A DNA stretch of 64,000 nucleotides, from positions 186,001 through 250,000 of the forward strand of contig NZ_AUAR01000001.1 in assembly GCF_000428825.1 (NCBI RefSeq). The letters are read 5' to 3'. The notes beneath the pieces were generated by a model, which made no database searches, was not told the origin of the DNA, and saw only the letters and a program-made list of their open reading frames with translations. Positions 1-64,000 of the stretch are shown here, piece after piece (position 1 is the first letter of the stretch; each line of letters starts with the position of its first letter). Made by a program: the position numbers and the translations under genes. Source of the stretch: Desulfomicrobium escambiense DSM 10707. GTDB lineage: Bacteria > Desulfobacterota > Desulfovibrionia > Desulfovibrionales > Desulfomicrobiaceae.

Positions 1-1
1 C

Positions 2-238
2 TACGGCACCAAGCCCCTGGCCTTCGACCTGACCATGGCCGCCACCGAGGCCGGGAAGGAGCAGGTCGGGCTGTCCGTCAAGCGCGTCCTGGCCTACTGC
101 TTTTCCTACGACCCCGAGGGCAAGCGTTACGCGTTCAATTTCATGAAGATCACGGCCACAGGCATACTCGTCATCCTGGGCGTGCTCCTCGTCTCCCTGC
201 TGCTGGCCGGCCGCAAGAAGCGCCGGCCTCGAAACTGA
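2..238 (+). CDS. SCO1/SenC-family protein, C-terminal fragment
   Basis: The gene enters from the left edge, so only its last 78 residues are seen and the start is missing. The visible part reads YGTKPLAFDL, then VKRVLAYCFSYDPEGKRYAFNFMK, then a single hydrophobic segment (about 20 residues) and a basic tail KKRR. A YCF.YDP stretch followed by a C-terminal membrane anchor is typical of SCO-family proteins encoded beside cytochrome oxidases, which deliver copper to the CuA site of subunit II. The copper-binding CxxxC would lie upstream of the window and cannot be checked. It ends 17 bp before ctaD, in the same operon. Family assignment rests on the tail and on context. Confidence 0.7.
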   Translation, partial: YGTKPLAFDLTMAATEAGKEQVGLSVKRVLAYCFSYDPEGKRYAFNFMKITATGILVILGVLLVSLLLAGRKKRRPRN

Positions 239-255
239 TTTCCGGAGGTCCCCCG

Positions 256-1867
<1,612 letters not shown>

Positions 1868-1875
<8 letters not shown>

Positions 1876-2464
1876 GCAGCACAAGGACTACCTGGGCGAC
1901 AAGTTCGGCATGTGGCTCTTCCTCTTCACGGAGATCCTGCTCTTCGGCGGGCTCTTCCTCCTGTACGCGATCTTCCTGCACCGCTACCCGGCCGAGTTCC
2001 ATCAGGGCGGGTTGGAGCTGTCCCGCGTCTTCGGCGCGGCCAACACCGTGGTGCTCATCACGTCGAGCTTCACCGTGGCCCTGGCCATCTCCGCCCTCCA
2101 GCAGGGGCGGCGGGGACTGTGCCAGGCGCTTTTGGCCGCGACCATCGTCCTGGCCGGCGTGTTCATGGTCAACAAGTACTTCGAGTGGTCGACCAAGATC
2201 GCCCACGGCATCTACCCCGGATCGTCGGAGATGGCGCAGTCGGGCGGCACGAACATCTTCTTCGGCCTCTACTACGTCATGACCGGGGCTCACGGCCTGC
2301 ATGTGGTCATCGGCGCGACCGTCCTCGCCTTCTGCATGCTGCGCATCGCGCAGGGCCGGGTCACGGCCGAGGACTTCGGGCTGCTGGAGAACGGCGGGCT
2401 TTACTGGCACCTTGTGGACCTGGTCTGGATATTCCTCTTCCCACTCTTTTACCTGATCAGCTGA
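1868..2464 (+). CDS. ctaE: cytochrome c oxidase subunit III
   Basis: A 198-residue integral membrane protein with five predicted spans, the size of short bacterial subunit III proteins. It contains the family hallmarks GMWLFLFTEILLFGGLFLLY at the N terminus (with the conserved Glu in a membrane helix), NTVVLITSSFTVALA, FFGLYYVMTGAHGLHV with the conserved GxHGxHV, and a terminal YWHLVDLVWIFLFPLFYLIS. Subunit III stabilises the catalytic core and proton uptake. Its start overlaps the end of ctaD, indicating translational coupling. The next gene begins 2 bp after its stop. Confidence 0.95.
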
Positions 2465-2465
2465 C

Positions 2466-2759
2466 ATGACACACAAGCACATCATGCCATTCAGCCTGTT
2501 GGCGAAAATCTGGCTGGCCCTGCTGATCCTGACCGGGGTCACGGTGGGCGCGGCGTCCTTCGACTTCGGCTACCTGAACGTCCTGGTCGCCATGGGCGTG
2601 GCCTCGACCAAGGCGCTTCTGGTCGTCCTCTTCTTCATGCACCTCAAGTACGAGAACAGGCTCCTGGGCGCCTTTCTCATCCTGGTCTTCGTCATCCTGG
2701 CCATCTTCATCGGCCTGACCTTCTTCGATGTGGCCTGGCGGCCGGAGGTCGGCGCATGA
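2466..2759 (+). CDS. cytochrome c oxidase subunit IV-type small membrane protein
   Basis: A 97-residue protein with three hydrophobic segments. It contains VLVAMGVASTKALLVVLFFMHLKYENRLL, the signature of the prokaryotic oxidase subunit IV family (CyoD/CtaF-like), in which a lysine and an HLKYE loop follow the second helix. It has no redox centres and is thought to assist assembly or stability of the oxidase. It is squeezed between ctaE (1-bp gap) and ctaC (4-bp overlap), supporting co-translation with the complex. Assigned by size, topology, motif and position. Confidence 0.88.
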   Translation: MTHKHIMPFSLLAKIWLALLILTGVTVGAASFDFGYLNVLVAMGVASTKALLVVLFFMHLKYENRLLGAFLILVFVILAIFIGLTFFDVAWRPEVGA

Positions 2760-3967
2760 CCCCCTCCATCATCCAGGCCGGAACACAGGCCGCGGCCAGG
2801 GTCGACCAAACCTTCCTGTTCATCTTCGGCGCCTCGGCGGCCATCCTGGTCTTCATCACGCTGCTCATGATCTGGTTCGTGGTCCGCTACCACCACACGC
2901 GCCACCCCCAGGCAGCGGACATCAGCGGCAACGTCTGGGCCGAGATCGCCTGGACGGTCCTCCCGACGGTTCTGGTCATGGGCATGTTCTGGTCCGGCTG
3001 GACGAGCTTCAAGGCCCTGCGCTCGGCACCGGCCGACGCCATGCGCGTGAAGGTCACGGCGCGCATGTGGTCGTGGGTCTTCGAGTACGAGAACGGCAAG
3101 CGCGCCAGCACCCTCTACGTGCCCGTGGACCGGGCCGTGCGCCTCGACATGACTTCGGCCGACGTGCTGCACAGCTTCTTCGTCCCGGCATTCCGCATCA
3201 AGATGGACACCGTGCCGGGCATGGAGACCTACGCCTGGTTCCAGGCCGCGCGGGAGGGCAGCTACGACATCCTGTGCGCCGAGTACTGCGGCCTGCAGCA
3301 CGCCAACATGCTCTCCACCGTGGAGGTCCTGAGCGACGAGAAGTTCCGGAAATGGTACGAGGGCGAAGCCTCGGGGGACGAGGCGGCGGTGGGGCTCCTG
3401 GAATCCTACGGCTGCACGGGCTGCCATTCCCTCGACGGCACCGAGCTGGCCGGGCCGACGCTCATGGGCATCTACGGCAAGGAACGCCCCATCGTCCAAG
3501 GCGGCGGCACGCGCACGGCGGTGGCCGACGAGGCGTACCTGCGCCGCGCCATCCTCGAACCCGACGCCGAACTGGTGGCCGGTTACGAGGGCATGCCGTC
3601 CTACAAGGAGGAGATGCCGGCCGAGGACCTGGACAAGATCATCCGCTACCTGACGGGCGGCGCAGCCCGCGACCTGGACAGGGGCAGGTCGCTCATGGAG
3701 GCCGAGGGGTGCCTGAGCTGCCATTCCACGGACGGTTCCGAGATCGCCGGTCCGACCTTCAAGGGCATCTACGGGCACAAGGTCGTCCTGGAAGACGGCA
3801 GCGAGGTCGTGGCCGACGAGGCCTATCTGGCCGAGGCCATCCGGGACCCGGAGAAGACCATGGTCAAGGGGTACGAGCCCATCATGCCGCCGTACTCGCA
3901 CCTGAGCGACGAGGACGTGAAGGCCATGATCGACTATTTGCGCTCCCTGTCCGGCGGACATGATTAG
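2756..3967 (+). CDS. ctaC: cytochrome c oxidase subunit II fused to two cytochrome c domains
   Basis: 403 residues. The N terminus has two membrane helices (about 20-42 and 62-82). The cupredoxin domain carries the CuA site: DVLHSFFVPAFRIK supplies the first His, and CAEYCGLQHANM supplies two Cys, His and Met. After residue 210 come two consecutive class I cytochrome c domains with CTGCH (Cys220) and CLSCH (Cys319). Each is followed by GPT.(M/K)GIYG and a later Met-containing segment (GYEGMPSY, GYEPIMPPY). This makes a caa3-like oxidase that can accept electrons from a soluble or membrane c-type cytochrome. Most caa3 subunits II carry one heme domain, so the tandem pair, similar enough to suggest internal duplication, is notable. 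The end overlaps ctaB by 8 bp. Confidence 0.95.
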   Translation: MTPSIIQAGTQAAARVDQTFLFIFGASAAILVFITLLMIWFVVRYHHTRHPQAADISGNVWAEIAWTVLPTVLVMGMFWSGWTSFKALRSAPADAMRVKVTARMWSWVFEYENGKRASTLYVPVDRAVRLDMTSADVLHSFFVPAFRIKMDTVPGMETYAWFQAAREGSYDILCAEYCGLQHANMLSTVEVLSDEKFRKWYEGEASGDEAAVGLLESYGCTGCHSLDGTELAGPTLMGIYGKERPIVQGGGTRTAVADEAYLRRAILEPDAELVAGYEGMPSYKEEMPAEDLDKIIRYLTGGAARDLDRGRSLMEAEGCLSCHSTDGSEIAGPTFKGIYGHKVVLEDGSEVVADEAYLAEAIRDPEKTMVKGYEPIMPPYSHLSDEDVKAMIDYLRSLSGGHD

Positions 3968-4799
3968 GGGCGCCGCGGACCTGATCCGCCCCGGGGTTTC
4001 CCTGGCGGTCGGCCTCTCGGCCCTGGCGGGCTGGCTCCTGGCCACGGCGGAGGCTCACGCCGCCCCGGCCGCGGGCCTGGCCGTTTTCGCCGGGACCTTC
4101 GCCCTGAGCGCCGCCGTCTCGGTCCTCAACCAGATTCAGGAGCGCCATCTGGACGCCCTCATGGAGCGCACCAGAAGGCGTCCCCTGGCCAGCGGCAGGA
4201 TGAGCGCCGGGCATGGCCTGGCCGTCTCCGGCCTGCTGCTCGCCCTGGCCGCCGCCTGCCTGTGGACCGGGCTCGGTCCGGGCTCCCTTGCGGTTCTCAT
4301 CGTCGTGCCCGGACTCTACAACGGCTTCTACACGTACCTCAAACCCGTCACGGCTTGGGCCATGATCCCCGGCGCGGCCTGCGGCGCGCTGCCGCCGTGG
4401 ATCGGCTGGCTGGCCGGCGGCGGGGCACTCCTGGCCCCCGAGCCGGTCTATCTCTTCGCCCTCTATTTCGTCTGGCAGATGCCCCATTTCTGGATGCTGG
4501 CCGAAGCAAACGCCGACGACTACGCGGCCGCCGGCTTCCCCGTCCCGGCCAACAGCTTCTCGGGTTTCTCCCGCCGCGCCATCCCGCGCCTGTGGTCCCT
4601 GGCTCTGGCGTCCCTCGGCGGCATGGCGCCCCTCTTCGGGATGCTGGCAGGGCCGGGTCACGCCTACGCACTGGCCACGATCTGTCCGGCCTACGCCGCC
4701 CTGGCCGTCTTCGCCCGGGCGAACGTCCTACGGCTGGCTTCGGACGGCTTTCTGGCGGCGGTGGTGGCATTGGCCGTGGCCGAGCGCCTGGCCGGCTGA
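3960..4799 (+). CDS. ctaB: heme o synthase (protoheme IX farnesyltransferase), UbiA family
   Basis: A 279-residue polytopic UbiA-superfamily prenyltransferase that converts heme b to heme o, the precursor of heme a for the oxidase encoded upstream. The first prenyl-diphosphate motif reads NQIQERHLDALMERTRRRPL, with Glu in place of the first Asp of the usual NxxxDxxxD. The second region is intact: YTYLKPVTAW, GALPPWIGW and WQMPHFWMLAEANADDYAAAGFPV. The ATG lies inside the last codons of ctaC. Alternative UbiA enzymes (ubiquinone or menaquinone) are less likely given the RPL/PPHFW-type motifs and the operon. No ctaA was seen in the window. Confidence 0.9.
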   Translation: MIRGAADLIRPGVSLAVGLSALAGWLLATAEAHAAPAAGLAVFAGTFALSAAVSVLNQIQERHLDALMERTRRRPLASGRMSAGHGLAVSGLLLALAAACLWTGLGPGSLAVLIVVPGLYNGFYTYLKPVTAWAMIPGAACGALPPWIGWLAGGGALLAPEPVYLFALYFVWQMPHFWMLAEANADDYAAAGFPVPANSFSGFSRRAIPRLWSLALASLGGMAPLFGMLAGPGHAYALATICPAYAALAVFARANVLRLASDGFLAAVVALAVAERLAG

Positions 4800-4816
4800 C
4801 GGGATTCCGTTTCTTT

Positions 4817-5815
4817 TCAGCGGTTCGGGAGGGAAGCCTGCCGGACGCAGTTCCGGCCTTCGGATTTGGCGAGGTAGAGGGCCCGGTCCGCCATGTTCAG
4901 CAGGGACGAGGGGTTGTCCGCAGTGCCGGGCGAGAGGGTGGCCGTGCCGAGGCTGACCGTGACGATGCCTTGGGGGGAGAGCGGGTGTGGCAGGGCCATT
5001 TCCTCCACGCACAGGCGCACCCGCTCGGCGATGTCGCGGGCGCCGGGCCGGGCGGTGTCGGGCAGGATCAGGCAGAACTCCTCGCCGCCGTATCTCGCGG
5101 CCAGGTCGCCGGGCCGACGGGCGTTGGCCTGCAGCACTTCGGCGATGTGCCGAAGGCAGGCATCCCCTTCCTGATGGCCGCAGTGGTCGTTGTATTTCTT
5201 GAAATGGTCGAGGTCGAGCATGACCAGGCTCAAGGGAGCTCCCGTCCGCGCCGCACGCAACCATTCCTCGTGCATCACGGCGTCGAACCGGCGGCGGTTG
5301 GCGAGGCCGGTCAACGCATCCGTGGCCGACAGTTCATAGAGCCTGCGATTTGCCTCCTCCAGTTCCGTGGTCCGCAACCGAATCTTGTTCTCGAGCTGCT
5401 CGTTCAGGTGCAGGAGCGCCTTCTGGGCCACCAGGAACCGAGTCAGATCACGTGCCGTGCCCCAGATGTGGGAAATCCCGCCCGATTCGTCCTTGACGGG
5501 CACGAGCAGCGTTTCGAACAGCCGTTCGCTGCCGTTCAGGAACGGGCGCTGTTCGAACGTGACTGAGCGTCCGGTCCGCATGCACTCGTAATACCCGGAG
5601 ATGAGGGGCTCCGATTCGGGACCGTAGCCGATGATGGACCGTACCGTCCCTCCGGGCACCTGTCTCGCGTCGACCCTGCGCGCCGCGGCGTTGGCCATGA
5701 CCAGCTCGAAATCGTCGCCGACGGGCCGGCAGATCCAGAACGGATCGCTGGTGTGCATCCAGAGCTGTTCGAAGAAGAAGGTCAGGGCCTTTATGTCGAA
5801 GGGGCGTTTGTCCAT
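4817..5815 (-). CDS. PAS-GGDEF diguanylate cyclase
   Basis: A 332-residue signalling enzyme predicted to make cyclic di-GMP from two GTP. The N-terminal part (about 10-150) is PAS-like, with WICRPVGDDFELVMANAAA and an FETLLVPVKDESG..IWGTARDLT end typical of PAS/PAC. A short coiled linker (LNEQLENKIRLRTTELEEANRRLYELS) leads to DALTGLANRRRFD and the active-site YGGEEF. The codon for Met at 5815 is preferred because AAGGAG precedes it and the PAS fold begins shortly after; reading further upstream gives only low-complexity sequence. No transmembrane segment is seen, so it is probably cytosolic. It converges with ctaB with a 17-bp gap and may respond to redox or oxygen, but the ligand is unknown. 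Confidence 0.9.
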   Translation of the reverse strand: MDKRPFDIKALTFFFEQLWMHTSDPFWICRPVGDDFELVMANAAARRVDARQVPGGTVRSIIGYGPESEPLISGYYECMRTGRSVTFEQRPFLNGSERLFETLLVPVKDESGGISHIWGTARDLTRFLVAQKALLHLNEQLENKIRLRTTELEEANRRLYELSATDALTGLANRRRFDAVMHEEWLRAARTGAPLSLVMLDLDHFKKYNDHCGHQEGDACLRHIAEVLQANARRPGDLAARYGGEEFCLILPDTARPGARDIAERVRLCVEEMALPHPLSPQGIVTVSLGTATLSPGTADNPSSLLNMADRALYLAKSEGRNCVRQASLPNR

Positions 5816-6154
5816 GTTCTCCTTGGTCTTCGGGATGTCGGGCTCGAACGCGGAAACGGCGGGCGGATGTCCTCGCCGTGGAGCAGGGAGCGGCGCATCA
5901 ATCCTGGCCTCGCCTGATACGCAAAATCGCTCTGCCTTGGAAGACGAAATCTTTCCGGACTCGTTTCCCTGCATGCCGCCGGGCTCAGGGCTTTGCTTCC
6001 CGGGTCCGTTCGTTTCGCCGCGGTACGAGGGCGCAGGGGTCGCGGGATGCACCCAAACCTTGTGTCTTGGCCCGATGCGAAATATGTCCACCGCACTCAC
6101 GACACGCACCTCGCCGTGCGCAGCCGTCACTCATATTTCATTTGCGGGTTTGAT
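5816..6154. other. intergenic region between divergent genes, no clear feature
   Basis: 339 bp between the divergent diguanylate cyclase and LysE-type genes. I saw the AAGGAG ribosome-binding site of the cyclase at its left end but no convincing promoter, hairpin or repeat. Both promoters must lie here or upstream inside the flanking coding sequence. The open frames across it are GC-rich shadow frames. Confidence 0.5.
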
Positions 6155-6787
6155 ATGGGATATTATCTGACACTCGGGGCCCTTCTCGGCCTGTCCGCGG
6201 GGCTCGCGCCGGGGCCGCTCCTGACCCTGGTCATCTCGGAAACGCTCCGGCACGACGTCCGGGCCGGGATCAGGGTCGCCCTGGCGCCCATGGTCACGGA
6301 CCTGCCGATCATCCTGCTGACTCTCTTCGTGCTGTCCGGACTGGCCGGTTTTCACGGCATCCTTGGGGCGGTCTCCATGGCCGGCGGCATTTTCATCCTG
6401 TCCATGGGTTACGAAAGCCTGCGCACCACGGGGTTCGACATGAAACTCCAGGATGCGCCGCGGAAGTCGTTGCGCAAAGGCATTCTGACCAACCTGCTGA
6501 GCCCCCATCCCTACATCTTCTGGCTCAGCGTGGGGGGACCGACCATGGCCAAGGCCCTGGACCGGAACTTTCTCGCCCCGGCGGCGTTCATCGCGGGTTT
6601 CTACTTCTGCCTCGTGGGTTCGAAGATCGCCCTGGCCCTTCTGGTCGGCAGGTCCAGGGCCCTCTTCAAGGGCCGGGCCTATGTCTGGACCATGCGCCTT
6701 CTCGGCCTAGCCCTCGTGGTCCTGGCCCTCCTGATGTTTCGTGACGGGTTGCAGCTGACCGGCCTGCTTGCAGCACCGCAGACCTGA
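6155..6787 (+). CDS. LysE/RhtB-family amino acid exporter
   Basis: A 210-residue membrane protein with about six hydrophobic segments. The N terminus GYYLTLGALLGLSAGLAPGPLLTLVISETL matches the LysE/RhtB signature (GxxxGLxPGP...), and LLSPHPYIFWLSVGGP in the middle matches the second conserved loop. The family exports amino acids or related small compounds by proton exchange. The start is placed at the ATG of GYYLTL; no strong ribosome-binding site is visible, so it is the least certain part. Downstream lie an amidase and amino-acid enzymes, suggesting a role in amino-acid turnover. The substrate cannot be read from sequence. Confidence 0.85.
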   Translation: MGYYLTLGALLGLSAGLAPGPLLTLVISETLRHDVRAGIRVALAPMVTDLPIILLTLFVLSGLAGFHGILGAVSMAGGIFILSMGYESLRTTGFDMKLQDAPRKSLRKGILTNLLSPHPYIFWLSVGGPTMAKALDRNFLAPAAFIAGFYFCLVGSKIALALLVGRSRALFKGRAYVWTMRLLGLALVVLALLMFRDGLQLTGLLAAPQT

Positions 6788-6834
6788 TTGAGGGCCGGTT
6801 TCCCAAGTCCATCCGCAACCGTGAGGAAAACGCC

Positions 6835-8139
6835 ATGCCACAGATCCCACTCGTCGCCCATACTCCGGAATTCGACGTGTACCGGCGCGCATCGAGAGAG
6901 GGGCTCGCCGGGCTCGTCGGGAGCCTCGTCGAACGCGCCCGCGACATCGACCCGCAGCTGCACATCCTGGCCGGGGACATCGACGGTGCGGGGATAGCCC
7001 GTCAGATCGAAGCCCTCTTCGAGCGCTTTCCCGACCCGCAGCACCGTCCGCCGCTTTTCGGCGTTCCGGTTGGCGTGAAGGACATCATCAGGGTGGAAGG
7101 GGTGCCCATCAGGTGCGGCTCCCTGCTGCCCCCGGTGCTGTTCGAAGGCCCGGAGGCCCGCTGTGTGCGTATGCTGCGCGAGGCCGGGGCCATCATCTTC
7201 GTCCAGACCGCGACCACGGAGTTCGCCTATTTCGAGCCGGCGGCGACCAAAAACCCGTACAACCCGCGGCACACCCCCGGCGGTTCCAGCAGCGGCTCGG
7301 CCGCGGGCGTGGCCGCGGGGCTCTTTCCCCTGGCCCTGGGCACCCAGACCGTGGGGTCCGTCATCCGGCCCGCCTCCTTTTGCGGCGTGGTCGGCATGAA
7401 GCCGTCCTTCGACAGGATTCCCACGGAGGGCATCGCCTATTTTTCACGCAGCATCGATCATGTGGGTTTTTTCTGCCAGAGGGTTGCGGACATCATGCAC
7501 GTCCTGGCCGTCTTCGATCCGCGGCAGGCCGAGTGCCGCCGGCCCGAGGCCCTGAAGGTCGGCGTCCCGGTCGGCCCGTACCTCGCACAGGCGCCGGCCG
7601 GGACCCTGGCCTGGTTCGAGACGGTCCTGGGCGCTCTGCGCCAAGGGGGCGTCGAGGTTGTCGAGGTGGCCTGCCTGGACCGCATCGACGAGATCGCGGC
7701 CCTGCACCGCGACCTCACGGTGGCCGAGTTCGCCGTGGAGCAGGAGACGCTGTTCGGCCAGTACGCCCACCTCTATCGTCCGGTCACGGCGGCGGCCATC
7801 GAACGGGGGCGGGCGGTTCCGGCCGACAGGGTGGTTGCGGCCCGGAAGTCCCGCACGGACCTTCGCTGCGAGCTGGCAGCGCTCATGGACGCGCACGCCC
7901 TGGATCTGTGGGTCTGCCCCTCGGCACCGGGCGAGGCCCCCGAAGGCTGCGGGAGCACGGGCGACCCGGTCATGAACCTGCCGTGGACCCACGCCGGCAT
8001 GCCCGCGATCTCCCTGCCCGCGGGAACCGGGATGGCGGGACTGCCCCTGGGCCTGCAGTGCGTGGGAAGGTTCGGTCAGGACACATTGCTTGCCGCCGCT
8101 GCGGCGCGGCTCGAAGCGGCGCTGTGCGGACGGGGGTGA
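6835..8139 (+). CDS. amidase signature-family hydrolase
   Basis: 434 residues. The amidase-signature Ser-cisSer-Lys triad is recognisable: Lys in VGVKDIIRVEG, the glycine/serine-rich GGSSSGSAAGVAAG, and the nucleophile region TQTVGSVIRPASFCGVVGMKPS. Family members hydrolyse C-N bonds of amides, ureas or carbamoyl compounds; GatA-like transamidation is unlikely because no gatC or gatB neighbours exist. The region C-terminal to the core (about 200-430) is divergent, so specificity is not predictable. The gene is 47 bp after the LysE-type exporter, probably co-transcribed, and converges with the LysR gene with a 24-bp gap. Confidence 0.9.
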   Translation: MPQIPLVAHTPEFDVYRRASREGLAGLVGSLVERARDIDPQLHILAGDIDGAGIARQIEALFERFPDPQHRPPLFGVPVGVKDIIRVEGVPIRCGSLLPPVLFEGPEARCVRMLREAGAIIFVQTATTEFAYFEPAATKNPYNPRHTPGGSSSGSAAGVAAGLFPLALGTQTVGSVIRPASFCGVVGMKPSFDRIPTEGIAYFSRSIDHVGFFCQRVADIMHVLAVFDPRQAECRRPEALKVGVPVGPYLAQAPAGTLAWFETVLGALRQGGVEVVEVACLDRIDEIAALHRDLTVAEFAVEQETLFGQYAHLYRPVTAAAIERGRAVPADRVVAARKSRTDLRCELAALMDAHALDLWVCPSAPGEAPEGCGSTGDPVMNLPWTHAGMPAISLPAGTGMAGLPLGLQCVGRFGQDTLLAAAAARLEAALCGRG

Positions 8140-8163
8140 GCGCGGGACGACGGACCGTGAACG

Positions 8164-9075
8164 TCAGCCCTGCCCGCGCCAGGGCGGCGGGGTGAGGGAC
8201 TGCCGCAGCAGTTCGAGGAAACGGCGGGTGCGGGCCGCGCGCATGTGGCGGGGCCCGAGCAGGGCCACCACCGGGGCGTCGGGCGCCCGCCACTGGGGCA
8301 GCAGGCGCACCAGGCGTCCGGCGCGCAGGTCGTCGGCCATGTCCCATTCCGAGCGCAGAACGATGCCGAACCCGGCCAAGGCCCAGTCGCGGACGACGTC
8401 ACCGTCGTTGCAGGACACTCCCTCGTCGATGCGCACGGTCTCGTGGCTGCCGTCAGGTCCGGAGAAGCGCCAGAGGGTCACGTCCTCGTCGTTCTCGCGC
8501 AGGGTCAGGCAGGAGTGCCGGATCAGGTCCGCGGGCGCGTGCGGCGTTCCGCGCCTGGCCAGGTAGTCGGGCGAGGCGCACAGCAGGCGGTCGTTGGGTG
8601 CCAGGGTCAGCTTCTGGAAGGGCTGGGAGTGCAGTTCGCCGATGTGGATGACGATGTCCCAGGCGCTCGGCTTGAGGCGGATGGGGTTGTCCGAGAGTTC
8701 CAGGTCGATGCGCACGTCGGGGTGCCGCCGGCTGAAGTCCATGACCGCGGGCGCGATGTAGCGGCGGCCGAAGCCCGTGGGCCCTGCGATGCGCAGATGC
8801 CCGGCCACGACCCCTTTTCGTTCGCACAGCCTTTCGCTGACCTCCTCGATCTCGGCCAGAATGCGGGCCGACCACTCGGTCAGCAGCTCGCCTTCATCCG
8901 TCAGGGTAATCCGGCCCGCGCTGCGGTCCAGCAGACTGACCCCGAGCCGCGTCTCCAGGGCGCGCAAGCGCTGGGACACGGCCGGGGGCGTGACGTTGAG
9001 GCTTCGCGCCGCGGCCGCCAGGGACGGGGCCTGGGTCACGGCGGCAATGAATTTGAGGTCGTCGGTCGAGAGCAT
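8164..9075 (-). CDS. LysR-type transcriptional regulator
   Basis: About 303 residues from the Met before LSTDDLKFIAAV. The N-terminal winged helix-turn-helix is clear (SLAAAARSLNVTPPAVSQRLRALETRLGVSLLDRS), followed by a substrate-binding domain of usual length. In-frame Met codons upstream at 9102, 9120 and 9132 would add 9-19 residues. The shorter form is chosen because it aligns with the family N terminus, although no ribosome-binding site is strong for any start. It is divergent from the DSD1-type enzyme gene, the classical arrangement for LysR control of that neighbour, and a dyad symmetry sits at its 5' end. The likely effector is an amino acid or derivative. Confidence 0.9.
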   Translation of the reverse strand: MLSTDDLKFIAAVTQAPSLAAAARSLNVTPPAVSQRLRALETRLGVSLLDRSAGRITLTDEGELLTEWSARILAEIEEVSERLCERKGVVAGHLRIAGPTGFGRRYIAPAVMDFSRRHPDVRIDLELSDNPIRLKPSAWDIVIHIGELHSQPFQKLTLAPNDRLLCASPDYLARRGTPHAPADLIRHSCLTLRENDEDVTLWRFSGPDGSHETVRIDEGVSCNDGDVVRDWALAGFGIVLRSEWDMADDLRAGRLVRLLPQWRAPDAPVVALLGPRHMRAARTRRFLELLRQSLTPPPWRGQG

Positions 9076-9091
9076 TAAGGCTGAACTTAAT
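9074..9091. promoter_or_regulatory. dyad symmetry, candidate LysR operator
   Basis: Perfect inverted repeat ATTAAG-N6-CTTAAT in an AT-rich pocket at the 5' end of the LysR gene, 22 bp upstream of the predicted -35 of the divergent enzyme gene. It contains a T-N11-A style core as in LysR boxes. It overlaps the preferred start codon of the regulator, which would allow autorepression. Assignment is by position and symmetry only. Confidence 0.5.
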
Positions 9092-9112
9092 CCTGGATTC
9101 ATAAATTGTAAA

Positions 9113-9140
9113 TTGAACATGACGCTGCGCATGGTATGAT
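9113..9140 (+). promoter_or_regulatory. sigma70-type promoter for the DSD1-type enzyme gene
   Basis: TTGAAC, 16-bp spacer, TATGAT, followed about 30 bp later by CGGAGGA and the ATG of the downstream gene. Both hexamers fit the housekeeping consensus well and stand out from the GC-rich surroundings. The upstream dyad at -60 is placed as expected for a LysR activator site. Confidence 0.6.
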
Positions 9141-9170
9141 GGCGCCAAATCTCTGCCCGGAGGACGCATC

Positions 9171-10355
9171 ATGAACGCACTGCTCGCACCGTTTCGGACC
9201 CGGGACGCCCTGCGCGGCCTGCCCTGCCCCCTCGAAGCCCTGGACACGCCGTGCCTGTTGTTGGACGAGGCGCGCATGGACGGCAACATCGCCCGCCTGC
9301 GAAACCGTCTCGCCGCGGCCGGAGTGGCGTTTCGCCCGCATCTCAAGACGGCCAAGTCGTGGGAGATCTCGCGGCGTCTCATGGCCACGCCGCATGGACC
9401 GGCCACGGTCTCGACCCTGCGCGAGGCCGAGGCTTTGGCGGCCTGCGGCGTGACGGACATCACCTACGCCGTGGGCATCGCGCCGCAGAAGCTTCCCCGT
9501 GTGCTGGCCCTGCGCCGGCAGGGTGTGGACCTGACGGTGCTGCTGGACAGCGTGGCTCAGGCCCGGGCCGTGGCGGCCGCGTCGGACCCGTCCGACCCCA
9601 TCCCGGCCCTCATCGAGCTGGACTGCGACGGACACCGTTCGGGGGTGCAACCCGGTGATTCGCAGCAACTGCTGGCCATCGCCCATGCCCTGAAACCTAC
9701 GGCCCGGCTGCGCGGCGTGCTGGTCCATGCCGGGGAGAGCTACGAGGCACGCGGCGAGGAGGCCCTGGCGGCTGCGGCCGAAGGGGAGCGCGCGGCGGCG
9801 GTGGAAGCGGCCAGGACCCTCCGGGACGCCGGCTGGATCTGCCCCGTGGTCAGCGTCGGCTCGACGCCCACGGCCTTTTCGGCCCGCAGCTACGAAGGCG
9901 TGACGGAAGTCCGGGCCGGGGTATTCGTCTTCTTCGACCTGGTCCAGGTCGGCATCGGCATCTGCGCCATCGACGACATCGCCGTTTCGGTCCTGACCAC
10001 GGTCATCGGTCACCAGCGCGACAAGGGCTGGGCCATCGTCGACGCCGGCTGGACGGCTATGTCCTGCGACCGGGGCACGGCCGGGCAGACCGTGGATCAG
10101 GGCTACGGCCTGGTCTGCTACGCGGACGGACGCCCCGTGGGCGATCTGGTGGTCAGGGGCGTCAACCAGGAGCACGGCGTCGTGGCCCCGCGCTCGGGCA
10201 ACCCGGCGGACCTGCCGGACCTGCCCGTGGGCACGAGGTTGCGTATCCTGCCCAGCCATGCCTGCGCCACGGTCACGCAGTTCGACCGGTATCATGTCGT
10301 CGGCGCGGGCGGGGAGGAGGTTACGGCGGTGTGGCCGAGGTTGATGGGGTGGTAG
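9171..10355 (+). CDS. DSD1-family PLP enzyme (D-threonine aldolase / D-serine dehydratase-like)
   Basis: 394 residues, fold-type III (alanine racemase-like barrel). LDTPCLLLDEARMDGNIARL and FRPHLKTAKSWE contain the PLP lysine. The C-terminal domain ends in ILPSHACATVTQFDRY, whose His-Ala-Cys matches the metal-binding His/Cys pair of D-serine dehydratase and D-threonine aldolase. Predicted reactions are metal-assisted cleavage or dehydration of a beta-hydroxy D-amino acid or 3-hydroxyaspartate. GGAGG lies 8 bp before the ATG, and a good promoter and dyad lie upstream. The next gene encodes an ornithine-cyclodeaminase-family enzyme. The same two families appear as BhcC and BhcD in the beta-hydroxyaspartate cycle, although the other enzymes of that cycle are not in this window. 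Confidence 0.85.
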   Translation: MNALLAPFRTRDALRGLPCPLEALDTPCLLLDEARMDGNIARLRNRLAAAGVAFRPHLKTAKSWEISRRLMATPHGPATVSTLREAEALAACGVTDITYAVGIAPQKLPRVLALRRQGVDLTVLLDSVAQARAVAAASDPSDPIPALIELDCDGHRSGVQPGDSQQLLAIAHALKPTARLRGVLVHAGESYEARGEEALAAAAEGERAAAVEAARTLRDAGWICPVVSVGSTPTAFSARSYEGVTEVRAGVFVFFDLVQVGIGICAIDDIAVSVLTTVIGHQRDKGWAIVDAGWTAMSCDRGTAGQTVDQGYGLVCYADGRPVGDLVVRGVNQEHGVVAPRSGNPADLPDLPVGTRLRILPSHACATVTQFDRYHVVGAGGEEVTAVWPRLMGW

Positions 10356-10366
10356 GGGGTGTGGTG

Positions 10367-10408
10367 TGGACGGTATGGACGATATGGACTTTATGGACTG
10401 GCACGGAC
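10367..10408. repeat. TGGAC periodic array A (direct, 9-bp period)
   Basis: TGGAC begins at 10367, 10376, 10385 and 10394, then CGGAC at 10404. The first four are exactly 9 bp apart with variable 4-bp spacers. It lies in the 75-bp gap between two co-directional genes. There is no inverted partner half here. Confidence 0.85.
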
Positions 10409-10430
10409 TGGTCGGTGCGGGGAGAGAAGG

Positions 10431-11390
10431 ATGAAATTTGTCAGTGAGGATGTGGCTGGCAGGGTTGTGAGCATGGCCGAGGCCATTGCGGCTGTCGAGG
10501 CCATGTTCATGGAATATGGGCGCGGCCTGGCCGAGGTGTTTCCGGTGGCGCAGGGGCGGGGGCCCGAGGCGGACACGTCGTTTAGCGTCAAGAGCGGCCT
10601 CATAGCCGGGAGCAGGAAGGTGGGGCTCAAGGTCGGCAGCTACTGGCCGGGCAACAGGGCCCGCGGACTGGCGGCCCACGCCTCGACGACGTTGCTGCTG
10701 GACCCGGACACGGGCTATCCCGAGGCCCTGGTGGCGGCCTCGCACCTGACCTGCCTGCGCACGGCCGCCTCGGACGCGGTGGCCGTGAAGCACCTTTCCC
10801 GTCCGGACAGTCGGACCCTGGCCGTGTTCGGCGCAGGCCACCAGGCCTGGTTCGAAGTTCTGGCCGTGCGCGAGGTACGCCCCCTCGAGAGAGTTTTCGT
10901 GGTCAACCGTTCTGGCCAGACCGCCGAGGAGTTCGCGCGGCGCATCCGCGAGGAGCTGGGGCTTGAAGCCGTCGCGGCCAAGGCGGAAGAGGCCCTGGCC
11001 AGCGCCGATATCGCCGTCACGGTCACGGCGTCGCGCGGGCCGCTCTTCGCGGCCGGACTGGTGCGGCCCGGAACGCACGTCTCGGCCATGGGCGCGGACC
11101 AGCCCGGCAAGCAGGAACTGGACACGGCCCTGGTGGCCGTCGCCGCGCTCTTCGCCGACGTGCCGGCCCAGTCCGTAAGCATCGGGGAATACGAGGTGGC
11201 CTTCACGGCCGGGCTGGTCGCCATGGAGCGGATCACAACGATCGGTGCGGTTCTGAACGGCGCGCCGGGGCGGGTGTCGGCCGACCAGATCACCGTCTAC
11301 GACAGCTCGGGCATGGCCCTGCAGGACCTGGCCGTGGCTTCCCTGGCCCTGCGCAGGGCGGAGGAACTGGGGCTGGTGAAGACGGTTTGA
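10431..11390 (+). CDS. ornithine cyclodeaminase / mu-crystallin family dehydrogenase
   Basis: 319 residues. It has an N-terminal dimerisation part (VSMAEAIAAVEAMFMEYGRG; KVGLKVGSYWPGN with the family's substrate lysine) and a Rossmann NAD(P) domain starting at LAVFGAGHQAWFEVLAV (GxGxxG variant GAGHQA). VSAMGADQPGKQELDTALV is the conserved aspartate loop. Members include ornithine cyclodeaminase, alanine dehydrogenase, ketimine reductases and iminosuccinate reductase (BhcD). The start is set by GGAGAGAAGG just before the ATG. It follows the DSD1-type gene by 75 bp, likely the same transcript, so it probably reduces or deaminates the imine/keto product of that enzyme. Specificity is inferred, not read. 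Confidence 0.87.
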   Translation: MKFVSEDVAGRVVSMAEAIAAVEAMFMEYGRGLAEVFPVAQGRGPEADTSFSVKSGLIAGSRKVGLKVGSYWPGNRARGLAAHASTTLLLDPDTGYPEALVAASHLTCLRTAASDAVAVKHLSRPDSRTLAVFGAGHQAWFEVLAVREVRPLERVFVVNRSGQTAEEFARRIREELGLEAVAAKAEEALASADIAVTVTASRGPLFAAGLVRPGTHVSAMGADQPGKQELDTALVAVAALFADVPAQSVSIGEYEVAFTAGLVAMERITTIGAVLNGAPGRVSADQITVYDSSGMALQDLAVASLALRRAEELGLVKTV

Positions 11391-11398
11391 GGGGGGAG

Positions 11399-11518
11399 TG
11401 GACGAGATGGACTAGAATGGACGAACACGGACCGACACGGACAAAAACAAGCCCCCCGAGATGGATGGTACAGTGTCCATGATAGTCCGTGTCAGTCCAT
11501 CTCGTCCATTCTAGTCCA
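11399..11518. repeat. TGGAC periodic array B (inverted, between convergent genes)
   Basis: Left half: (T/C)GGAC words begin at 11399, 11408, 11418, 11428 and 11438. Right half: the complements GTCC(A/G) begin at 11475, 11485, 11495, 11504 and 11514. The two 44-bp halves are imperfect inverted copies of each other, so either strand could fold into a long stem with a 32-nt loop. It fills the gap between the ornithine-cyclodeaminase-family and LUD genes. It may act as a bidirectional terminator, but there is no T-tract. Confidence 0.85.
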
Positions 11519-11524
11519 TTTTCC

Positions 11525-12184
11525 TCAGTACCCCAGACTCTCCCCCACCAGCACCACGTGAATTCTGCCTTCGTCGCGCTGCCCCTCGATGATGGTCCAG
11601 GCGTTGCAGATTTTCTGCGGGCTGGAGCAGCGGTGGCAGCGGCCGTCCTGGGTGCAGGGAGGCTCGTGGGCGGGGTTCAGGGCGTTCAGGCGCAGGTTGT
11701 TCATGGGCGCGGCGAAGTCGCGGATGCGGTCCATGGCCGATTCCAGGTCGCTGACGACCTTGTTCATGCCGACCAGCAGGATGACCTTCCTTGGTCCGAA
11801 GATCATGGCCGCCACGCGGTTGCCCGTGCCGTCCAGATTGACCAGCCTGCCGTCCAGAGTCACGGCGTTGCAGCTCGTGACCATGACGTCGGCCGTCAGA
11901 CCGCGCCGGCGCCGCTCGTCGCCTTCGGCCGGGGTGAGGCCCGGGACGTAGGGGTCGATGAGTTCCACGCCGGGCAGGGCGGCGATGTCCTTCCACAGTC
12001 CGAGCGACCCGACGGATTCCGAGCCGCAGCGGATGACGGAGCACGGTCCCTGGATCAGGGACAGGATCTGGCTGCGGGCCTCCTCGGCGGTTTCGGCGTA
12101 GCTGCCGTGCATGCGGCGCTTGTTGAGCTGCTTGATGAGGCGTTCGGCGTTCATCTGGCGGAATTTGCGTGTCGGTGCGTCCAT
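11525..12184 (-). CDS. LUD-domain protein (YkgG/LutC-like)
   Basis: 220 residues. The LUD fold is suggested by the order MNAERLIKQLNKRRMHGSYAETAEEARSQILSLI, IRCGSESVGSLGLW, VMVTSCNAVTLDGRLVNLDGTGNRVAAMIFGPRKVILLVGMNKVV, and a C-terminal cysteine cluster (PPCTQDGRCHRCSSPQKICNAW) that could hold a metal or Fe-S centre. LUD proteins occur in L-lactate oxidation (LutB/LutC), but many stand-alone members are uncharacterised. GGAGG 8 bp upstream supports this ATG. It follows the WcbI-like gene by 113 bp on the same strand. It sits far from the lactate operon, so a lactate role is unproven. Confidence 0.85.
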   Translation of the reverse strand: MDAPTRKFRQMNAERLIKQLNKRRMHGSYAETAEEARSQILSLIQGPCSVIRCGSESVGSLGLWKDIAALPGVELIDPYVPGLTPAEGDERRRRGLTADVMVTSCNAVTLDGRLVNLDGTGNRVAAMIFGPRKVILLVGMNKVVSDLESAMDRIRDFAAPMNNLRLNALNPAHEPPCTQDGRCHRCSSPQKICNAWTIIEGQRDEGRIHVVLVGESLGY

Positions 12185-12296
12185 GGGAAACCTCCGTGTA
12201 CGGCGCTGGCGAGACAGCGGATGATGTGTTTGCGATGGATCTGACGTATTCCCGGACGCGTCGTCGCGCAACCCGTTCATGGTCGTCGCCCGGTGT

Positions 12297-13130
12297 TTAC
12301 GGTGCGTCGTGGTGGCCCTGCAGGAAACCGATGAAGTCCGTCACGCCCTCCCGCCTGGCCACGACGTAGTGGGCGACGTAGCGGGCGAAGGTGATGTCCC
12401 CCCCGAAGACATGCCACAAGGCGCCGGGGGCGGCGAAATCCGGGCCGAAGAAGGCGGCGACGCTCGGGTGCAGGGGCTGTTCGAACTCCGGGAAGGGTTC
12501 GTCCAGGGCCGCAAGGGCGTATTCGTCCGGGGGGTCCATGCCGAGCTGTTGCAGGACGCCTCTGGCCATGTGGTCCATGAGGAGCCTGCCGGGATGGTTG
12601 ACGGTGTTGAAGATTCTGGACCTGGCGTATTCGGCTTCGAGCACGTCGACGTACGGCACCGGGGTCAGGGCCTGCTTGCTGCGCTCCTGGGCGAGGGATT
12701 GCGCGATGACGGCGCGCAGGTCGAACTTCGCGGCCAAGTCGGCACGCAGGTACAGGAGCGTCGTCTCCTCGGGTGGCAGGCCCTGTTCGATGAGTTCGTC
12801 CAGAAGGGTGCAGCGGAAGTTGAAGCCGCCTTGCCCGCTCCAGCCGGGCCAGTAGCCCTTGAAGAACATGTTCGGGATGCACATGCTGCGGGCCGATGCG
12901 GGCAGCAGGGACACCAGGCGCTCGGAGGCCAGTCCGCCCCACTCGGGCCCCAGATGCTGGTACAGGAAGAGGCCGCAGCGGGCCAGCATGTCGTCCGGCA
13001 CGGGCTCACGGGTATAGTTGGTGTATTGGACGCACTCGAAGCGGTCCGCGAATTCCCGCGACGTCATGAGCCGTGCCAGCAGCGGTTCGCCCTGGCAGTT
13101 GGCGTGGAGGATGCAAGGAAGTTTGCCCAT
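12297..13130 (-). CDS. WcbI-like polysaccharide biosynthesis protein (putative acetyltransferase)
   Basis: 277 residues starting MGKLPCILHANCQGEPLLARLM. The HANCQG..L opening is the hallmark of the WcbI family, named after a capsule-cluster protein proposed to acetylate polysaccharide and structurally related to SGNH hydrolases. The rest contains LFLYQHLGPEWG and CIPNMFFKGYWPGW, consistent with that family. No glycosyltransferases or other capsule genes flank it, so the acceptor is unknown. The ribosome-binding site is weak. It is divergent from the Mut7-C gene. Confidence 0.75.
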   Translation of the reverse strand: MGKLPCILHANCQGEPLLARLMTSREFADRFECVQYTNYTREPVPDDMLARCGLFLYQHLGPEWGGLASERLVSLLPASARSMCIPNMFFKGYWPGWSGQGGFNFRCTLLDELIEQGLPPEETTLLYLRADLAAKFDLRAVIAQSLAQERSKQALTPVPYVDVLEAEYARSRIFNTVNHPGRLLMDHMARGVLQQLGMDPPDEYALAALDEPFPEFEQPLHPSVAAFFGPDFAAPGALWHVFGGDITFARYVAHYVVARREGVTDFIGFLQGHHDAP

Positions 13131-13289
13131 CTGGTCCGAGAACAGGTTGAAATATCAGTGAAACAGGATTGTCGTGCGTAACATGGAAGAGTTTCGGGGG
13201 CAACTTCAGGACGTCGGTGAAGTGCAACGGAAGAGTTGTTGGCGGGGCCCGAAGGGCGTACTCCCGGAGAAAACAGCCTGGGAGGGATC

Positions 13290-14069
13290 ATGGGCGAGCG
13301 GCCGGCCACATTCGTTTTTCACGGGAATCTGCGCGACCTCCTGGGACGGGGGAAGGCCGGGGCCGACGGGCGCGTGACGTATCCAGTCACGCGGCGTACG
13401 TCCGTCAAGGACGTCATCGAGGCTCTGGGTCCGCCGCACACGGAGGTGGGGGCCATTGAGGTCGACGGGCTGCCCGTGGGCTTCGGCCACCTGCTGGAGC
13501 CCGGCCGCAGGATCGACGTCCGGGCCGTGCCCACGCCCTTCGACGTGCTGCGGCCGTCGCCGCTGCGCCCGGAACCGTTGCCCCGCATCGCCTTTCTCGT
13601 GGACGCCAATGTCGGCCGGCTGGCGGGTCTCCTGCGCGCCCTGGGCTTCGACACGGCCTACGACCCGTCTTTGGGAGACGCGGTCCTGGCCGAGCAGGCC
13701 GCGCGCGAAGGGCGCATCCTTCTCAGTCGCGACCGTCTCCTCCTCAGGCGCGGCATCGTGGTCTATGGCCGTCTGATCCGCTCACGTGACCCCGAAACCC
13801 AGCTCATCGAAGTCCTGCGTTTCTTCGGCCTCAGGCCGCCCTTTGCGACCTTCACCCGCTGCCTGCGCTGCAACGACCTCCTCCAGACCGTGTCCAAGGC
13901 CGAAATCATGGACCGCCTGCTGCCCCTGACGAAGCTGCATTACACCGATTTCCGGCGCTGCCCGCGCTGCAAACGCATCTATTGGGCCGGCTCTCACCAC
14001 GAGAGGATGCACGAGCGGGTGGGGAGGATTTGCCGGGAGCTGGGGGGAGGGGAGACTGAGATGGACTGA
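13290..14069 (+). CDS. Mut7-C RNase-domain protein with N-terminal ubiquitin-like domain
   Basis: 259 residues. Residues 1-85 look like the small beta-grasp domain that often precedes Mut7-C (FVFHGNLRDLL, GAIEVDGLPVGFGHLLEPGRRIDV). The Mut7-C domain follows: RIAFLVDANVGRLAGLLRALGFDTAYD has the PIN-like acidic residues, ILLSRDRLLLRR continues it, and a zinc ribbon CLRCN...CPRCKRIYW closes it. The family is predicted to be a metal-dependent RNase. GGGAGGG precedes the ATG. The last codons (GGETEMD) are formed by the TGGAC array that begins here, so the original C terminus may have been altered by the repeat. Confidence 0.85.
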   Translation: MGERPATFVFHGNLRDLLGRGKAGADGRVTYPVTRRTSVKDVIEALGPPHTEVGAIEVDGLPVGFGHLLEPGRRIDVRAVPTPFDVLRPSPLRPEPLPRIAFLVDANVGRLAGLLRALGFDTAYDPSLGDAVLAEQAAREGRILLSRDRLLLRRGIVVYGRLIRSRDPETQLIEVLRFFGLRPPFATFTRCLRCNDLLQTVSKAEIMDRLLPLTKLHYTDFRRCPRCKRIYWAGSHHERMHERVGRICRELGGGETEMD

Positions 14070-14141
14070 GATGGACAGTGATGAACGAACACGGACGGGC
14101 ACGGACGGGGCCGCAACAACGTGACGGGCTGGTACCTGGCC

Positions 14142-16467
<2,326 letters not shown>

Positions 16468-16478
<11 letters not shown>

Positions 16479-17463
16479 GGGCGGCCGCCTCCTGGGAGAG
16501 ACGATGCGGGATTTCGATGCCGAGCTTGCGTGCGGTCAGGCTGTTCAGCATGATCAGTCCTCTGGTCTGGGTGATGACCGGGATGTCGCCGGCGCGTTCG
16601 CCGCCGAGGATGCGCAGGGCCAGGGACGCGGCCAATGTCCCGTGTTCGAAGCCGGTCTGGATCACGCCGCACAGCGTGCCGTCGGCCACGGTGTAGTCGT
16701 AGAATCCCAGGGTGGGCAGGGCGGCGTTGTCCCGCGTCCAGAGCATGACTTGTTCGGCAGGCACGATGTGGCCCTCGGCATCGGTCAGGTTGTTGTAGGT
16801 CATGACGGCCAGGGCGTCGTAATCGGAGCCGGCGGTCCGGACGCGTGCCTGCCATTCTTCGAAGCTGTCGACGGCGAACCAGGAGACCTCGATGTCGTCC
16901 GGTCCGGAGGACTTCATCTTGTCGGCTTCCGCCTGGCTCGAAGGGCGGGTGTCCCTGAGGACCGCGATTTTTTTGATGGACGGCTTCAGGCGCCGCAGCA
17001 GTTCAAGCCCCTTGGCCCACGCCAGGTTCTCGACCACGCCCGTGACATTGATTGCCGGGTATCCGTATGTGGAAGGGGCTTTGTTCACGCCGCAGAACAC
17101 GAAGGACGGGGCCGAGGCGTTGCCGGCGTACTGCGCGGCGAAATACTTCTGGGCGTTGTCGTCGCTGACGATGACGACGTCAGGCCGGAATTCCAGCATG
17201 ATGTCCGTGGCCTTGCGGCCGGCGGCAATGATGTCGGCCTCGCGTGGCCGGAGGTTCGTGTCCATGAAGAAGGTGCGTATCTGCACCTGTCGCGGGAGCA
17301 GTTCGCGCTGCAGCGCGTCGTCGATGTCTGCGGTCCAGGCGAAGCCGCGGTCGTAGCTGTGCACCACGAGCACCCTTCTGCCCGGAAAACCGCCGTCCGC
17401 GGCGGCGGGCGGCACGACGCTCGCGAGCAGGAGCAGGAGTGCGAAGATGACGTTGCAGTACAT
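16468..17463 (-). CDS. ABC-type substrate-binding protein (sensor partner)
   Basis: 331 residues with a cleavable signal peptide (to about residue 22, LLLLLASVVPPAAADGG). The mature protein opens with VLVVHSYDRGFAWTADIDDAL, the same HSY..G..W(T/S).DI..(G/A)L signature found in the sensor domains of the kinases at 14.1 and 29.6 kb. VVIVSDDNAQKYF, FVFCGVNKAP and NVTGVVENLAWAKGLELLRRLKP follow in family order. No permease or ATPase gene is nearby and it overlaps the kinase gene, so it more likely presents ligand to the kinase than feeds a transporter. The ligand is unknown. Confidence 0.87.
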
Positions 17464-17533
17464 GTCCCATCATGTCACATGCCGCTGCGGCCCGCAATAT
17501 GGCCTGCCTTTTCCGGCCGCCGGGCGGCCGTTG

Positions 17534-17574
17534 TGGACGGGATGGACGAAATGGACCATATGGACACCATGGAC
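17534..17574. repeat. TGGAC periodic array D (direct, 9-bp period)
   Basis: Five TGGAC words begin at 17534, 17543, 17552, 17561 and 17570, each exactly 9 bp apart, with the base before every word but the first being A. It sits between two divergent genes, so a terminator role does not fit this copy. No inverted half is present. It lies 27 bp before the start of the next gene. Confidence 0.88.
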
Positions 17575-17600
17575 GGCCGAGTCCAGGCCAAGGAGTCCCC

Positions 17601-18377
17601 ATGCTAGGCGCCATCGCCGGTGACATCATCGGCTCCGTATACGAGCACAGGCCCATCAAGACCAAGGAATTCCCCTTCTTCGCCGCGGGTTGCCGGTTCA
17701 CGGACGACACGGTGCTGACCGTGGCCGTGGCCGACGCCATTCTCTCCGGGCGTGAATACGCCGAAGCCCTGCACGATTTCGGCCACCGCTACCCCCGCGC
17801 CAGCTACGGCGGCTCTTTCCTGGAGTGGCTGCACGCGCGGGAACGGGTGCCCTACGGGAGCTGGGGCAACGGTTCGGCCATGCGCGTCAGTCCCGTGGGC
17901 TGGGCCTTCGACAGCGAGGACGACGTGCTCGAGCACGCCCGCCTCTCGGCCGAGGTCACCCACGACCACCCGGAAGGGATCAAGGGCGCGCAGGCCGTGG
18001 CCCTGGCCGTGTTCCTGGCCCGCACGGGCTGTTCCAGGGCGGACATGCGTCGGCGCATCGCCGACCTGTTCGGCTACGACCTGGGCCTGTCCGTGGACGA
18101 AATCAGGGCGGACTACGCCTTCGACGTCTCCTGCCAGGGCAGCGTGCCCCAGGCCATTGTCTGCTTTCTGGATTCCGACTCCTGGGAGGACGCCGTGCGC
18201 AACGCGGTGTCCCTCGGCGGCGACAGCGACACCCTGGCCTGCATGGCCGGCGCCGTGGCCGAGGCGTACTACGGCGAGGTGCCCGCACATTTGGCCGACA
18301 AGGCCCTGCGCTTCCTGCCCCATGATCTCGGCATCGTGGTCGAGGATTTCCGTCAAATCTTCATGGACGACCTGTAA
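17601..18377 (+). CDS. ADP-ribosylglycohydrolase-family protein
   Basis: 258 residues. Family motifs are complete: MLGAIAGDIIGSVYE at the N terminus, CRFTDDTVLTVAVADAIL (metal aspartates), SWGNGSAMRVSPVGWAF, DHPEGIKGAQAVA, and AVSLGGDSDTLACMAGAVAEAYYG (second metal site). Such enzymes remove ADP-ribose from arginine side chains (DraG-like) or from other ADP-ribosyl compounds. No draT or nitrogenase gene is near, so a link to nitrogenase control is not supported. AAGGAG 7 bp upstream sets the start. It stands alone behind a TGGAC array. Confidence 0.92.
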   Translation: MLGAIAGDIIGSVYEHRPIKTKEFPFFAAGCRFTDDTVLTVAVADAILSGREYAEALHDFGHRYPRASYGGSFLEWLHARERVPYGSWGNGSAMRVSPVGWAFDSEDDVLEHARLSAEVTHDHPEGIKGAQAVALAVFLARTGCSRADMRRRIADLFGYDLGLSVDEIRADYAFDVSCQGSVPQAIVCFLDSDSWEDAVRNAVSLGGDSDTLACMAGAVAEAYYGEVPAHLADKALRFLPHDLGIVVEDFRQIFMDDL

Positions 18378-18523
18378 CCCGACAGCGTTGCCCATTGCCG
18401 ATCGCAGCGGCGGTCGATGGACGTGTCCGGCCTTGTCAATCGACCGCCCGTCATCTATGCACTGGCGAGTTTGCCCGACCCGTCCGGGTCCTGATCGGCA
18501 CATCACCTTTCAAGGAGTTCATC

Positions 18524-18949
18524 ATGCTCTGGATTCATCCCCTGCTGCAGCTCGCCGCCACCGCTCTGGCCGTCTACGTGCTCTCCCTCGGATGGGTCCG
18601 CTTCCTGGCCAACCATTTCGGGAAGCGCGGCAAGTTCATGTGGGCGGACCACGTCAAGCTCGGCAAGATCACCCACATCATGTGGATGGCGGGGCTGGTG
18701 TTGGGGCAGTACGCCGTGACCCGTGAATGGGGGAACAACGGAGTGACCGGCAACCACTACATCATCGGGCAGGTCATTATGCCGTGCATCGCCGGCGGCT
18801 ACATCACCGGCGTCATCATGGACCGCGACAAGAAGAAGCGCCGCTACATGCCGCTCGTCCACGGCGTCTTCAACGCCCTGGCCCTGCTCCTGGCCCTGGC
18901 CCAGGTCGCCACGGGCTGGCTGGTCATCCGCGAGTTTCTGCTGAACTGA
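18524..18949 (+). CDS. DUF4079-type four-helix membrane protein
   Basis: 141 residues with four hydrophobic helices. Scattered conserved-looking histidines occur in HVKLGKITHIMWMAGLVLGQ, GNHYIIGQVIMPCIAGGYITG and RYMPLVHGVFNALALLLALAQVATGW. This is the pattern of DUF4079 proteins, which resemble cytochrome b561-like helices. Heme binding is plausible but not shown. AAGGAG precedes the ATG. A hairpin terminator follows, so it is the last gene of its short transcript. Confidence 0.75.
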   Translation: MLWIHPLLQLAATALAVYVLSLGWVRFLANHFGKRGKFMWADHVKLGKITHIMWMAGLVLGQYAVTREWGNNGVTGNHYIIGQVIMPCIAGGYITGVIMDRDKKKRRYMPLVHGVFNALALLLALAQVATGWLVIREFLLN

Positions 18950-18973
18950 CGGGGTGAGGGAAGAATTTTGTCG

Positions 18974-19004
18974 AGGCGCTCTTCTGATGGGGGGCGCCTT
19001 TTTT
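18974..19004 (+). terminator. rho-independent terminator after the DUF4079 gene
   Basis: Stem AGGCGC/GCGCCT with a 14-nt loop, followed at once by six T residues. It starts 24 bp after the stop codon. Confidence 0.75.
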
Positions 19005-19049
19005 GATCTGAATGACAAGTGCGTGGGGTCCGTGCCGAAGCGCCGCGGC

Positions 19050-19216
19050 CCGTGCGGGCTTGAGGGCCGGCCCGTCGGAACTTCCTCGCCGGCCTCGTAG
19101 AGTTCAGCCATCGCTCCTTGGGCCGGGTTTGTGCGCGCTTTGCGGGTGGCGATGGCTGAACAAACGATGCCTGGCTCGGTCGGACAGCCGACGAGCCGGC
19201 CCTCAAGCCCGCACGG
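19050..19216. repeat. long hairpin element, copy 1
   Basis: Perfect 22-bp outer arms (19050-19071 and 19195-19216), a CGTCGG/CCGACG pair inside them, then a 13-bp inner stem (19102-19114 with 19149-19161). Between the outer and inner stems the right strand carries the core cgatgcctggctc-gtcggacag and the left strand cgccggcctcgtag. Both recur in the copy at 61968; the right-strand core also recurs at 53745. The arm sequences differ between copies but still pair. It lies between the DUF4079 terminator and the dus gene. It could be a structured RNA, a mobile hairpin element or a protein-binding site. Confidence 0.8.
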
Positions 19217-19307
19217 ACCGCTCAGTCCGAGGCGGGATGCGTGAAGAATGATTTTGAGGCCTGAAAACAGCCGACAGGGCGTACTTCTTCGGAGTGATAC
19301 ACATCAT

Positions 19308-20330
19308 ATGCCGTCTGCACATTCCATGATTTCCGTGCCGCTCAAGGTCGGTACCGTCGTCATGCCCTCGCGGCTGGCCCTGGCACCCATGGCGGGGTTG
19401 GGGCATGTGGCCATGCGGGAGGTCATTGCCGGGTTCGGGGGGTACGGGTTCATGGTCACGGAGATGTGCAACGCCCGGGCCGTGCCGCAGGAGAACCGGC
19501 GGCTGTCGCCGGTTTTCCGCTGGCGGGACGGTGAGGCGGGAAGCCTTGTCTGTCAGATTTTCGGCGGCGAGCCGGAGGAGATGGCCGCGGCGGCGCGGCG
19601 CATCGAGGCCGAGGGGCTCCTGGGCGTGGACATCAACATGGGTTGTTCCGTGGCCGCCATCTGCAAGAAGGGGTACGGCGCGGCGCTGCTGAAGGACCCG
19701 CAGCGCGCCGTGGCCATCGTGCGGGCCGTGCGGGAGGCCGTGCGCTGCCCGGTCATGGTCAAGTTCCGCAGCGGCTGGGAGAACACGCCCGACCTGGCCG
19801 TGGACCTGGCCCGGCGCTTCGCGGACGCCGGCGCCGACCTGCTGACCTTCCACCCGCGCGTGGCCCCGGACCGCCGTTCCCGGCCGCCCCGCTGGGAGCA
19901 CATCCGGGCCGTGGCGCGGGCCGTGTCCATCCCGGTCTTTGGCAACGGCAACGTCTTCTGCGCCGCGGACTGCGCGCGGATGCTGGACGATACGGGTTGC
20001 GCCGGGGTGTCCATCGGGCGCATGGCCATCGCCAGGCCCTGGATTTTCGCCGAACTGGCGGGTACGTTTACGCCCGACGAGGACGTCTTCCTGCGCACGG
20101 CCCTGGCCGTCATCGATGCCATCTGGCGGCACTACGAGCCGACGCGGGCCATCAAGATGTACAAGAAGTTCGCGCCGTACCTGGCCGCCAACTTCGTCTT
20201 CGGCCACAGCCTGTGGCCCGCGCTGGTGCGCGGCGAGACCCGCGAGGACATGGCGGACAACGCCGTGCGCGTGCTGGGGCCGCGGCCGCAGGTGGCCTCA
20301 ACCCCCAACGCCTTCCTCTTCACGGCCTGA
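19308..20330 (+). CDS. tRNA-dihydrouridine synthase family protein
   Basis: About 340 residues. The flavin TIM-barrel signatures of Dus enzymes are present: SRLALAPMAGLGHVAMREV, GVDINMGCSVAAICKKGYGAALL with the catalytic Cys, PVMVKFRSGWE, LLTFHPRVAPDRRSRPPRWEHI (the usual HgRt region modified to HPRV) and VFGNGNVFCAADCARML. It reduces uridine to dihydrouridine in tRNA using FMN and NADPH. The start is uncertain: ATG at 19308 or 19326 both fit, and neither has a strong ribosome-binding site. The long hairpin element lies just upstream. The downstream gene begins 1 bp after its stop. Confidence 0.88.
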   Translation: MPSAHSMISVPLKVGTVVMPSRLALAPMAGLGHVAMREVIAGFGGYGFMVTEMCNARAVPQENRRLSPVFRWRDGEAGSLVCQIFGGEPEEMAAAARRIEAEGLLGVDINMGCSVAAICKKGYGAALLKDPQRAVAIVRAVREAVRCPVMVKFRSGWENTPDLAVDLARRFADAGADLLTFHPRVAPDRRSRPPRWEHIRAVARAVSIPVFGNGNVFCAADCARMLDDTGCAGVSIGRMAIARPWIFAELAGTFTPDEDVFLRTALAVIDAIWRHYEPTRAIKMYKKFAPYLAANFVFGHSLWPALVRGETREDMADNAVRVLGPRPQVASTPNAFLFTA

Positions 20331-20331
20331 C

Positions 20332-20766
20332 ATGGAACAGCTGCTTCTCGACTACGGCCTCTACGGGCTCTTCATCCTGGCCTTCCTGGCGGCCTCGGTC
20401 TTTCCGGTGCCCTCGGAACCGGGGTTCGCGGCCATGATCCTGGCCGGGTCGGACCCCGTGGCCTGCGTCGTCGCCGCCACCCTGGGCAACACACTGGGCG
20501 CCGCCACCACCTGGGCCGTAGGGCGGTGGGGGAGCGAGGCCTTCCTGCGGCGCTTCCTGGGCCTGTCCGAGGTCAACCGCGAGCGCGCGCGGCGCATCTT
20601 CGCCCGCTTCGGGCCCTGGAGCCTGCTGCTGGCCTGGGCCCCGGTCATCGGCGACCCGCTGTGCGCCGTGGCCGGCCTCTTCAGCCTGCCCATGATCCGC
20701 TTCTTCCCGCCCGTTCTGGTCGGCAAGTTCGCCCGCTACGCCGCCCTTGCCTATCTCCTTTCCTGA
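20332..20766 (+). CDS. YqaA/DedA-like small membrane protein
   Basis: 144 residues with about four hydrophobic segments. It opens LLLDYGLYGLFILAFLAASVFPVPSEPGFAAMIL and continues ATLGNTLGAATTWAVGRWG, the E/P and GxxxG pattern of the YqaA branch of the DedA/SNARE-associated family. FARFGPWSLLLAWAPVIGDPLCAVAGLF follows. The family is implicated in membrane-lipid flipping and envelope homeostasis; the function of YqaA itself is unknown. It starts directly after dus and precedes pyrC by 24 bp, consistent with one transcript. Confidence 0.82.
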   Translation: MEQLLLDYGLYGLFILAFLAASVFPVPSEPGFAAMILAGSDPVACVVAATLGNTLGAATTWAVGRWGSEAFLRRFLGLSEVNRERARRIFARFGPWSLLLAWAPVIGDPLCAVAGLFSLPMIRFFPPVLVGKFARYAALAYLLS

Positions 20767-20790
20767 CATAGCAGGAAACATGGAGGATTC

Positions 20791-21774
20791 ATGCTGACTC
20801 TGCATTCCCCCCTCGACATGCACGTCCATCTGCGCCAGGGCGACATGCTCTCCCTCGTCGCGCCGCACACGGCCCGTTCCTTCGCGGCCGCCGTGGTCAT
20901 GCCCAACCTGACGCCGCCCGTGACGACCATGGCGCAGGTGCGGGAATACCGGCAGGCCATCCTTCAAGCGGCGGGGCGGCCCTTCACGCCGCTCATGACC
21001 CTCTTTTTCCGGGAATACTCCCGCGCCGAGTTGGAGGAGGCCAGGCCGCACGTCATCGGCGTCAAGCTCTACCCGGCCGGCATGACCACCAACTCCGAGG
21101 CGGGGCTGGCCGATATGGACCGCGCCGCGCCGACCCTTGAGATCATGGAGGACCTGGGGCTCCCGCTGCTGATTCACGGCGAGGGCTGCGGCTTCGTCAT
21201 GGACCGCGAGGCCGAGTTCCTGCCCGTGGTTGAACGCTGGGCGCGAGCCTTTCCGAAGCTGCGCATCGTGCTGGAGCACGTGACCACGGTCGATGGCGTC
21301 GCGCTGCTGGACCGCTGCGACAACGTTTTCGCCACCGTGACCCTGCATCATCTGCTCATGACCCTCGACGACGTCATCGGCGGGCTCATGCGGCCGCACC
21401 TCTTCTGCAAGCCAGTGGCCAAGCGCCCCGAGGACCGCGCGGCCCTGCGCGAGGCGGCGTTGAATCACCCCAAGGCCTTCTTCGGCAGCGACACGGCGCC
21501 GCATCCCGTAAGCGCCAAGGAAGCCCCGGGCTGCGCCGCCGGCATCTTCTCTGCGCCCGTGGCCCTGCCGGCCCTGACCGCGCTCTTCGAGGAACTGGGC
21601 GCTCTGGATCGGTTGCAGGCCTTTGTTTCGGACCGTGCATGCGCGGCCTACGCGTTTGCGCCGCCCGAGCGCGAGGTCGTGCTGGAGCGCCGGGCGTGGA
21701 CCGTACCGGAGCGTTTCGGCCCGGTCGTGCCGTACCTGGCCGGGCAGACCTTGAACTGGAAGGTGGTGGGGTAG
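20791..21774 (+). CDS. pyrC: dihydroorotase (homodimeric, class II)
   Basis: 327 residues, the usual length of PyrC-type enzymes. It cyclises carbamoyl-aspartate to dihydroorotate in pyrimidine synthesis. The binuclear zinc ligands are visible: DMHVHLRQGD, the carboxylated lysine in GVKLYPAGMTTNSEAG, IHGEG and LEHVTT histidines, and FGSDTAPHPVSAKE with the catalytic Asp. VVMPNLTPPVTT also matches PyrC. GGAGG precedes the ATG. The next gene starts 1 bp after its stop. Confidence 0.95.
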   Translation: MLTLHSPLDMHVHLRQGDMLSLVAPHTARSFAAAVVMPNLTPPVTTMAQVREYRQAILQAAGRPFTPLMTLFFREYSRAELEEARPHVIGVKLYPAGMTTNSEAGLADMDRAAPTLEIMEDLGLPLLIHGEGCGFVMDREAEFLPVVERWARAFPKLRIVLEHVTTVDGVALLDRCDNVFATVTLHHLLMTLDDVIGGLMRPHLFCKPVAKRPEDRAALREAALNHPKAFFGSDTAPHPVSAKEAPGCAAGIFSAPVALPALTALFEELGALDRLQAFVSDRACAAYAFAPPEREVVLERRAWTVPERFGPVVPYLAGQTLNWKVVG

Positions 21775-21775
21775 C

Positions 21776-22753
21776 ATGTACGTCGCCATGCTGCGCGAGA
21801 TGGGGCGGCCGCGCTTCGAGCTGCGCCGGACCGTGCCCAGGGAGGAGGGCCTGGGCTTCGAGGTCCTGGCGGACCTGGGAGCCGATCCGGGGCGGGTGGC
21901 CCGTTTCGGGCGCTTCGGCATGTCCTACGCCGAGGAGCTGCTGGAGGCCCTGGCCCATCTGGACCTGGACCCGGACAGCCTGGACGAGGCCTTCGCCCCC
22001 TTCGCGCCCCAGGGCTACAGCCCGTCCGCGGACCGGGGCAAGGTCTGGCGGCGCACGGTGCCGACCCGCGTCCAGGAGGACGAGATCCGCGCCCTGCACC
22101 CCTTCGACCGCCGGCGCATGGCCTACCTGCGCTCGGGGGAGGTCAACCTGAGCCGCATCGACGAGGTCAACCCAAAGATGTTCCGCGGGCTGGTGGGCAA
22201 GGGACGCGACGAGGTGGAGCAGCTCTTCCTGCGCATGGAGCGCGAGCTGCCCCTGCGGGAGGCGAGGAACTACGTGCACGCCATCCTGAACCTGCAGCGG
22301 CATTTCGCGGATCTCACGGCGCGGACCATGCCCGAGGCCCTGGACCCGGACTGCCTTGACGAGGCCTTCATGCGCGAGTTCTGCGCCATCCTGGGCGACC
22401 CGTCCTTCGGCCGGGGTCTGCCGACGGGACCCGAAGCCTATCTGCGGCGCTACGCGCTACTCCATTTCGACTTCGATTTTCCGGCCGCGGACGGCTTCCG
22501 GCGCATCTACGAAGACTTCATGAACGATTTCCGCCGCCTGCCGCCGCGGCCCAGGCCCGTGCAGCCCGAGCGGGTACGGGAACTGTTCGGCCTGACCATG
22601 GCCGAGATCAGGAAGATGTCCAGGCGGGAGTTTGCGCGGGTCTTCCGCAAGAAGGCCATGTCCATGCACCCGGACAAGGGCGGGGACCACGACGCCTTCG
22701 TGGAGCTTCTGGAGACGTACAAGCGGATGATCAGGGGAAAGAGCGAAGGGTGA
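21776..22753 (+). CDS. J-domain protein of unknown function
   Basis: 325 residues. The last 70 residues form a DnaJ-type J domain (LFGLTMAEIRKMSRREFARVFRKKAMSMHPDKGGDHDAFVELLETYKRM) with the essential HPD. A C-terminal rather than N-terminal J domain suggests a specialised Hsp70 co-chaperone. The upstream 250 residues contain conserved-looking blocks (HPFDRRRMAYLRSGEVNLSRIDEVNPKMFRGLVGKGRDEVEQLF) that I do not recognise. No dnaK or grpE is adjacent. It follows pyrC almost without gap and ends 16 bp before a TGGAC array. Confidence 0.8.
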   Translation: MYVAMLREMGRPRFELRRTVPREEGLGFEVLADLGADPGRVARFGRFGMSYAEELLEALAHLDLDPDSLDEAFAPFAPQGYSPSADRGKVWRRTVPTRVQEDEIRALHPFDRRRMAYLRSGEVNLSRIDEVNPKMFRGLVGKGRDEVEQLFLRMERELPLREARNYVHAILNLQRHFADLTARTMPEALDPDCLDEAFMREFCAILGDPSFGRGLPTGPEAYLRRYALLHFDFDFPAADGFRRIYEDFMNDFRRLPPRPRPVQPERVRELFGLTMAEIRKMSRREFARVFRKKAMSMHPDKGGDHDAFVELLETYKRMIRGKSEG

Positions 22754-22768
22754 GGAGGAAGGCAGGCA

Positions 22769-22846
22769 TGGACTTCATGGACGTCATGGACTGGGCTGTG
22801 CATGGTCCATAAGGTCCATATCGTCCATGAAGTCCCATATAGTCCA
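22769..22846. repeat. TGGAC periodic array E (inverted, between convergent genes)
   Basis: TGGAC at 22769, 22778 and 22787 (9 bp apart). Complementary GTCCA at 22805, 22814 and 22823, a variant at 22832, and 22842. It fills the gap between the J-domain gene and the putative muramidase gene, which converge. The arms can pair into a stem of about 25 bp. Confidence 0.85.
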
Positions 22847-22862
22847 TCGCCCTCCCCTTAGC

Positions 22863-23756
22863 CTAGGCCCTGGCGTCCTCGCCCTGGAGCATGGCCAGGA
22901 CCATTTCCTTCTCCGTGTTCATGCGGCCGCGCACGCTGGCCTGCACGGTGGCGGTGGAGGAGCCGAACTGGGCTTTGCGGTTCTCGTAGACCTTGTCGAT
23001 GAGCTTCTGGGCGAACCTGTTTTCGGGTAGTTCGCCGTCGATGGACTTGATGGCGCGGCTGAAAATCCTGGCCGCGCCCGCCGGGCCGTGCTGGACGGCC
23101 GTGCTCCACAGGGCTTCGCGCGCCGCTGCGGGCAGTTCGTCCACGTTCATGCCGGTGCGTGACAGGATTTTGTCCTTGGCCGGTTCGTAGTGTGTGGATT
23201 CGATGAATTCCCGCTGCAGCCGGCCGAATTTTTCCGGGTCCTGTTCGGCGATGCTGCGCCAGGCGTCGGGCATGCGGCCCTTGGTCGAGCCCGTGTTGGC
23301 CGCCCCGGCGCCCTTGAGCTTGGCGGCCCAGTCGGGCTCCCTGTCCTTCAGAAATTCGATGAACTCCTTCATGGTGCCCGGTTTGGAGGCGATCTGGTAG
23401 GTGCCGTAGGAGGTGCCGCCGTTCTTGTCGTAGCCGATGGCGCTGACCCCTTCCGTCCCGGACTCGAAGGCGGCCGAGAGTTCGCCGATGCCGGCGTGGG
23501 CGTCGGCAGCGCCCTTGCCACCGGCCGTGGCGGGGGGCTGACGCATGAGCGAGGCCAGGCCGTTCAGGGCGCTCTGCATCAGCGAGTTGTCCATGCCCGA
23601 TCCGCCGAGCCGGGTTCCGAGAGCCTGCGTGTCGCCACCGTCCATGGCTTGGCGCATGTGGGACTGGAACCTGTCCGCGCTGGCTGCGGGCCGGCTCTGG
23701 CGCTCGGGGGCCGTGCCGAGCATGGTCATCAGCTGTATGGGATCGATAAGGCTCAT
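22863..23756 (-). CDS. putative peptidoglycan hydrolase (lysozyme-like)
   Basis: 297 residues from the Met of MSLIDPIQLM; GGAG 8 bp upstream supports this start. The first 100 residues are low-complexity and lack a signal peptide. Residues from about 105 read IGELSAAFESGTEGVSAIGYDKNGGTSYGTYQIASKPGTMKEFIEFLK, resembling the catalytic region of lysozyme-like phage-tail and VgrG-associated muramidases, with Glu in FESG as candidate catalyst. The C terminus (FAQKLIDKVYENRKAQFGSSTATVQASVRGRM) fits that fold. No phage, flagellar or secretion genes flank it, so how it would leave the cell is unclear. Family call is moderate. Confidence 0.6.
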   Translation of the reverse strand: MSLIDPIQLMTMLGTAPERQSRPAASADRFQSHMRQAMDGGDTQALGTRLGGSGMDNSLMQSALNGLASLMRQPPATAGGKGAADAHAGIGELSAAFESGTEGVSAIGYDKNGGTSYGTYQIASKPGTMKEFIEFLKDREPDWAAKLKGAGAANTGSTKGRMPDAWRSIAEQDPEKFGRLQREFIESTHYEPAKDKILSRTGMNVDELPAAAREALWSTAVQHGPAGAARIFSRAIKSIDGELPENRFAQKLIDKVYENRKAQFGSSTATVQASVRGRMNTEKEMVLAMLQGEDARA

Positions 23757-23978
23757 GCGTGATCTCCGTGTCAAAAACCTGGCAAAAAAGGTGCTTTGCC
23801 CCATCAAAGCAGGTTTCGGGCCATTTTCGACTTTGCCCGCCGAGACCTGATTTTTCCTTTTTCCACACGAGATTGCGTCCGTCTCGACGCGTCCGGGCCG
23901 GTGACGGGGATTCGGCAGGGTTTTCCCATTGGAAGCGTTTTGAAGCTGCCTTGGACCTGACTCCGATTATTCACACGC

Positions 23979-24007
23979 TTGTCAGTTTAGGTTGCCAATG
24001 CTAGAAA
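23979..24007 (+). promoter_or_regulatory. candidate sigma70 promoter for the pot operon
   Basis: TTGTCA, 17-bp spacer, TAGAAA in an AT-rich stretch, 42 bp before the potD start codon. AAGGAG lies 8 bp before the ATG. The -10 match is only moderate. Confidence 0.45.
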
Positions 24008-24048
24008 TCGGCCTGATTTCTCACACATCTTTATAAGGAGAATTTTGC

Positions 24049-25104
24049 ATGAAACGTCTTGTTCTGCTGATGGCACTGATGCTCGCCGGTTCTTCCGTGG
24101 CCATGGCCGACACCCTGCAGCTGCTGACCTGGAAGGGCTACGCGCCCAAGGAACTTGTCGACAAGTTCCAGGCCGAGACCGGCATCAAGGTCGAGGTGAC
24201 GTACTCCAACAACGAGGAAATGATCGCCAAGCTGCGGGCCACGCGCGGCGCCGGCTTCGATCTGGCCCAGCCCAGCCAGGACCGCATTTCCTCGGTGCAG
24301 GAGGAGTTCGGCATCTACCAGCCCATCGACTACGCCAAGATCCAGGCCGAACTTTTCATCCCCTCCATGCTCGACGCCGTGAAGAAGAATACCCTGGTCG
24401 GCGGCAAGTCATACGCCGTGCCCTTCTGCTGGGGCACTTCCGGCCTGGTGGTCAACTCCGCCCAGGCCAAGGGCGCCACGTCCTGGAAGGCGCTCATCGA
24501 CCCGCAGTACAAGGGCCGTATCAGCTACCGGCTGAAGAGGCCCGTGCTGATCGGCCTCGGCTTTGCCATGGGTTATGACCCCTTCGCCCTCTACGCCGAC
24601 GAGAAGGCCTACGGCGAGATGCTCGCCAAGATCGAGGCCGAGCTGATCAAGGCCAAGCCCCTGGTCAAGAATTACTGGGCCAACGGCGACCAGTTGCTGG
24701 AATCCGTGCGCTCGGGCGAAGTGACCGTGGCCGAGGCCTGGGACAACGGCGGCTGGAAGCTGCACGACGAGAACAAGGACCTCGACTTCGTAGCCCCGGT
24801 CGAGGGCGCCCTGGGCTGGATCGACACGTTCACCATCCCGGCCAAGGCCAAGAACGTCGAGGCCGCCTACAAGTGGATCAACTTCATGCTCAAGCCCGAG
24901 AACAGCGGCTACTTCACCTCGGCCGAGAAGACCCCCACGGCCTCCAAGGACGCCGCTCCCTTCGTCGACAAGGCCTTCCAGGCCAACTTCGACCGCTCCT
25001 TCCCCCAGGCGGTCATCGACAACATCAAGTGGTACCCGCCCGTGCCCGCCAAGCTCGAAGCCATGGAAGGCAAGGTGCTGGACAAGGTCAAGGCCGCCAA
25101 CTAA
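24049..25104 (+). CDS. potD: spermidine/putrescine-type periplasmic binding protein
   Basis: 351 residues with a signal peptide cleaved after MALMLAGSSVAMA. The mature protein begins DTLQLLTWKGYAPKELVDKFQAETGIKVEV, the PotD/PotF opening (LxxxxWxxY), followed by SYAVPFCWGTSGLVVN, AEAWDNGGWKL and LGWIDTFTIPAKAKNVEAAYKWINFML. It captures polyamines, or a related cation, for the ABC importer encoded next. It is first in the operon, behind its own promoter. A strong hairpin separates it from the ATPase gene, consistent with higher expression of the binding protein. Exact substrate is unproven. Confidence 0.92.
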   Translation: MKRLVLLMALMLAGSSVAMADTLQLLTWKGYAPKELVDKFQAETGIKVEVTYSNNEEMIAKLRATRGAGFDLAQPSQDRISSVQEEFGIYQPIDYAKIQAELFIPSMLDAVKKNTLVGGKSYAVPFCWGTSGLVVNSAQAKGATSWKALIDPQYKGRISYRLKRPVLIGLGFAMGYDPFALYADEKAYGEMLAKIEAELIKAKPLVKNYWANGDQLLESVRSGEVTVAEAWDNGGWKLHDENKDLDFVAPVEGALGWIDTFTIPAKAKNVEAAYKWINFMLKPENSGYFTSAEKTPTASKDAAPFVDKAFQANFDRSFPQAVIDNIKWYPPVPAKLEAMEGKVLDKVKAAN

Positions 25105-25113
25105 CGTCCCGCA

Positions 25114-25139
25114 GGTCCGCAGCCAGCCGGCTGCGGACC
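25114..25139 (+). terminator. intercistronic hairpin after potD
   Basis: Perfect 11-bp stem (GGTCCGCAGCC and its complement) with a 4-nt loop, 9 bp after the potD stop. There is no T-tract, so it is more likely an mRNA-stabilising or attenuating hairpin than a full terminator. Confidence 0.6.
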
Positions 25140-25168
25140 CCTCCCCAATTTTCTCACAAGGAAGGCGC

Positions 25169-26257
25169 ATGCAACCCGATCTGGTCGTTTCCCGTCTGGT
25201 CAAGGATTTCGGAACGTTTCGGGCCGTGGACGACGTCTCGTTCCCGGTGCCCAAGGGTTCCTTCTTCTCCATCCTCGGCCCCTCGGGCTGCGGCAAGACC
25301 ACGCTCCTGCGCATGATCGCGGGTTTCGAGGAACAGACGGACGGGACCATCGAGATCAGCGGCCGGGACATGCGCGGGGTCACGCCCGACAAGCGGCCCG
25401 TCAATCTGGTCTTTCAGCATCTGGCGCTCTTCCCGATGATGGACGTGGCCGAGAACATCGCCTTCGGCCTGCGGCGCCGCAAGGTGCCCACGGCTGAGAT
25501 CCGCAGGCGCACGGAGGAGATTCTTGAGCGGGTCGACCTGCCCGGCTACGGCGCCAAGCGCATCAACCAGCTTTCCGGCGGCCAGAAGCAGCGCGTGGCC
25601 ATCGCCCGCTGCCTGGTCCTCGAACCCAGGCTCCTGCTCCTGGACGAGCCCCTGGGAGCTTTGGACCTGAAGCTCCGCGAACAGATGAAGGTCGAGCTCA
25701 AGAAGCTGCAGGCCAAGATCGGCACGACCTTCATCTACATCACCCACGACCAGTCCGAGGCCCTGGTCATGTCCGACACCGTGGCGGTCATGAACCGGGG
25801 GCGCTTCGAGCAGGTCGGCACCCCGCAGGAACTGTACGGCGACCCGCACACCCCCTTCGTGGCCGGGTTTGTTGGCGACAGCAACCGCTGGGAGGGCGAG
25901 GTGGTGGAGATGGACGGCGAGACGGTCCTGGTCCGCACGGACGAGGACCTGGTCTTCCGGGCCCGGCGCAAGGCCGACGCCGGCAAGGGCCCGGCCACGC
26001 TCTTCCTGCGGCCCGAGGCCATGGTCATCGAGCCCGCCGACGCCTCTGGCCTCAACACCTTTCCGGTCACGGTCAGGGCCATCCTCTTCGACGGCGCCAA
26101 CAGCCGGCTGCTGACGGCCACGCCGTCGGGCCACGAACTCCTGGTGGCCCTGCCCCAGAACCGCGCCTTCGACCACATCCGGCCCGGCGCGGATATCACC
26201 CTGGGCTGGCACCCGCAGTCCGGCATCGCCTTCGGACGCGGGGAGGGCAGGCCATGA
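25169..26257 (+). CDS. potA: polyamine ABC importer ATPase
   Basis: 362 residues. The ABC ATPase domain has Walker A GPSGCGKTTLL, Q-loop LVFQHLALFPMM, signature LSGGQKQRVAIAR, Walker B LLLLDEPLGALD and switch His in YITHDQ. The C-terminal 120 residues form a TOBE-type regulatory domain, the size and order of PotA. It energises PotB/PotC. The stop overlaps the potB start by 4 bp. AAGGA lies shortly upstream of the ATG. Confidence 0.95.
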   Translation: MQPDLVVSRLVKDFGTFRAVDDVSFPVPKGSFFSILGPSGCGKTTLLRMIAGFEEQTDGTIEISGRDMRGVTPDKRPVNLVFQHLALFPMMDVAENIAFGLRRRKVPTAEIRRRTEEILERVDLPGYGAKRINQLSGGQKQRVAIARCLVLEPRLLLLDEPLGALDLKLREQMKVELKKLQAKIGTTFIYITHDQSEALVMSDTVAVMNRGRFEQVGTPQELYGDPHTPFVAGFVGDSNRWEGEVVEMDGETVLVRTDEDLVFRARRKADAGKGPATLFLRPEAMVIEPADASGLNTFPVTVRAILFDGANSRLLTATPSGHELLVALPQNRAFDHIRPGADITLGWHPQSGIAFGRGEGRP

Positions 26258-27090
26258 GGCGCGGCGGCCTGTTCTGGCTCTTCCTGACGCCGGTTTTGGT
26301 GTGGCTCTTCCTGCTCATCGTCCTGCCGCACCTGGACCTCCTGATCCTTAGCTTCCGGGCTGACGGGGCCTGGAGCCTCGAAAACTACGGCACCTTTTTC
26401 ACCGAGCCCATCTACTGGCTGACCTTCGTGCGCACGGCCGCCTACTCGGTCATCACCACCTTCCTGACCCTGGTCGTGTCCCTGCCCGTGGCCTTCTACA
26501 TCACCAAGCTCTCGCGGCCCGGGGTGCGCGGCTTCCTCATGGTGCTGCTGCTCCTGCCGTTCTGGGTCAGCGAACTGGTGCGCGTCTACGGCTGGATGAT
26601 CCTGCTGCGGGAGTCCGGGGTGCTGAATTACTTCCTGCTGCAGCTGGGCCTTCTGGAGAAGCCCGTGGAGATGCTCTACAACGACGCGACCATGATCATG
26701 GGCCTGGTGTATACCTCCATGCTCTTCATGGTCGTGCCCCTGGTCTCGGTCATGGAGGGTCTCGACGACAGCCTCGTCGAGGCGGCCTACGACCTGGGCG
26801 CGAGCAAGACCTGCATCTGGCGCACGATCATCATCCCGCACTGCAAGCCGGGCATCACCTCGGGTTCCATCGTGGTCTTCATGCTCGTGCTCGGCAACTA
26901 CCTCACGCCCAACCTCATGGGAGGCAAGAACTCCCTGTGGTTCACCGAGCAGATCTACAACCAGTTCATCGCCAGTTTCAACTGGAATCAGGGCGCGGCC
27001 TTCGGCTTCATGCTCCTGGTGCTGAGTTCCCTCATCATCTGGCTGGGCCTGAAGATCACGGGCCAGCGCCTGGGCGAGGTGGCGTCATGA
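26254..27090 (+). CDS. potB: polyamine ABC importer permease
   Basis: 278 residues with six predicted membrane spans. The cytoplasmic EAA loop reads SLVEAAYDLGASKTCIWRTIIIPHCKPGI, the canonical coupling motif of this permease class. FWVSELVRVYGWMILLRESGVLN and LGNYLTPNLMGGKNSLW are typical of PotB/PotH. It overlaps potA and potC by 4 bp each (ATGA), so the membrane subunits are translationally coupled. Confidence 0.94.
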   Translation: MRRGGLFWLFLTPVLVWLFLLIVLPHLDLLILSFRADGAWSLENYGTFFTEPIYWLTFVRTAAYSVITTFLTLVVSLPVAFYITKLSRPGVRGFLMVLLLLPFWVSELVRVYGWMILLRESGVLNYFLLQLGLLEKPVEMLYNDATMIMGLVYTSMLFMVVPLVSVMEGLDDSLVEAAYDLGASKTCIWRTIIIPHCKPGITSGSIVVFMLVLGNYLTPNLMGGKNSLWFTEQIYNQFIASFNWNQGAAFGFMLLVLSSLIIWLGLKITGQRLGEVAS

Positions 27091-27938
27091 TCCGCTCCCT
27101 GCCCAGATCGCGGGCCTACGACCGGTCCTTCGTCGTCTTCGTGGTCCTGTATTTCGTCTTTCTCTTCGCGCCGCTGCTGGTGACCTGCGTGCTGGCCTTC
27201 AACGACTCCGACTTCCCGTCCCTGCCCTGGCGTGGCTTCACCCTGGACTGGTTTTTGGCCGGCGGGCCCAAGCGCGTCGGCATCTTCGAGGATCCGGACA
27301 ACCTGCGCGCCATCTGGGTCAGCTTCCAGACGGCGGTGTGGGTCTCCATCTCCTGCGTGGTGGTGGGGGTGTGCGCCGCCTTCCTGTTCGAGCAGGAGAA
27401 CTTCCGCGGGAAGAACTTCCTGTATTTCCTCATGCTCGCACCGCTGGTCATCCCCGGCGTGATCCTGGGCATTTCCATCCTGCTGGGCGCGACCACGGCG
27501 GGCATCTATTTCGAGGACCACTGGAATCTCGATATCGAACTCTTCCGGCCCAGTTTCTGGCTGGTGGTGGTCGGGCAGTTCTCCTTCATCACCACCTTCG
27601 TGACCCTGGTCGTGTCGGCCCGGCTGCGCAAGTTCGACCGCTCCCTCGAAGAGGCTGCCCTGAACCTCGGCGCCACGCGCCTGCAGGTCATCTGGCACAT
27701 CACGCTGCGCTACCTGCGCACGTCCATCATCGGCTCCGGGGCAGTGGCCTTCCTGATGAGCTTCGAGAACTTCAATACCACGCTCTTCCTCGTGGGCTCC
27801 CAACCGACCCTGCCCATCAACCTCTACCTGCAGGTCCGCGACGGCTCCACACCGGTCATCAATTCCGTCTCGTTTTTGCTGATCGTGGGCACGTCGCTGC
27901 TGGCGCTGGGGAACCTGTACCTGGACAGGAAGGAGTAG
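27087..27938 (+). CDS. potC: polyamine ABC importer permease
   Basis: 283 residues, six predicted spans. The EAA loop is SLEEAALNLGATRLQVIWHITLRYLRTSII. PLVIPGVILGISILLG and SFENFNTTLFLVGSQPTLPINLYLQVR match PotC/PotI. The start is the ATG within the potB stop (ATGA). It is the last gene of the operon, followed by an inverted TGGAC array and then a perfect bidirectional terminator. Confidence 0.94.
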   Translation: MIRSLPRSRAYDRSFVVFVVLYFVFLFAPLLVTCVLAFNDSDFPSLPWRGFTLDWFLAGGPKRVGIFEDPDNLRAIWVSFQTAVWVSISCVVVGVCAAFLFEQENFRGKNFLYFLMLAPLVIPGVILGISILLGATTAGIYFEDHWNLDIELFRPSFWLVVVGQFSFITTFVTLVVSARLRKFDRSLEEAALNLGATRLQVIWHITLRYLRTSIIGSGAVAFLMSFENFNTTLFLVGSQPTLPINLYLQVRDGSTPVINSVSFLLIVGTSLLALGNLYLDRKE

Positions 27939-27951
27939 GGGCGGGGCTGCC

Positions 27952-28042
27952 TGGACCTCATGGACGATATGGACGGGGTTCCCCGAGTGCGCGGAGACCT
28001 GGCCCATTTCGTCCATCTCGTCCATGAGGTCCATCTCGTCCA
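27952..28042. repeat. TGGAC periodic array F (inverted, between convergent genes)
   Basis: TGGAC at 27952, 27961 and 27970. GTCCA at 28011, 28020, 28029 and 28038. All are exactly 9 bp apart within each half. The halves can pair across a 36-nt loop. A standard terminator lies only 53 bp further on, so termination is probably not this array's main job. Confidence 0.87.
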
Positions 28043-28094
28043 TGACAGCCTCCTCTTCTTCCCCCGTTTGACTTTGCCTTCCCCCGGGGCCAAT

Positions 28095-28124
28095 AAAAAA
28101 GCCGCTCTTGCAAGCGGCTTTTTT
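28095..28124. terminator. bidirectional rho-independent terminator
   Basis: Perfect 12-bp stem (AAAAAAGCCGCT and complement) with a 6-nt loop, giving a six-T run on either strand. It serves potC on the plus strand and the converging zinc-ribbon gene on the minus strand. Confidence 0.95.
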
Positions 28125-28144
28125 CATCGGCGCGGAAAACGCGG

Positions 28145-28462
28145 TTATTTGCGGGCGCTTTTGTTGATGGTCTCCACAAGCTCCGCGGCGGCCTGGGACG
28201 AGGCGCCCTGCTGGGTCTGCTCGTCGAGGGACTGGGCCTTGGGCCAGCGGCAGCGGTGGTAGGAGATGGTGGCTTTCTGGGAGAGCTGGTCGATCTTGGC
28301 CAGCATGACGCCCATGGCTTCCTGGGTGATGACGATGTGCCCGCATTCGGAGCACTTGGGCACGGGGACGTCTTCGAAACAGAAAAGATGATTACGGCAC
28401 TCCATCTGATAGGAGATGTTTTCTTCGGCGACGGCGTCGCATCCGCATTTTTGGCAGATCAT
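28145..28462 (-). CDS. small zinc-ribbon protein (YgiT-type zinc finger)
   Basis: 105 residues. An N-terminal CQKCGCDAV and a later CSECGHIVI form a four-cysteine zinc ribbon, with MECRNHLFCFEDVPVP between. This is the arrangement of YgiT/MqsA-type zinc-finger proteins, and ITQEAMGVMLAKIDQL fits the family. There is no C-terminal helix-turn-helix as in full MqsA, and no mqsR toxin beside it, so antitoxin function is doubtful. GAGG 7 bp upstream supports the start. It ends at the shared terminator. Confidence 0.65.
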   Translation of the reverse strand: MICQKCGCDAVAEENISYQMECRNHLFCFEDVPVPKCSECGHIVITQEAMGVMLAKIDQLSQKATISYHRCRWPKAQSLDEQTQQGASSQAAAELVETINKSARK

Positions 28463-28686
28463 GGCAACCTCGTGTGGTCTGGTCTGGGACTGGTAGTCTG
28501 GTAATGAACCGGGACAATTGTTCCTTATAAGCATGTTTTCGAAGTTTGGCAATCACTTGTCTACGCGGCTGAAATCATGATTTTTTATGTTTCACGGGAA
28601 AACCGGTCCGGCAGGCGTCAGGCGGCTTCCTGCGGCCGGTGTTTCGTGCCTGTTGGCACTCATCTTGTATATGTTTCGGAGGTACT

Positions 28687-29565
28687 ATGAGCAGAATCGG
28701 TTGGGTCGGAATAGGCGTCATGGGGCGGTCCATGTGCGGTCATCTGCTGGCCGCGGGCCACGAGGTCCGCGTTTTCACGCGCACGAAGGCGTCGGCCTCC
28801 GGCGTCCTCGAAGCCGGGGCCGTGTGGTGCGACCGGCCCGGGGACGTGGCCGAGGGTTCGGATTTCGTGTTCACCATCGTCGGCTACCCGTCCGACGTGC
28901 GCGCCGTGTACCTGGCCGAGGGCGGACTCGTGGAGAAGGCCGCGCCCGGGACCGTGCTGGTCGACATGACCACCTCGGAACCGGCCCTGGCCGTGGAGAT
29001 CCACGGGGCCGCCGCGGCCCGCGGTGTACACGCCCTGGATGCGCCGGTGTCCGGCGGCGATCTCGGCGCCCGGAACGCCGCCCTGGCCATCATGGTCGGC
29101 GGCGGGCAGGAGCCCTTCGACAGGACCGTGCCCCTCTTCGAGAAGATGGGGAAGAACATCCGCCTCATGGGCGGGCCCGGCGCGGGGCAGCACACGAAGA
29201 TGAGCAACCAGATCCTCATCGCCGGCACCATGATCGGCGTGGTCGAGTCGCTCCTCTACGCCGTGCGCGCGGGCCTCGACGTGGACGCGGTCATCGACGT
29301 CATCGGCAGCGGCGCGGCCGGGTCCTGGTCCATCAACAACCTGGGCCGGCGCATCGCCAAGGATGATTTCGACCCGGGCTTCTACATCAAGCATTTCGTC
29401 AAGGACATGGGCATCGCCCTAGCCGAGGCCAAACGCATGCGCATCAGCCTGCCGGGCCTGGCCCTGGTGGAGCAGCTCTACGTGGCGGCCATGGCCCAGG
29501 GGCTTGAGAACATGGGCACCCAGGCCCTTTACACCGCCCTGAAGAACATGAACGCCGCCAGGTAG
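28687..29565 (+). CDS. NAD(P)-dependent beta-hydroxyacid dehydrogenase (GarR/HIBADH family)
   Basis: 292 residues. The N-terminal dinucleotide fold is IGWVGIGVMGRSMCGHLLAAGHEVRVFTRT. The substrate motif DAPVSGGDLGARNAALAIMVGG and the catalytic lysine in GAGQHTKMSNQILIAG are diagnostic, and the C-terminal all-helical part is of normal length. Candidate substrates are tartronate semialdehyde, 3-hydroxyisobutyrate or succinic semialdehyde; sequence does not decide. GGAGG precedes the ATG. It is separated from the downstream kinase gene by a short hairpin. Confidence 0.9.
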   Translation: MSRIGWVGIGVMGRSMCGHLLAAGHEVRVFTRTKASASGVLEAGAVWCDRPGDVAEGSDFVFTIVGYPSDVRAVYLAEGGLVEKAAPGTVLVDMTTSEPALAVEIHGAAAARGVHALDAPVSGGDLGARNAALAIMVGGGQEPFDRTVPLFEKMGKNIRLMGGPGAGQHTKMSNQILIAGTMIGVVESLLYAVRAGLDVDAVIDVIGSGAAGSWSINNLGRRIAKDDFDPGFYIKHFVKDMGIALAEAKRMRISLPGLALVEQLYVAAMAQGLENMGTQALYTALKNMNAAR

Positions 29566-29572
29566 GCAGCGG

Positions 29573-29596
29573 GCCGCGGGGCCCTTGCCCCGCGGC
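29573..29596 (+). terminator. GC-rich hairpin after the dehydrogenase gene
   Basis: Nine-base-pair stem GCCGCGGGG/CCCCGCGGC with a 6-nt loop, 7 bp after the stop. No T-tract follows, so termination is uncertain. Confidence 0.45.
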
Positions 29597-29622
29597 TGAA
29601 AACGGTATTTCGCGGAGAATTC

Positions 29623-32600
29623 GTGCGCACCCTCATTCTCGCCTTCTTCCTGTTCTGCCTCATCCCCTGCGCCTGGGCGCAGGACGAGCAGAAGATCAAC
29701 ATCCTCTACCTCAACTCGTACCACAACGGATACGAGTGGTCGGACAGCATCTTCGAGGGCGTGCGCGACACCTTCCGCAAGAGCGGGAAGAACATCTATC
29801 TCCAGATCGAGTACATGGACTCCAAACGGTTTTCCGGGGAGAAGATCAATGAGATCCTGCTCAACTACTACACCTTCAAGTTTCGGACAATGCATTTCGA
29901 TCTCATCGTCACCTCAGATAACAACGCCTACGAATTCATGTCCCGGCACGGTGAAGAGCTGTTCCCCGGCGTGCCTATCGTCTTCTGCGGCATCAACGAC
30001 GTCGAGGCCGGCGCGGTGCCCATGCGCGACCGCATGACCGGCGTGCTGGAAGAGTTCGACGTGCCGTCCAACATCGCCACTGCGCTCAAGTTCCATCCGG
30101 GCAAGAAGCGCCTGGTGGTCATCGGCGACCAGAGCCTCACGGGCGTGGCCATCGCCAACCAGGTGCGGGCGCAGCTGCATCTGCTGCCGCCCGAGATCGA
30201 GGTGGAGTTCTTGGACGAATTCAGCCTGGACGAGCTGGTGGCCAAGGTGCGCTTCGCCGCCGCCGACAGCATTTTCTTCTTCATCCCCTTCTACAAGGAC
30301 GTGGGCGAGGCCGTATACTCGGCCCAGGACCTCCTGGAGATCGTCTGGGAAAAGACCGAGGCTCCCCTCTACGGGGCCTGGGAATTCCTTCTCGGGCACG
30401 GGCTGGTGGGCGGCAAGCTCATCAGCGGCTACGCCCACGGCCAGGCCGCGGCCGAGATGGGCCTGCGCATCCTGGACGGCGAGTCGCCGGCCCGCATCCC
30501 CATCACCGTCAGTCCCGACGAGCCGCCGAAGTTCGACTACCGGGTGCTCATGCGCCTGGGGATCAACCTGAAGCTCCTGCCCGAGGGCAGCGTGCTGATC
30601 AACGAACCGTCGCCGTTCTACTCCATCAACCGGCACCAGTTCTGGACCATCATCATAAGCCTGGTCATCCTGTCCATGGTCCTGGTGCTTCTGGTCATCA
30701 ACATCCTCGAGCGCAAGCAGATCGAGGTGCGCATCAAGAACCAGCTGTCCTTCCTGCGCACCCTCATGGACACGCTGCCCGTGCCCATCTGGTTTACGGA
30801 CCGCAGCGGGAGCATCGCCGGTGTCAACCGGGCCTTCGAGAACTGGTTCGGAGTCGGCTGGCAGCAGGATCGCGCCTTCGCCTCGCATGGGCCGGTCCTG
30901 CCCGATTCCCGTTTCGCCCCCATGCTCGACGCGCGCATGGATTCCTTCGAGGGCCAGATCCAGCACGGCGACGGGACCTTGCGTTCGGCCGTGCTGCACA
31001 AGGCCGTCTACGCCGACGCCCAGGGCGACAACACGGGCGTCGTCGGCGTGATCTACGATATCTCCGACCGCAAGAAGGCCGAGGACGACCTGCGCGCGGC
31101 CGAGGAGAAGTACCGCACCATCTTCGAGAACTCGGCCTTGGGCATCTTCCAGACCACCCCCGACGGCTCGTGGATCGTGGCCAACCCGGCCCTGGCGCGG
31201 ATGCTCGGCTATGCGGGCCCCGAGGAGCTCATGGCCGAGAACCCCAACATCGCGACCCTCTACTATCAGCAGAGCGACCGCGAGCGCGTGGTGGACCTCT
31301 ACGAGCAGAACCGCGGCGGCATCGAGGCCGAAATCCTCTTCCGTCGGCGCGACGGGGCCGTCATCACGGCCAACCTCAACGCCCGGGCAGTGCGCGGCTG
31401 CGACGACGGCTTCTGCCATTTCGAAGGCTTCATCGAGGACATCACCGACCGCAAGGCCGCGGAGCTGGCCCTGGCCGCGTCCGAAGCCATGCTCCAGCTC
31501 GTCCTCGATACCATCCCCCAGCTCGTGCACTGGAAGGACAAGCGGCTGCGCATCATCGGCGCCAACCGCAACTTCCTGGCCCACGTGGGCCAGACGGAGC
31601 TGGCGTCCATCCTCGGCAAGACCTACGGCGAGGTCCTGACCGACGCCGCCGAGATCCAGCGCATCGCGGAGCTCGACCGGGAGGTCATCGAGGCCGACGA
31701 GCCGCATTTCCGCATGCGCATGGAGACCCGCAACGCCGTCGGCGAGGCCATGTGGCTGCTGGTCAACAAGGTCCCGCTGCATGGGCCGCGGGGCGAGGTG
31801 GTCGGCATCCTGAGCACGGCCGAGGACATCACCCAGACCATCAGCCTCGAAAAGCAGCTCCTGCAGTCCCAGAAGATGGAGGCCATCGGCACCCTGGCCG
31901 GAGGCATCGCCCACGATTTCAACAACATCCTGACCTCCATCATGAACTCGACCGAGCTGGCCATGGAGGACATCCCCGAGGGCAGCATCGCCTGGAAGGA
32001 CCTGGAGCGCAGCCTCAAGGCGGCGGTGCGGGGCAGCGGCCTCATCAAGCAGATTCTGACCTTCAGCCGTCCGACCCAGGAGGGTTTCGTGCCCACGGAC
32101 CTGCGCGAGGTGGTCAGCGAGGCCGTGGCCCTCATCCGCGTGTCCATGCCGCGCAACATCAGCGTGCTTTCCCGGGTCGATGACGACCTGCCGCTCTGCC
32201 TGGCCGACCCGACCCAGGTCCACCAGATCGTCATGAACCTGGCCACCAACGCCTTCCAGGCCCTGGGCGCGAAGGGCGGCACCATCTCCATCAGCCTCGG
32301 CGGGCTGTCCCTGGAGCGCGACGACCCCCGTTGCGGCGGCCTGGTGCCCGGCCAGTACAGCCTGTTGCGCATCGAGGACGACGGGCCGGGCATTCCCGAG
32401 GACATCCAGGACAAGATCTACGACCCGTTTTTCACCACCAAGGGCAAGGGCGAGGGGACGGGACTGGGCCTGGCCGTGGTTCACGGCATAGTGCGCAACC
32501 ACGGCGGGGGGATCCGGCTCGACAGCGCTCTCGGGCGGACGCGTTTCGACATCCTGCTGCCCGGCATGAACGATTCCTGTCTCCTGCCGGGCACGTGCGA

Positions 32601-32985
32601 CAGCGCCGTGGCCATGGGCAGCGAGCGCCTGGCCTTCATCGAGGACGACGAGGACCAGCTGCAGCTCATCCCGCGCGTGCTCGCGCAGCTCGGCTACACG
32701 GTGCACCCGTTCCACTGCGCGTCCGAGGCCATCGAGGCCGTCTGCGGCGGGCTTGGACTCGATCTGGTCATCACGGATTTCGACATGCCTGGCATGAACG
32801 GCTTCGACGTGGCCGCGGCCCTGAAGGACTGCCGCCCCGAGCTGCCGGTCATCATGGTCTCGGGCCGCAAGCACGCGGCCGAGTTCGCGCCGCAGTCGGG
32901 CAACATCAGGCTTTTCGTGAGCAAACCCTATAACAAGGACATCCTCGGGCGGGCCATCCGTGATGTTCTGGACAAGGACGCATGA
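29623..32985 (+). CDS. hybrid sensor histidine kinase, LurS-like (lactate operon control)
   Basis: 1120 residues, GTG start with GGAGA 6 bp before it. A signal peptide precedes a periplasmic substrate-binding-like sensor (INILYLNSYHNGYEWSDSIFEGV to about 330) and a membrane helix near 345-367. Three PAS domains follow (about 375-490, 490-615, 620-745). HisKA carries His764 in GGIAHDFNN. HATPase has NLATNAFQAL, DDGPGIPED and GEGTGLGLAV. The receiver carries Asp1052 in DLVITDFDMPGMNG. Its stop overlaps the sigma54 response regulator. Position upstream of por matches the LurS/LurR pair known to control lactate oxidation in Desulfovibrio. The sensed ligand is probably lactate or a related acid, which is inference. 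Confidence 0.9.
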   Translation: MRTLILAFFLFCLIPCAWAQDEQKINILYLNSYHNGYEWSDSIFEGVRDTFRKSGKNIYLQIEYMDSKRFSGEKINEILLNYYTFKFRTMHFDLIVTSDNNAYEFMSRHGEELFPGVPIVFCGINDVEAGAVPMRDRMTGVLEEFDVPSNIATALKFHPGKKRLVVIGDQSLTGVAIANQVRAQLHLLPPEIEVEFLDEFSLDELVAKVRFAAADSIFFFIPFYKDVGEAVYSAQDLLEIVWEKTEAPLYGAWEFLLGHGLVGGKLISGYAHGQAAAEMGLRILDGESPARIPITVSPDEPPKFDYRVLMRLGINLKLLPEGSVLINEPSPFYSINRHQFWTIIISLVILSMVLVLLVINILERKQIEVRIKNQLSFLRTLMDTLPVPIWFTDRSGSIAGVNRAFENWFGVGWQQDRAFASHGPVLPDSRFAPMLDARMDSFEGQIQHGDGTLRSAVLHKAVYADAQGDNTGVVGVIYDISDRKKAEDDLRAAEEKYRTIFENSALGIFQTTPDGSWIVANPALARMLGYAGPEELMAENPNIATLYYQQSDRERVVDLYEQNRGGIEAEILFRRRDGAVITANLNARAVRGCDDGFCHFEGFIEDITDRKAAELALAASEAMLQLVLDTIPQLVHWKDKRLRIIGANRNFLAHVGQTELASILGKTYGEVLTDAAEIQRIAELDREVIEADEPHFRMRMETRNAVGEAMWLLVNKVPLHGPRGEVVGILSTAEDITQTISLEKQLLQSQKMEAIGTLAGGIAHDFNNILTSIMNSTELAMEDIPEGSIAWKDLERSLKAAVRGSGLIKQILTFSRPTQEGFVPTDLREVVSEAVALIRVSMPRNISVLSRVDDDLPLCLADPTQVHQIVMNLATNAFQALGAKGGTISISLGGLSLERDDPRCGGLVPGQYSLLRIEDDGPGIPEDIQDKIYDPFFTTKGKGEGTGLGLAVVHGIVRNHGGGIRLDSALGRTRFDILLPGMNDSCLLPGTCDSAVAMGSERLAFIEDDEDQLQLIPRVLAQLGYTVHPFHCASEAIEAVCGGLGLDLVITDFDMPGMNGFDVAAALKDCRPELPVIMVSGRKHAAEFAPQSGNIRLFVSKPYNKDILGRAIRDVLDKDA

Positions 32986-34364
32986 TGGCGAGGATTCTGA
33001 TCATCGACGACGACAGGCAGGTCTGCGAGACCCTTGAAAGCCTGGTCCACAGGCTGGGCCACGAGTGTCATGCGGCCCAGACACTGAAGGATGGGCTGGC
33101 GCAGTTGGGCAACGGGGAATTCGACCTCGTCTTTCTCGACGTGCGCCTGCCCGATGGCAACGGGCTTGAGGCCCTGGGTCAGATCCGCAGCCAGGCCGCG
33201 CCGCCGGACGTCATCGTCCTGACCGGCCAGGGCGACCCCGAAGGCGCGGAGCTGGCCATCCAGGGGGGCGTCTGGGACTACCTGGTCAAGCCGTCGCCCA
33301 TCAGGCAGATCAAGGAGACCCTCAATCGGGCCCTGGCCCAGCGGCAGGACAGAAAGGACCTCGCCCTGGATCTCACGGACGTGGTGGGGCAGAGCAACGC
33401 CATGCGCCAGTGCTACGAACGCCTGGCCCAGGCCAGCGGCTCGGATTCGACGGTTCTGGTCACGGGTGAGACGGGCACGGGCAAGGAACTGCTGGCCCGG
33501 ACCATTCACCGCAATTCGGGCCGGGCCGACCGCGCCTTCGTGGTCGTGGACTGTGCGGCCCTGACGGAATCCCTGCTGGAGAGCATCCTTTTCGGCCACA
33601 CCAAGGGCGCCTTCACGGGCGCGGCCCGGGACCGCGTGGGCTTGGTCAAGCTCGCCGACGGGGGCACCCTGTTTCTGGACGAGATCGGCGAACTGCCCCT
33701 CTCGGCCCAGAAGACCTTTCTGCGCGTCCTGCAGGAGCACCGTTTCAGGCCCGTGGGCGGGAACCAGGAGCTGCAGAGCGACTTCCGCCTCATCTCGGCC
33801 ACGAACCGGGACCTGTCGGCCATGGTCGCGGCGGGGGAGTTCCGGCAGGACCTCTTCTACCGCATCAACACCATCCACCTGACCCTGCCGCCCCTGCGCG
33901 AACGGGAGGAGGACATTCTGATCCTGGCGCGGCACCACATCGACAAGCTCTGCCGGCAGCGCAACATCCCGGTCAAGGAGATGGACCCGGAGTTCATGGC
34001 CATGCTCCGTCTCTACGATTGGCCCGGAAACGTCCGCGAACTCTTCAACACCATCGAACAGGCCTTCGTGCTGTCGGGCGCGGAGAAGACGGTCTACGTG
34101 CAGCACCTGCCGCAGGCGGTGCGTATCCGGGTGGCCAAATCCATGCTGGAGAGGAGTCGGGAAGATGCGGTGGTAGAGGCAGGAGACGGAAGGGACGAAG
34201 AGAATCTCCCTTCATTGAAGGACTTCAAGACCGCGATGGAAAGGGAGTACCTGCAGAGGCTCTTGCGGGCCCATGGGAGGGATATCCCCAAGATGCTCGG
34301 CGTATCGGGACTTTCCCGGTCTCACCTGTACGCCATGCTCAAAAAGCACGACCTCGAGGCGTAG
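32982..34364 (+). CDS. lurR: sigma54-dependent response regulator, LurR-like
   Basis: 460 residues in NtrC order. The receiver (1-120) has ILIIDDDRQ and FLDVRLPDGNG. The AAA+ domain (about 140-380) has Walker A GETGTGKE, the sigma54-contact loop GAFTGA (GHTKGAFTGAARD), Walker B GGTLFLDEIGELP and the RDLFYRIN-type segment FRQDLFYRINTIHL. A C-terminal Fis-type helix-turn-helix (YLQRLLRAHGRDIPKMLGVSGLSRSHLYAMLKKH) binds DNA. The start overlaps the kinase stop. The nearby -24/-12 promoter before por is its expected target. The gene name is by analogy with the Desulfovibrio lactate regulator at the same locus. Confidence 0.9.
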   Translation: MMARILIIDDDRQVCETLESLVHRLGHECHAAQTLKDGLAQLGNGEFDLVFLDVRLPDGNGLEALGQIRSQAAPPDVIVLTGQGDPEGAELAIQGGVWDYLVKPSPIRQIKETLNRALAQRQDRKDLALDLTDVVGQSNAMRQCYERLAQASGSDSTVLVTGETGTGKELLARTIHRNSGRADRAFVVVDCAALTESLLESILFGHTKGAFTGAARDRVGLVKLADGGTLFLDEIGELPLSAQKTFLRVLQEHRFRPVGGNQELQSDFRLISATNRDLSAMVAAGEFRQDLFYRINTIHLTLPPLREREEDILILARHHIDKLCRQRNIPVKEMDPEFMAMLRLYDWPGNVRELFNTIEQAFVLSGAEKTVYVQHLPQAVRIRVAKSMLERSREDAVVEAGDGRDEENLPSLKDFKTAMEREYLQRLLRAHGRDIPKMLGVSGLSRSHLYAMLKKHDLEA

Positions 34365-34372
34365 CTTGCGAT

Positions 34373-34567
34373 CTATTCTTCGTCGACTTCCTTGCCCAGC
34401 CAGTATTCCTTCCAGGAATCGAGGATGTATTCCGTCTTGACCAGCACGCTGTCGCCGTCATTGATGCGCTGCTTCTGCATGGGGGTCAGCAGCTGCGACA
34501 GCTGCATCGTCTCGTTCTGAGAGAGGCCTCTGATCACGCCGCTTTTGGTTATGCTTTTTCCTTTCAT
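34373..34567 (-). CDS. small conserved-position protein, unknown function
   Basis: 64 residues beginning MKGKSITKSGVIRGLSQNETMQLSQLLTPMQKQRINDGDSVLVKTEYILDSWKEYWLGKEVDEE. GGAGG 6 bp before the ATG argues that it is real; a GTG one codon earlier is less well spaced. It has no signal peptide, membrane segment or cysteine, and ends in an acidic tail. It converges with the lurR-like gene (8-bp gap) and is divergent from por. A small hypothetical gene at the same place between regulator and por is also known in Desulfovibrio vulgaris, so it may belong to the lactate locus. Function unknown. Confidence 0.7.
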   Translation of the reverse strand: MKGKSITKSGVIRGLSQNETMQLSQLLTPMQKQRINDGDSVLVKTEYILDSWKEYWLGKEVDEE

Positions 34568-34918
34568 CACAAACCTCCGTTTTGTGTCTGATAATGCATC
34601 AAATGCGATTGTGGCAAGATGCGCGCCGATTTTTTAGCAAAATAATTGCCAATCAAGGTGTATCGGCGCGTTTTGTTCGCCCTTGATTTCGTATCATCCT
34701 GATTTTCAGTATGTTATGCGCGCGGTCTTTTTTCAGGCCGCCGCGGGGCGAGTTCATGTGCATGCACCGCGTGTGCATTTTTGAAACACCGCATGTGGCG
34801 TCTTGCGACGTTTGTGCACACCTGCGCACAACTCCGGCCGGTCTGGCCGCGGAAATCCCCTTGCTGAAAAATGGTTGTTTAGTCAACCAAATTGTGCTAC
34901 CCAGATCGGTCATGCGCA

Positions 34919-34934
34919 GTCCGGAAAATCAGAC
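34919..34934. promoter_or_regulatory. candidate regulator binding site 1 upstream of por
   Basis: GTCCGGAAAATCAGAC, matching the downstream palindrome at 35064 in 14 of 16 positions but with a degenerate right half. It lies about 400 bp before the predicted por transcription start, within reach of an enhancer-binding protein. Proposed as a LurR-like site by similarity to site 2 only. Confidence 0.35.
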
Positions 34935-35062
34935 GCATTTTCGGCGATGCTCCGTCGATCGGTTCAGCGATCACGCCCGGTCTACCCCGTCAGCGGAATT
35001 CGGACGATCGGGCGGGCCGAAAAAGGGGCTGAGTACGCTGTCGGAGAATCCCGGTATGAGCA

Positions 35063-35080
35063 TGTCCGGAAAACCGGACA
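35063..35080. promoter_or_regulatory. candidate enhancer site 2 (perfect palindrome) upstream of por
   Basis: Perfect dyad TGTCCGG-AAAA-CCGGACA, about 250 bp before the predicted sigma54 start point. Fis-type helix-turn-helix dimers such as the C terminus of the response regulator encoded at 32982 bind such palindromes. A related half-conserved copy lies 145 bp upstream. Confidence 0.5.
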
Positions 35081-35296
35081 CGGGGGGCGTGAACGGCAAA
35101 TCCGCCTTTAACCTTGCAATTACGCGCGTTAACCGGATTGAAGTTGTTTGTTTGCATTCCGCAAATATCGTGGTAGGTCTGCGATCAAACCCATGTTGTC
35201 TTTTTTTTCGGACAAACCGGAGGGAGGGGAGTGCGTGAGATGTCGATAGTCTCGTAAAAATGTTGTATTTCGGATAGTTAGTTTGTTTTTACCCGA

Positions 35297-35311
35297 TGGC
35301 ACAAAACTTGT
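35297..35311 (+). promoter_or_regulatory. sigma54 (-24/-12) promoter for the lactate operon
   Basis: TGGCAC-N5-TTGT with the GG and the G of the -12 element 10 bp apart, as required. It departs from TTGC by a single base. It lies 72 bp upstream of the por start codon, and a sigma54 activator gene lies just upstream. No good -35/-10 pair was seen here. Confidence 0.7.
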
Positions 35312-35319
35312 TTCTATAG

Positions 35320-39030
<3,711 letters not shown>

Positions 39031-39041
39031 GTAAAGGCTCG

Positions 39042-39085
39042 CCGCCTGTCCGCGGGGTGGGGTACCCGCGGACAGGCGGTCTTTT
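39042..39085 (+). terminator. strong hairpin between por and lctP
   Basis: Perfect 15-bp stem (39042-39056 with 39065-39079) and 8-nt loop, followed by TCTTTTC. The short T-run suggests partial termination, which would leave por more abundant than the downstream genes. Confidence 0.7.
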
Positions 39086-39109
39086 CATCAGTTTTATTTG
39101 GAGGGAGAT

Positions 39110-40822
39110 ATGTCAATTCCTGTCTTGGCAATGGTGGCTCTGCTGCCCATTCTGGTTGCTCTCGTGCTGATGGTCGGCATGCGCTGGCCTTCGACGAAAG
39201 CCATGCCCCTGGCGTGGCTCGTGTGCGTGCTCGGCGCCATCGGCGCATGGAACTTGCCCGTCGGTTACGTGACCGCGCTTTCGCTGCAGGGCATCATCAT
39301 CGCCATCGGCGTTCTGATCATCGTTTTCGGCGCCATCATCATCCTCTACACCCTGAAGTACTCAGGCGGCATGGAAACCATCCAGTACGGGATGCAGAAC
39401 ATCAGCCGCGACAAGCGCATCCAGGCCATCATCATCGGCTACATGTTCGCGGCCTTCATCGAAGGCGCGGCCGGCTTCGGCACGCCCGCAGCTCTCGCGG
39501 CTCCGCTGCTCCTGTCCCTGGGCTTCCCGCCCCTGGCCGCCGCGGTCATCTGTCTGGTCTTCAACTCTTTCCCGGTTTCTTTCGGCGCGGTCGGAACGCC
39601 CATCCTCGTGGGCCTGAAGTTCCTCGACCCGCTGGCCAAGGCCGCCGTTGCCGCCGGCACCCCCGGCCTGAACTTCGTTGATTTCGGTTCTTTCGCCAAG
39701 GTCATCGGCCAGTGGGTGACCATGATGCACGGTCCCATGGCCGTCATCCTGCCCATCTTCATGCTCGGCTTCCTGACCCGCTTCTTCGGCAAGAACAAGT
39801 CCTGGTCCGAAGGCTTCGCCGCTTGGCAGTTCTGTGTTTTCTCCGCCGTGGCCTTCCTGGTCCCGTACCTGACCTTCGCCTGGCTGGTCGGCCCGGAATT
39901 CCCGTCCATGATCGGTGGTCTCGTTGGCCTCGGCATCATCGTGGCCGGCGCCAAGGCCGGTTTCTGCGTACCCAAGGACACTTGGGACTTCGGCCCCCAG
40001 TCCACGTGGGACGCTGAGTGGACCGGTACCATCGCCACGTCCACCAGCACCGAGTTCAAGCCCCACATGAGCCAGTTCAAGGCATGGCTGCCCTATATCC
40101 TGATCGGCGCCATCCTGGTCGTGACCCGCATCCCCGAACTGGGCCTCAAGGCCGTCCTGGCCGCCCAGAAGCTGCCCTTCAACGACATCCTCGGCTACAA
40201 GGGCGTTTCCGCCTCCATCGACTACCTGTACCTGCCCGGCACCATCCCCTTCATGCTGGTCGCCATCCTGACCATCGCCCTCCACGGCATGAAGGGTGAC
40301 GCAGTCAAGCAGGCCTGGACCGAGTCCTTCGTGAAGATGAAGGCCCCGACCATCGCGCTCTTCGCGGCCGTGGCCCTGGTCTCCATCTACCGCGGTTCCG
40401 GCGTGGCCGACGCGATCCTGAACCCCAACAACTACCCCTCCATGCCCCTGGCCATGGCCAAGACCGTCGCCGCTTTCGCCGGCAACGCCTGGCCCATGCT
40501 GGCCTCCTACGTGGGTGGTCTGGGCGCCTTCATCACCGGCTCCAACACGGTCTCCGACCTTCTGTTCGCCGAATTCCAGTGGGGCGTCGCCCAGCAGCTG
40601 GAACTGCCGCGCCAGATCATCGTGGCCGCCCAGGTCGCCGGCGGTGCCATGGGCAACATGATCTGCATCCACAACATCGTCGCCGTCTGCGCCGTCACCG
40701 GCCTGATCGGCCGCGAAGGCATGATCCTGAAGCGCACTTTCTGGCCCTTCGTGCTCTACGGCATCGTCGTGGGCATCATCGCCTCCCTGATGTGCTTCGT
40801 CTTCCTGCCTCACCTGTTCTAG
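39110..40822 (+). CDS. lctP: L-lactate/D-lactate permease
   Basis: 570 residues with about 13 hydrophobic segments. The LctP-family signature is clear: [56 protein letters not shown]. Late in the chain [26 protein letters not shown] also matches. It imports lactate (or glycolate) with protons across the inner membrane, supplying the dehydrogenase encoded next. GGAGGGA lies before the ATG. Hairpins flank the gene on both sides. Confidence 0.95.
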
Positions 40823-40830
40823 TTGTCAAT

Positions 40831-40866
40831 GCGGTCCCGGGAGTTGCGCAAGGCTTCCGGGACCGC
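40831..40866 (+). terminator. intercistronic hairpin after lctP
   Basis: Ten-base-pair perfect stem GCGGTCCCGG/CCGGGACCGC, extendable by three more pairs, beginning 9 bp after the lctP stop. There is no T-tract, so a processing or attenuating role within the operon is more likely than full termination. Confidence 0.6.
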
Positions 40867-40904
40867 TTCATCCATATCAGCGAGCCTCACGCAAGGAGAG
40901 AATA

Positions 40905-42293
40905 ATGATTTCAGCGAGTCTGCTCACCGAGTTCCAGAATCTGCTGGGCAAAGACAATGTCCTCGTAAGCGAGTCCGACCGCCACGCCTATTCCTACGAT
41001 GCCGCCGTGCTCGACGCGGTCGTCCCGGAACTGGTGCTGCGTCCGACCAACAGTGAACAGCTGGGCAAGACCGTGGCTCTGTGCAACGAGAACAAGTTGC
41101 CCATGACCGTGCGCGGCGCCGGCACCAACCTGAGCGGCGGGACCATCCCGACCAAGGAACACGGGGTCGTCATCCTGACCAACGGCCTGAACAAGATCCT
41201 CGAGATCAACGAGCAGGACCTCTACGCCGTGGTTCAGCCCGGCGTGGTCACCGCCAAGTTCGCGGCCGAAGTCGCGCGTCGCGGCCTCTTTTATCCGCCG
41301 GACCCGGGCTCCCAGGCCGTTTCCACCCTGGGCGGCAACGTCAGCGAGAACGCCGGCGGTCTGCGCGGCCTGAAGTACGGCGTGACCAAGGACTACGTCA
41401 TGGGCGTGAATTTCTGGAACGCCGAGGGCGAGTACGTCAAATCCGGCGGCAAGACCGTCAAGTGCGTCACTGGCCTCAACATCGCCCAGCTCATGGTCGG
41501 TTCCGAAGGCACCCTCGGCGTGTTCGACGAGATCATCCTCAAGCTCGTCCCGCCGCCAGTGGCCTCCAAGGCCATGCTGGCCGAGTTCGACGACATCAAC
41601 AAGGCCTCCGAGACCGTGGCCGCCATCATCGCCAACAAGATCGTGCCCTGCACCCTTGAGCTCCTGGACAACGCGACCATCAACTATGTCGAGGATTTCA
41701 CCAAGGCCGGCCTGCCCTGTGACGCCGCGGCCATCCTGCTGATCGAGGTCGACGGCGGGCACATCGCCCTGGTCGAGGACGACGCCGAGAAGGTTGTCGA
41801 GATCTGCAAGAAGCACGGCGCCCGCCGCGTGCAGATGGCCAAGGACGCCGCCGAGAAGAACAAGCTGTGGGAAGCCCGCCGCAACGCGCTGCCGGCCCTG
41901 GCCCGCGCCCGTCCGACCACCGTTCTCGAAGATGCCACCGTGCCGCGCAGCCAGATCCCGGCCATGATCAAAGCCATCAACGACATTGCCGCCAAGTACA
42001 AGCTGCAGATCGGCACCTTCGGCCACGCCGGCGATGGCAACCTGCACCCGACCATCCTGACGGACAAGCGCGACAAGGAAGAGTTCCACCGCGTGGAGCA
42101 GGCCGTCGACGAGATCTTCGACGTGGCCCTGTCCCTGGGTGGCACCCTGTCCGGCGAGCACGGCATCGGCACGGCCAAGTCCAAGTGGCTGGAGAAGGAA
42201 ACCTCCAAGGCGACCATCATCTACTCGCGCAGACTGAAGAAGGCGGTTGACCCCAACTACCTGCTCAATCCCGGCAAGATCATCGGAGGCTAG
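40905..42293 (+). CDS. glcD: FAD-linked D-lactate/glycolate dehydrogenase subunit (GlcD-like)
   Basis: 462 residues. The PCMH-type FAD domain reads LGKTVALCNENKLPMTVRGAGTNLSGGTIPTKEHGVVI and FYPPDPGSQAVSTLGGNVSENAGGLRGLKYGVTKDYVMG. The C-terminal FAD-oxidase cap has GTFGHAGDGNLHPTI (catalytic histidines) and GGTLSGEHGIGTAKSKWLEKE. It oxidises lactate to pyruvate and passes electrons to the Fe-S partner encoded 2 bp downstream. Within this operon, D-lactate is the expected substrate. AAGGAGAG precedes the ATG. Confidence 0.93.
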   Translation: MISASLLTEFQNLLGKDNVLVSESDRHAYSYDAAVLDAVVPELVLRPTNSEQLGKTVALCNENKLPMTVRGAGTNLSGGTIPTKEHGVVILTNGLNKILEINEQDLYAVVQPGVVTAKFAAEVARRGLFYPPDPGSQAVSTLGGNVSENAGGLRGLKYGVTKDYVMGVNFWNAEGEYVKSGGKTVKCVTGLNIAQLMVGSEGTLGVFDEIILKLVPPPVASKAMLAEFDDINKASETVAAIIANKIVPCTLELLDNATINYVEDFTKAGLPCDAAAILLIEVDGGHIALVEDDAEKVVEICKKHGARRVQMAKDAAEKNKLWEARRNALPALARARPTTVLEDATVPRSQIPAMIKAINDIAAKYKLQIGTFGHAGDGNLHPTILTDKRDKEEFHRVEQAVDEIFDVALSLGGTLSGEHGIGTAKSKWLEKETSKATIIYSRRLKKAVDPNYLLNPGKIIGG

Positions 42294-42295
42294 TC

Positions 42296-43585
42296 ATGCA
42301 CGAAGATCTCCATCAGCTAGCCAAGATGCTGCACGAGCTCGACGACCAGATGGTCGCGTGCATGAAGTGCGGCATGTGTCAGGCGGTCTGCCCGGTATTC
42401 TCCGAAACCATGAAGGAGGGCGACGTCGCCCGCGGCAAGATCGCGCTTCTGGAAAACCTGTCCCACGAGATGATCGCGGACGCCGAAGGTGTGCAGGACA
42501 AGCTCAACAAGTGCCTGCTCTGCGGCTCCTGCGCGGCCAACTGCCCCAGCGGCGTGAAGGTGCTTGACATCTTCTTCAAGGCCCGCGTCATCGTGAACAC
42601 GTACATGGGCCTTTCGGCCACCAAGAAGGCCATCTTCCAGGGCCTGCTGACCAAGCCGGCGCTCTTCAACTCCGTGCTGGACGTGGCCTCCAAGTTCCAG
42701 GGCGTGTTCACCAAGACCGCCAACGAGGTCATCGGTTCGTCCTGCTCGCGCATCAACGCGCCGGTCATCGGCGAGCGGCATTTCATGCCCCTGGCCAAGA
42801 AGCCCCTGCGCAAGCTGGAGCCGGCCCTGAACACCCGTCCCGGCAAGGGCGGCTACCGCGTGGCCTTCTTTCCCGGCTGCGTCATCGACAAGATCTACCC
42901 GCAGGTCGGCCAGGCCGTCCTGAAGGTCCTGCGGCACCACGAACTGGGCATCTACATGCCCGCCGGCCAGGCATGCTGCGGTATCCCGGCCTTGGCCTCG
43001 GGCGACAAGGAATCCTTCGACAAGCTCGTGAAATGCAATCTCGAGATCTTCGAGAAGGAGAACTTCGACTACCTGCTCACGGCCTGCGCCACCTGTACGG
43101 CCACCATCCACGAGCTGTGGCCCATGATGTCCGGCGACAAGACCGAGAGCATGCAGGAGCGCATCGCCGCCCTGGCGGCCAAGACCATGGATGTGAACCA
43201 GTTCATGGTCGACGTGCTCAAGGTCGCCGCGCCGGTGCAGGGACACGGGACCAAGGTCACGTACCACGACCCGTGCCACCTCAAGAAGTCCATGAAGGTC
43301 TTCGAGCAGCCCCGTGCGCTCCTCAAGAGCAACCCCAAGGTGGAGTTCGTGGAGATGTCCGAGGCAGACCGCTGCTGCGGCTGCGGCGGCAGCTTCAACC
43401 TGCAGCACTACGGGCTGTCCAAGGACATCGGCAAGATCAAGCGCGACAACATCGTCGCGTCCGGCGCCCAGGTCGTGGCCACGGGCTGCCCGGCGTGCAT
43501 GATGCAGATCTCCGACATGCTGTCCCAGCATGGAGACAAGATCGCAGTCAAACACGTTATGGAAATCTACGCGGAAACGCTGTAA
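42296..43585 (+). CDS. glcF: Fe-S subunit of D-lactate dehydrogenase (GlcF/HdrD-like)
   Basis: 429 residues. Two N-terminal [4Fe-4S] motifs are CMKCGMCQAVCPVF and CLLCGSCAANCPSGV. Two CCG domains follow, with ACCGIPALASGD near residue 225 and DRCCGCGGSFNLQHYG near 360, preceded by ACATCTATIHE and YHDPCHLKK. This is the GlcF/heterodisulfide-reductase D layout. It carries electrons from the flavin subunit to the quinone pool or another carrier. There is no membrane helix, so association with the membrane would be through partners. The start follows glcD by 2 bp. Confidence 0.93.
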   Translation: MHEDLHQLAKMLHELDDQMVACMKCGMCQAVCPVFSETMKEGDVARGKIALLENLSHEMIADAEGVQDKLNKCLLCGSCAANCPSGVKVLDIFFKARVIVNTYMGLSATKKAIFQGLLTKPALFNSVLDVASKFQGVFTKTANEVIGSSCSRINAPVIGERHFMPLAKKPLRKLEPALNTRPGKGGYRVAFFPGCVIDKIYPQVGQAVLKVLRHHELGIYMPAGQACCGIPALASGDKESFDKLVKCNLEIFEKENFDYLLTACATCTATIHELWPMMSGDKTESMQERIAALAAKTMDVNQFMVDVLKVAAPVQGHGTKVTYHDPCHLKKSMKVFEQPRALLKSNPKVEFVEMSEADRCCGCGGSFNLQHYGLSKDIGKIKRDNIVASGAQVVATGCPACMMQISDMLSQHGDKIAVKHVMEIYAETL

Positions 43586-43591
43586 ACAGAT

Positions 43592-43629
43592 GGCGTCGAC
43601 GTCGGTCCTGTGCCGGCGTCGGCGCCTTT
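43592..43629 (+). terminator. hairpin between glcF and pta
   Basis: A 14-bp stem (43592-43605 with 43613-43626, two G-T wobbles) with a 7-nt loop, then TTT. It begins 6 bp after the stop. With the 170-bp gap that follows, it suggests that pta-ackA may be partly uncoupled from the upstream genes. Confidence 0.6.
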
Positions 43630-43739
43630 CCGTCAGTGATATTTCAACATGCCGAAATCATGAAAAATATACCTGACGGAAGTTTTCTCTTTTTTTCGAA
43701 ATTTTACAGCTTGTGTAACCAACCAATTTGATTTACCGA

Positions 43740-43755
43740 CCGTGAAACATCACGG
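43740..43755. promoter_or_regulatory. palindrome upstream of pta, candidate operator
   Basis: Perfect dyad CCGTGA-AACA-TCACGG, 45 bp before the pta start codon in an otherwise AT-rich leader. The 4-bp centre is shorter than the 6 bp of Rex and CRP/FNR sites, so the cognate protein is unknown. Confidence 0.45.
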
Positions 43756-43799
43756 GACGGGACACGTCGGAAACCGGACCGGCATTCAAGGGAAGGAAT

Positions 43800-45902
43800 A
43801 TGGCCAGAAATCTATACATCACGGCGACGGAATCTCGCAGCGGAAAATCAGCCATTGTCCTCGGCGTCATGCAGATGCTCCTGCGTGACATCCGCCGGGT
43901 CGGCTTCTTCAGACCCATCATCAACGACGTGCCGGACCGCAAGGATCACGACATCGACCTGGTCCTGTCCCAGTTCTACCTGGGCCTGCAGTACCACGAG
44001 ACCTACGCCCTGACCATGCGGCAGGCAAAGGAACTGGTCAACGCAGGGCAGCACTCCATCTTGATCGAAAAGATCATCAACAAGTACAAGGAGCTGGAGA
44101 GCAAGTGCGACTTCGTCCTGCTTGAGGGCACGGACTTCGAGGGCACAAGCCCGGCTTTCGAGTTCGACATCAACGCCGACATCGCCGCCAACCTCGGCAG
44201 CCCGCTCCTGGTCGTGTCCAACGCCTGCCAGAAGACCGAGCACGAGATCATCAGCGCCACCAAGCTGGCCGTGGAGTCCTTCGCCGACAAGGCCGTGGAC
44301 ATCCTGGGCGTCATCGTCAACCGCACGGACGTGCCCGATCGCGACGCGCTGCGCATCGCCCTGAAGAAGACCCTGAACAAGCCCGAGACGCTTCTGTACA
44401 TCATCCCCGAGGTGGCCATCCTCGGCAAGCCCACCGTGGCCGACGTCATGAAGTGGGTGGGGGCCGAAGTCCTCTACGGCCGCGAGAACCTCGGCGCGCA
44501 GGTCGACGACATCGTCGTGGCCGCCATGCAGATCGAAAATTTCCTGAACTACATCGAACGCGGAAGCCTCGTGGTCACCCCCGGCGACCGCTCGGACATC
44601 GTCGTCAGCAGCTTGGCCTCCCGGCAGTCGTCGTCCTACCCTGACATCGCCGGCATCCTGCTGACGGGCGGCATCCGCCCCGGCAAGGCCGTGGACCGGC
44701 TCATCGAAGGCTGGACCGGCGTGCCCGTGCCCGTGCTGCTCGGCAAGGAAGCCACCTTCCAGACGGCCCGGCGCCTCTACAACATGTACGGCAAGATCGA
44801 GCCCGGCGACCAGAAGAAGATCGCCTCGGCCCTGGGCGTGTTCGAGGAGAACGTGGCCACGGACGAGCTGCGCCAGCGCCTCGACACCCGCAAATCGACC
44901 AAGGTCACGCCGCAGATGTTCGAGTACGGCCTCATCGAGAAGGCCAAGAAGCACCGCCAGCACATCGTCCTGCCCGAGGGCGGCGACGAGCGCATCCTGC
45001 GCGCGGCCGACATCCTGCTTCGCCGCGGCGTGGTGGACCTGACCATCCTGGGCGACCCCAAGGCCATCTCCTCCATGACCTCCCAGCTGGGCCTCAACCT
45101 GAGCGGCGTGAACATCATCGATCCGGTCGCGTCGCCCGACTATAACGACTACGTCGGCACCTTCATGGAACTGCGCAAGAAGAAGGGCGTGTCCAAGGAA
45201 GTGGCCTGCGACTGCATGGTCGACCCGACCTATTACGGCACCATGATGGTCTTCAAGGGCCAGGCCGACGGCATGGTCTCAGGCGCCATCAACACCACGG
45301 CCCACACCATCCGCCCGGCCTTCCAGATCATCAAGACCAAGCCCGGCGCGTCCATCGTGTCGAGCGTGTTCCTGATGTGCCTCAAGGACCGCGTCCTGGT
45401 CTTCGGCGACTGCGCCGTGAACCCGAACCCGACGGCGCAGCAGCTGGCCGAGATCGCCATCAGTTCGGCCGAGACGGCCCGCATCTTCGGCGTGGACCCG
45501 CGCGTGGCCATGCTGTCCTACTCGACCGGTGATTCCGGCGCGGGCGGCGACGTGGACGTGGTCATCGAGGCCACCCGTATCGCCCGCGAAATCGCCCCGA
45601 ACCTGATGCTCGAAGGGCCACTGCAGTACGATGCGGCCATCGACCCCGAGGTCGGCGCCAAGAAGCTTCCCGGGAGCCAGGTGGCCGGACGGGCCACGGT
45701 CTTCATCTTCCCGGACCTGAACACCGGCAACAACACGTACAAGGCGGTCCAGCGCGCCGCCAACGCCGTGGCCATCGGCCCGGTCCTGCAGGGCCTCAAC
45801 AAGCCCGTCAACGACCTGAGCCGCGGCTGCACCGTCCCCGACATCGTCAACACCGTGGCCATCACGGCCATCCAGGCCCAGGCCGAAAAAGGCTTCATAT
45901 AA
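43800..45902 (+). CDS. pta: phosphate acetyltransferase (long form with N-terminal P-loop domain)
   Basis: 700 residues, the long Pta type. An N-terminal AAA_26/dethiobiotin-synthetase-like domain (YITATESRSGKSAIVLGVMQML) is followed by a central DRTGG-type domain (about 215-330). The C-terminal catalytic domain (about 375-700) has LPEGGDERILRAADILL, DGMVSGAINTTAHTIRPAFQIIKT, and SYSTGDSGAGGDVDVVIEATRIA. It converts acetyl-CoA and phosphate to acetyl phosphate. It is followed 10 bp later by ackA. GGAAGGA precedes the ATG; the leader contains a palindrome and may hold a second promoter. Confidence 0.96.
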   Translation: MARNLYITATESRSGKSAIVLGVMQMLLRDIRRVGFFRPIINDVPDRKDHDIDLVLSQFYLGLQYHETYALTMRQAKELVNAGQHSILIEKIINKYKELESKCDFVLLEGTDFEGTSPAFEFDINADIAANLGSPLLVVSNACQKTEHEIISATKLAVESFADKAVDILGVIVNRTDVPDRDALRIALKKTLNKPETLLYIIPEVAILGKPTVADVMKWVGAEVLYGRENLGAQVDDIVVAAMQIENFLNYIERGSLVVTPGDRSDIVVSSLASRQSSSYPDIAGILLTGGIRPGKAVDRLIEGWTGVPVPVLLGKEATFQTARRLYNMYGKIEPGDQKKIASALGVFEENVATDELRQRLDTRKSTKVTPQMFEYGLIEKAKKHRQHIVLPEGGDERILRAADILLRRGVVDLTILGDPKAISSMTSQLGLNLSGVNIIDPVASPDYNDYVGTFMELRKKKGVSKEVACDCMVDPTYYGTMMVFKGQADGMVSGAINTTAHTIRPAFQIIKTKPGASIVSSVFLMCLKDRVLVFGDCAVNPNPTAQQLAEIAISSAETARIFGVDPRVAMLSYSTGDSGAGGDVDVVIEATRIAREIAPNLMLEGPLQYDAAIDPEVGAKKLPGSQVAGRATVFIFPDLNTGNNTYKAVQRAANAVAIGPVLQGLNKPVNDLSRGCTVPDIVNTVAITAIQAQAEKGFI

Positions 45903-45912
45903 CGAGGATACC

Positions 45913-47118
45913 ATGAAGATTTTTGTCATCAACTCCGGGAGTTCCTCCCTCAAATACCAGCTTCTCGACATGGAAAACGGTTCCGTCATGGCCACGGGCC
46001 TGGTGGAGCGCATCGGCGAAACCGTGGGCAAGCTCAGCCAGAAGAACTGGCCCGGCGAGTCCCGGCAGGCCGAAGTGGAGCGGGAGATGCCGTTCCCTGA
46101 CCACCGCGCCGCCATGCACACCGTGGTCGACCTGGTCACGGGCACGGACACGGGCGTCATCGCCTCGGCCGCCGAGATCGACGCCATCGGCCACCGCGTG
46201 GTCCAGGGCGGCGAGACGCTGTTCAAGAGCACCCTCATCGACGACGACGTCGTGGCCAAGATCCGTGACAACTGCCACCTCTCGCCCCTGCACAACCCGG
46301 CCAACCTGGTCGGCATCGAGGTGGCCCGCGAACTCTTCTCCGGCGTGCCGCAGGTGGCCGTGTTCGACACGGAATTCCACCAGACCATGCCCGCCGAGGC
46401 CTTCATGTACCCCATCCCGTATGAGCTGTACGAGGAACTGCGCATCCGCCGCTACGGTTTCCACGGCACCTCGCACCGCTACGTGGCCCAGCAGGCCGCG
46501 GCCATGCTCGGCAAGGCCGCGGACGAGGTCAATCTGGTGACCCTGCACCTGGGCAACGGCTGCAGCATGGCCGCCGTGCGCAAGGGCAAGTGCATCGACA
46601 CGTCCATGGGCCTGACCCCCCTGGCCGGCGTGATGATGGGCACCCGCAGCGGCGACATCGACCCGGCCATCATCCCCTTCCTGATGAAGGAGAAGGGCCT
46701 GGACATGGGCCAGATCGACGACATCCTGAACAAGAAGAGCGGCCTCAAGGGCATCTGCGGCATGAATGACATGCGCGACATCCATGCCGCCGCCCATGAC
46801 GGCGACAAGAAGGCCGCCCTGGCCGTGGACATGTTCGTCTACAGCATCAAGAAGTACATCGGCGCCTACTACGCCGTGACCGGCCCCCTCGACGCCCTGG
46901 TCTTCACCGCCGGCATCGGCGAGAACGACGACGAGGTGCGCGCGCGCGTCTGCGCCGGCCTCGAGCATCTCGGCATCAGCATCGACCCCGAACGCAACGC
47001 CGGACGCAAGAAGACCGCCACGGCGGTCCAGGCCGACGGCAGCAAGGTCGCCATCCTCGTCATCCCCACCAACGAGGAATTGGCCATCGCCAAGGCGACC
47101 CTGAGCGTTTTGAAATAG
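45913..47118 (+). CDS. ackA: acetate kinase
   Basis: 401 residues, full length. Signature motifs are FVINSGSSSLKYQLLDM (phosphate loop), VAVFDTEFHQTMP, RYGFHGTSHRYV, LHLGNGCSMAAV and TPLAGVMMGTRSGDIDPAI, with the C-terminal LVFTAGIGENDDEVR. It transfers phosphate from acetyl phosphate to ADP, yielding acetate and ATP, the substrate-level ATP step of incomplete lactate oxidation. GAGGAT lies just before the ATG. A terminator follows, closing the operon. Confidence 0.97.
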   Translation: MKIFVINSGSSSLKYQLLDMENGSVMATGLVERIGETVGKLSQKNWPGESRQAEVEREMPFPDHRAAMHTVVDLVTGTDTGVIASAAEIDAIGHRVVQGGETLFKSTLIDDDVVAKIRDNCHLSPLHNPANLVGIEVARELFSGVPQVAVFDTEFHQTMPAEAFMYPIPYELYEELRIRRYGFHGTSHRYVAQQAAAMLGKAADEVNLVTLHLGNGCSMAAVRKGKCIDTSMGLTPLAGVMMGTRSGDIDPAIIPFLMKEKGLDMGQIDDILNKKSGLKGICGMNDMRDIHAAAHDGDKKAALAVDMFVYSIKKYIGAYYAVTGPLDALVFTAGIGENDDEVRARVCAGLEHLGISIDPERNAGRKKTATAVQADGSKVAILVIPTNEELAIAKATLSVLK

Positions 47119-47141
47119 GATCAGAGCCTCCCCCTCCTTGC

Positions 47142-47178
47142 GCCCCCTCGGGAAGTCACTTTCCCGGGGGGGCCTTTT
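47142..47178 (+). terminator. terminator of the lactate operon
   Basis: GC-rich stem of about 12 bp (47142-47153 with 47161-47173; GGGAA/TTCCC at the tip) followed by CCTTTTCGTTT. It begins 24 bp after the ackA stop. Confidence 0.8.
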
Positions 47179-47315
47179 CGTTTCTGCGCCGTCTGTTTCC
47201 GGCCAACCGCGCCGTGGCCGCCTCAAATCCGTTGTTTTCTCCGGCTCGATGTGCAAGTCTGCCGACCTGACGAAACCGGCCCGTCTGCCTATGGCGCCGG
47301 GCACATGGAGGATCG

Positions 47316-48701
47316 ATGAAAAGATTGTTTGTTCTGCTGCTCGTCTTCGCTGCCGGCGCATATGCCGCTGCCGCGTATCTGCTCGGCGGACAGGCCCGCG
47401 AGCAGTATTTTTCCCTGTTGAAGGAGCACGAACGCTCAGGCCTCGTGTCCCTGACCAACCAGTACTACGAGCGCGGTTTCCTCGCTTCCCGTGCCGCGAC
47501 GCTGGTGGAGGTCGCCGTTCCCGGAGCGGAGCAGGGGGGCGCGGCGGCGAAGACCGTACGCTTTACGCTGCGTCATGAACTGCGGCATGGCCCCATGCCG
47601 GATCTGTTCGACGGGTTTTCTTTCGACACGGCCCTGGCGACCATGAAGAGCGTCGTCGAGCCCGTCGATCCCGGTGACGACGTCGGGAAGCTGTTCGCCG
47701 AGATCCCGGAGCTGGCGCAGTCCAGGTCCACGCTGCGCGTGGGCTTTTCCGGCGAGATCAAGGGTGATCTGACGGTGCCCGCTTTCGAGAAGAACGGCGG
47801 GGAAGGGGAGCGACTGACCTGGGGCGGGCTGACCCTCAACATCGTCCATGAGCCCATGACCGGAGCTGTGCGGGGCGATTTCTCCCTGCCCGGCCTGTCC
47901 ATGGCCGCGGACCGGGGCAGGGTGGCGCTGGATGGCCTGACCGGCACCTTCGACCTGGTCGAGGCCCTGCCGTACCTCTATGTCGGCCGGGCCGAAGGTG
48001 CGGTGGCGTCCATCAACATGACCCAGCCGGGTGCAGAGAGCGTCCTCGCCACGGACCTGCGCGTGTCGTCGGAAAGCAGCTGCGAAGCCAACCTGGCCGC
48101 GATGCTCCAGAAGCTCGACATCGCCAGGGTCGAGTACGGCGGTGGGGCTTTCGGTCCGCTGTCCTGCGACTTCGAGGCCAGAAACCTCGACGCCCTGGCC
48201 CTGAGCGAATTCCAGTCCCGCCTGCGCCTGCTGGCCGGTGCGAGCGACGTGGACGCCGACGCCCTGTCCGCACAGGTCGGGGAGCTGTATGTCACCCTTT
48301 TCGGGAAATTGCTGGCCGGAAAGCCTGAGTTGCGCATCTCCCGGCTGCGCCTGGGAACGGCCCGGGGCGACCTGACGGGCTCCCTGCAGGTCAGAAGCGA
48401 CGCGCCCGCCGGACAGGCTGCGGTCAATCCGCTGCTCCTGCTGCCCTATGTCGAGGCCGAGGCCGAACTGATCGCCTCCGAAGAGCTTCTCGTCGGCCTG
48501 CTGGGCCTGGACGTGCGCAGTCAGGACCCGGCCGCCACGGACGAAGCCGTGGACCTTCTGGCCAGGCAGCGCTTCCGTGATCAGATCGAGCCCCTGCTGG
48601 CCCGGGGATTCCTGACGCGCGAAGGCGCGAACATCACGGGCCGGGCTTCCCTCAGCCAGGGGCATCTGACGGTCAACGGGCAGTCCACGCCGCTGTTCTG
48701 A
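47316..48701 (+). CDS. DUF945-family (YdgA-like) protein
   Basis: 461 residues with an N-terminal hydrophobic anchor (MKRLFVLLLVFAAGAYAAAAYLLGG). AREQYFSLLKEHERSGLVSLTNQYYERGFLASRAATLVEV follows, the DUF945 opening (YERGxLxSxA). The remaining beta-rich region (GLTLNIVHEPMTGAVRGDFSLPGL, LATDLRVSSESSCEANLAAML) also fits. It is probably anchored in the inner membrane with the bulk in the periplasm. Function unknown. It stands between the lactate operon terminator and the nuclease pair. GGAGG precedes the ATG. Confidence 0.82.
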   Translation: MKRLFVLLLVFAAGAYAAAAYLLGGQAREQYFSLLKEHERSGLVSLTNQYYERGFLASRAATLVEVAVPGAEQGGAAAKTVRFTLRHELRHGPMPDLFDGFSFDTALATMKSVVEPVDPGDDVGKLFAEIPELAQSRSTLRVGFSGEIKGDLTVPAFEKNGGEGERLTWGGLTLNIVHEPMTGAVRGDFSLPGLSMAADRGRVALDGLTGTFDLVEALPYLYVGRAEGAVASINMTQPGAESVLATDLRVSSESSCEANLAAMLQKLDIARVEYGGGAFGPLSCDFEARNLDALALSEFQSRLRLLAGASDVDADALSAQVGELYVTLFGKLLAGKPELRISRLRLGTARGDLTGSLQVRSDAPAGQAAVNPLLLLPYVEAEAELIASEELLVGLLGLDVRSQDPAATDEAVDLLARQRFRDQIEPLLARGFLTREGANITGRASLSQGHLTVNGQSTPLF

Positions 48702-48824
48702 GGCGGCGTACCAGCGCCTGCGGCCGGTCGCGACCGGGAGGAGGGTTTCGGACGGCACTCCGGACAGGCCCCCCGGCGCATGAAGCAACGGCACGACGAA
48801 CCGCAACCGCAAACCGGAGATTTC

Positions 48825-50072
48825 ATGTTCCGCTTTGTCCACGCCGCCGACATCCATCTTGACAGCCCCCTGCGGGGCCTCGAATCCTACCCCGACGCCC
48901 CGGTGGAGCAGATCCGCGGGGCCGCCAGGCGGGCTTTCGACAACCTGGTCGACCTGGCCATTGAGGAGGGGGCGGCTTTCGTTCTCCTGGCCGGCGACCT
49001 CTTCGACGGCGACTGGAAGGACTACAACACGGGCCTCTACTTCACCCATCGCATGGGGCGCCTGCGCGAAGCGGGCATCCGGGTGCTGCTGGTTTCGGGA
49101 AACCACGACGCCGCGAGCCAGCTGACCCGCACCCTGCGCTTGCCGGACAACGTGACCCTCTTCCCGCACCGCAAACCGGCCACCGTCACCCTCGACGACC
49201 TGGGCGCGGCCGTGCACGGCCAGAGCTTCGGCGGCCGCGTCGTGTCCGAGGACCTGAGCCGGGACTACCCACATGCCGTGCCGGGCATGTGCAACATCGG
49301 CCTCCTGCACACGAGCCTGACGGGGCGGCCGAACCACGAGAATTACGCGCCGTGCACCGTCGAGGGTCTGGCCTCCCGGGGCTACGACTACTGGGCTCTG
49401 GGCCACGTCCACCGGCGCGAGGTGGTCGGCCGCGACCCGTGGATCGTCTTCCCCGGCAACATCCAGGGACGGCACATCCGCGAGACCGGGCCCAAGGGCT
49501 GCGCCGTGGTCACCGTGGAGTCCGGGCGCGTCAGTGGCGTGGAGTTCCGCGATATCGACGTGCTGCGCTTCGAGGCCTGCCGCGTGGATCTGACCGGCTG
49601 TGCGGGGCCCGACGGGGTGCGCGACCGGGTGCGCGAGGCGCTGGACGCGCAGCGCAGGGAGACGGACGGCCGTCCCCTGGCCGTGCGGGTGACTCTGGAA
49701 GGGTGCACGGACCTGCACGCGGGCCTGCACCGCGACCGGGGGCACCTGCGCGAGGAGCTGCGGGCCCTGGCCGCAGACTTGGGCGACGTGTGGCTGGAGA
49801 AGCTGGAGGTGGCCACCCGGCCGAGCGCGGCCGGGCAGCCCGAGGAGGATTCGCCTTTGGCCGGGCTGGAACATGCCGTGGCCGCACTGGAGCTGGACGG
49901 GTCGCTCCTCGGTTTGGCGCCGGAGTTCGAGAACCTGCGCGGTCGCCTCCCGGCCGAGCTGTTGGCCGCCGAGGACCCGTTCCATCCGGACGAAAAGGGG
50001 ATGGCGGTGCTTCGCGACGAGGTCCGGGAGCTGCTCATGGCCCGGCTGCAGGAGGGACGCCATGCGGATTGA
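48825..50072 (+). CDS. SbcD/Mre11-like DNA repair exonuclease (YhaO family)
   Basis: 415 residues. Metallophosphoesterase motifs are in order: HAADIHLDSPL, LLAGDLFDGDW, LVSGNHD, LLHTSL and YWALGHVHRRE. VFPGNIQGRHIRETGPKG matches the capping region of SbcD/Mre11/YhaO proteins. It is predicted to cut DNA ends or hairpins together with the SMC-like ATPase encoded next. The start at FRFVHAADIH follows CGGAGA. Its 3' end overlaps the ATPase gene by 11 bp. Confidence 0.92.
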   Translation: MFRFVHAADIHLDSPLRGLESYPDAPVEQIRGAARRAFDNLVDLAIEEGAAFVLLAGDLFDGDWKDYNTGLYFTHRMGRLREAGIRVLLVSGNHDAASQLTRTLRLPDNVTLFPHRKPATVTLDDLGAAVHGQSFGGRVVSEDLSRDYPHAVPGMCNIGLLHTSLTGRPNHENYAPCTVEGLASRGYDYWALGHVHRREVVGRDPWIVFPGNIQGRHIRETGPKGCAVVTVESGRVSGVEFRDIDVLRFEACRVDLTGCAGPDGVRDRVREALDAQRRETDGRPLAVRVTLEGCTDLHAGLHRDRGHLREELRALAADLGDVWLEKLEVATRPSAAGQPEEDSPLAGLEHAVAALELDGSLLGLAPEFENLRGRLPAELLAAEDPFHPDEKGMAVLRDEVRELLMARLQEGRHAD

Positions 50073-53000
50073 ACGCCTGGAACTCGCGGCCTTCGGCCCC
50101 TTCACCGGCCGGGTCCTTCTTTTCGACTCGAATCTTCCCGGCCTGCACGTGGTGCACGGCCCCAACGAGGCTGGCAAGTCGAGCGCCCTGCGCGGCCTGC
50201 TGGCCCTGCTCTTCGGTTTCCCGCCGCGCACGGGCGACAATTTTCTGCACGCCTACGACCAGTTGCTGGTGGGCGGGCGCCTTCGCCGTGACGACGGCCT
50301 GTCGCTCTCTTTTCGCCGTCGCAAGAAGGCCAAGAACGACCTTTTCGACGAGTCCGACGGCTCCCTCGGGGCTGACGCGTTGACGCCCTTTCTGCACGGC
50401 GTGGGGCAGGACATGTTCTCCGCCATGTATGGCATCGACCACGAGACCCTGGTCCGCGGCGGCCAGGGCATCCTCGATCAGGAGGGCGAGGTGGGGCAGG
50501 CCCTCTTCGCCGCCGGGGCGGGCTTCGCCTCCCTGCGGTACGTGCTCAAGGGGCTGGAGGACGAGGCCGACGAACTCTTCAAGCCCCGCGCCTCGACCCG
50601 GGCCCTGACGGCCGCCCTGGCGCGCCACAAGGAGCTGCAGTCGCAGCTGCGGTCCGCCAGCCTGGCCGGGCACGACTGGCAGAAGCACAGTCAGGCCCTG
50701 GCCGAGGCCGAAGGGGAGGTCGCCGCCCTGTCCGCACGCCGTGAAGAGCTGAACCGCAGTCTGCACCGGTTGGAGCGGCTGCAGCGGGCCCTGCCCTTCC
50801 TGAGCCGGCGTCGGATGCTTCTGGAGAAACTTCAGGAAATGGGTGAGGTTTTTGCCCTGGCCGACGATTTTGGTTTGCGTCGGCGCGCACTGGAAGAGAA
50901 GGGCCGGACCCTGCGCGTGCGGCTGGAGGCGGTGGAGGCTAGGCGCGCGGAGATCGGGGAGCGCCTGGCTGGCCTTGGTTCCGACAGAACGGTTCTCGTC
51001 CACGTCGAGGACATCGAGAACCTTCACCAGCGTCTGGGCGCGTACCGCAAGGCCCTGGCTGACCGACCGACCCTGGACGGGCTGCGTAAGGGGTTTAAGA
51101 TCGAGGCTGCGCACCTACTGCGTCGCATCAGGCCTGACCTGAATGTCGTGCAGGCCGAGACCCTGCGGCCCGGATTGGCCAAACGCAGGGCAGTCCAGGC
51201 CCTGGCCCAGCGTCATGCGGCAGTGTTCCAAGGCGTGCAGCAGGCCGAAACGCGCCTGGCCGAGTTGGGCAAGGAGTTGGAGAGCCGCCGAGCCGAACTG
51301 GTTTCCCTTGGCCGGGAAACCGACGTCGCGGCGCTGGCGCAGGCCATCGGGACCGCGCGCAAGGCTGGGGACCTGGACGAGGATCTGCGCCAGCGGGTGG
51401 CCGACGGCCAGAGGCTGCGCGGCGTCTGCCTGGCCGCCCTGGACCGCCTGGGATTGTGGACGGGGAGCCTCGAAGCCGTGCCCTCCCTGCGTCTGCCCCT
51501 GCCCGAGACAGTCAACGAATTCGAAGCGGTCCTGCAACGCCGGGACGAGGAACTGCGCCGTCTTCGTCAGGAAGAGGAGCGCGGCGTCCAGAACCTAGAG
51601 TCCCTGGAGCACGAGCTGCGGGCCATCGAGCATGCCGCCGCCGTCCCGACTGAGGCAGAATTGGTCGACTGCCGTGTCAGGCGCGAGGAGGGATGGAGCC
51701 TTCTGCGGCGGCAGTGGATGGACGGCGAGGACATCGAGGCCGAAAGCCGTCTCTACGCGGAGGAAGGGTCCTTGCCCGAAGCCTACGAACAGTGGGTGGC
51801 AAAAGCCGACCTGACGGCCGACCGCATGTACAGGGAGGCCGATCGAGTCCAGAAGCACGCCCACCTGCTGGCCGGCATCGAGTCCGTCCGGACCGCGCTG
51901 GACGGGCTGCGGGCCGCCATCGCCGCGGAACTGGCCGAACGCGAGGGCATCCTGGCCCGCTGGCGGGAGCTGTGGGCCCCGTGCGGTATCGAGCCCCTGG
52001 GGACGCGTGAAATGCGGGCTTGGTGCGCAAATTTCGACGACCTTCGCCGCAAGGTCGAGGAGCTGGACCGGGCCCGCGCCGAACTGACTTGGCACCAGAC
52101 GCGGCGTGCGGAGCTGCGTGAGCTGCTGCTGCTCGAGCTTGACGCCCTGGGACAAGCCGCGGAACGGACCGGCGAGGAGCTGGCCCCGGCACTACGCCGG
52201 GCCGAGGCCGTGGCCGAGGCCCTGAGCGCGGGCCGGGTCAGGCGCGAAACCCTGGCGCGGGCCGTTTCCGATCTCTCGGCGGCCGTGGGCAAGGCCGAGG
52301 TGGCCGCCGACGTCGCGCGCAGACAGGCCGACGAATGGCGGGAGTCCTGGGCCGAGGCCATGGCCTTCCTGGGTCTTCCCGGCGGCGCATCGCCCGAGGA
52401 GGCCGACGACTACGTGGACACGGTTCAGGACTGCCTGGCTAAGCTCGACGAGGAGGAGAAGCTTCGCAAGCGCATCACCAGCATCGACGATGACGCCCGA
52501 GTCTTCGAGAATGACGTGCGCGGGGTCTGCCGCCTTGTGGACCCGTCCGCGGCGGACCTTGACGTCGCTCTGGCCGTGGGGCGCCTCAAGGACGTCTTGG
52601 TCCGCGCGCAGCAGGAGCAGACCATGCGGGCCCGCTTGGAGGAAGACGAAACCCGGGCCGTACGGGAAATCCGCTCCCTGTCCGAAGAGCTGGCCGTGGT
52701 CAATGAGGGGCTGGCGGCCCTGCGGGCCGAGGCGCGCGCCGATGACGACGAGGGCATGGCCGAGGCAGAGCGGCGGTTCGCCGCCTGGTCCCTGCTGCGC
52801 GGGGACGCGGACAAGGTCGAGGCCGACCTGGCCGGCATGGCCGAGGGCGGAAGTCTCGAAGATCTGGAATCATTGGCCCGCGAACACGATGCCGATTCTC
52901 TGCCCGGCCGCCTGGCCGAACTGCACCTGGAGCTCAAGGAGCGGATCGAGCCGAGGCTGCACGCCCTGGCCGAGGTCATCGGGCGGGAGAAGAACGAGCT

Positions 53001-53565
53001 GGCGCGCATGGACGGCGGCGACGCCGCAGCCCGCGTGGCCGAGGAGATGCAGGAGGTCCTGGCGACGATCTCGCGCCTGACGGGGCGCTACATCCGCCTC
53101 AAGGTCGCCTCGGGGGTGCTGCGCGCCGAGATCGAACGCTACCGCGCCGCCAACCAGGGGCCGCTCCTGTCCATGGCCTCGGACCTTTTCCGTGATCTGA
53201 CCCTGTCGTCCTTCGCCGGCCTGCAGGCCGACATCGACGAGAGCGACCGGCCCGTCATCCTGGGCCTGCGCCCCGGAGGCGAGCGGGTCCGGGTGGACGG
53301 CATGAGCTCCGGCACCCGCGACCAGCTCTACCTGTCCCTGCGCCTGGCGAGCCTTTCCTGGCGCGCACGCACCGCCGAGCCCATGCCCTTCATCGTCGAC
53401 GACATCCTCATCAACTTCGACGAGGCCAGAAGTGGGGCGACCCTGAAGGCTTTGGCCGACATGGCCGGGCATACCCAGGTCATCCTCTTCACCCACCAGG
53501 CCCATGTGGCGGAACTGGCCCGAGGGTTGGGGGGCGGGGAGCGGGTGTTTGTGCACGGGTTGTAG
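50062..53565 (+). CDS. SbcC/Rad50-like AAA ATPase (YhaN family)
   Basis: 1167 residues. The N terminus has IERLELAAFGPFTGRVLLF and Walker A GPNEAGKSSALRGLLALLFGF. The centre, about 180-1000, is rich in charged heptads (coiled coil). The C terminus has the ABC signature region MSSGTRDQLYLSLRLASL, Walker B PFIVDDILINFDEARS and the H-loop VILFTHQAHVAELA. It is expected to tether DNA ends and gate the exonuclease encoded upstream. The family usually has the paired layout seen here. The last codons, RVFVHGL and the stop, are repeated 3.6 kb downstream as part of a direct repeat. Confidence 0.9.
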   Translation: MRIERLELAAFGPFTGRVLLFDSNLPGLHVVHGPNEAGKSSALRGLLALLFGFPPRTGDNFLHAYDQLLVGGRLRRDDGLSLSFRRRKKAKNDLFDESDGSLGADALTPFLHGVGQDMFSAMYGIDHETLVRGGQGILDQEGEVGQALFAAGAGFASLRYVLKGLEDEADELFKPRASTRALTAALARHKELQSQLRSASLAGHDWQKHSQALAEAEGEVAALSARREELNRSLHRLERLQRALPFLSRRRMLLEKLQEMGEVFALADDFGLRRRALEEKGRTLRVRLEAVEARRAEIGERLAGLGSDRTVLVHVEDIENLHQRLGAYRKALADRPTLDGLRKGFKIEAAHLLRRIRPDLNVVQAETLRPGLAKRRAVQALAQRHAAVFQGVQQAETRLAELGKELESRRAELVSLGRETDVAALAQAIGTARKAGDLDEDLRQRVADGQRLRGVCLAALDRLGLWTGSLEAVPSLRLPLPETVNEFEAVLQRRDEELRRLRQEEERGVQNLESLEHELRAIEHAAAVPTEAELVDCRVRREEGWSLLRRQWMDGEDIEAESRLYAEEGSLPEAYEQWVAKADLTADRMYREADRVQKHAHLLAGIESVRTALDGLRAAIAAELAEREGILARWRELWAPCGIEPLGTREMRAWCANFDDLRRKVEELDRARAELTWHQTRRAELRELLLLELDALGQAAERTGEELAPALRRAEAVAEALSAGRVRRETLARAVSDLSAAVGKAEVAADVARRQADEWRESWAEAMAFLGLPGGASPEEADDYVDTVQDCLAKLDEEEKLRKRITSIDDDARVFENDVRGVCRLVDPSAADLDVALAVGRLKDVLVRAQQEQTMRARLEEDETRAVREIRSLSEELAVVNEGLAALRAEARADDDEGMAEAERRFAAWSLLRGDADKVEADLAGMAEGGSLEDLESLAREHDADSLPGRLAELHLELKERIEPRLHALAEVIGREKNELARMDGGDAAARVAEEMQEVLATISRLTGRYIRLKVASGVLRAEIERYRAANQGPLLSMASDLFRDLTLSSFAGLQADIDESDRPVILGLRPGGERVRVDGMSSGTRDQLYLSLRLASLSWRARTAEPMPFIVDDILINFDEARSGATLKALADMAGHTQVILFTHQAHVAELARGLGGGERVFVHGL

Positions 53566-53740
53566 GAACGGGAAACGAGGGCATGCTCTTCGTGATGGCG
53601 GTTAGAACCGCGAGCATCTCGGTGTCATCCCCGCGAAGGCGGGGATCCATCTTCGTAATATAATGCATGGATCCCCGCCTTCGCGGGGATGACACATGAG
53701 TAGGGCGATGACGTCATCACGTTGACCAGGCTGGCGGCAA
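53541..53740. repeat. direct repeat, left copy (contains the 3' end of the sbcC-like gene)
   Basis: 53541-53646 matches 57189-57294 over 106 bp with only about five differences, and 53669-53740 matches 57345-57416 over 72 bp with about six. The left copy begins inside the last eight codons of the ATPase gene. Together the two copies bracket 3.4 kb containing the lipase, immunity and small-ORF genes. This looks like an insertion or duplication boundary; no integrase or transposase is present between them. Confidence 0.9.
53622..53695. repeat. REP-like inverted repeat
   Basis: Perfect 29-bp inverted arms (53622-53650 and 53667-53695) around 16 bp, each built on the ccccgcgaaggcgggg palindrome. 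Similar palindromes are common extragenic repeats in many proteobacteria. Two further copies lie in the right-hand direct repeat: a self-contained hairpin at 57271-57298 and a half copy from 57345. Confidence 0.9.
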
Positions 53741-53744
53741 CAAA

Positions 53745-53850
53745 AACGACCCTCGTAATGCTTCCCGGCCTTGAGTATTGGTCATAGGGGGGCGCTTCGC
53801 ACGTGACACGGCCGGGAAGCAAACGATGCCTGGCTCGGTCAAACAGTCGA
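53745..53850. repeat. long hairpin element, copy 3 (partial)
   Basis: Inner stem of 11 bp (53760-53770 with 53810-53820), preceded by CCTCGTA and followed by acgatgcctggctcggtc and acagtcgacgg, the same conserved core as at 19050 and 61968. The outer left arm is missing or decayed, probably because the REP-like repeat abuts it. Confidence 0.7.
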
Positions 53851-53946
53851 CGGCCCTCGCCGGAGACCGCCCGACACGCTTGAACCGAGCGTTTGGCGAG
53901 ATGGTGGAAAGGGAAGAGGGGACAATTGTTCCAAGTGCTTCCCGCT

Positions 53947-55671
53947 TCAGTTGAACTCTTTCCGGAGCCAGCCCAGGCAGAGGTTGTGGATGGTGTTGAT
54001 GGTGGTCTGGATGGCGCTTTTGTCGAAGAATGCCGAATGCTCGCTTGTCGTTGGGCAGCCGGTGGCCAGCATGGAGCGCTCGGCGCCGTCCCAGTAGGGA
54101 AGGGTGTGCGTCGCGCCTCCCCAGGTGTTGCAATCCGGCTGGAGGCCCGTGGCCGAACTGAGGGGGACCGTGCCGTCGCCCAGAGTACAGATGTCCTTGT
54201 CGGCCATGCCCGGCCCCGAGTCTCCGAACCCGGACACGCGCAGCAAAAACAGCCGCCGTCCTTCCTTGATGCCCCGGTCCAGTTCCTCGAAGGGCGTGTT
54301 CCAAGGGACCGCCGGACCGGGGGTGCCGTCGGCTTCGATCCAACGGACCTCGCTGTAGTTGCCCCGGCTGAGTTCCAGGATGCCCGAGATGTGCCGCAGG
54401 GCGAAGTACCTGTCCCTCAGGTCCCTGTCCCCGCGCGTGTCATCGGGGCGGTGCTTCACGGTCAGGGTCACGTCCCTGGCCAGCCAGCTCACTTCCGAAC
54501 ACGTGTCCTGGCCGCCGCTGCTGAAGAGCTGCATGGTGCGCGGATGGCTGTAGTCGCCGATTGTGGCGTGGAAATTCCGGACCGTCTCCAGCCTGTTCAG
54601 AAAGAGCGTGGCCTGCCTTACGGACTCGGGATCCGCCTCCGTGGCCTCGCCGTGGAAGACGCGGCCCAAGGCCCCCTCCTCCAGAGGGTCCGGCTGGAAC
54701 CAGCCGCCGTGGATCATGCCCCAGAAGTCGCGATGGCTGCTTCTGGCGTAGATTTCCCGGTACGGATCGCCCTTGGGGTAGGACTGAAGCCCGTCCGGCG
54801 AGCCTGGATCCTGGACGTGCAGCCATTCCCGCCTGCCGTCGTTGGTGCGGTAGTGCTGGCTGGGCAGGAGTTCCAGGGCGCTCTCGGCGTGGGGGAAGAT
54901 GGCGGTGATGGACGGGCCGTCGGACCCGAGAACCTTGGCGCCGAGCATGCCCAGGATGTTGAAGAAGCCGTCCACCTCCTGCCCGGCGATCATGCGCCGG
55001 TAAGCCACCGGGGCGCCGTGCACGGGCTGCGCGCCATGGACGACGCCGAGGACCTTTGCTGCGACGTCCCCGGCTTCATCGCCTCCCAAGGCCCAGCGCG
55101 CCACCAGACCGCCCATGGAGTGGGTCACGAGGATGACCTTTTCGGCCTTGATGGTGTGGATGAATTCGCGCAGCTTCGCCCCGGACACGCGGTTCGACTC
55201 CAGCCAGTTGTAGCCGAAGGCGTAGACGGGCAGGTCCAGTAGCACCTTGAGGGGCGTGGCCCAGTCCTGGATGGAGGTCAGCAGGTCCCCGTAAAAGCTC
55301 CAGGCCACGCTGCCCCAGCCGCGTTCTTCGGCTTTGGGGTAGTTGATGTGTTTCTCGGTGATCTCGTTCAAGAGGCTTGGTTTATTTTTGATGAGAAGGT
55401 TGTAGCGATCTTCAGGCGTTGCCCACATGAACAAACCCCACATGAACAACAGATCGTCCGGATTCCAAACGGGAGCATTCTTGGGATTCTTCAGCTTTGA
55501 GCCCATGATGCCGGGCACGAAGATGACAGCAATGGTGTCGCGCCGGACTTGGATGATGTTGTCCCTGCAGGCCTCGCATTCTGTGCAAATAGGCTCCTTA
55601 AGCATTTCCCGCGGGGTCTTCCTGTGCCGCAGGGGATCGTCGTAGGGTACTTTCGGTGTATTGTTACGCAT
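53947..55671 (-). CDS. alpha/beta-hydrolase lipase, probable Tle-type antibacterial effector
   Basis: About 573 residues from MRNNTPKVPYDD, whose ATG overlaps the upstream stop (TAATG) behind a strong GAGGAGG. An early cysteine pair (CTECEAC) precedes the hydrolase start VIFVPGIMGSKLKNPKN. The nucleophile elbow is VTHSMGGLVAR (Ser185). A late GDGTVPLSSA and SEHSAFFDKSAI supply plausible Asp/His region residues. There is no signal peptide. Coupling to a Tli4-like lipoprotein gene suggests a type VI lipase effector and immunity pair, with the effector acting on phospholipids of rival cells. No type VI structural genes are in the window. A housekeeping lipase is the alternative. Confidence 0.75.
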   Translation of the reverse strand: MRNNTPKVPYDDPLRHRKTPREMLKEPICTECEACRDNIIQVRRDTIAVIFVPGIMGSKLKNPKNAPVWNPDDLLFMWGLFMWATPEDRYNLLIKNKPSLLNEITEKHINYPKAEERGWGSVAWSFYGDLLTSIQDWATPLKVLLDLPVYAFGYNWLESNRVSGAKLREFIHTIKAEKVILVTHSMGGLVARWALGGDEAGDVAAKVLGVVHGAQPVHGAPVAYRRMIAGQEVDGFFNILGMLGAKVLGSDGPSITAIFPHAESALELLPSQHYRTNDGRREWLHVQDPGSPDGLQSYPKGDPYREIYARSSHRDFWGMIHGGWFQPDPLEEGALGRVFHGEATEADPESVRQATLFLNRLETVRNFHATIGDYSHPRTMQLFSSGGQDTCSEVSWLARDVTLTVKHRPDDTRGDRDLRDRYFALRHISGILELSRGNYSEVRWIEADGTPGPAVPWNTPFEELDRGIKEGRRLFLLRVSGFGDSGPGMADKDICTLGDGTVPLSSATGLQPDCNTWGGATHTLPYWDGAERSMLATGCPTTSEHSAFFDKSAIQTTINTIHNLCLGWLRKEFN

Positions 55672-56762
55672 TATCTGCCTCCTCTCATCTTGGCGTGCCA
55701 TTCCTGAATGGATGTGAAATTTTCGAGGACTGCATCCCAAATGCGCAGGGCTTCCCTGTGATCATCAGTCTTGCATTCCATTCTTATGACAATTCTCGGC
55801 CGTTCTGGATTCCTGGGTTCCCCTTCGATCGTCCATTTGCCCGAGAATTCCGTTGCATGTTCGCCACTTTCCTTCGGGGAGAGGACAAAAGCTTCCTCCA
55901 GGCCGGGCCTGCCGGCGAAGAAGAGTTGGCGTGAACGCAGGATTTTTAGTTCTGCTCCGTGGGCTTTGAAAATTTTTCGGATCGCGGCGATCGATTTGGT
56001 CGGTTCATCTGGTCTGAAGATCGTGAACGCCATGAGGCTCAGCGATATTTCCGGTGTGGTTTCAGTTTTAGTGCGCAGTGCGAAGGCATCGACGCTTTCA
56101 TCCCGTGTCTTTAACCCTTGCACCCAGCCCCTCCCCGTCCAAAACAAGTCCGCCGGGAGGGCTGACCTGTCCGTGTGATAGTGCCTGTAGAAGTCTAGGG
56201 TCGTCCCTTTCAAATCGCCCAGGCATTCCTTGCCTATCTCATAGGCAGTTTCCTCCTTGATGCGCAGGATCCAGTCCGGCAAGGCCACGAACGTGTCGAT
56301 CCAGTGCGCGCCGTTCTGGGCCGAGTAGCAGAGCAGGACGGCCGGGTGGCCGAAGTGTTCGCTGACGTCCTCCTGGACGAACCCGCCTCGGACGACGGGC
56401 GTGTTCTTGTACACGTCGTAGTGCTTCCTGGCCTCGTCGCGGACCGGTTCCCAGAGGGCCCGAAACTGCTTTGCGCGGTCCCCGGAGTTCCAGTCCGTTT
56501 CTTCGATGGACATATCGTTGATGTTTATGATCCTGCCCTGGAACTCCAGCCCCTGAGGCACGGGGAAGAGGAAGCGTCCCACGGGGTAGAGGGTCACAGG
56601 CAGGGGGGGCTGGCTTGTTGTGGTGTGCTGCATGGTTTGGCAACCTCCGGCGAGAAGAAGTGTCAGGATAGCAAGGGCGCACAGCGCGCAGCGCTGCGCA
56701 CGCGAGATGGGATTTCCGCTGACGGCGGGGCCTCCGCGGGTGTCTGTTCGGCCCCGGGTCAT
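55671..56762 (-). CDS. Tli4-like immunity lipoprotein
   Basis: 363 residues. The N terminus has a hydrophobic stretch ending LLLAGGCQT, a lipobox-like site for lipid attachment. The body resembles Tli4 immunity proteins: VGRFLFPVPQGLEFQG near the start, and a C-terminal domain with FFAGRPGLEEAFVL...HATEFSGKWTIEG...RIVIRMEC...EALRIWDAVLENFTSIQEW. It should sit in the periplasm, where it would neutralise the cognate lipase. Its stop overlaps the lipase start, and its start overlaps the stop of the small upstream ORF (ATGA), so three genes are coupled. Base composition in its 3' half looks less GC-rich than the flanks, hinting at transfer. Confidence 0.75.
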   Translation of the reverse strand: MTRGRTDTRGGPAVSGNPISRAQRCALCALAILTLLLAGGCQTMQHTTTSQPPLPVTLYPVGRFLFPVPQGLEFQGRIININDMSIEETDWNSGDRAKQFRALWEPVRDEARKHYDVYKNTPVVRGGFVQEDVSEHFGHPAVLLCYSAQNGAHWIDTFVALPDWILRIKEETAYEIGKECLGDLKGTTLDFYRHYHTDRSALPADLFWTGRGWVQGLKTRDESVDAFALRTKTETTPEISLSLMAFTIFRPDEPTKSIAAIRKIFKAHGAELKILRSRQLFFAGRPGLEEAFVLSPKESGEHATEFSGKWTIEGEPRNPERPRIVIRMECKTDDHREALRIWDAVLENFTSIQEWHAKMRGGR

Positions 56763-57004
56763 GGCCGGCCGCCTTTTCCGCGCGGCAGTATGGGGATGTA
56801 ATCGAGGTCGTCCGTCTGGTGCACTTGTAGTAGGATGGTTTTCTCCGCGTCGGGCTCCAACTCGTACAGGCGTGCCAGAGCATCCTGGTGACACAGAGGG
56901 TCCAGCATTAGCCAGATCACGCATCCTTTGTCCCGGACTTCCCGCAGCGGTGCGTCCGGATCTTTGACACGCCGTTGCGTGTTGCAGAGATTCATGACCT
57001 CCAT
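56759..57004 (-). CDS. small ORF coupled to the immunity gene, possibly a DUF4123 (Tap) adaptor remnant
   Basis: 81 residues: it opens MEVMNLCNTQRRVKDPDA, then CVIWLMLDPLCHQDALARLYELEPDAEKTILLQ and VHQTDDLDYIPILPRG. The stretch LMLD....DALARLYELEPDAE resembles the start of DUF4123 adaptor proteins, which load lipase effectors onto type VI spikes, but full adaptors are two to four times longer. The stop overlaps the next start (ATGA) and GGGAG lies 9 bp upstream, so it is translated as part of the cassette. It may be a truncated adaptor or an unrelated small protein. The adaptor reading is tentative. Confidence 0.5.
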   Translation of the reverse strand: MEVMNLCNTQRRVKDPDAPLREVRDKGCVIWLMLDPLCHQDALARLYELEPDAEKTILLQVHQTDDLDYIPILPRGKGGRP

Positions 57005-57188
57005 CGATTCAGTCTCCCGTGTGCAGTGTTTTGCCTCCGTTCGCAGGCGTCAAAACTTACTTGGAGGAAGACGGTATTATGGAAGGACCGGGTGTGATAT
57101 TGGGCGATTTCAGTATAGTGGAAGACGCAATCGCGTAAGTAGTCGCGCTGCGGCGTTGAATGCTGTGAAGATCCGGGCATGGACGGGG

Positions 57189-57416
57189 GCGGGTGTTTGT
57201 GCACGGGCTGTAGGAACGGGAAACGATGGCATGTTCTTCGTGATGGCGGTTAGAACCGCGAGCATCTGGGTGCCATCCCCGCGAAGGCGGGGATGGCACA
57301 TGAGTAGGGCGATGAGTCATCACGTTGCATTTTATTACGAAGATGGATCCCCGCCTTCGCGGGGATGACGCACGGGTAGGGCGATGACGTCATCACGTTG
57401 GCCGGGCTGGCGGAAA
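57189..57416. repeat. direct repeat, right copy
   Basis: Mirrors 53541-53740 in sequence and order, including a displaced copy of the last codons and stop of the sbcC-like gene. It carries an additional REP-like hairpin (57271-57298) and a second gagtagggcgatga block, so it is about 28 bp longer. The 184 bp between the small ORF and this copy, and the 100 bp after it, hold no gene. Confidence 0.9.
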
Positions 57417-57458
57417 GGCAAGAAGGAAGCCTGCCCGACCTGTTCAAACGCTCCGACT

Positions 57459-57478
57459 CCCCTCCTGCCAAGGAGGGG
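57459..57478. terminator. hairpin downstream of the exporter operon
   Basis: Perfect 8-bp stem CCCCTCCT/AGGAGGGG with a 4-nt loop, 45 bp beyond the stop of the membrane fusion protein gene on the minus strand. There is no T-run on either side, so it may be another extragenic palindrome rather than a terminator. Confidence 0.45.
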
Positions 57479-57522
57479 GGCCCGAAGGGCGGGGTGGTCG
57501 ACTCGCCCACGGGAAAGTCACG

Positions 57523-58737
57523 TTATCGCAGCCCCTCCTCCCTGACCCGCATCCCGTCCGCCAGGGTGTCCGGCGGGTGCAGGATGACGCGTTCTCCTTC
57601 CTTCAGCCCATCCCTCACCTCGGCGTCCAGGCCGTTCTCGCGGCCGACGGCGACCGTGCGCAGCACCGCCGTGCCCCCTTCGAGCACGAAGGCCATCCAC
57701 TCCCCGCCGCGTCGGAACAGGGCGCCCGTGGGCACCTGCAGCACATTCTCCCCTTGCCAGGTGACGATGCGCGCCTGCACCCCGTAGCGGTCGCCGAGCA
57801 GCACGCCATCCGGCAGGGTGTCCGCCAGTTCTGCCCGCACCTTGACCCGCTGCTCCTCCACGCCGATGGCCGAGACCTTGGTGAACCCGCCGGGCTCGAC
57901 CACCGTGACCCTGGCGCGCAGGCTCCCTTCGCCGCCCCAGTGCTCGATGAGTGCCTCGGCGCCCGGCGTCACGGCCACGGCGTCCGTGGAGAGCAGCTCG
58001 ATCTCGATCTCCAAGTCGTTCGGGTCCCCCACCTCCATGATGGGCGTGGATGCGGCCACAGTCCTGGCGTTTTCCTCCATGACGGACAGGACGTACCCGT
58101 CCACCGGCGCCAGGATGGGCACGGTCTCGCCATGGCCTGGCGTCGCGGCCCGCATCAGGACCGCCCGCGCGGCTCCGGCCTCGTGCTCGGCGACCTGCAG
58201 GGAGAATGCGGCCGACTGCGCCCCGCGCTCCAGCACCCGCACCTGGTTCTCGGCCCGGTCCCATTCCTGGCGGGCCACGGCGCCACTGGCGAGCAGCGCA
58301 TCCATGCGCCGCAGTTCCGTGCGCGCCAACTCCAGGCTTGCGTCCGCGCGCCTGGCCTCGGCCAGTCTTGCCTTGACCGCGGCCTCGGCGGCATCGACCC
58401 GGGCCAGGGCCTCGGCCCGCGACCTGGGGTCGAGGAAGGCCGAAGGTTCGGGCGTCAGCTCGGCCAGCACGGTCTTCCCTGCTTCGATGCGCGCCCCGGC
58501 CCGCAGACCGACGCGCTGCAGGTATCCGGCCGTTGGCGGGTAGACGAGGTAGCGGCTGCGGATGCGCGTCTTGCCCTCCTCGGTCACGCTGACGGTCATG
58601 GGCCCGCGCGAAATCGTCCGGGTCTCCACCGGCAGGGGCTTGGGCCAAAGCCCCGCGACGATGAGGGCGGCCAGGGTCAGGGCCAGGAGAAGGAGAACGA
58701 GAGTGCGCCAGGGGCGGCGTTTGCGGGTGGTGTTCAT
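57523..58737 (-). CDS. membrane fusion (HlyD/periplasmic adaptor) protein of an ABC exporter
   Basis: 404 residues with an N-terminal membrane anchor (TLVLLLLALTLAALIVAGLWP). It has the MFP layout: GPMTVSVTEEGKTRIRSRYLVYPPTAGYL, a lipoyl half (VGLRAGARIEAGKTVLAEL), a helical hairpin rich in Ala/Arg/Glu (about 110-200), the returning lipoyl half ILAPVDGYVLSVMEENARTV, and a beta-barrel end with VPTGALFRR. It bridges the inner-membrane exporter to the periplasm or an outer-membrane channel; no TolC-like gene is adjacent. The start overlaps the permease stop (ATGA). Confidence 0.9.
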   Translation of the reverse strand: MNTTRKRRPWRTLVLLLLALTLAALIVAGLWPKPLPVETRTISRGPMTVSVTEEGKTRIRSRYLVYPPTAGYLQRVGLRAGARIEAGKTVLAELTPEPSAFLDPRSRAEALARVDAAEAAVKARLAEARRADASLELARTELRRMDALLASGAVARQEWDRAENQVRVLERGAQSAAFSLQVAEHEAGAARAVLMRAATPGHGETVPILAPVDGYVLSVMEENARTVAASTPIMEVGDPNDLEIEIELLSTDAVAVTPGAEALIEHWGGEGSLRARVTVVEPGGFTKVSAIGVEEQRVKVRAELADTLPDGVLLGDRYGVQARIVTWQGENVLQVPTGALFRRGGEWMAFVLEGGTAVLRTVAVGRENGLDAEVRDGLKEGERVILHPPDTLADGMRVREEGLR

Positions 58738-61097
58738 TCGGGGGCCTTCAGCACGGCCAGCAGTTGCAGGTTCCTGATGCGGCGGCCAACCACGAGGAAG
58801 GACGCCAGGGAGGACGAGAGGACGATGAGCACGGACGTTGCGTAGGCGCGGTCCGTCAGCACCAGAGGCATGCGAACGGATTCGGTGTTGGCGGTCATGA
58901 CCAGCACCCGCGCCATTTCGCCGCCGATCCACAGCCCCGGCAGCAGGGCGGCCAGGGTCAGGACCACGAGTTCCGAGAGCAGGATGACGGTGGTTTCGGC
59001 CTCGGAGAAGCCGAGCACGCGCAGAGTGGCCAGGTCGCGGGTCCGTTCGGACAGGGAGATGCGCGCCCCGTTGTAGACCACGCCGCAGGACACGATGACG
59101 GCGAAGCCGAAATAGACGGTCTGCACCACGCCCATCATGTCGCCCATGGCCGATTGGAAGCTCTCGCGCGCCGACGAGGTGAACACGGCCGAGGCGATGG
59201 CCGGGGTGTCGTCCACGCGCCGCAGGAACTCGTCGCGCAGGTTCGAGTCCAGGGTCAGGTGCGCGCCGCTGACGACCCGTTCCTCGCCCATGAGCCGCCC
59301 CAGGGCGTGAAAATCCATGTAGGCCCCCACCCCGGCGAAATCGGTGATGGTCCCGGCCACGAAGGTCTCGAGCACCGGGCGCCGGCCCTCCTGGACCTCG
59401 ATGCGCACCGGGTCACCGGGCGCGAGCCCGAGCACCTCGGCCAGCTTTTCGGACAGCATGAGTCCCGAGAGGGGCAGGTCCACGGTCCTACCTTCCGCGT
59501 CGAGGAGCAGGTTCAGGCGCGCGTCGGGCAGGCGTCCCGTCAGGCCGACCCGCCGCTCGCGCAGGCCGCTCACGATGCGGCCTTGGACCACGCGGAAGGG
59601 CTCGGCGTGCAGCACCCCGGGCATGGCCGCCAGGGCGTGCAGGGCGGCCGGGGAGCCGGGCTCGATGAGGGTTACGGTGACGTCCTGGCGCTGGGCCAGC
59701 CGCCACTGGAAGTCCATGAGGTAGTCGATGCCGTCGCCCATGGCCCCCGGCACCATGGGGATGGCCGTGGCCATGGCCAGTCCGAAGGCCGTGAAGAAGG
59801 CCTGCCAGGGCTTGCGCTCCAGGTTGCGCAGGGCCATGCGCTGCACGGGCGAGAGCAGGCGCATGAGGCCCAGGCGCTCCAGGAAGGACGGCTCGAAGCG
59901 CGCCGGGGGCTCGGGCCGCATGGCCTCGGCCGGGGGCAGGCTCACGGCCTGGCGCACGGCCCCGAGGACGCCGGCGAAGGACGCCCCCGCGCTGGCCGCC
60001 AGGGCCAGGCCCAGGGCCGGCCAGTCGGGCCGGAAGACGAGGTTCGGGAACTGGAAGAACCGCCGGTAGATGTCCACGAGGTTGCCGCCAAGCCTCAGCC
60101 CCACGACGGAGCCCAGCAGCGTGGCCGCCACGACGGCGGCCAGGGCGAACTGGAAATAGTGCAGGCCCACGTCCCACGAGGAGTAGCCGAAGGCCTTGAG
60201 CTGGGCGATCTGCTCGCGCTGCAGGCGCACCAGCCGGGTCAGGGCGGCGCTGGTCATGAAGGCGGCGATGGATAGGAAGATGACGGGGAAGGCGATGGCG
60301 AAGCCCCGCAGCATGGCGATGCGGTCGTCGATGAGCTTGGTCGAGACGTGCTCGGTGCGGTCGAAGGCCACCAGCGCGCCATAGGGGGCCAGGATGCGGT
60401 CCAGGGCCTTCTTCACGGGGCCCGTTTCGGCGCCGGGAGCCAGGGTCAGGACGACGCTGTTGAAGGCGCCGCTCAGGGCGAAGGCGTCGGCCAAGGCGCC
60501 CTCGCTCATCCAGAAGGTCCCGTAGCGGCGGTTGTCGGGCACGGTCTCGCCGGGCCGGGTTTCGTAGACGTACTCGGGCGACATGCCCACGCCGACGATG
60601 CGAAGCTTTGTTCGCGCCCCGTAGATGGTCGCCTCCAGGGTGTGGCCGGGCACGAAGCCGTGGGCCTTGGCGAAGGGCTCGCTGACCACGACCTCGTCCG
60701 GGCTGTAGGGCTCGGGCAGGCGGCCCTGGCGCAGGTGCAGGCGGTTGACCTCGGTCTGCCGCCCGTCGGGCAGGGACAGGACCAGACCGTCGGCCGGTTC
60801 GCGCAGCCCCGGCAGGTCCAGGGTCAGGGTGCCCCTGACGCGTGTCTCCAGGGCAGCCACGCCGTCGATCTCCCGCAGGCGGGCCTTCATGGAGTTCGGG
60901 GCGCGCTTCAGGTCGCAGAAGACGTGCGCCAGGCGGTGGGAGGCGTAGTATTCGTCCCGGGCCGACTCCAGGGACCTGACCAGCCCGCGGGCCATGATCA
61001 TGACCATCAGGCCGCAGGCCATGACCAGGGCCACGGCCGCCATCTGCCCCTTCATGGACCACAGGTCGCGCAGGAGTTTGACGTTCAGGGCGCGCAT
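58734..61097 (-). CDS. ABC exporter permease with two FtsX domains
   Basis: 787 residues. It has one N-terminal membrane helix ([25 protein letters not shown]) and a large periplasmic domain. A first FtsX block of three helices follows (about 265-380: [43 protein letters not shown]). A second half opens at about residue 430 and ends in another FtsX block ([42 protein letters not shown]). The duplicated layout is that of LolC/MacB-superfamily mechanotransmission exporters. It works with the ATPase encoded 1 bp upstream and the adaptor downstream. Substrate unknown: lipoprotein, lipid, peptide and drug are all possible. Confidence 0.9.
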
Positions 61098-61098
61098 G

Positions 61099-61821
<723 letters not shown>

Positions 61822-61905
61822 GTCGGGGGCTCCGTGTTTTGTACGGTTTTACTGAAGCACAATGGGGGCTTGAGGTCAATTTGCGCGGGGCGAAGGAAGG
61901 GGGGC

Positions 61906-61937
61906 GTCCATATGGTCCATCCAGTCCATTTCGTCCA
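61906..61937. repeat. TGGAC periodic array G (direct, minus orientation)
   Basis: GTCCA words begin at 61906, 61915, 61924 and 61933, exactly 9 bp apart. It lies 85 bp upstream of the exporter ATPase start codon and next to the hairpin element copy 2. No inverted half is present. Confidence 0.85.
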
Positions 61938-61967
61938 TTCTTGGGAAAAAGTTGCGCAGGGCGGCCC

Positions 61968-62134
61968 GGGGCGCTTCGTTCCGGCCAGGGCCGTCGAAAC
62001 TCCATCGCCGGCCTCGTAGGGCTTCCCCGTCGCGTGCGGAGCAGGAGGCTGAGCGTGGGCGACGGGCGACGGGGAAACCGACGATGCCTGGCTCAGTCGG
62101 ACAGTCGACGACCCTGGCCGGAACGAAGCGCCCC
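61968..62134. repeat. long hairpin element, copy 2
   Basis: Perfect 23-bp outer arms (61968-61990 and 62112-62134), an inner CGTCGA/TCGACG pair, and an 11-bp inner stem (62023-62033 with 62066-62076). The right strand carries cgatgcctggctcagtcgg and the left cgccggcctcgtagg, as in copy 1. The outer and inner arm sequences are unrelated to those of copy 1, yet each pairs perfectly. Total length is 167 bp, the same as copy 1. Confidence 0.82.
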
Positions 62135-62172
62135 GCTCGGGCGTCTCATGGGGCGGAAGAATGCGGGAAGGG

Positions 62173-62238
62173 CAGGGGGAGAGAACGGGAAAAACAGGGG
62201 GAGAGAACGGGAAAAACAGGGGGAGAGAACGGGAAAAA
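62173..62238. repeat. 22-bp tandem repeat, three units
   Basis: Three identical 22-bp units (62173, 62195, 62217) built of a polypurine stretch, then a partial fourth. They lie just beyond the cytochrome c3 terminator. The strand bias (purines on the plus strand) could favour triplex or slippage; no coding role is likely. Confidence 0.85.
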
Positions 62239-62251
62239 CAGGGGGGAAAGA

Positions 62252-62276
62252 GGCGCCCCCGGGAGGCGGGGGCGCC
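62252..62276 (-). terminator. terminator of the cytochrome c3 gene
   Basis: Nine-base-pair stem GGCGCCCCC/GGGGGCGCC with a 7-nt loop, 6 bp beyond the stop, followed on the minus strand by TCTTTCC. The T-tract is weak. Confidence 0.65.
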
Positions 62277-62282
62277 GGAAGA

Positions 62283-62690
62283 TCACTTCACGTGGCAGCT
62301 GTTGCAGGCCAGGGGAGCTTCGCCCTGTCCCTGCTTCTTGAGGTCGCGGTGGCAGCCCACGCAGCTCTTGGAGGTGTCCTTGGTGGTGTGAAAGGCGTTG
62401 TAGAGGGAACTCGCGGTCGTGCGGTCCTTGGCGTTGTCGTGGCAGCCTTCGGACATGCAGCTCTGGAAGGTGTAGGTCTGCGGCACGGTGTGGTGGCAGT
62501 CCTGACATGCGATGTGCATGTGCGACGCGTGGTTGAACGTCACTTCGGCTTTCTTGGGGGTGTAGTCTTTGACGCCCTTGGCGCTCATCAGGACGCTCTC
62601 GGGCATCTCGACGCTTCCGGCCATGGCGGTGGCGACACCGCCCAGAATCAGCAGCCCCACGAGCAGGGCAAGGGTTCCAATCCGTTTCAT
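62283..62690 (-). CDS. cycA: tetraheme cytochrome c3
   Basis: 135 residues with a signal peptide (MKRIGTLALLVGLLILGGVATAMA). The mature protein (about 110 residues) has four heme attachment sites: CQDCHH, CMSEGCH (four residues between cysteines), CVGCH and a final CNSCH next to the C terminus. VTFNHASHMHI supplies axial histidines before the first heme. This is the type I periplasmic c3 layout of sulfate reducers, which shuttles electrons between hydrogenase or formate dehydrogenase and membrane complexes. In the best known Desulfovibrio proteins the fourth site is CX4CH; here it is CX2CH. AGGAGG lies 5 bp before the ATG. It is divergent from fdhD. Confidence 0.94.
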   Translation of the reverse strand: MKRIGTLALLVGLLILGGVATAMAGSVEMPESVLMSAKGVKDYTPKKAEVTFNHASHMHIACQDCHHTVPQTYTFQSCMSEGCHDNAKDRTTASSLYNAFHTTKDTSKSCVGCHRDLKKQGQGEAPLACNSCHVK

Positions 62691-62831
62691 CCGATCCTCC
62701 TTGAAATGTTCTTCAATCACGTACGAGGCCCGCGGTTCCGCCGTTTCCGGGGACAGGTCGGCGGCGGGCCGGCATCCCTCGACAAAGTTTTCCCCTGTAT
62801 ATTCATCCCTTGCGGAGGGCAAGACTTTAAA

Positions 62832-62847
62832 TGTGAAGTTTGTCACG
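62832..62847. promoter_or_regulatory. CRP/FNR- or Rex-like palindrome between cytochrome c3 and fdhD
   Basis: TGTGA-AGTTTG-TCACG, a near-perfect TGTGA-N6-TCAC dyad. It lies 142 bp upstream of the cytochrome c3 start and 128 bp upstream of fdhD. CRP/FNR-family regulators (including HcpR) and Rex recognise sites of this shape. Which one, if any, cannot be decided from sequence. Confidence 0.5.
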
Positions 62848-62974
62848 AGGTGGGCGCTGTCGGTCCCGTTTGCCCATTCGGCATGATCGCGTCTTGACAG
62901 GCCCCGGCCTGCGGGTAGGAATCGGGACGGCGCGCGCTTGGCACGGCGGCGCGAAAACAGAGCAAGGAGCGTTC

Positions 62975-63769
62975 ATGCCCGACCCACAGCCCCTCGAACC
63001 CCTGGTCCAGATGGACATCGTCAAGGTCACGGCCGCCGGACCCGCCCACGAGATGGACGTAGTGGCCACGGAAGTGCCCGTGACCATCATGGCCGGGGAC
63101 ACGGAAATCGCCACCCTGATGTGCACCCCCGAACATCTGGACGACCTGGCCAGAGGCTTTCTGCACACCTCGGGACTTCTGGACAGGCCGCAGGACTTCC
63201 TCGGCAGCGAGGTCGACCCGGCCGTGTGGGCCGTGCGTGTCTCCCTGGCCACGGCCGTGGACCCGCAGCGCCTTTCGCGGCGCACCTTCACCTCGGGCTG
63301 CGGCAAGGGCGTCATGTTCGCCAGCGCAGCGGAGCTGGAAGTCCGCTCGCCCCTGCCCGGCGGCTTTTCTCTGCCCGCCGCGCGCATCCAGGAGTTGGCC
63401 AACTGGTTCCGGCGCTATTCCGACCTGCACCACGCCACGGGCGGGGTGCACACCGTGGCCCTGAGCGTCGAAGGCCGGGAGCCGGAGCTCATCCGCGACG
63501 ACGTCGGGCGCCACAACGCCGCCGACAAGGTCGTGGGCCAGGCCCTGCACGACGGCATCGACCTCTCGCGCACGGTCATGGTCACCTCGGGCCGCATCTC
63601 CTCGGAGATCGTGCACAAGGGCCGGCGGGCCGGCATCCCCATCCTCGTCTCCCTCGGCGCGCCGACCCACCAGGCCGTGCTCCTGGCCCGCGACATGAAC
63701 CTGACCCTCATCGGCTTCGCCCGGCAGAACCGGTTTTCCATTTTCGCCTCCCCGGAACGCGTGGCATGA
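62975..63769 (+). CDS. fdhD: FdhD, formate dehydrogenase sulfurtransferase/accessory protein
   Basis: 264 residues. FdhD carries sulfur from the cysteine desulfurase to the molybdenum or tungsten bis-MGD cofactor, a step needed for active formate dehydrogenase. Recognisable parts are ATEVPVTIMAGDTEIATLMCTPEHLDDLARGFLHTSGLL, the active-site loop FTSGCGKGVMF, GGVHTVAL, RDDVGRHNAADKVVG and VMVTSGRISSEIVHKGRRAGIPILVSLGAPTHQAVLLA. The usual CxxC loop has only its first Cys (CGKG). AAGGAG precedes the ATG. The stop overlaps the next start (ATGA). No formate dehydrogenase structural genes are in the window. Confidence 0.93.
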   Translation: MPDPQPLEPLVQMDIVKVTAAGPAHEMDVVATEVPVTIMAGDTEIATLMCTPEHLDDLARGFLHTSGLLDRPQDFLGSEVDPAVWAVRVSLATAVDPQRLSRRTFTSGCGKGVMFASAAELEVRSPLPGGFSLPAARIQELANWFRRYSDLHHATGGVHTVALSVEGREPELIRDDVGRHNAADKVVGQALHDGIDLSRTVMVTSGRISSEIVHKGRRAGIPILVSLGAPTHQAVLLARDMNLTLIGFARQNRFSIFASPERVA

Positions 63770-64000
63770 GCGGGTTGACGTGCCGCCGGGTCGCACTGGC
63801 CGTGATCTGGTTCATGGCCCTGCTGCTGGCGGGGTGCCTGCGGGAGGACGCGAGGCTCCTGGAGCCGCGGGCGGCCCTTGAACTCATGGAGCGCAACCGG
63901 GGAAAGGCCGATTTTTTGATCCTCGACGTGCGCACGCCGGGGGAGTTCCGGCAGGGCTACATCGAGGGGGCGGTTTTGCTGGACTACTATGAGCCGGATT
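63766..64000 (+). CDS. rhodanese-domain lipoprotein, N-terminal fragment
   Basis: The first 78 residues are visible and the gene runs off the right edge. A signal sequence ends in a lipobox (MALLLAGCLRE), then LLEPRAALELMERNRGKADFLILDVRTPGEFRQGYIEGAVLLDYY, the opening of a rhodanese domain (LDVRTPxEFxxGxIxGA). The catalytic Cys would lie beyond the window. It overlaps fdhD by 4 bp, so both may serve sulfur handling, though this one would be outside the cytoplasm. Confidence 0.82.
   Translation, partial: MSGLTCRRVALAVIWFMALLLAGCLREDARLLEPRAALELMERNRGKADFLILDVRTPGEFRQGYIEGAVLLDYYEPD

Follow-up and report, generated by a model that had tools for sequence, protein, structure and literature searches.

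In Desulfomicrobium escambiense the short word TGGAC recurs between genes at 9- or 10-bp steps, in some places as a direct array and in others as two facing halves, which raises the question of what these arrays are and what they belong to. The main point of the answer given here, a link to one gene family together with a spread over many phyla, could not have been seen in the preliminary description of this DNA, which was made from the window (the whole 64-kb stretch analysed).

Phased word arrays in the window and in its genome

All seven phased intergenic loci that had been listed for the window are present, one of them, 14062, being weaker than was claimed, with TGAAC and CGGAC among its words. 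Direct arrays lie at 10366–10408 (plus strand; four TGGAC at steps of 9, 9 and 9 and one CGGAC at a step of 10), beginning 10 bp past the stop of the gene at 9171–10355; at 17533–17574 (plus strand; five TGGAC at steps of 9, 9, 9 and 9), in a divergent gap 26 bp before the gene at 17601–18377; and at 61906–61938 (minus strand; four words). The inverted site 11399 has a left half at 11398–11442 (plus strand), where ATGGAC-type words are followed by CACGGAC-type words at steps of 9, 10, 10 and 10, and a facing right half at 11475–11519 (minus strand), 5 bp from the end of the gene at 11525–12184, so that three TGGAC and two CGGAC stand opposite four TGGAC and one CGGAC. Two further inverted arrays combine a left half of three words at 22768–22791 (plus strand) with a facing half of four TGGAC and one GGGAC at 22805–22846 (minus strand), and a left half of three words at 27951–27974 (plus strand) with a facing half of four words at 28011–28043 (minus strand). 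At 14062 the left half (14061–14106, plus strand) holds two TGGAC, one TGAAC and two CACGGAC words and the facing half (14147–14172, minus strand) reads GTCCGTG, GTCCGTA and GACCAT; this site is a decayed version of the array. The unit is best put as ATGGAC+NNN (9 bp), frequently followed by CACGGAC+NNN (10 bp), as at 11398–11442 and 10366–10408. A comparison with Rfam gave zero matches inside the 64-kb window.

Three TGGAC words at 9- or 10-bp steps gave 72 matches on both strands of the genome to which the window belongs (G000, 3.78 Mb in 38 contigs) and the reversed pattern gave none, a genome-wide count well above chance. The same pattern matched in 13 of 16 genomes of the genus, with 0 to 72 matches each, and a four-word pattern was positive in 7 of 348 genomes of the class, five of these within the genus. 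Array sites were sought by exact patterns only and tabulated in stretches around the matches, where the G000 matches collapse to 27 sites, or 28 if 14062 is counted. Of 102 halves in five Desulfomicrobium genomes, 84 contain four or five words that can be recognised.

For gene orientation, genes were called by a simple codon-usage gene finder, and 14062 was omitted because it is too weak. Ten inverted sites comprise 5 convergent, 4 co-directional and 1 divergent, and 17 direct sites comprise 8 co-directional, 5 convergent, 3 divergent and 1 within a gene. The proposed tie between inverted form and convergent genes thus fails genome-wide, with 5 of 10 inverted sites convergent and 5 of 17 direct sites convergent too. 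Convergent gaps are favoured by arrays of both kinds, which occupy them at 10 of 26 intergenic sites, while 29 of the 231 pairs of adjacent genes in these stretches are convergent (raw counts).

Two places in G000 deserve separate mention. A five-word array (L064:6019-6060, contig C7) lies within an apparent coding gene, reads VDxVDxMDx.. in frame and has spacers that differ from those of the sister genome G013. On contig C4, two inverted arrays about 0.9 kb apart (L062:9089-9200 and L062:10085-10196) have related loops in opposite orientation, GGGGGCGTCC and GGACGCCCCC, an arrangement that an inverted copy of one element would give.

Change of arrays between related genomes

Both flanks of 17 of the 27 G000 sites were found in an array-bearing stretch of G013, a comparison that covers array-bearing stretches only, the remaining sites thus not being shown empty in G013. 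Array sites are common also to G006 and a few are common to G011 and G015 at ~82% identity; orthologous arrays include 17533 in G006 and both 61906 and 10366 in G013. The gap at 10366 is short and without an array in G002, G012 and G010, and in G015 it holds degenerate GGAC words. Overall, array sites are stable between species at 82–95% identity, and the species comparison of these sites revealed neither target duplication nor recent insertion.

G013 departs from G000 at 35% of spacer bases (n = 108, a figure inflated by inverted loops or shifted units in some pairs) and at 2.1% of word bases (n = 282, which holds for recognisable words only), and the flanks of these sites are for the most part 90–96% identical. 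These values bear out the earlier claim that the word is kept while the spacers drift. The loop between the halves also changes: at 22768 G013 and G006 have it in the opposite orientation to G000 and G015, at 27951 it is inverted in G013 (25 of 32 positions agree after inversion and 7 of 32 without it), and at L070 it is likewise inverted in G013.

An RNA stem at gene ends was among the roles first offered for the arrays. The stretch 11398–11519 folds as RNA at -63.7 kcal/mol (z -6.0), and the four inverted window sites have z values of -6.0, -4.0, -4.9 and -4.4. Good folds notwithstanding, a stem as the selected feature is not supported: spacers of facing arms match at 0.316 at offset 0 and 0.426 at offset 1 in Desulfomicrobium, and at 0.392 and 0.389, respectively, in other phyla, where spacers within one half are alike (0.62). 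Arm pairing had looked positive when true partners (0.378) were set against arms re-partnered between sites (0.284), and the within-site offset control abolished this signal. Since being in register does not improve the agreement of arm spacers, it seems to be the word and its phase, and not the full stem, that are under selection.

Two other RNA-level candidates were rejected. A 3'-UTR element in sense to the upstream gene suits several window sites and fails for arrays that precede a start codon or run antisense to both adjacent genes. AUGGA contains the CsrA motif ANGGA; a CsrA sponge would not account for the change of the whole word between genes, for example to CACGGA, TCTGAC or ATTGAC.

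Spread over phyla and genes at the arrays

With each species represented by a single genome, a scan for the inverted pattern ATGGACNNNATGGAC..GTCCATNNNGTCCAT, in which 24 bases are fixed, matched at least 118 stretches. Among the matches listed are Lentisphaerae, Chlorobiaceae, Chlamydiae, Sumerlaeota, Hydrogenedentota, Cloacimonadota, Planctomycetes, Kapaibacteria, Geobacter and others. The same pattern matched once in viral contigs. The contigs of L297 and L100, classed as viral, bear facing ATGGAC arrays.

Comparison of the ORFs around 119 array loci (the 118 genome stretches listed and one viral contig) showed that the biggest recurring family, found in 12 loci, is a protein gene overlapping or abutting the array. 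Its three members that were scanned (L226, L205 and L258) hold TIGR02436 and then TIGR04258 (4helix_suffix), both above cut-off, the latter at 64.8–66.8 bits against a cut-off of 40; for the array-linked proteins PF05635 stays below its cut-off (29.4–32.2 of 33.8 bits) and TIGR02436 is over its own. The array encodes the linker between the TIGR02436 and TIGR04258 domains.

Within the genus, TIGR04258 occurs in 9 of 16 genomes, and G000 has two genes above the cut-off. One (C11:88070) sits between a direct and an inverted ATGGAC array, and a module of this type in G011 is likewise flanked by arrays. In the other (C2:189351, L312), the coding linker itself contains an inverted array that mixes CACGGAC with ATGGAC words as window site 11399 does, and genes of this type with in-gene CACGGAC-type linker words are found in G002, G003, G012 and G013. 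G015 (96% complete) and G006 (63% complete) have arrays and no TIGR04258 match.

The C11 suffix module (L068:7230-7560) abuts tRNA-Asp in G000 and the G011 module (L176) abuts a tRNA-like fragment; at that tRNA, G013 (L158) has kept only the array and the right flank, and its left side is different. As to a possible mobile cassette, this placement hints at an island boundary and is not decisive. In L335, L345, L346, L353 and others, the suffix proteins have an extra C-terminal stretch with CxxCGKxM..GCSxYPxC motifs, which we take to resemble a topoisomerase-type zinc ribbon. The GxxExxY family (TIGR04256) was a further candidate family.

Arrays at suffix genes and the words they carry

The link was approached from the gene side with 69 of the 78 TIGR04258 matches outside G000 (48 of 51 genomes), all from Desulfobacterota and chosen without regard to arrays. 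A word-blind scan of these loci found an inverted phased array in 22 of 69 versus 1 of 345 shuffles. By a different score, at least six phased copies of one word were present in 18 of the 69 unselected gene regions versus 1 of 128 segments taken from their flanks, and in 46 of 70 gene regions from array genomes (70 of 94 TIGR04258 matches taken) versus 1 of 232 segments away from arrays. No word had four phased copies in 34 of the 69 unselected genes, which include most of a 193-aa-type subfamily.

Arrays and genes also co-occur by genome. TIGR04258 is found in 52 of 395 Desulfobacterota, in none of 14 control genomes and in 39 of 46 array assemblies among the matches listed (three Desulfomicrobium omitted; seven without a match), the base rate of 395 genomes being that of one phylum and unmatched to the phyla of the 46 array genomes. 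Inverted GGAC arrays were scored in 13 of 40 Desulfobacterota with the gene (40 of 51 taken) and 2 of 40 without it, both sets being drawn in serial order; neither gene-free positive exceeds its backwards control, and of the 13 at least G605 has the look of a chance match. For most of the 13 the match is the gene's own array, and Desulfobacterota that have the gene usually have few dispersed GGAC arrays.

Words carried by the genes agree in part with words dispersed in the genome. At least four phased ATGGAC are present on 21 of 70 suffix genes in ATGGAC-array genomes versus 2 of 69 unselected genes, and counted per genome, with genomes that have a pattern match at a fetched gene omitted, on 14 of 33 versus 2 of 48. 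In 19 of those 33 genomes ATGGAC is on none of the genes taken (70 of 94 matches). By gene, the words are GTGGAC, ATGGAC, CACGGA, ATGGGA, AGGGAC, ATAGGT, TCTGAC, AAAGAC, ATTGAC, AAGGAC, GAGGAC and TAGGAC, and paralogues of one genome can carry different words, as in G739 and G743. Many translated linkers are three-residue repeats such as STxSTx or SDxSDx, and another group of genes has the array directly before the start codon rather than in the linker. Dispersed inverted TAGGAC arrays were found in one of 49 genomes, G739, in which a TATAGGAC-type array immediately precedes the start codon of the suffix gene L406; G734, G743 and G755 have genes with TATAGGAC-type arrays, yet zero dispersed matches to the TAGGAC pattern.

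Predicted fold of the suffix protein

Modelled with AlphaFold2 from 10 rows (mean pLDDT 80.1), the L226 protein forms helices at residues 18–37, 43–61 and 70–97 and, in the suffix domain, at 161–193, with a low-confidence stretch at 136–157 that corresponds to the array-coded linker. VIA-align matched the model to two S23-family structures, 2GSC (Z 15.5, rmsd 1.5, 111 residues) and 2RLD (Z 13.5), with the alignment spanning helices 1–3 plus the suffix helix, and to 8UB7_B, a chain of a diversity-generating retroelement (DGR) ribonucleoprotein (Z 11.5, rmsd 3.2, 113 residues). Foldseek gave 2RLD as its best match at E 0.18, and it was on the same list that VIA-align gave clear matches; by sequence, a search of the PDB returned nothing significant for the suffix protein (2GSC at E 0.43). 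The four-helix-suffix protein is thus predicted to be an S23/Avd-type bundle with the suffix as helix 4, and the array would therefore lie between helix 3 and helix 4.

According to PMC4990558, citing Lin 2006, S23p of X. campestris is a homopentameric ring of four-helix bundles. If the suffix protein formed such a five-membered ring, this would go well with the four or five words found in the commonest halves. S23-family four-helix-bundle proteins are widespread; S23p has no known function according to PMC4990558 and PMC10053308, and the latter describes PF05635 as resembling Avd.

Discussion

We consider it reasonably probable that four-helix-suffix proteins (TIGR02436 plus TIGR04258) are each specific for a word and have the arrays as their cognate sites, dispersed in the genome, in a system like that of REP and RAYT with an unrelated protein. 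Each paralogue would be paired with its own set of six-letter words at 9-bp, sometimes 10-bp, steps. A founding array would sit in or beside the protein gene, whether in the helix 3–4 linker, at the 5' end or flanking the gene on each side, and other places in the genome, mostly between genes, would hold additional copies. The suffix protein may bind the array as nucleic acid, with one word per turn and perhaps one word per subunit, and the arrays may spread as non-autonomous repeats driven by the protein, making up a gene-plus-repeat system. Among the roles offered in the preliminary description, a spreading repeat fits best, the spread itself being a putative step.

The arrays could also serve the cell, the protein binding them at mRNA 3' or 5' ends, in autoregulation or in chromosome organisation, with selection keeping the copies. 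Such a regulatory or structural site has a modest chance of being right: it agrees with the 82–95% identity of sites between species, with conserved words beside diverging spacers, with arrays near stop codons and the preference for convergent gaps, and gene-borne arrays, some just before a start codon, would suit autoregulation. It sits poorly, however, with a copy number of 0 to 72 matches among species of one genus, with mixed positions relative to genes (after stops, before starts, within a gene), with the presence of arrays in G015 and G006, where no gene was detected, and with the patchy occurrence of the same word across phyla. Should no dedicated protein be involved, slippage and hairpin template switching might amplify a 9-bp unit as a plain minisatellite. 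Changes of unit number and loop inversions between sister species, and the likeness of spacers within a half in other phyla, are of this kind; slippage, though, predicts neither ATGGAC in many phyla, nor the tie to one family, nor words kept while spacers change, which makes a plain minisatellite improbable.

That inverted arrays are gene-end stems for transcription stop or mRNA protection, their words a by-product, is in our judgement decidedly improbable. Their strong folds speak for it, but 17 of 27 sites are direct only, arm spacers show no preference for register, and a stem needs no identical words across phyla or inside coding genes. The attribution to REP elements moved by a RAYT/Y1 (HUH) transposase draws on two Y1_Tnp matches in G000 and on REPs being dispersed palindromic repeats too (PMC8266576), and is nevertheless barely credible, with PF01797 (Y1_Tnp) absent from the array-rich genomes G013 (98% complete) and G015 (96% complete) and the four-helix-suffix family being the biggest among the neighbours of arrays.

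An extended form of the favoured reading, that of cognate sites for suffix proteins, has a small chance of being right: a word-coded system across phyla, in which each paralogue would read its own six-letter word once per 9–10 bp and the protein would help to copy, invert or rewrite arrays. This would explain why spacers turn over faster than flanks with the words kept, why loops flip and why words differ among paralogues, and the element would be present within its own gene as the array-coded helix 3–4 linker.

Word arrays in and around suffixed S23 relatives, differing by paralogue, offer a concrete candidate substrate for a family without a known function. If the proteins do bind them, there would be a programmable-looking relation of protein to word, of which many phyla hold natural variants, and a system of dispersed repeats whose protein is not a known transposase, with a bearing on the role of S23p in 23S rRNA insertions and on the fold of Avd. 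The suffix protein model has the same predicted bundle fold as Avd of diversity-generating retroelements. Cyanobacterial STRR-type heptamer repeats and DNA uptake sequences are, like the arrays, short intergenic words that are sometimes paired; DNA uptake sequences, however, are not known to be phased arrays, and we know of no cognate four-helix gene for either. A search of open-access papers found no description of a link between arrays and four-helix-suffix genes; subscription papers and database notes lie outside this scope, and an earlier description may exist.

As described in PMC8266576, PMC2817692 and PMC3116915, the REP/RAYT system (REPtron) shares with the arrays its dispersed palindromic repeats, a gene bearing cognate repeats, and repeat sequences that differ by protein group. 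Cognate repeats occur here both beside the protein gene, as for the G000 and G011 genes between arrays, and dispersed, at 28 G000 sites including 14062. The cognate protein of REP/RAYT, however, is an HUH transposase and not an S23/Avd-type four-helix bundle with a suffix, and its repeat is one palindrome of 20–40 bp, whereas the arrays are short words at 9- or 10-bp steps that also lie inside a coding linker.

A comparable system is the intervening sequence (IVS) of 23S rRNA, which has an S23-family four-helix-bundle ORF between stem-forming inverted repeats and is called a selfish element, with mobility suspected and function not known, in PMC4990558. The G000 and G011 genes lie between arrays, and the facing halves of other sites are mostly too close for an ORF. 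The IVS sits in a helix of 23S rRNA, whereas the arrays are dispersed between and within protein genes: the window sites lie between protein genes, and neither they nor the Rfam comparison of the window gave a sign of a 23S rRNA insertion. The arms also differ, being phased words here, and so do the proteins, which have a TIGR04258 suffix after an array-coded linker. In the Coxiella 23S intervening sequence, PMC4990558 places variable-number tandem GACAGAT heptamers just upstream of the S23p ORF, so that here, too, a gene for a four-helix bundle has a tandem repeat containing GAC next to it.

What the first reader, a model, noticed from the sequence alone, without database searches (positions are those of the whole stretch)
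19050..19216. A 167-bp hairpin element with conserved core and compensating arm changes
Copies at 19050 and 61968 are both 167 bp, with perfect 22-23-bp outer stems of unrelated sequence, a short CGTCGR/YCGACG pair, and different inner stems. They share a conserved internal core on both strands (cgccggcctcgtag; cgatgcctggctc). A partial third copy lies at 53745. Pairing kept while sequence changes is the mark of selection on structure. It could be a noncoding RNA, a folded single-strand substrate for an HUH or integron-like recombinase, or a protein-binding cruciform. Three copies in 64 kb imply many in the genome.
Basis: seen in the sequence. Interest (0 to 1): 0.75.

Follow-up and report, generated by a model that had tools for sequence, protein, structure and literature searches.

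The report
Dispersed hairpin element, likely structured RNA
Certain sulfate-reducing bacteria carry tens of scattered copies of a 170-base hairpin whose arms keep changing letters yet stay paired, which shows that evolution preserves the folded shape of one strand, most likely as RNA; it matches no catalogued RNA family and its job is unknown.

Summary
Both 167-bp hairpins are exactly as described; the third is a degraded copy without the outer stem. The own genome holds 21 copies. Relatives in Desulfomicrobium hold 3 to about 60, and Desulfonatronum is the second rich genus. No Rfam family matches.

Selection on folding is very strong. In 96 distinct aligned copies, 42 of 54 pairs change on both sides and 95.9% of cells pair. 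Orthologous copies in different species re-pair site by site, while the internal core stays about 95% identical.

Non-Watson-Crick cells are A.C in its orientation and therefore G.U on the opposite (minus) strand; locus clusters split 39:5 and 23:2. An RNA read from the minus strand is the best reading. Folded single-stranded DNA is not excluded, because I have no expression data.

The core carries two tandem G.A motifs. In Desulfonatronum, copies ride in MITEs with terminal repeats and 8-10 bp target duplications. In Desulfomicrobium no MITE ends are seen; copies are oriented against the replication fork (56/67 loci) and lie downstream of, and in sense with, a gene (48:17). No own promoter, terminator or HUH partner nearby. 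Function is unsolved; a cis-acting 3'-end RNA structure is my leading guess.

The parts
19050..19216 (-). full-length hairpin element, copy 1 (folding strand = minus)
   Evidence: sequence; 159.7 bits with R1, 163.5 with R2 in opposite orientation
19050..19071 (.). outer stem arm, 22 bp perfect with 19195-19216
19195..19216 (.). outer stem arm, partner of 19050-19071
19073..19099 (-). core strand; on the minus strand UACGAGGCCGGCGAGGAAGUUCCGACG, carries the GA / GA halves of the two tandem G.A motifs
19102..19114 (.). inner stem arm, 13 bp with 19149-19161
19149..19161 (.). inner stem arm, partner of 19102-19114
19163..19193 (-). core strand; on the minus strand CGUCGGCUGUCCGACCGAGCCAGGCAUCGUU
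61968..62134 (-). full-length hairpin element, copy 2; orthologous copies in G002, G011, G012 with compensatory changes
61968..61990 (.). outer stem arm, 23 bp perfect with 62112-62134
62112..62134 (.). outer stem arm, partner of 61968-61990
61992..62018 (-). core strand of copy 2
62079..62110 (-). core strand of copy 2
53729..53855 (-). degraded third copy: inner stem and one core strand kept, outer stem lost
   Evidence: (57.8 bits, model positions 25-151)

Best explanation
A dispersed, multi-copy structured RNA element encoded on the window's minus strand. SHOWN: a hairpin of about 170 nt whose outer (about 25-bp) and inner (about 13-bp) stems are free in sequence but kept paired at each locus; a conserved internal loop with two tandem G.A motifs; strand-specific wobble tolerance; in Desulfomicrobium, many copies inherited at the same site by several species, orientation against the replication fork and a preferred position downstream of and in sense with a gene; in Desulfonatronum, carriage inside MITEs. 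INFERRED: the folding molecule is RNA, reached by read-through from the neighbouring gene because no own promoter is detectable; the G.A module is a protein-binding site; the element works in cis on the 3' end of that transcript (processing, stabilisation or termination), perhaps mattering most for transcripts that run head-on into forks; it entered genomes on MITEs and was then retained by selection.
For: Covariation: 42/54 pairs with both-side change, 95.9% of cells paired, 0/500 shuffles and no slid register comes close. Orthologous loci: 63 pairs of copies with aligned flanks; core 94-96% identical, stems 83-84%, flanks 87%; 223 pair cells with both bases changed to another Watson-Crick pair; shown for the 61968 copy. 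Strand: on the minus-strand orientation G.U 142 vs A.C 33 cells in Desulfomicrobium (39 locus clusters vs 5, p=1.4e-7) and 38 vs 5 in Desulfonatronum and others (23 vs 2, p=2e-5); a U.G pair in 78/97 copies alternating with C-G in 17; model R2 of that strand outscores R1 on most copies it was not built from. Core: G38.A146 97/97, A39.R145, G42.A142 96/97, A43.G141 94/97, flanking pair U-A 54 / C-G 33. Position: 5'-side gene in sense 48:17 (p=1.5e-4), head-on by local GC skew 56/67 (p=2e-8), the two being independent; head-on by position in two complete genomes 24/26 and 23/28.
Against: No promoter excess upstream (21/141 vs 21/141 on the mirror strand) and no terminator downstream. Lack of an intrinsic terminator on the sense gene is not significant by locus (7/47 vs 12/41, p=0.12; background 16/81), so the 3'-end role has no direct support. 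Neighbouring genes are unrelated housekeeping genes. Desulfonatronum copies show neither orientation bias, so the bias is not essential to the element. No expression data exist here. One copy (L048) scores better in the other orientation (120.9 vs 111.2).
Confidence: 0.45

Rival explanations
1. A folded single-stranded DNA substrate (HUH transposase, integron-like recombinase, or a replication or primosome site). The same strand folds, but as ssDNA exposed at replication forks; orientation bias reflects the strand on which it inserts or works.
For: Strong replichore orientation bias in Desulfomicrobium. G.T is also better tolerated than A.C in ssDNA (general knowledge). Y1 HUH transposase genes occur in 8 of 11 copy-bearing congeners and 1 of 5 copy-free ones.
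Against: The folding strand is the C-rich one, i.e. the leading-strand template, not the exposed lagging-strand template. A G.U:A.C ratio of 4-8 is larger than DNA mismatch energies would suggest (inference). Only 1 of 19 Y1 gene loci has copies nearby, about as expected by chance. G013 has many copies and no Y1 gene. No conserved end sequences or boxes. No orientation bias in Desulfonatronum.
Confidence: 0.2
2. A trans-acting small RNA family: each copy is an independent sRNA gene of one function, multiplied for dosage, like multi-copy Rsm/Csr-type RNAs.
For: Uniform size and core, random gene neighbours, tandem arrays, structure kept copy by copy.
Against: No promoter or terminator signal. 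Redundant copies would be expected to decay, but almost all collected copies are intact. The preference for lying downstream of a sense gene is unexplained.
Confidence: 0.15
3. Purely selfish MITE: the hairpin serves only its own transposition and has no host function.
For: In Desulfonatronum and one other family it sits in MITEs of two end types with 8-10 bp target duplications; nearly the same MITE (81-86% identity) occurs in two families. The 19050 copy is present in two sister species and absent from the same site in seven congeners with the same gene order.
Against: Resident copies at orthologous sites keep re-pairing long after insertion, which selfish fossils should not do. No terminal repeats beyond chance in Desulfomicrobium. 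No cognate transposase found.
Confidence: 0.13
4. Mutational artefact: arms of a DNA palindrome correct each other (intra-hairpin conversion or template switching), or strand-biased deamination mimics wobble tolerance.
For: Arms are nearly perfect Watson-Crick; palindromes can be homogenised in bacteria (general knowledge).
Against: Symmetric correction gives no strand asymmetry, yet G.U:A.C is about 4-8:1 on one strand in two genera. Deamination on the G-rich strand would push the asymmetry the other way in Desulfomicrobium and cannot act consistently in Desulfonatronum, where orientation is random. The core loop is conserved beyond its flanks.
Confidence: 0.04

Closest known systems
MITEs / bacterial SINE-like hairpin repeats (e.g. 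Correia elements, ERIC, SMAG)
   Same: short, dispersed, intergenic, hairpin-forming; in Desulfonatronum has terminal inverted repeats and target duplications
   Different: in those families the stem sequence itself is conserved between copies; here the stems are free and co-vary while an internal loop is conserved, and in Desulfomicrobium there are no transposon ends
REP/BIME elements with RAYT (Y1) transposases
   Same: dispersed 3'-of-gene hairpins; Y1 genes exist in most copy-bearing congeners
   Different: about 170 nt, conserved internal loop, Y1 genes not near copies (1/19)
Integron attC sites
   Same: structure kept while sequence varies, one strand folds
   Different: attC conserve their end boxes; here ends are free and the middle is conserved; no cassette genes were seen between tandem copies
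Structured noncoding RNA families of Rfam
   Same: strong covariation, strand-specific wobble, conserved internal-loop module with tandem G.A pairs
   Different: no Rfam 15 family matches; copy number of 20-60 per genome and replichore bias are unusual

Membership tests
any Rfam 15 family | covariance-model match at gathering score | tested here: not met
   none in the window; permissive scans of the 19050 copy and six other loci gave only sub-threshold hits over the element
structured RNA (as a kind) | covariation beyond shuffled and slid controls | tested here: met
   covariation score 0.675 vs 0.190+/-0.006
structured RNA (as a kind) | G.U favoured over A.C on the sense strand | tested here: met
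structured RNA (as a kind) | is transcribed | not testable with these tools
   no expression data; promoter scan negative
MITE | terminal inverted repeats plus target-site duplication | tested here: inconclusive
   met for at least 8 Desulfonatronum-type copies; in Desulfomicrobium flanking inverted repeats do not exceed control
MITE | cognate transposase in the genome | tested here: not met
   ISAs1-type genes in 2 of 9 genomes, their ends do not match beyond CAGGG
REP/RAYT system | hairpins next to a Y1 transposase gene | tested here: not met
   copies near 1 of 19 Y1 gene loci, about the chance number
integron attC | conserved inverse-core and core boxes at the ends | tested here: not met
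   ends are the least conserved part
group II intron or retroelement | linked or co-occurring reverse transcriptase | tested here: not met
   RVT_1 absent from the own genome and most copy-bearing congeners

The most novel reading that the evidence does not exclude
A new class of cis-acting RNA that sits at the 3' ends of genes transcribed against the replication fork, recognised through a double tandem-G.A internal loop by an unknown factor, and that limits transcription-replication conflict or R-loops; it travels between genera as MITE cargo.
Probability: 0.1. Interest if true: 0.9.

Novelty: new variant of a known kind. Interest (0 to 1): 0.62.

Why it matters
It is a structured nucleic-acid family with very strong covariation, absent from Rfam, present in tens of copies per genome and maintained copy by copy. 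A repeat whose paired stems are free in sequence while an internal loop is fixed, and that is oriented by replichore in one genus but carried in MITEs in another, would give a tractable case of a mobile hairpin becoming a host-maintained RNA. The covariance models and the conserved G.A module make the binding factor directly searchable by pull-down.

Tried and rejected
Rfam at gathering and permissive thresholds: no family. Viral, plasmid and phage collections: no match. Group II intron / reverse transcriptase link: rejected. Y1/HUH adjacency: rejected as a physical link. ISAs1 as the moving transposase: only the CAGGG end agrees (that hallmark is from memory), not accepted. Own promoter or terminator: not found. 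3'-end terminator role through absence of intrinsic terminators: not significant by locus. Insertion-site mapping at L150 turned out to be a partial deletion of the element in G002, not an empty site. A hit in a Corynebacterium-like contig (L250) did not score with the model and is taken as chance. Papers: no description found in the held library.

Full report
OBSERVATION. The two 167-bp hairpins at 19050-19216 and 61968-62134 are present exactly as described, with perfect 22- and 23-bp outer arms of unrelated sequence, a CGTCGR/YCGACG pair, different inner stems and a common core on both arms. The copy near 53745 keeps only the inner stem and one core strand. A 13-base core pattern and then a covariance model (R1, from 16 own copies) found 21 distinct places in the own 3.78-Mb genome, 20 of them full length (five further rows are antisense hits of the same places).

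DISTRIBUTION. In the genus 11 of 16 genomes have copies; listed matches run from 3 to 61 per genome and include some antisense double hits; a complete 2.8-Mb congener (G004) has none. In the order 24 of 247 genomes match; the second rich genus is in another family. A spread sample of the phylum gave only the own genome. Record titles and contig lengths identify the two rich genera as Desulfomicrobium and Desulfonatronum. No match was found in viral, plasmid or phage collections, and none in Rfam 15. Tandem arrays occur, for example three copies 296 bp apart in G012 and an array of 4.3 units of 226 bp in G021.

SELECTION ON STRUCTURE. I collected 171 non-identical copies with flanks. On the alignment of 97 Desulfomicrobium copies (96 distinct), 95.9% of 5177 cells form standard pairs, 42 of 54 pairs show changes on both sides, and the covariation score is 0.675 against 0.190 +/- 0.006 in shuffles and at most 0.164 in slid registers. 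This alignment was fitted to the structure, so I also compared orthologous copies found by their flanks alone: in 63 pairs, 223 pair cells changed on both sides to another Watson-Crick pair; the core is 94-96% identical, while stems (83-84%) and flanks (87%) drift freely. These 63 pairs are not all independent. The 61968 copy itself has orthologs in three species with 12 such pairs. So the fold is preserved at each site after insertion.

WHICH STRAND. On the other strand these are G.U. Counted by independent locus clusters, G.U exceeds A.C in 39 and is lower in 5 in Desulfomicrobium (p=1.4e-7), and 23 vs 2 elsewhere (p=2e-5). One core pair is U.G in 78 of 97 copies and C-G in 17. A model built from the opposite strand (R2) scores most copies higher, e.g. 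L212 111.9 to 121.8, L215 108.2 to 118.9, L097 84.3 to 102.4, with some exceptions such as L048. Strand-biased deamination cannot explain this: in Desulfomicrobium it would act in the opposite sense and in Desulfonatronum copies have no preferred orientation. The strand asymmetry shows which strand folds; that it folds as RNA rather than as ssDNA is inference from the size of the G.U preference.

ANATOMY (minus-strand orientation). Outer stem about 25 bp, free sequence; YCGAC-type closing pairs; 5' bulge CUGUC opposite UU; U.G pair; tandem G.A/A.R; C-G; covarying Y-R pair; second tandem G.A/A.G; short GC-rich helices with an A.G mismatch; UCGU/ACGA helix; inner stem about 13 bp, free sequence; variable loop of about 35 nt. 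Double tandem G.A modules are typical protein- or tertiary-contact sites in RNA (general knowledge).

SURROUNDINGS. In 67 independent Desulfomicrobium loci the folding strand is the C-rich, head-on strand in 56 (p=2e-8), and the gene on the 5' side is in sense in 48 against 17 (p=1.5e-4); the two biases are independent, and divergent (promoter) regions are rare (6). In two complete genomes, with origin and terminus placed by GC skew, 24/26 and 23/28 copies are head-on (tandem copies counted separately). Flanks are G-poor on the folding strand for about 60 nt on each side. I found no promoter or terminator enrichment and no significant lack of intrinsic terminators on the sense gene. Neighbouring genes are unrelated. 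Desulfonatronum copies show neither bias.

MOBILITY. Desulfonatronum-type copies lie in about 250-bp units with inverted ends CAGGGCAwwTTTGTTCTCAC and 9-10-bp target duplications (L086, L087, L090, L091, L212, L215), or with ends GTAACTACTCAGCA and 8-9-bp duplications (L203, L207) (element pairs). So the same hairpin rides in MITEs of two end types, and one such MITE occurs in two families at 81-86% identity. In Desulfomicrobium no such ends exceed control. The 19050 copy is shared only with the sister G013; in seven congeners that keep the upstream gene, terminator and downstream gene (L274-L279, L281) the site lacks it, and the insert begins close to the T-run of the upstream gene's terminator. 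No cognate transposase was found.

MECHANISM. Best reading: an RNA element that acts from within transcripts, probably read-through from the sense gene on its 5' side, bound through the G.A module, with stems as scaffold. The cis 3'-end role is the least supported step. HUH or integron-like use of folded ssDNA remains possible because of the replichore bias, but the folding strand is the wrong one for the exposed lagging-strand template and HUH genes are not near copies.

VERDICT. A real, strongly selected, uncatalogued hairpin family; the strand is corrected; RNA is likely; function open.

Noticed in passing
window 53622-53695: a second kind of hairpin repeat: 29-bp perfect inverted repeat GTGTCATCCCCGCGAAGGCGGGGATCCAT with a 16-nt loop, directly next to the degraded third copy; similar pieces flank copies in other congeners
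   Followed up: partly
window 62173-62245: tandem repeat of a 22-bp unit CAGGGGGAGAGAACGGGAAAAA, 3.3 perfect copies, just beside the 61968 hairpin
   Followed up: no
L009, L010, L030, L059, L157 flanks (beyond the element's 5' side on the folding strand): a recurrent palindrome GGGGTGCAGGGGACGCGTCCCCTGCCCGCCGGAGGC lies near many Desulfomicrobium copies and may be a separate repeat family
   Followed up: no
L062 / L147 (G012): tandem copies share a spacer with CTCCCCTCCTGCCAAGGAGGGGTGCCCGAAGGGCGGGGTGGTT, another dispersed repeat
   Followed up: no
Desulfonatronum loci L102, L113, L129 and others: other short units of about 190-220 bp share the CAGGGCAwwTTTGTTCTC ends but are shorter than the hairpin-bearing units, i.e. 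probably further MITEs of the same end type
   Followed up: partly
L097 11419-12387 (G021): array of 4.3 units of 226 bp of a divergent form of the hairpin between a glycosyltransferase-like gene and a short ORF, in a family distant from the two rich genera
   Followed up: partly
L224 2485-2654: a copy very like own-genome copies in a contig filed as Solidesulfovibrio magneticus MAG UBA7700; horizontal transfer or a binning error
   Followed up: no
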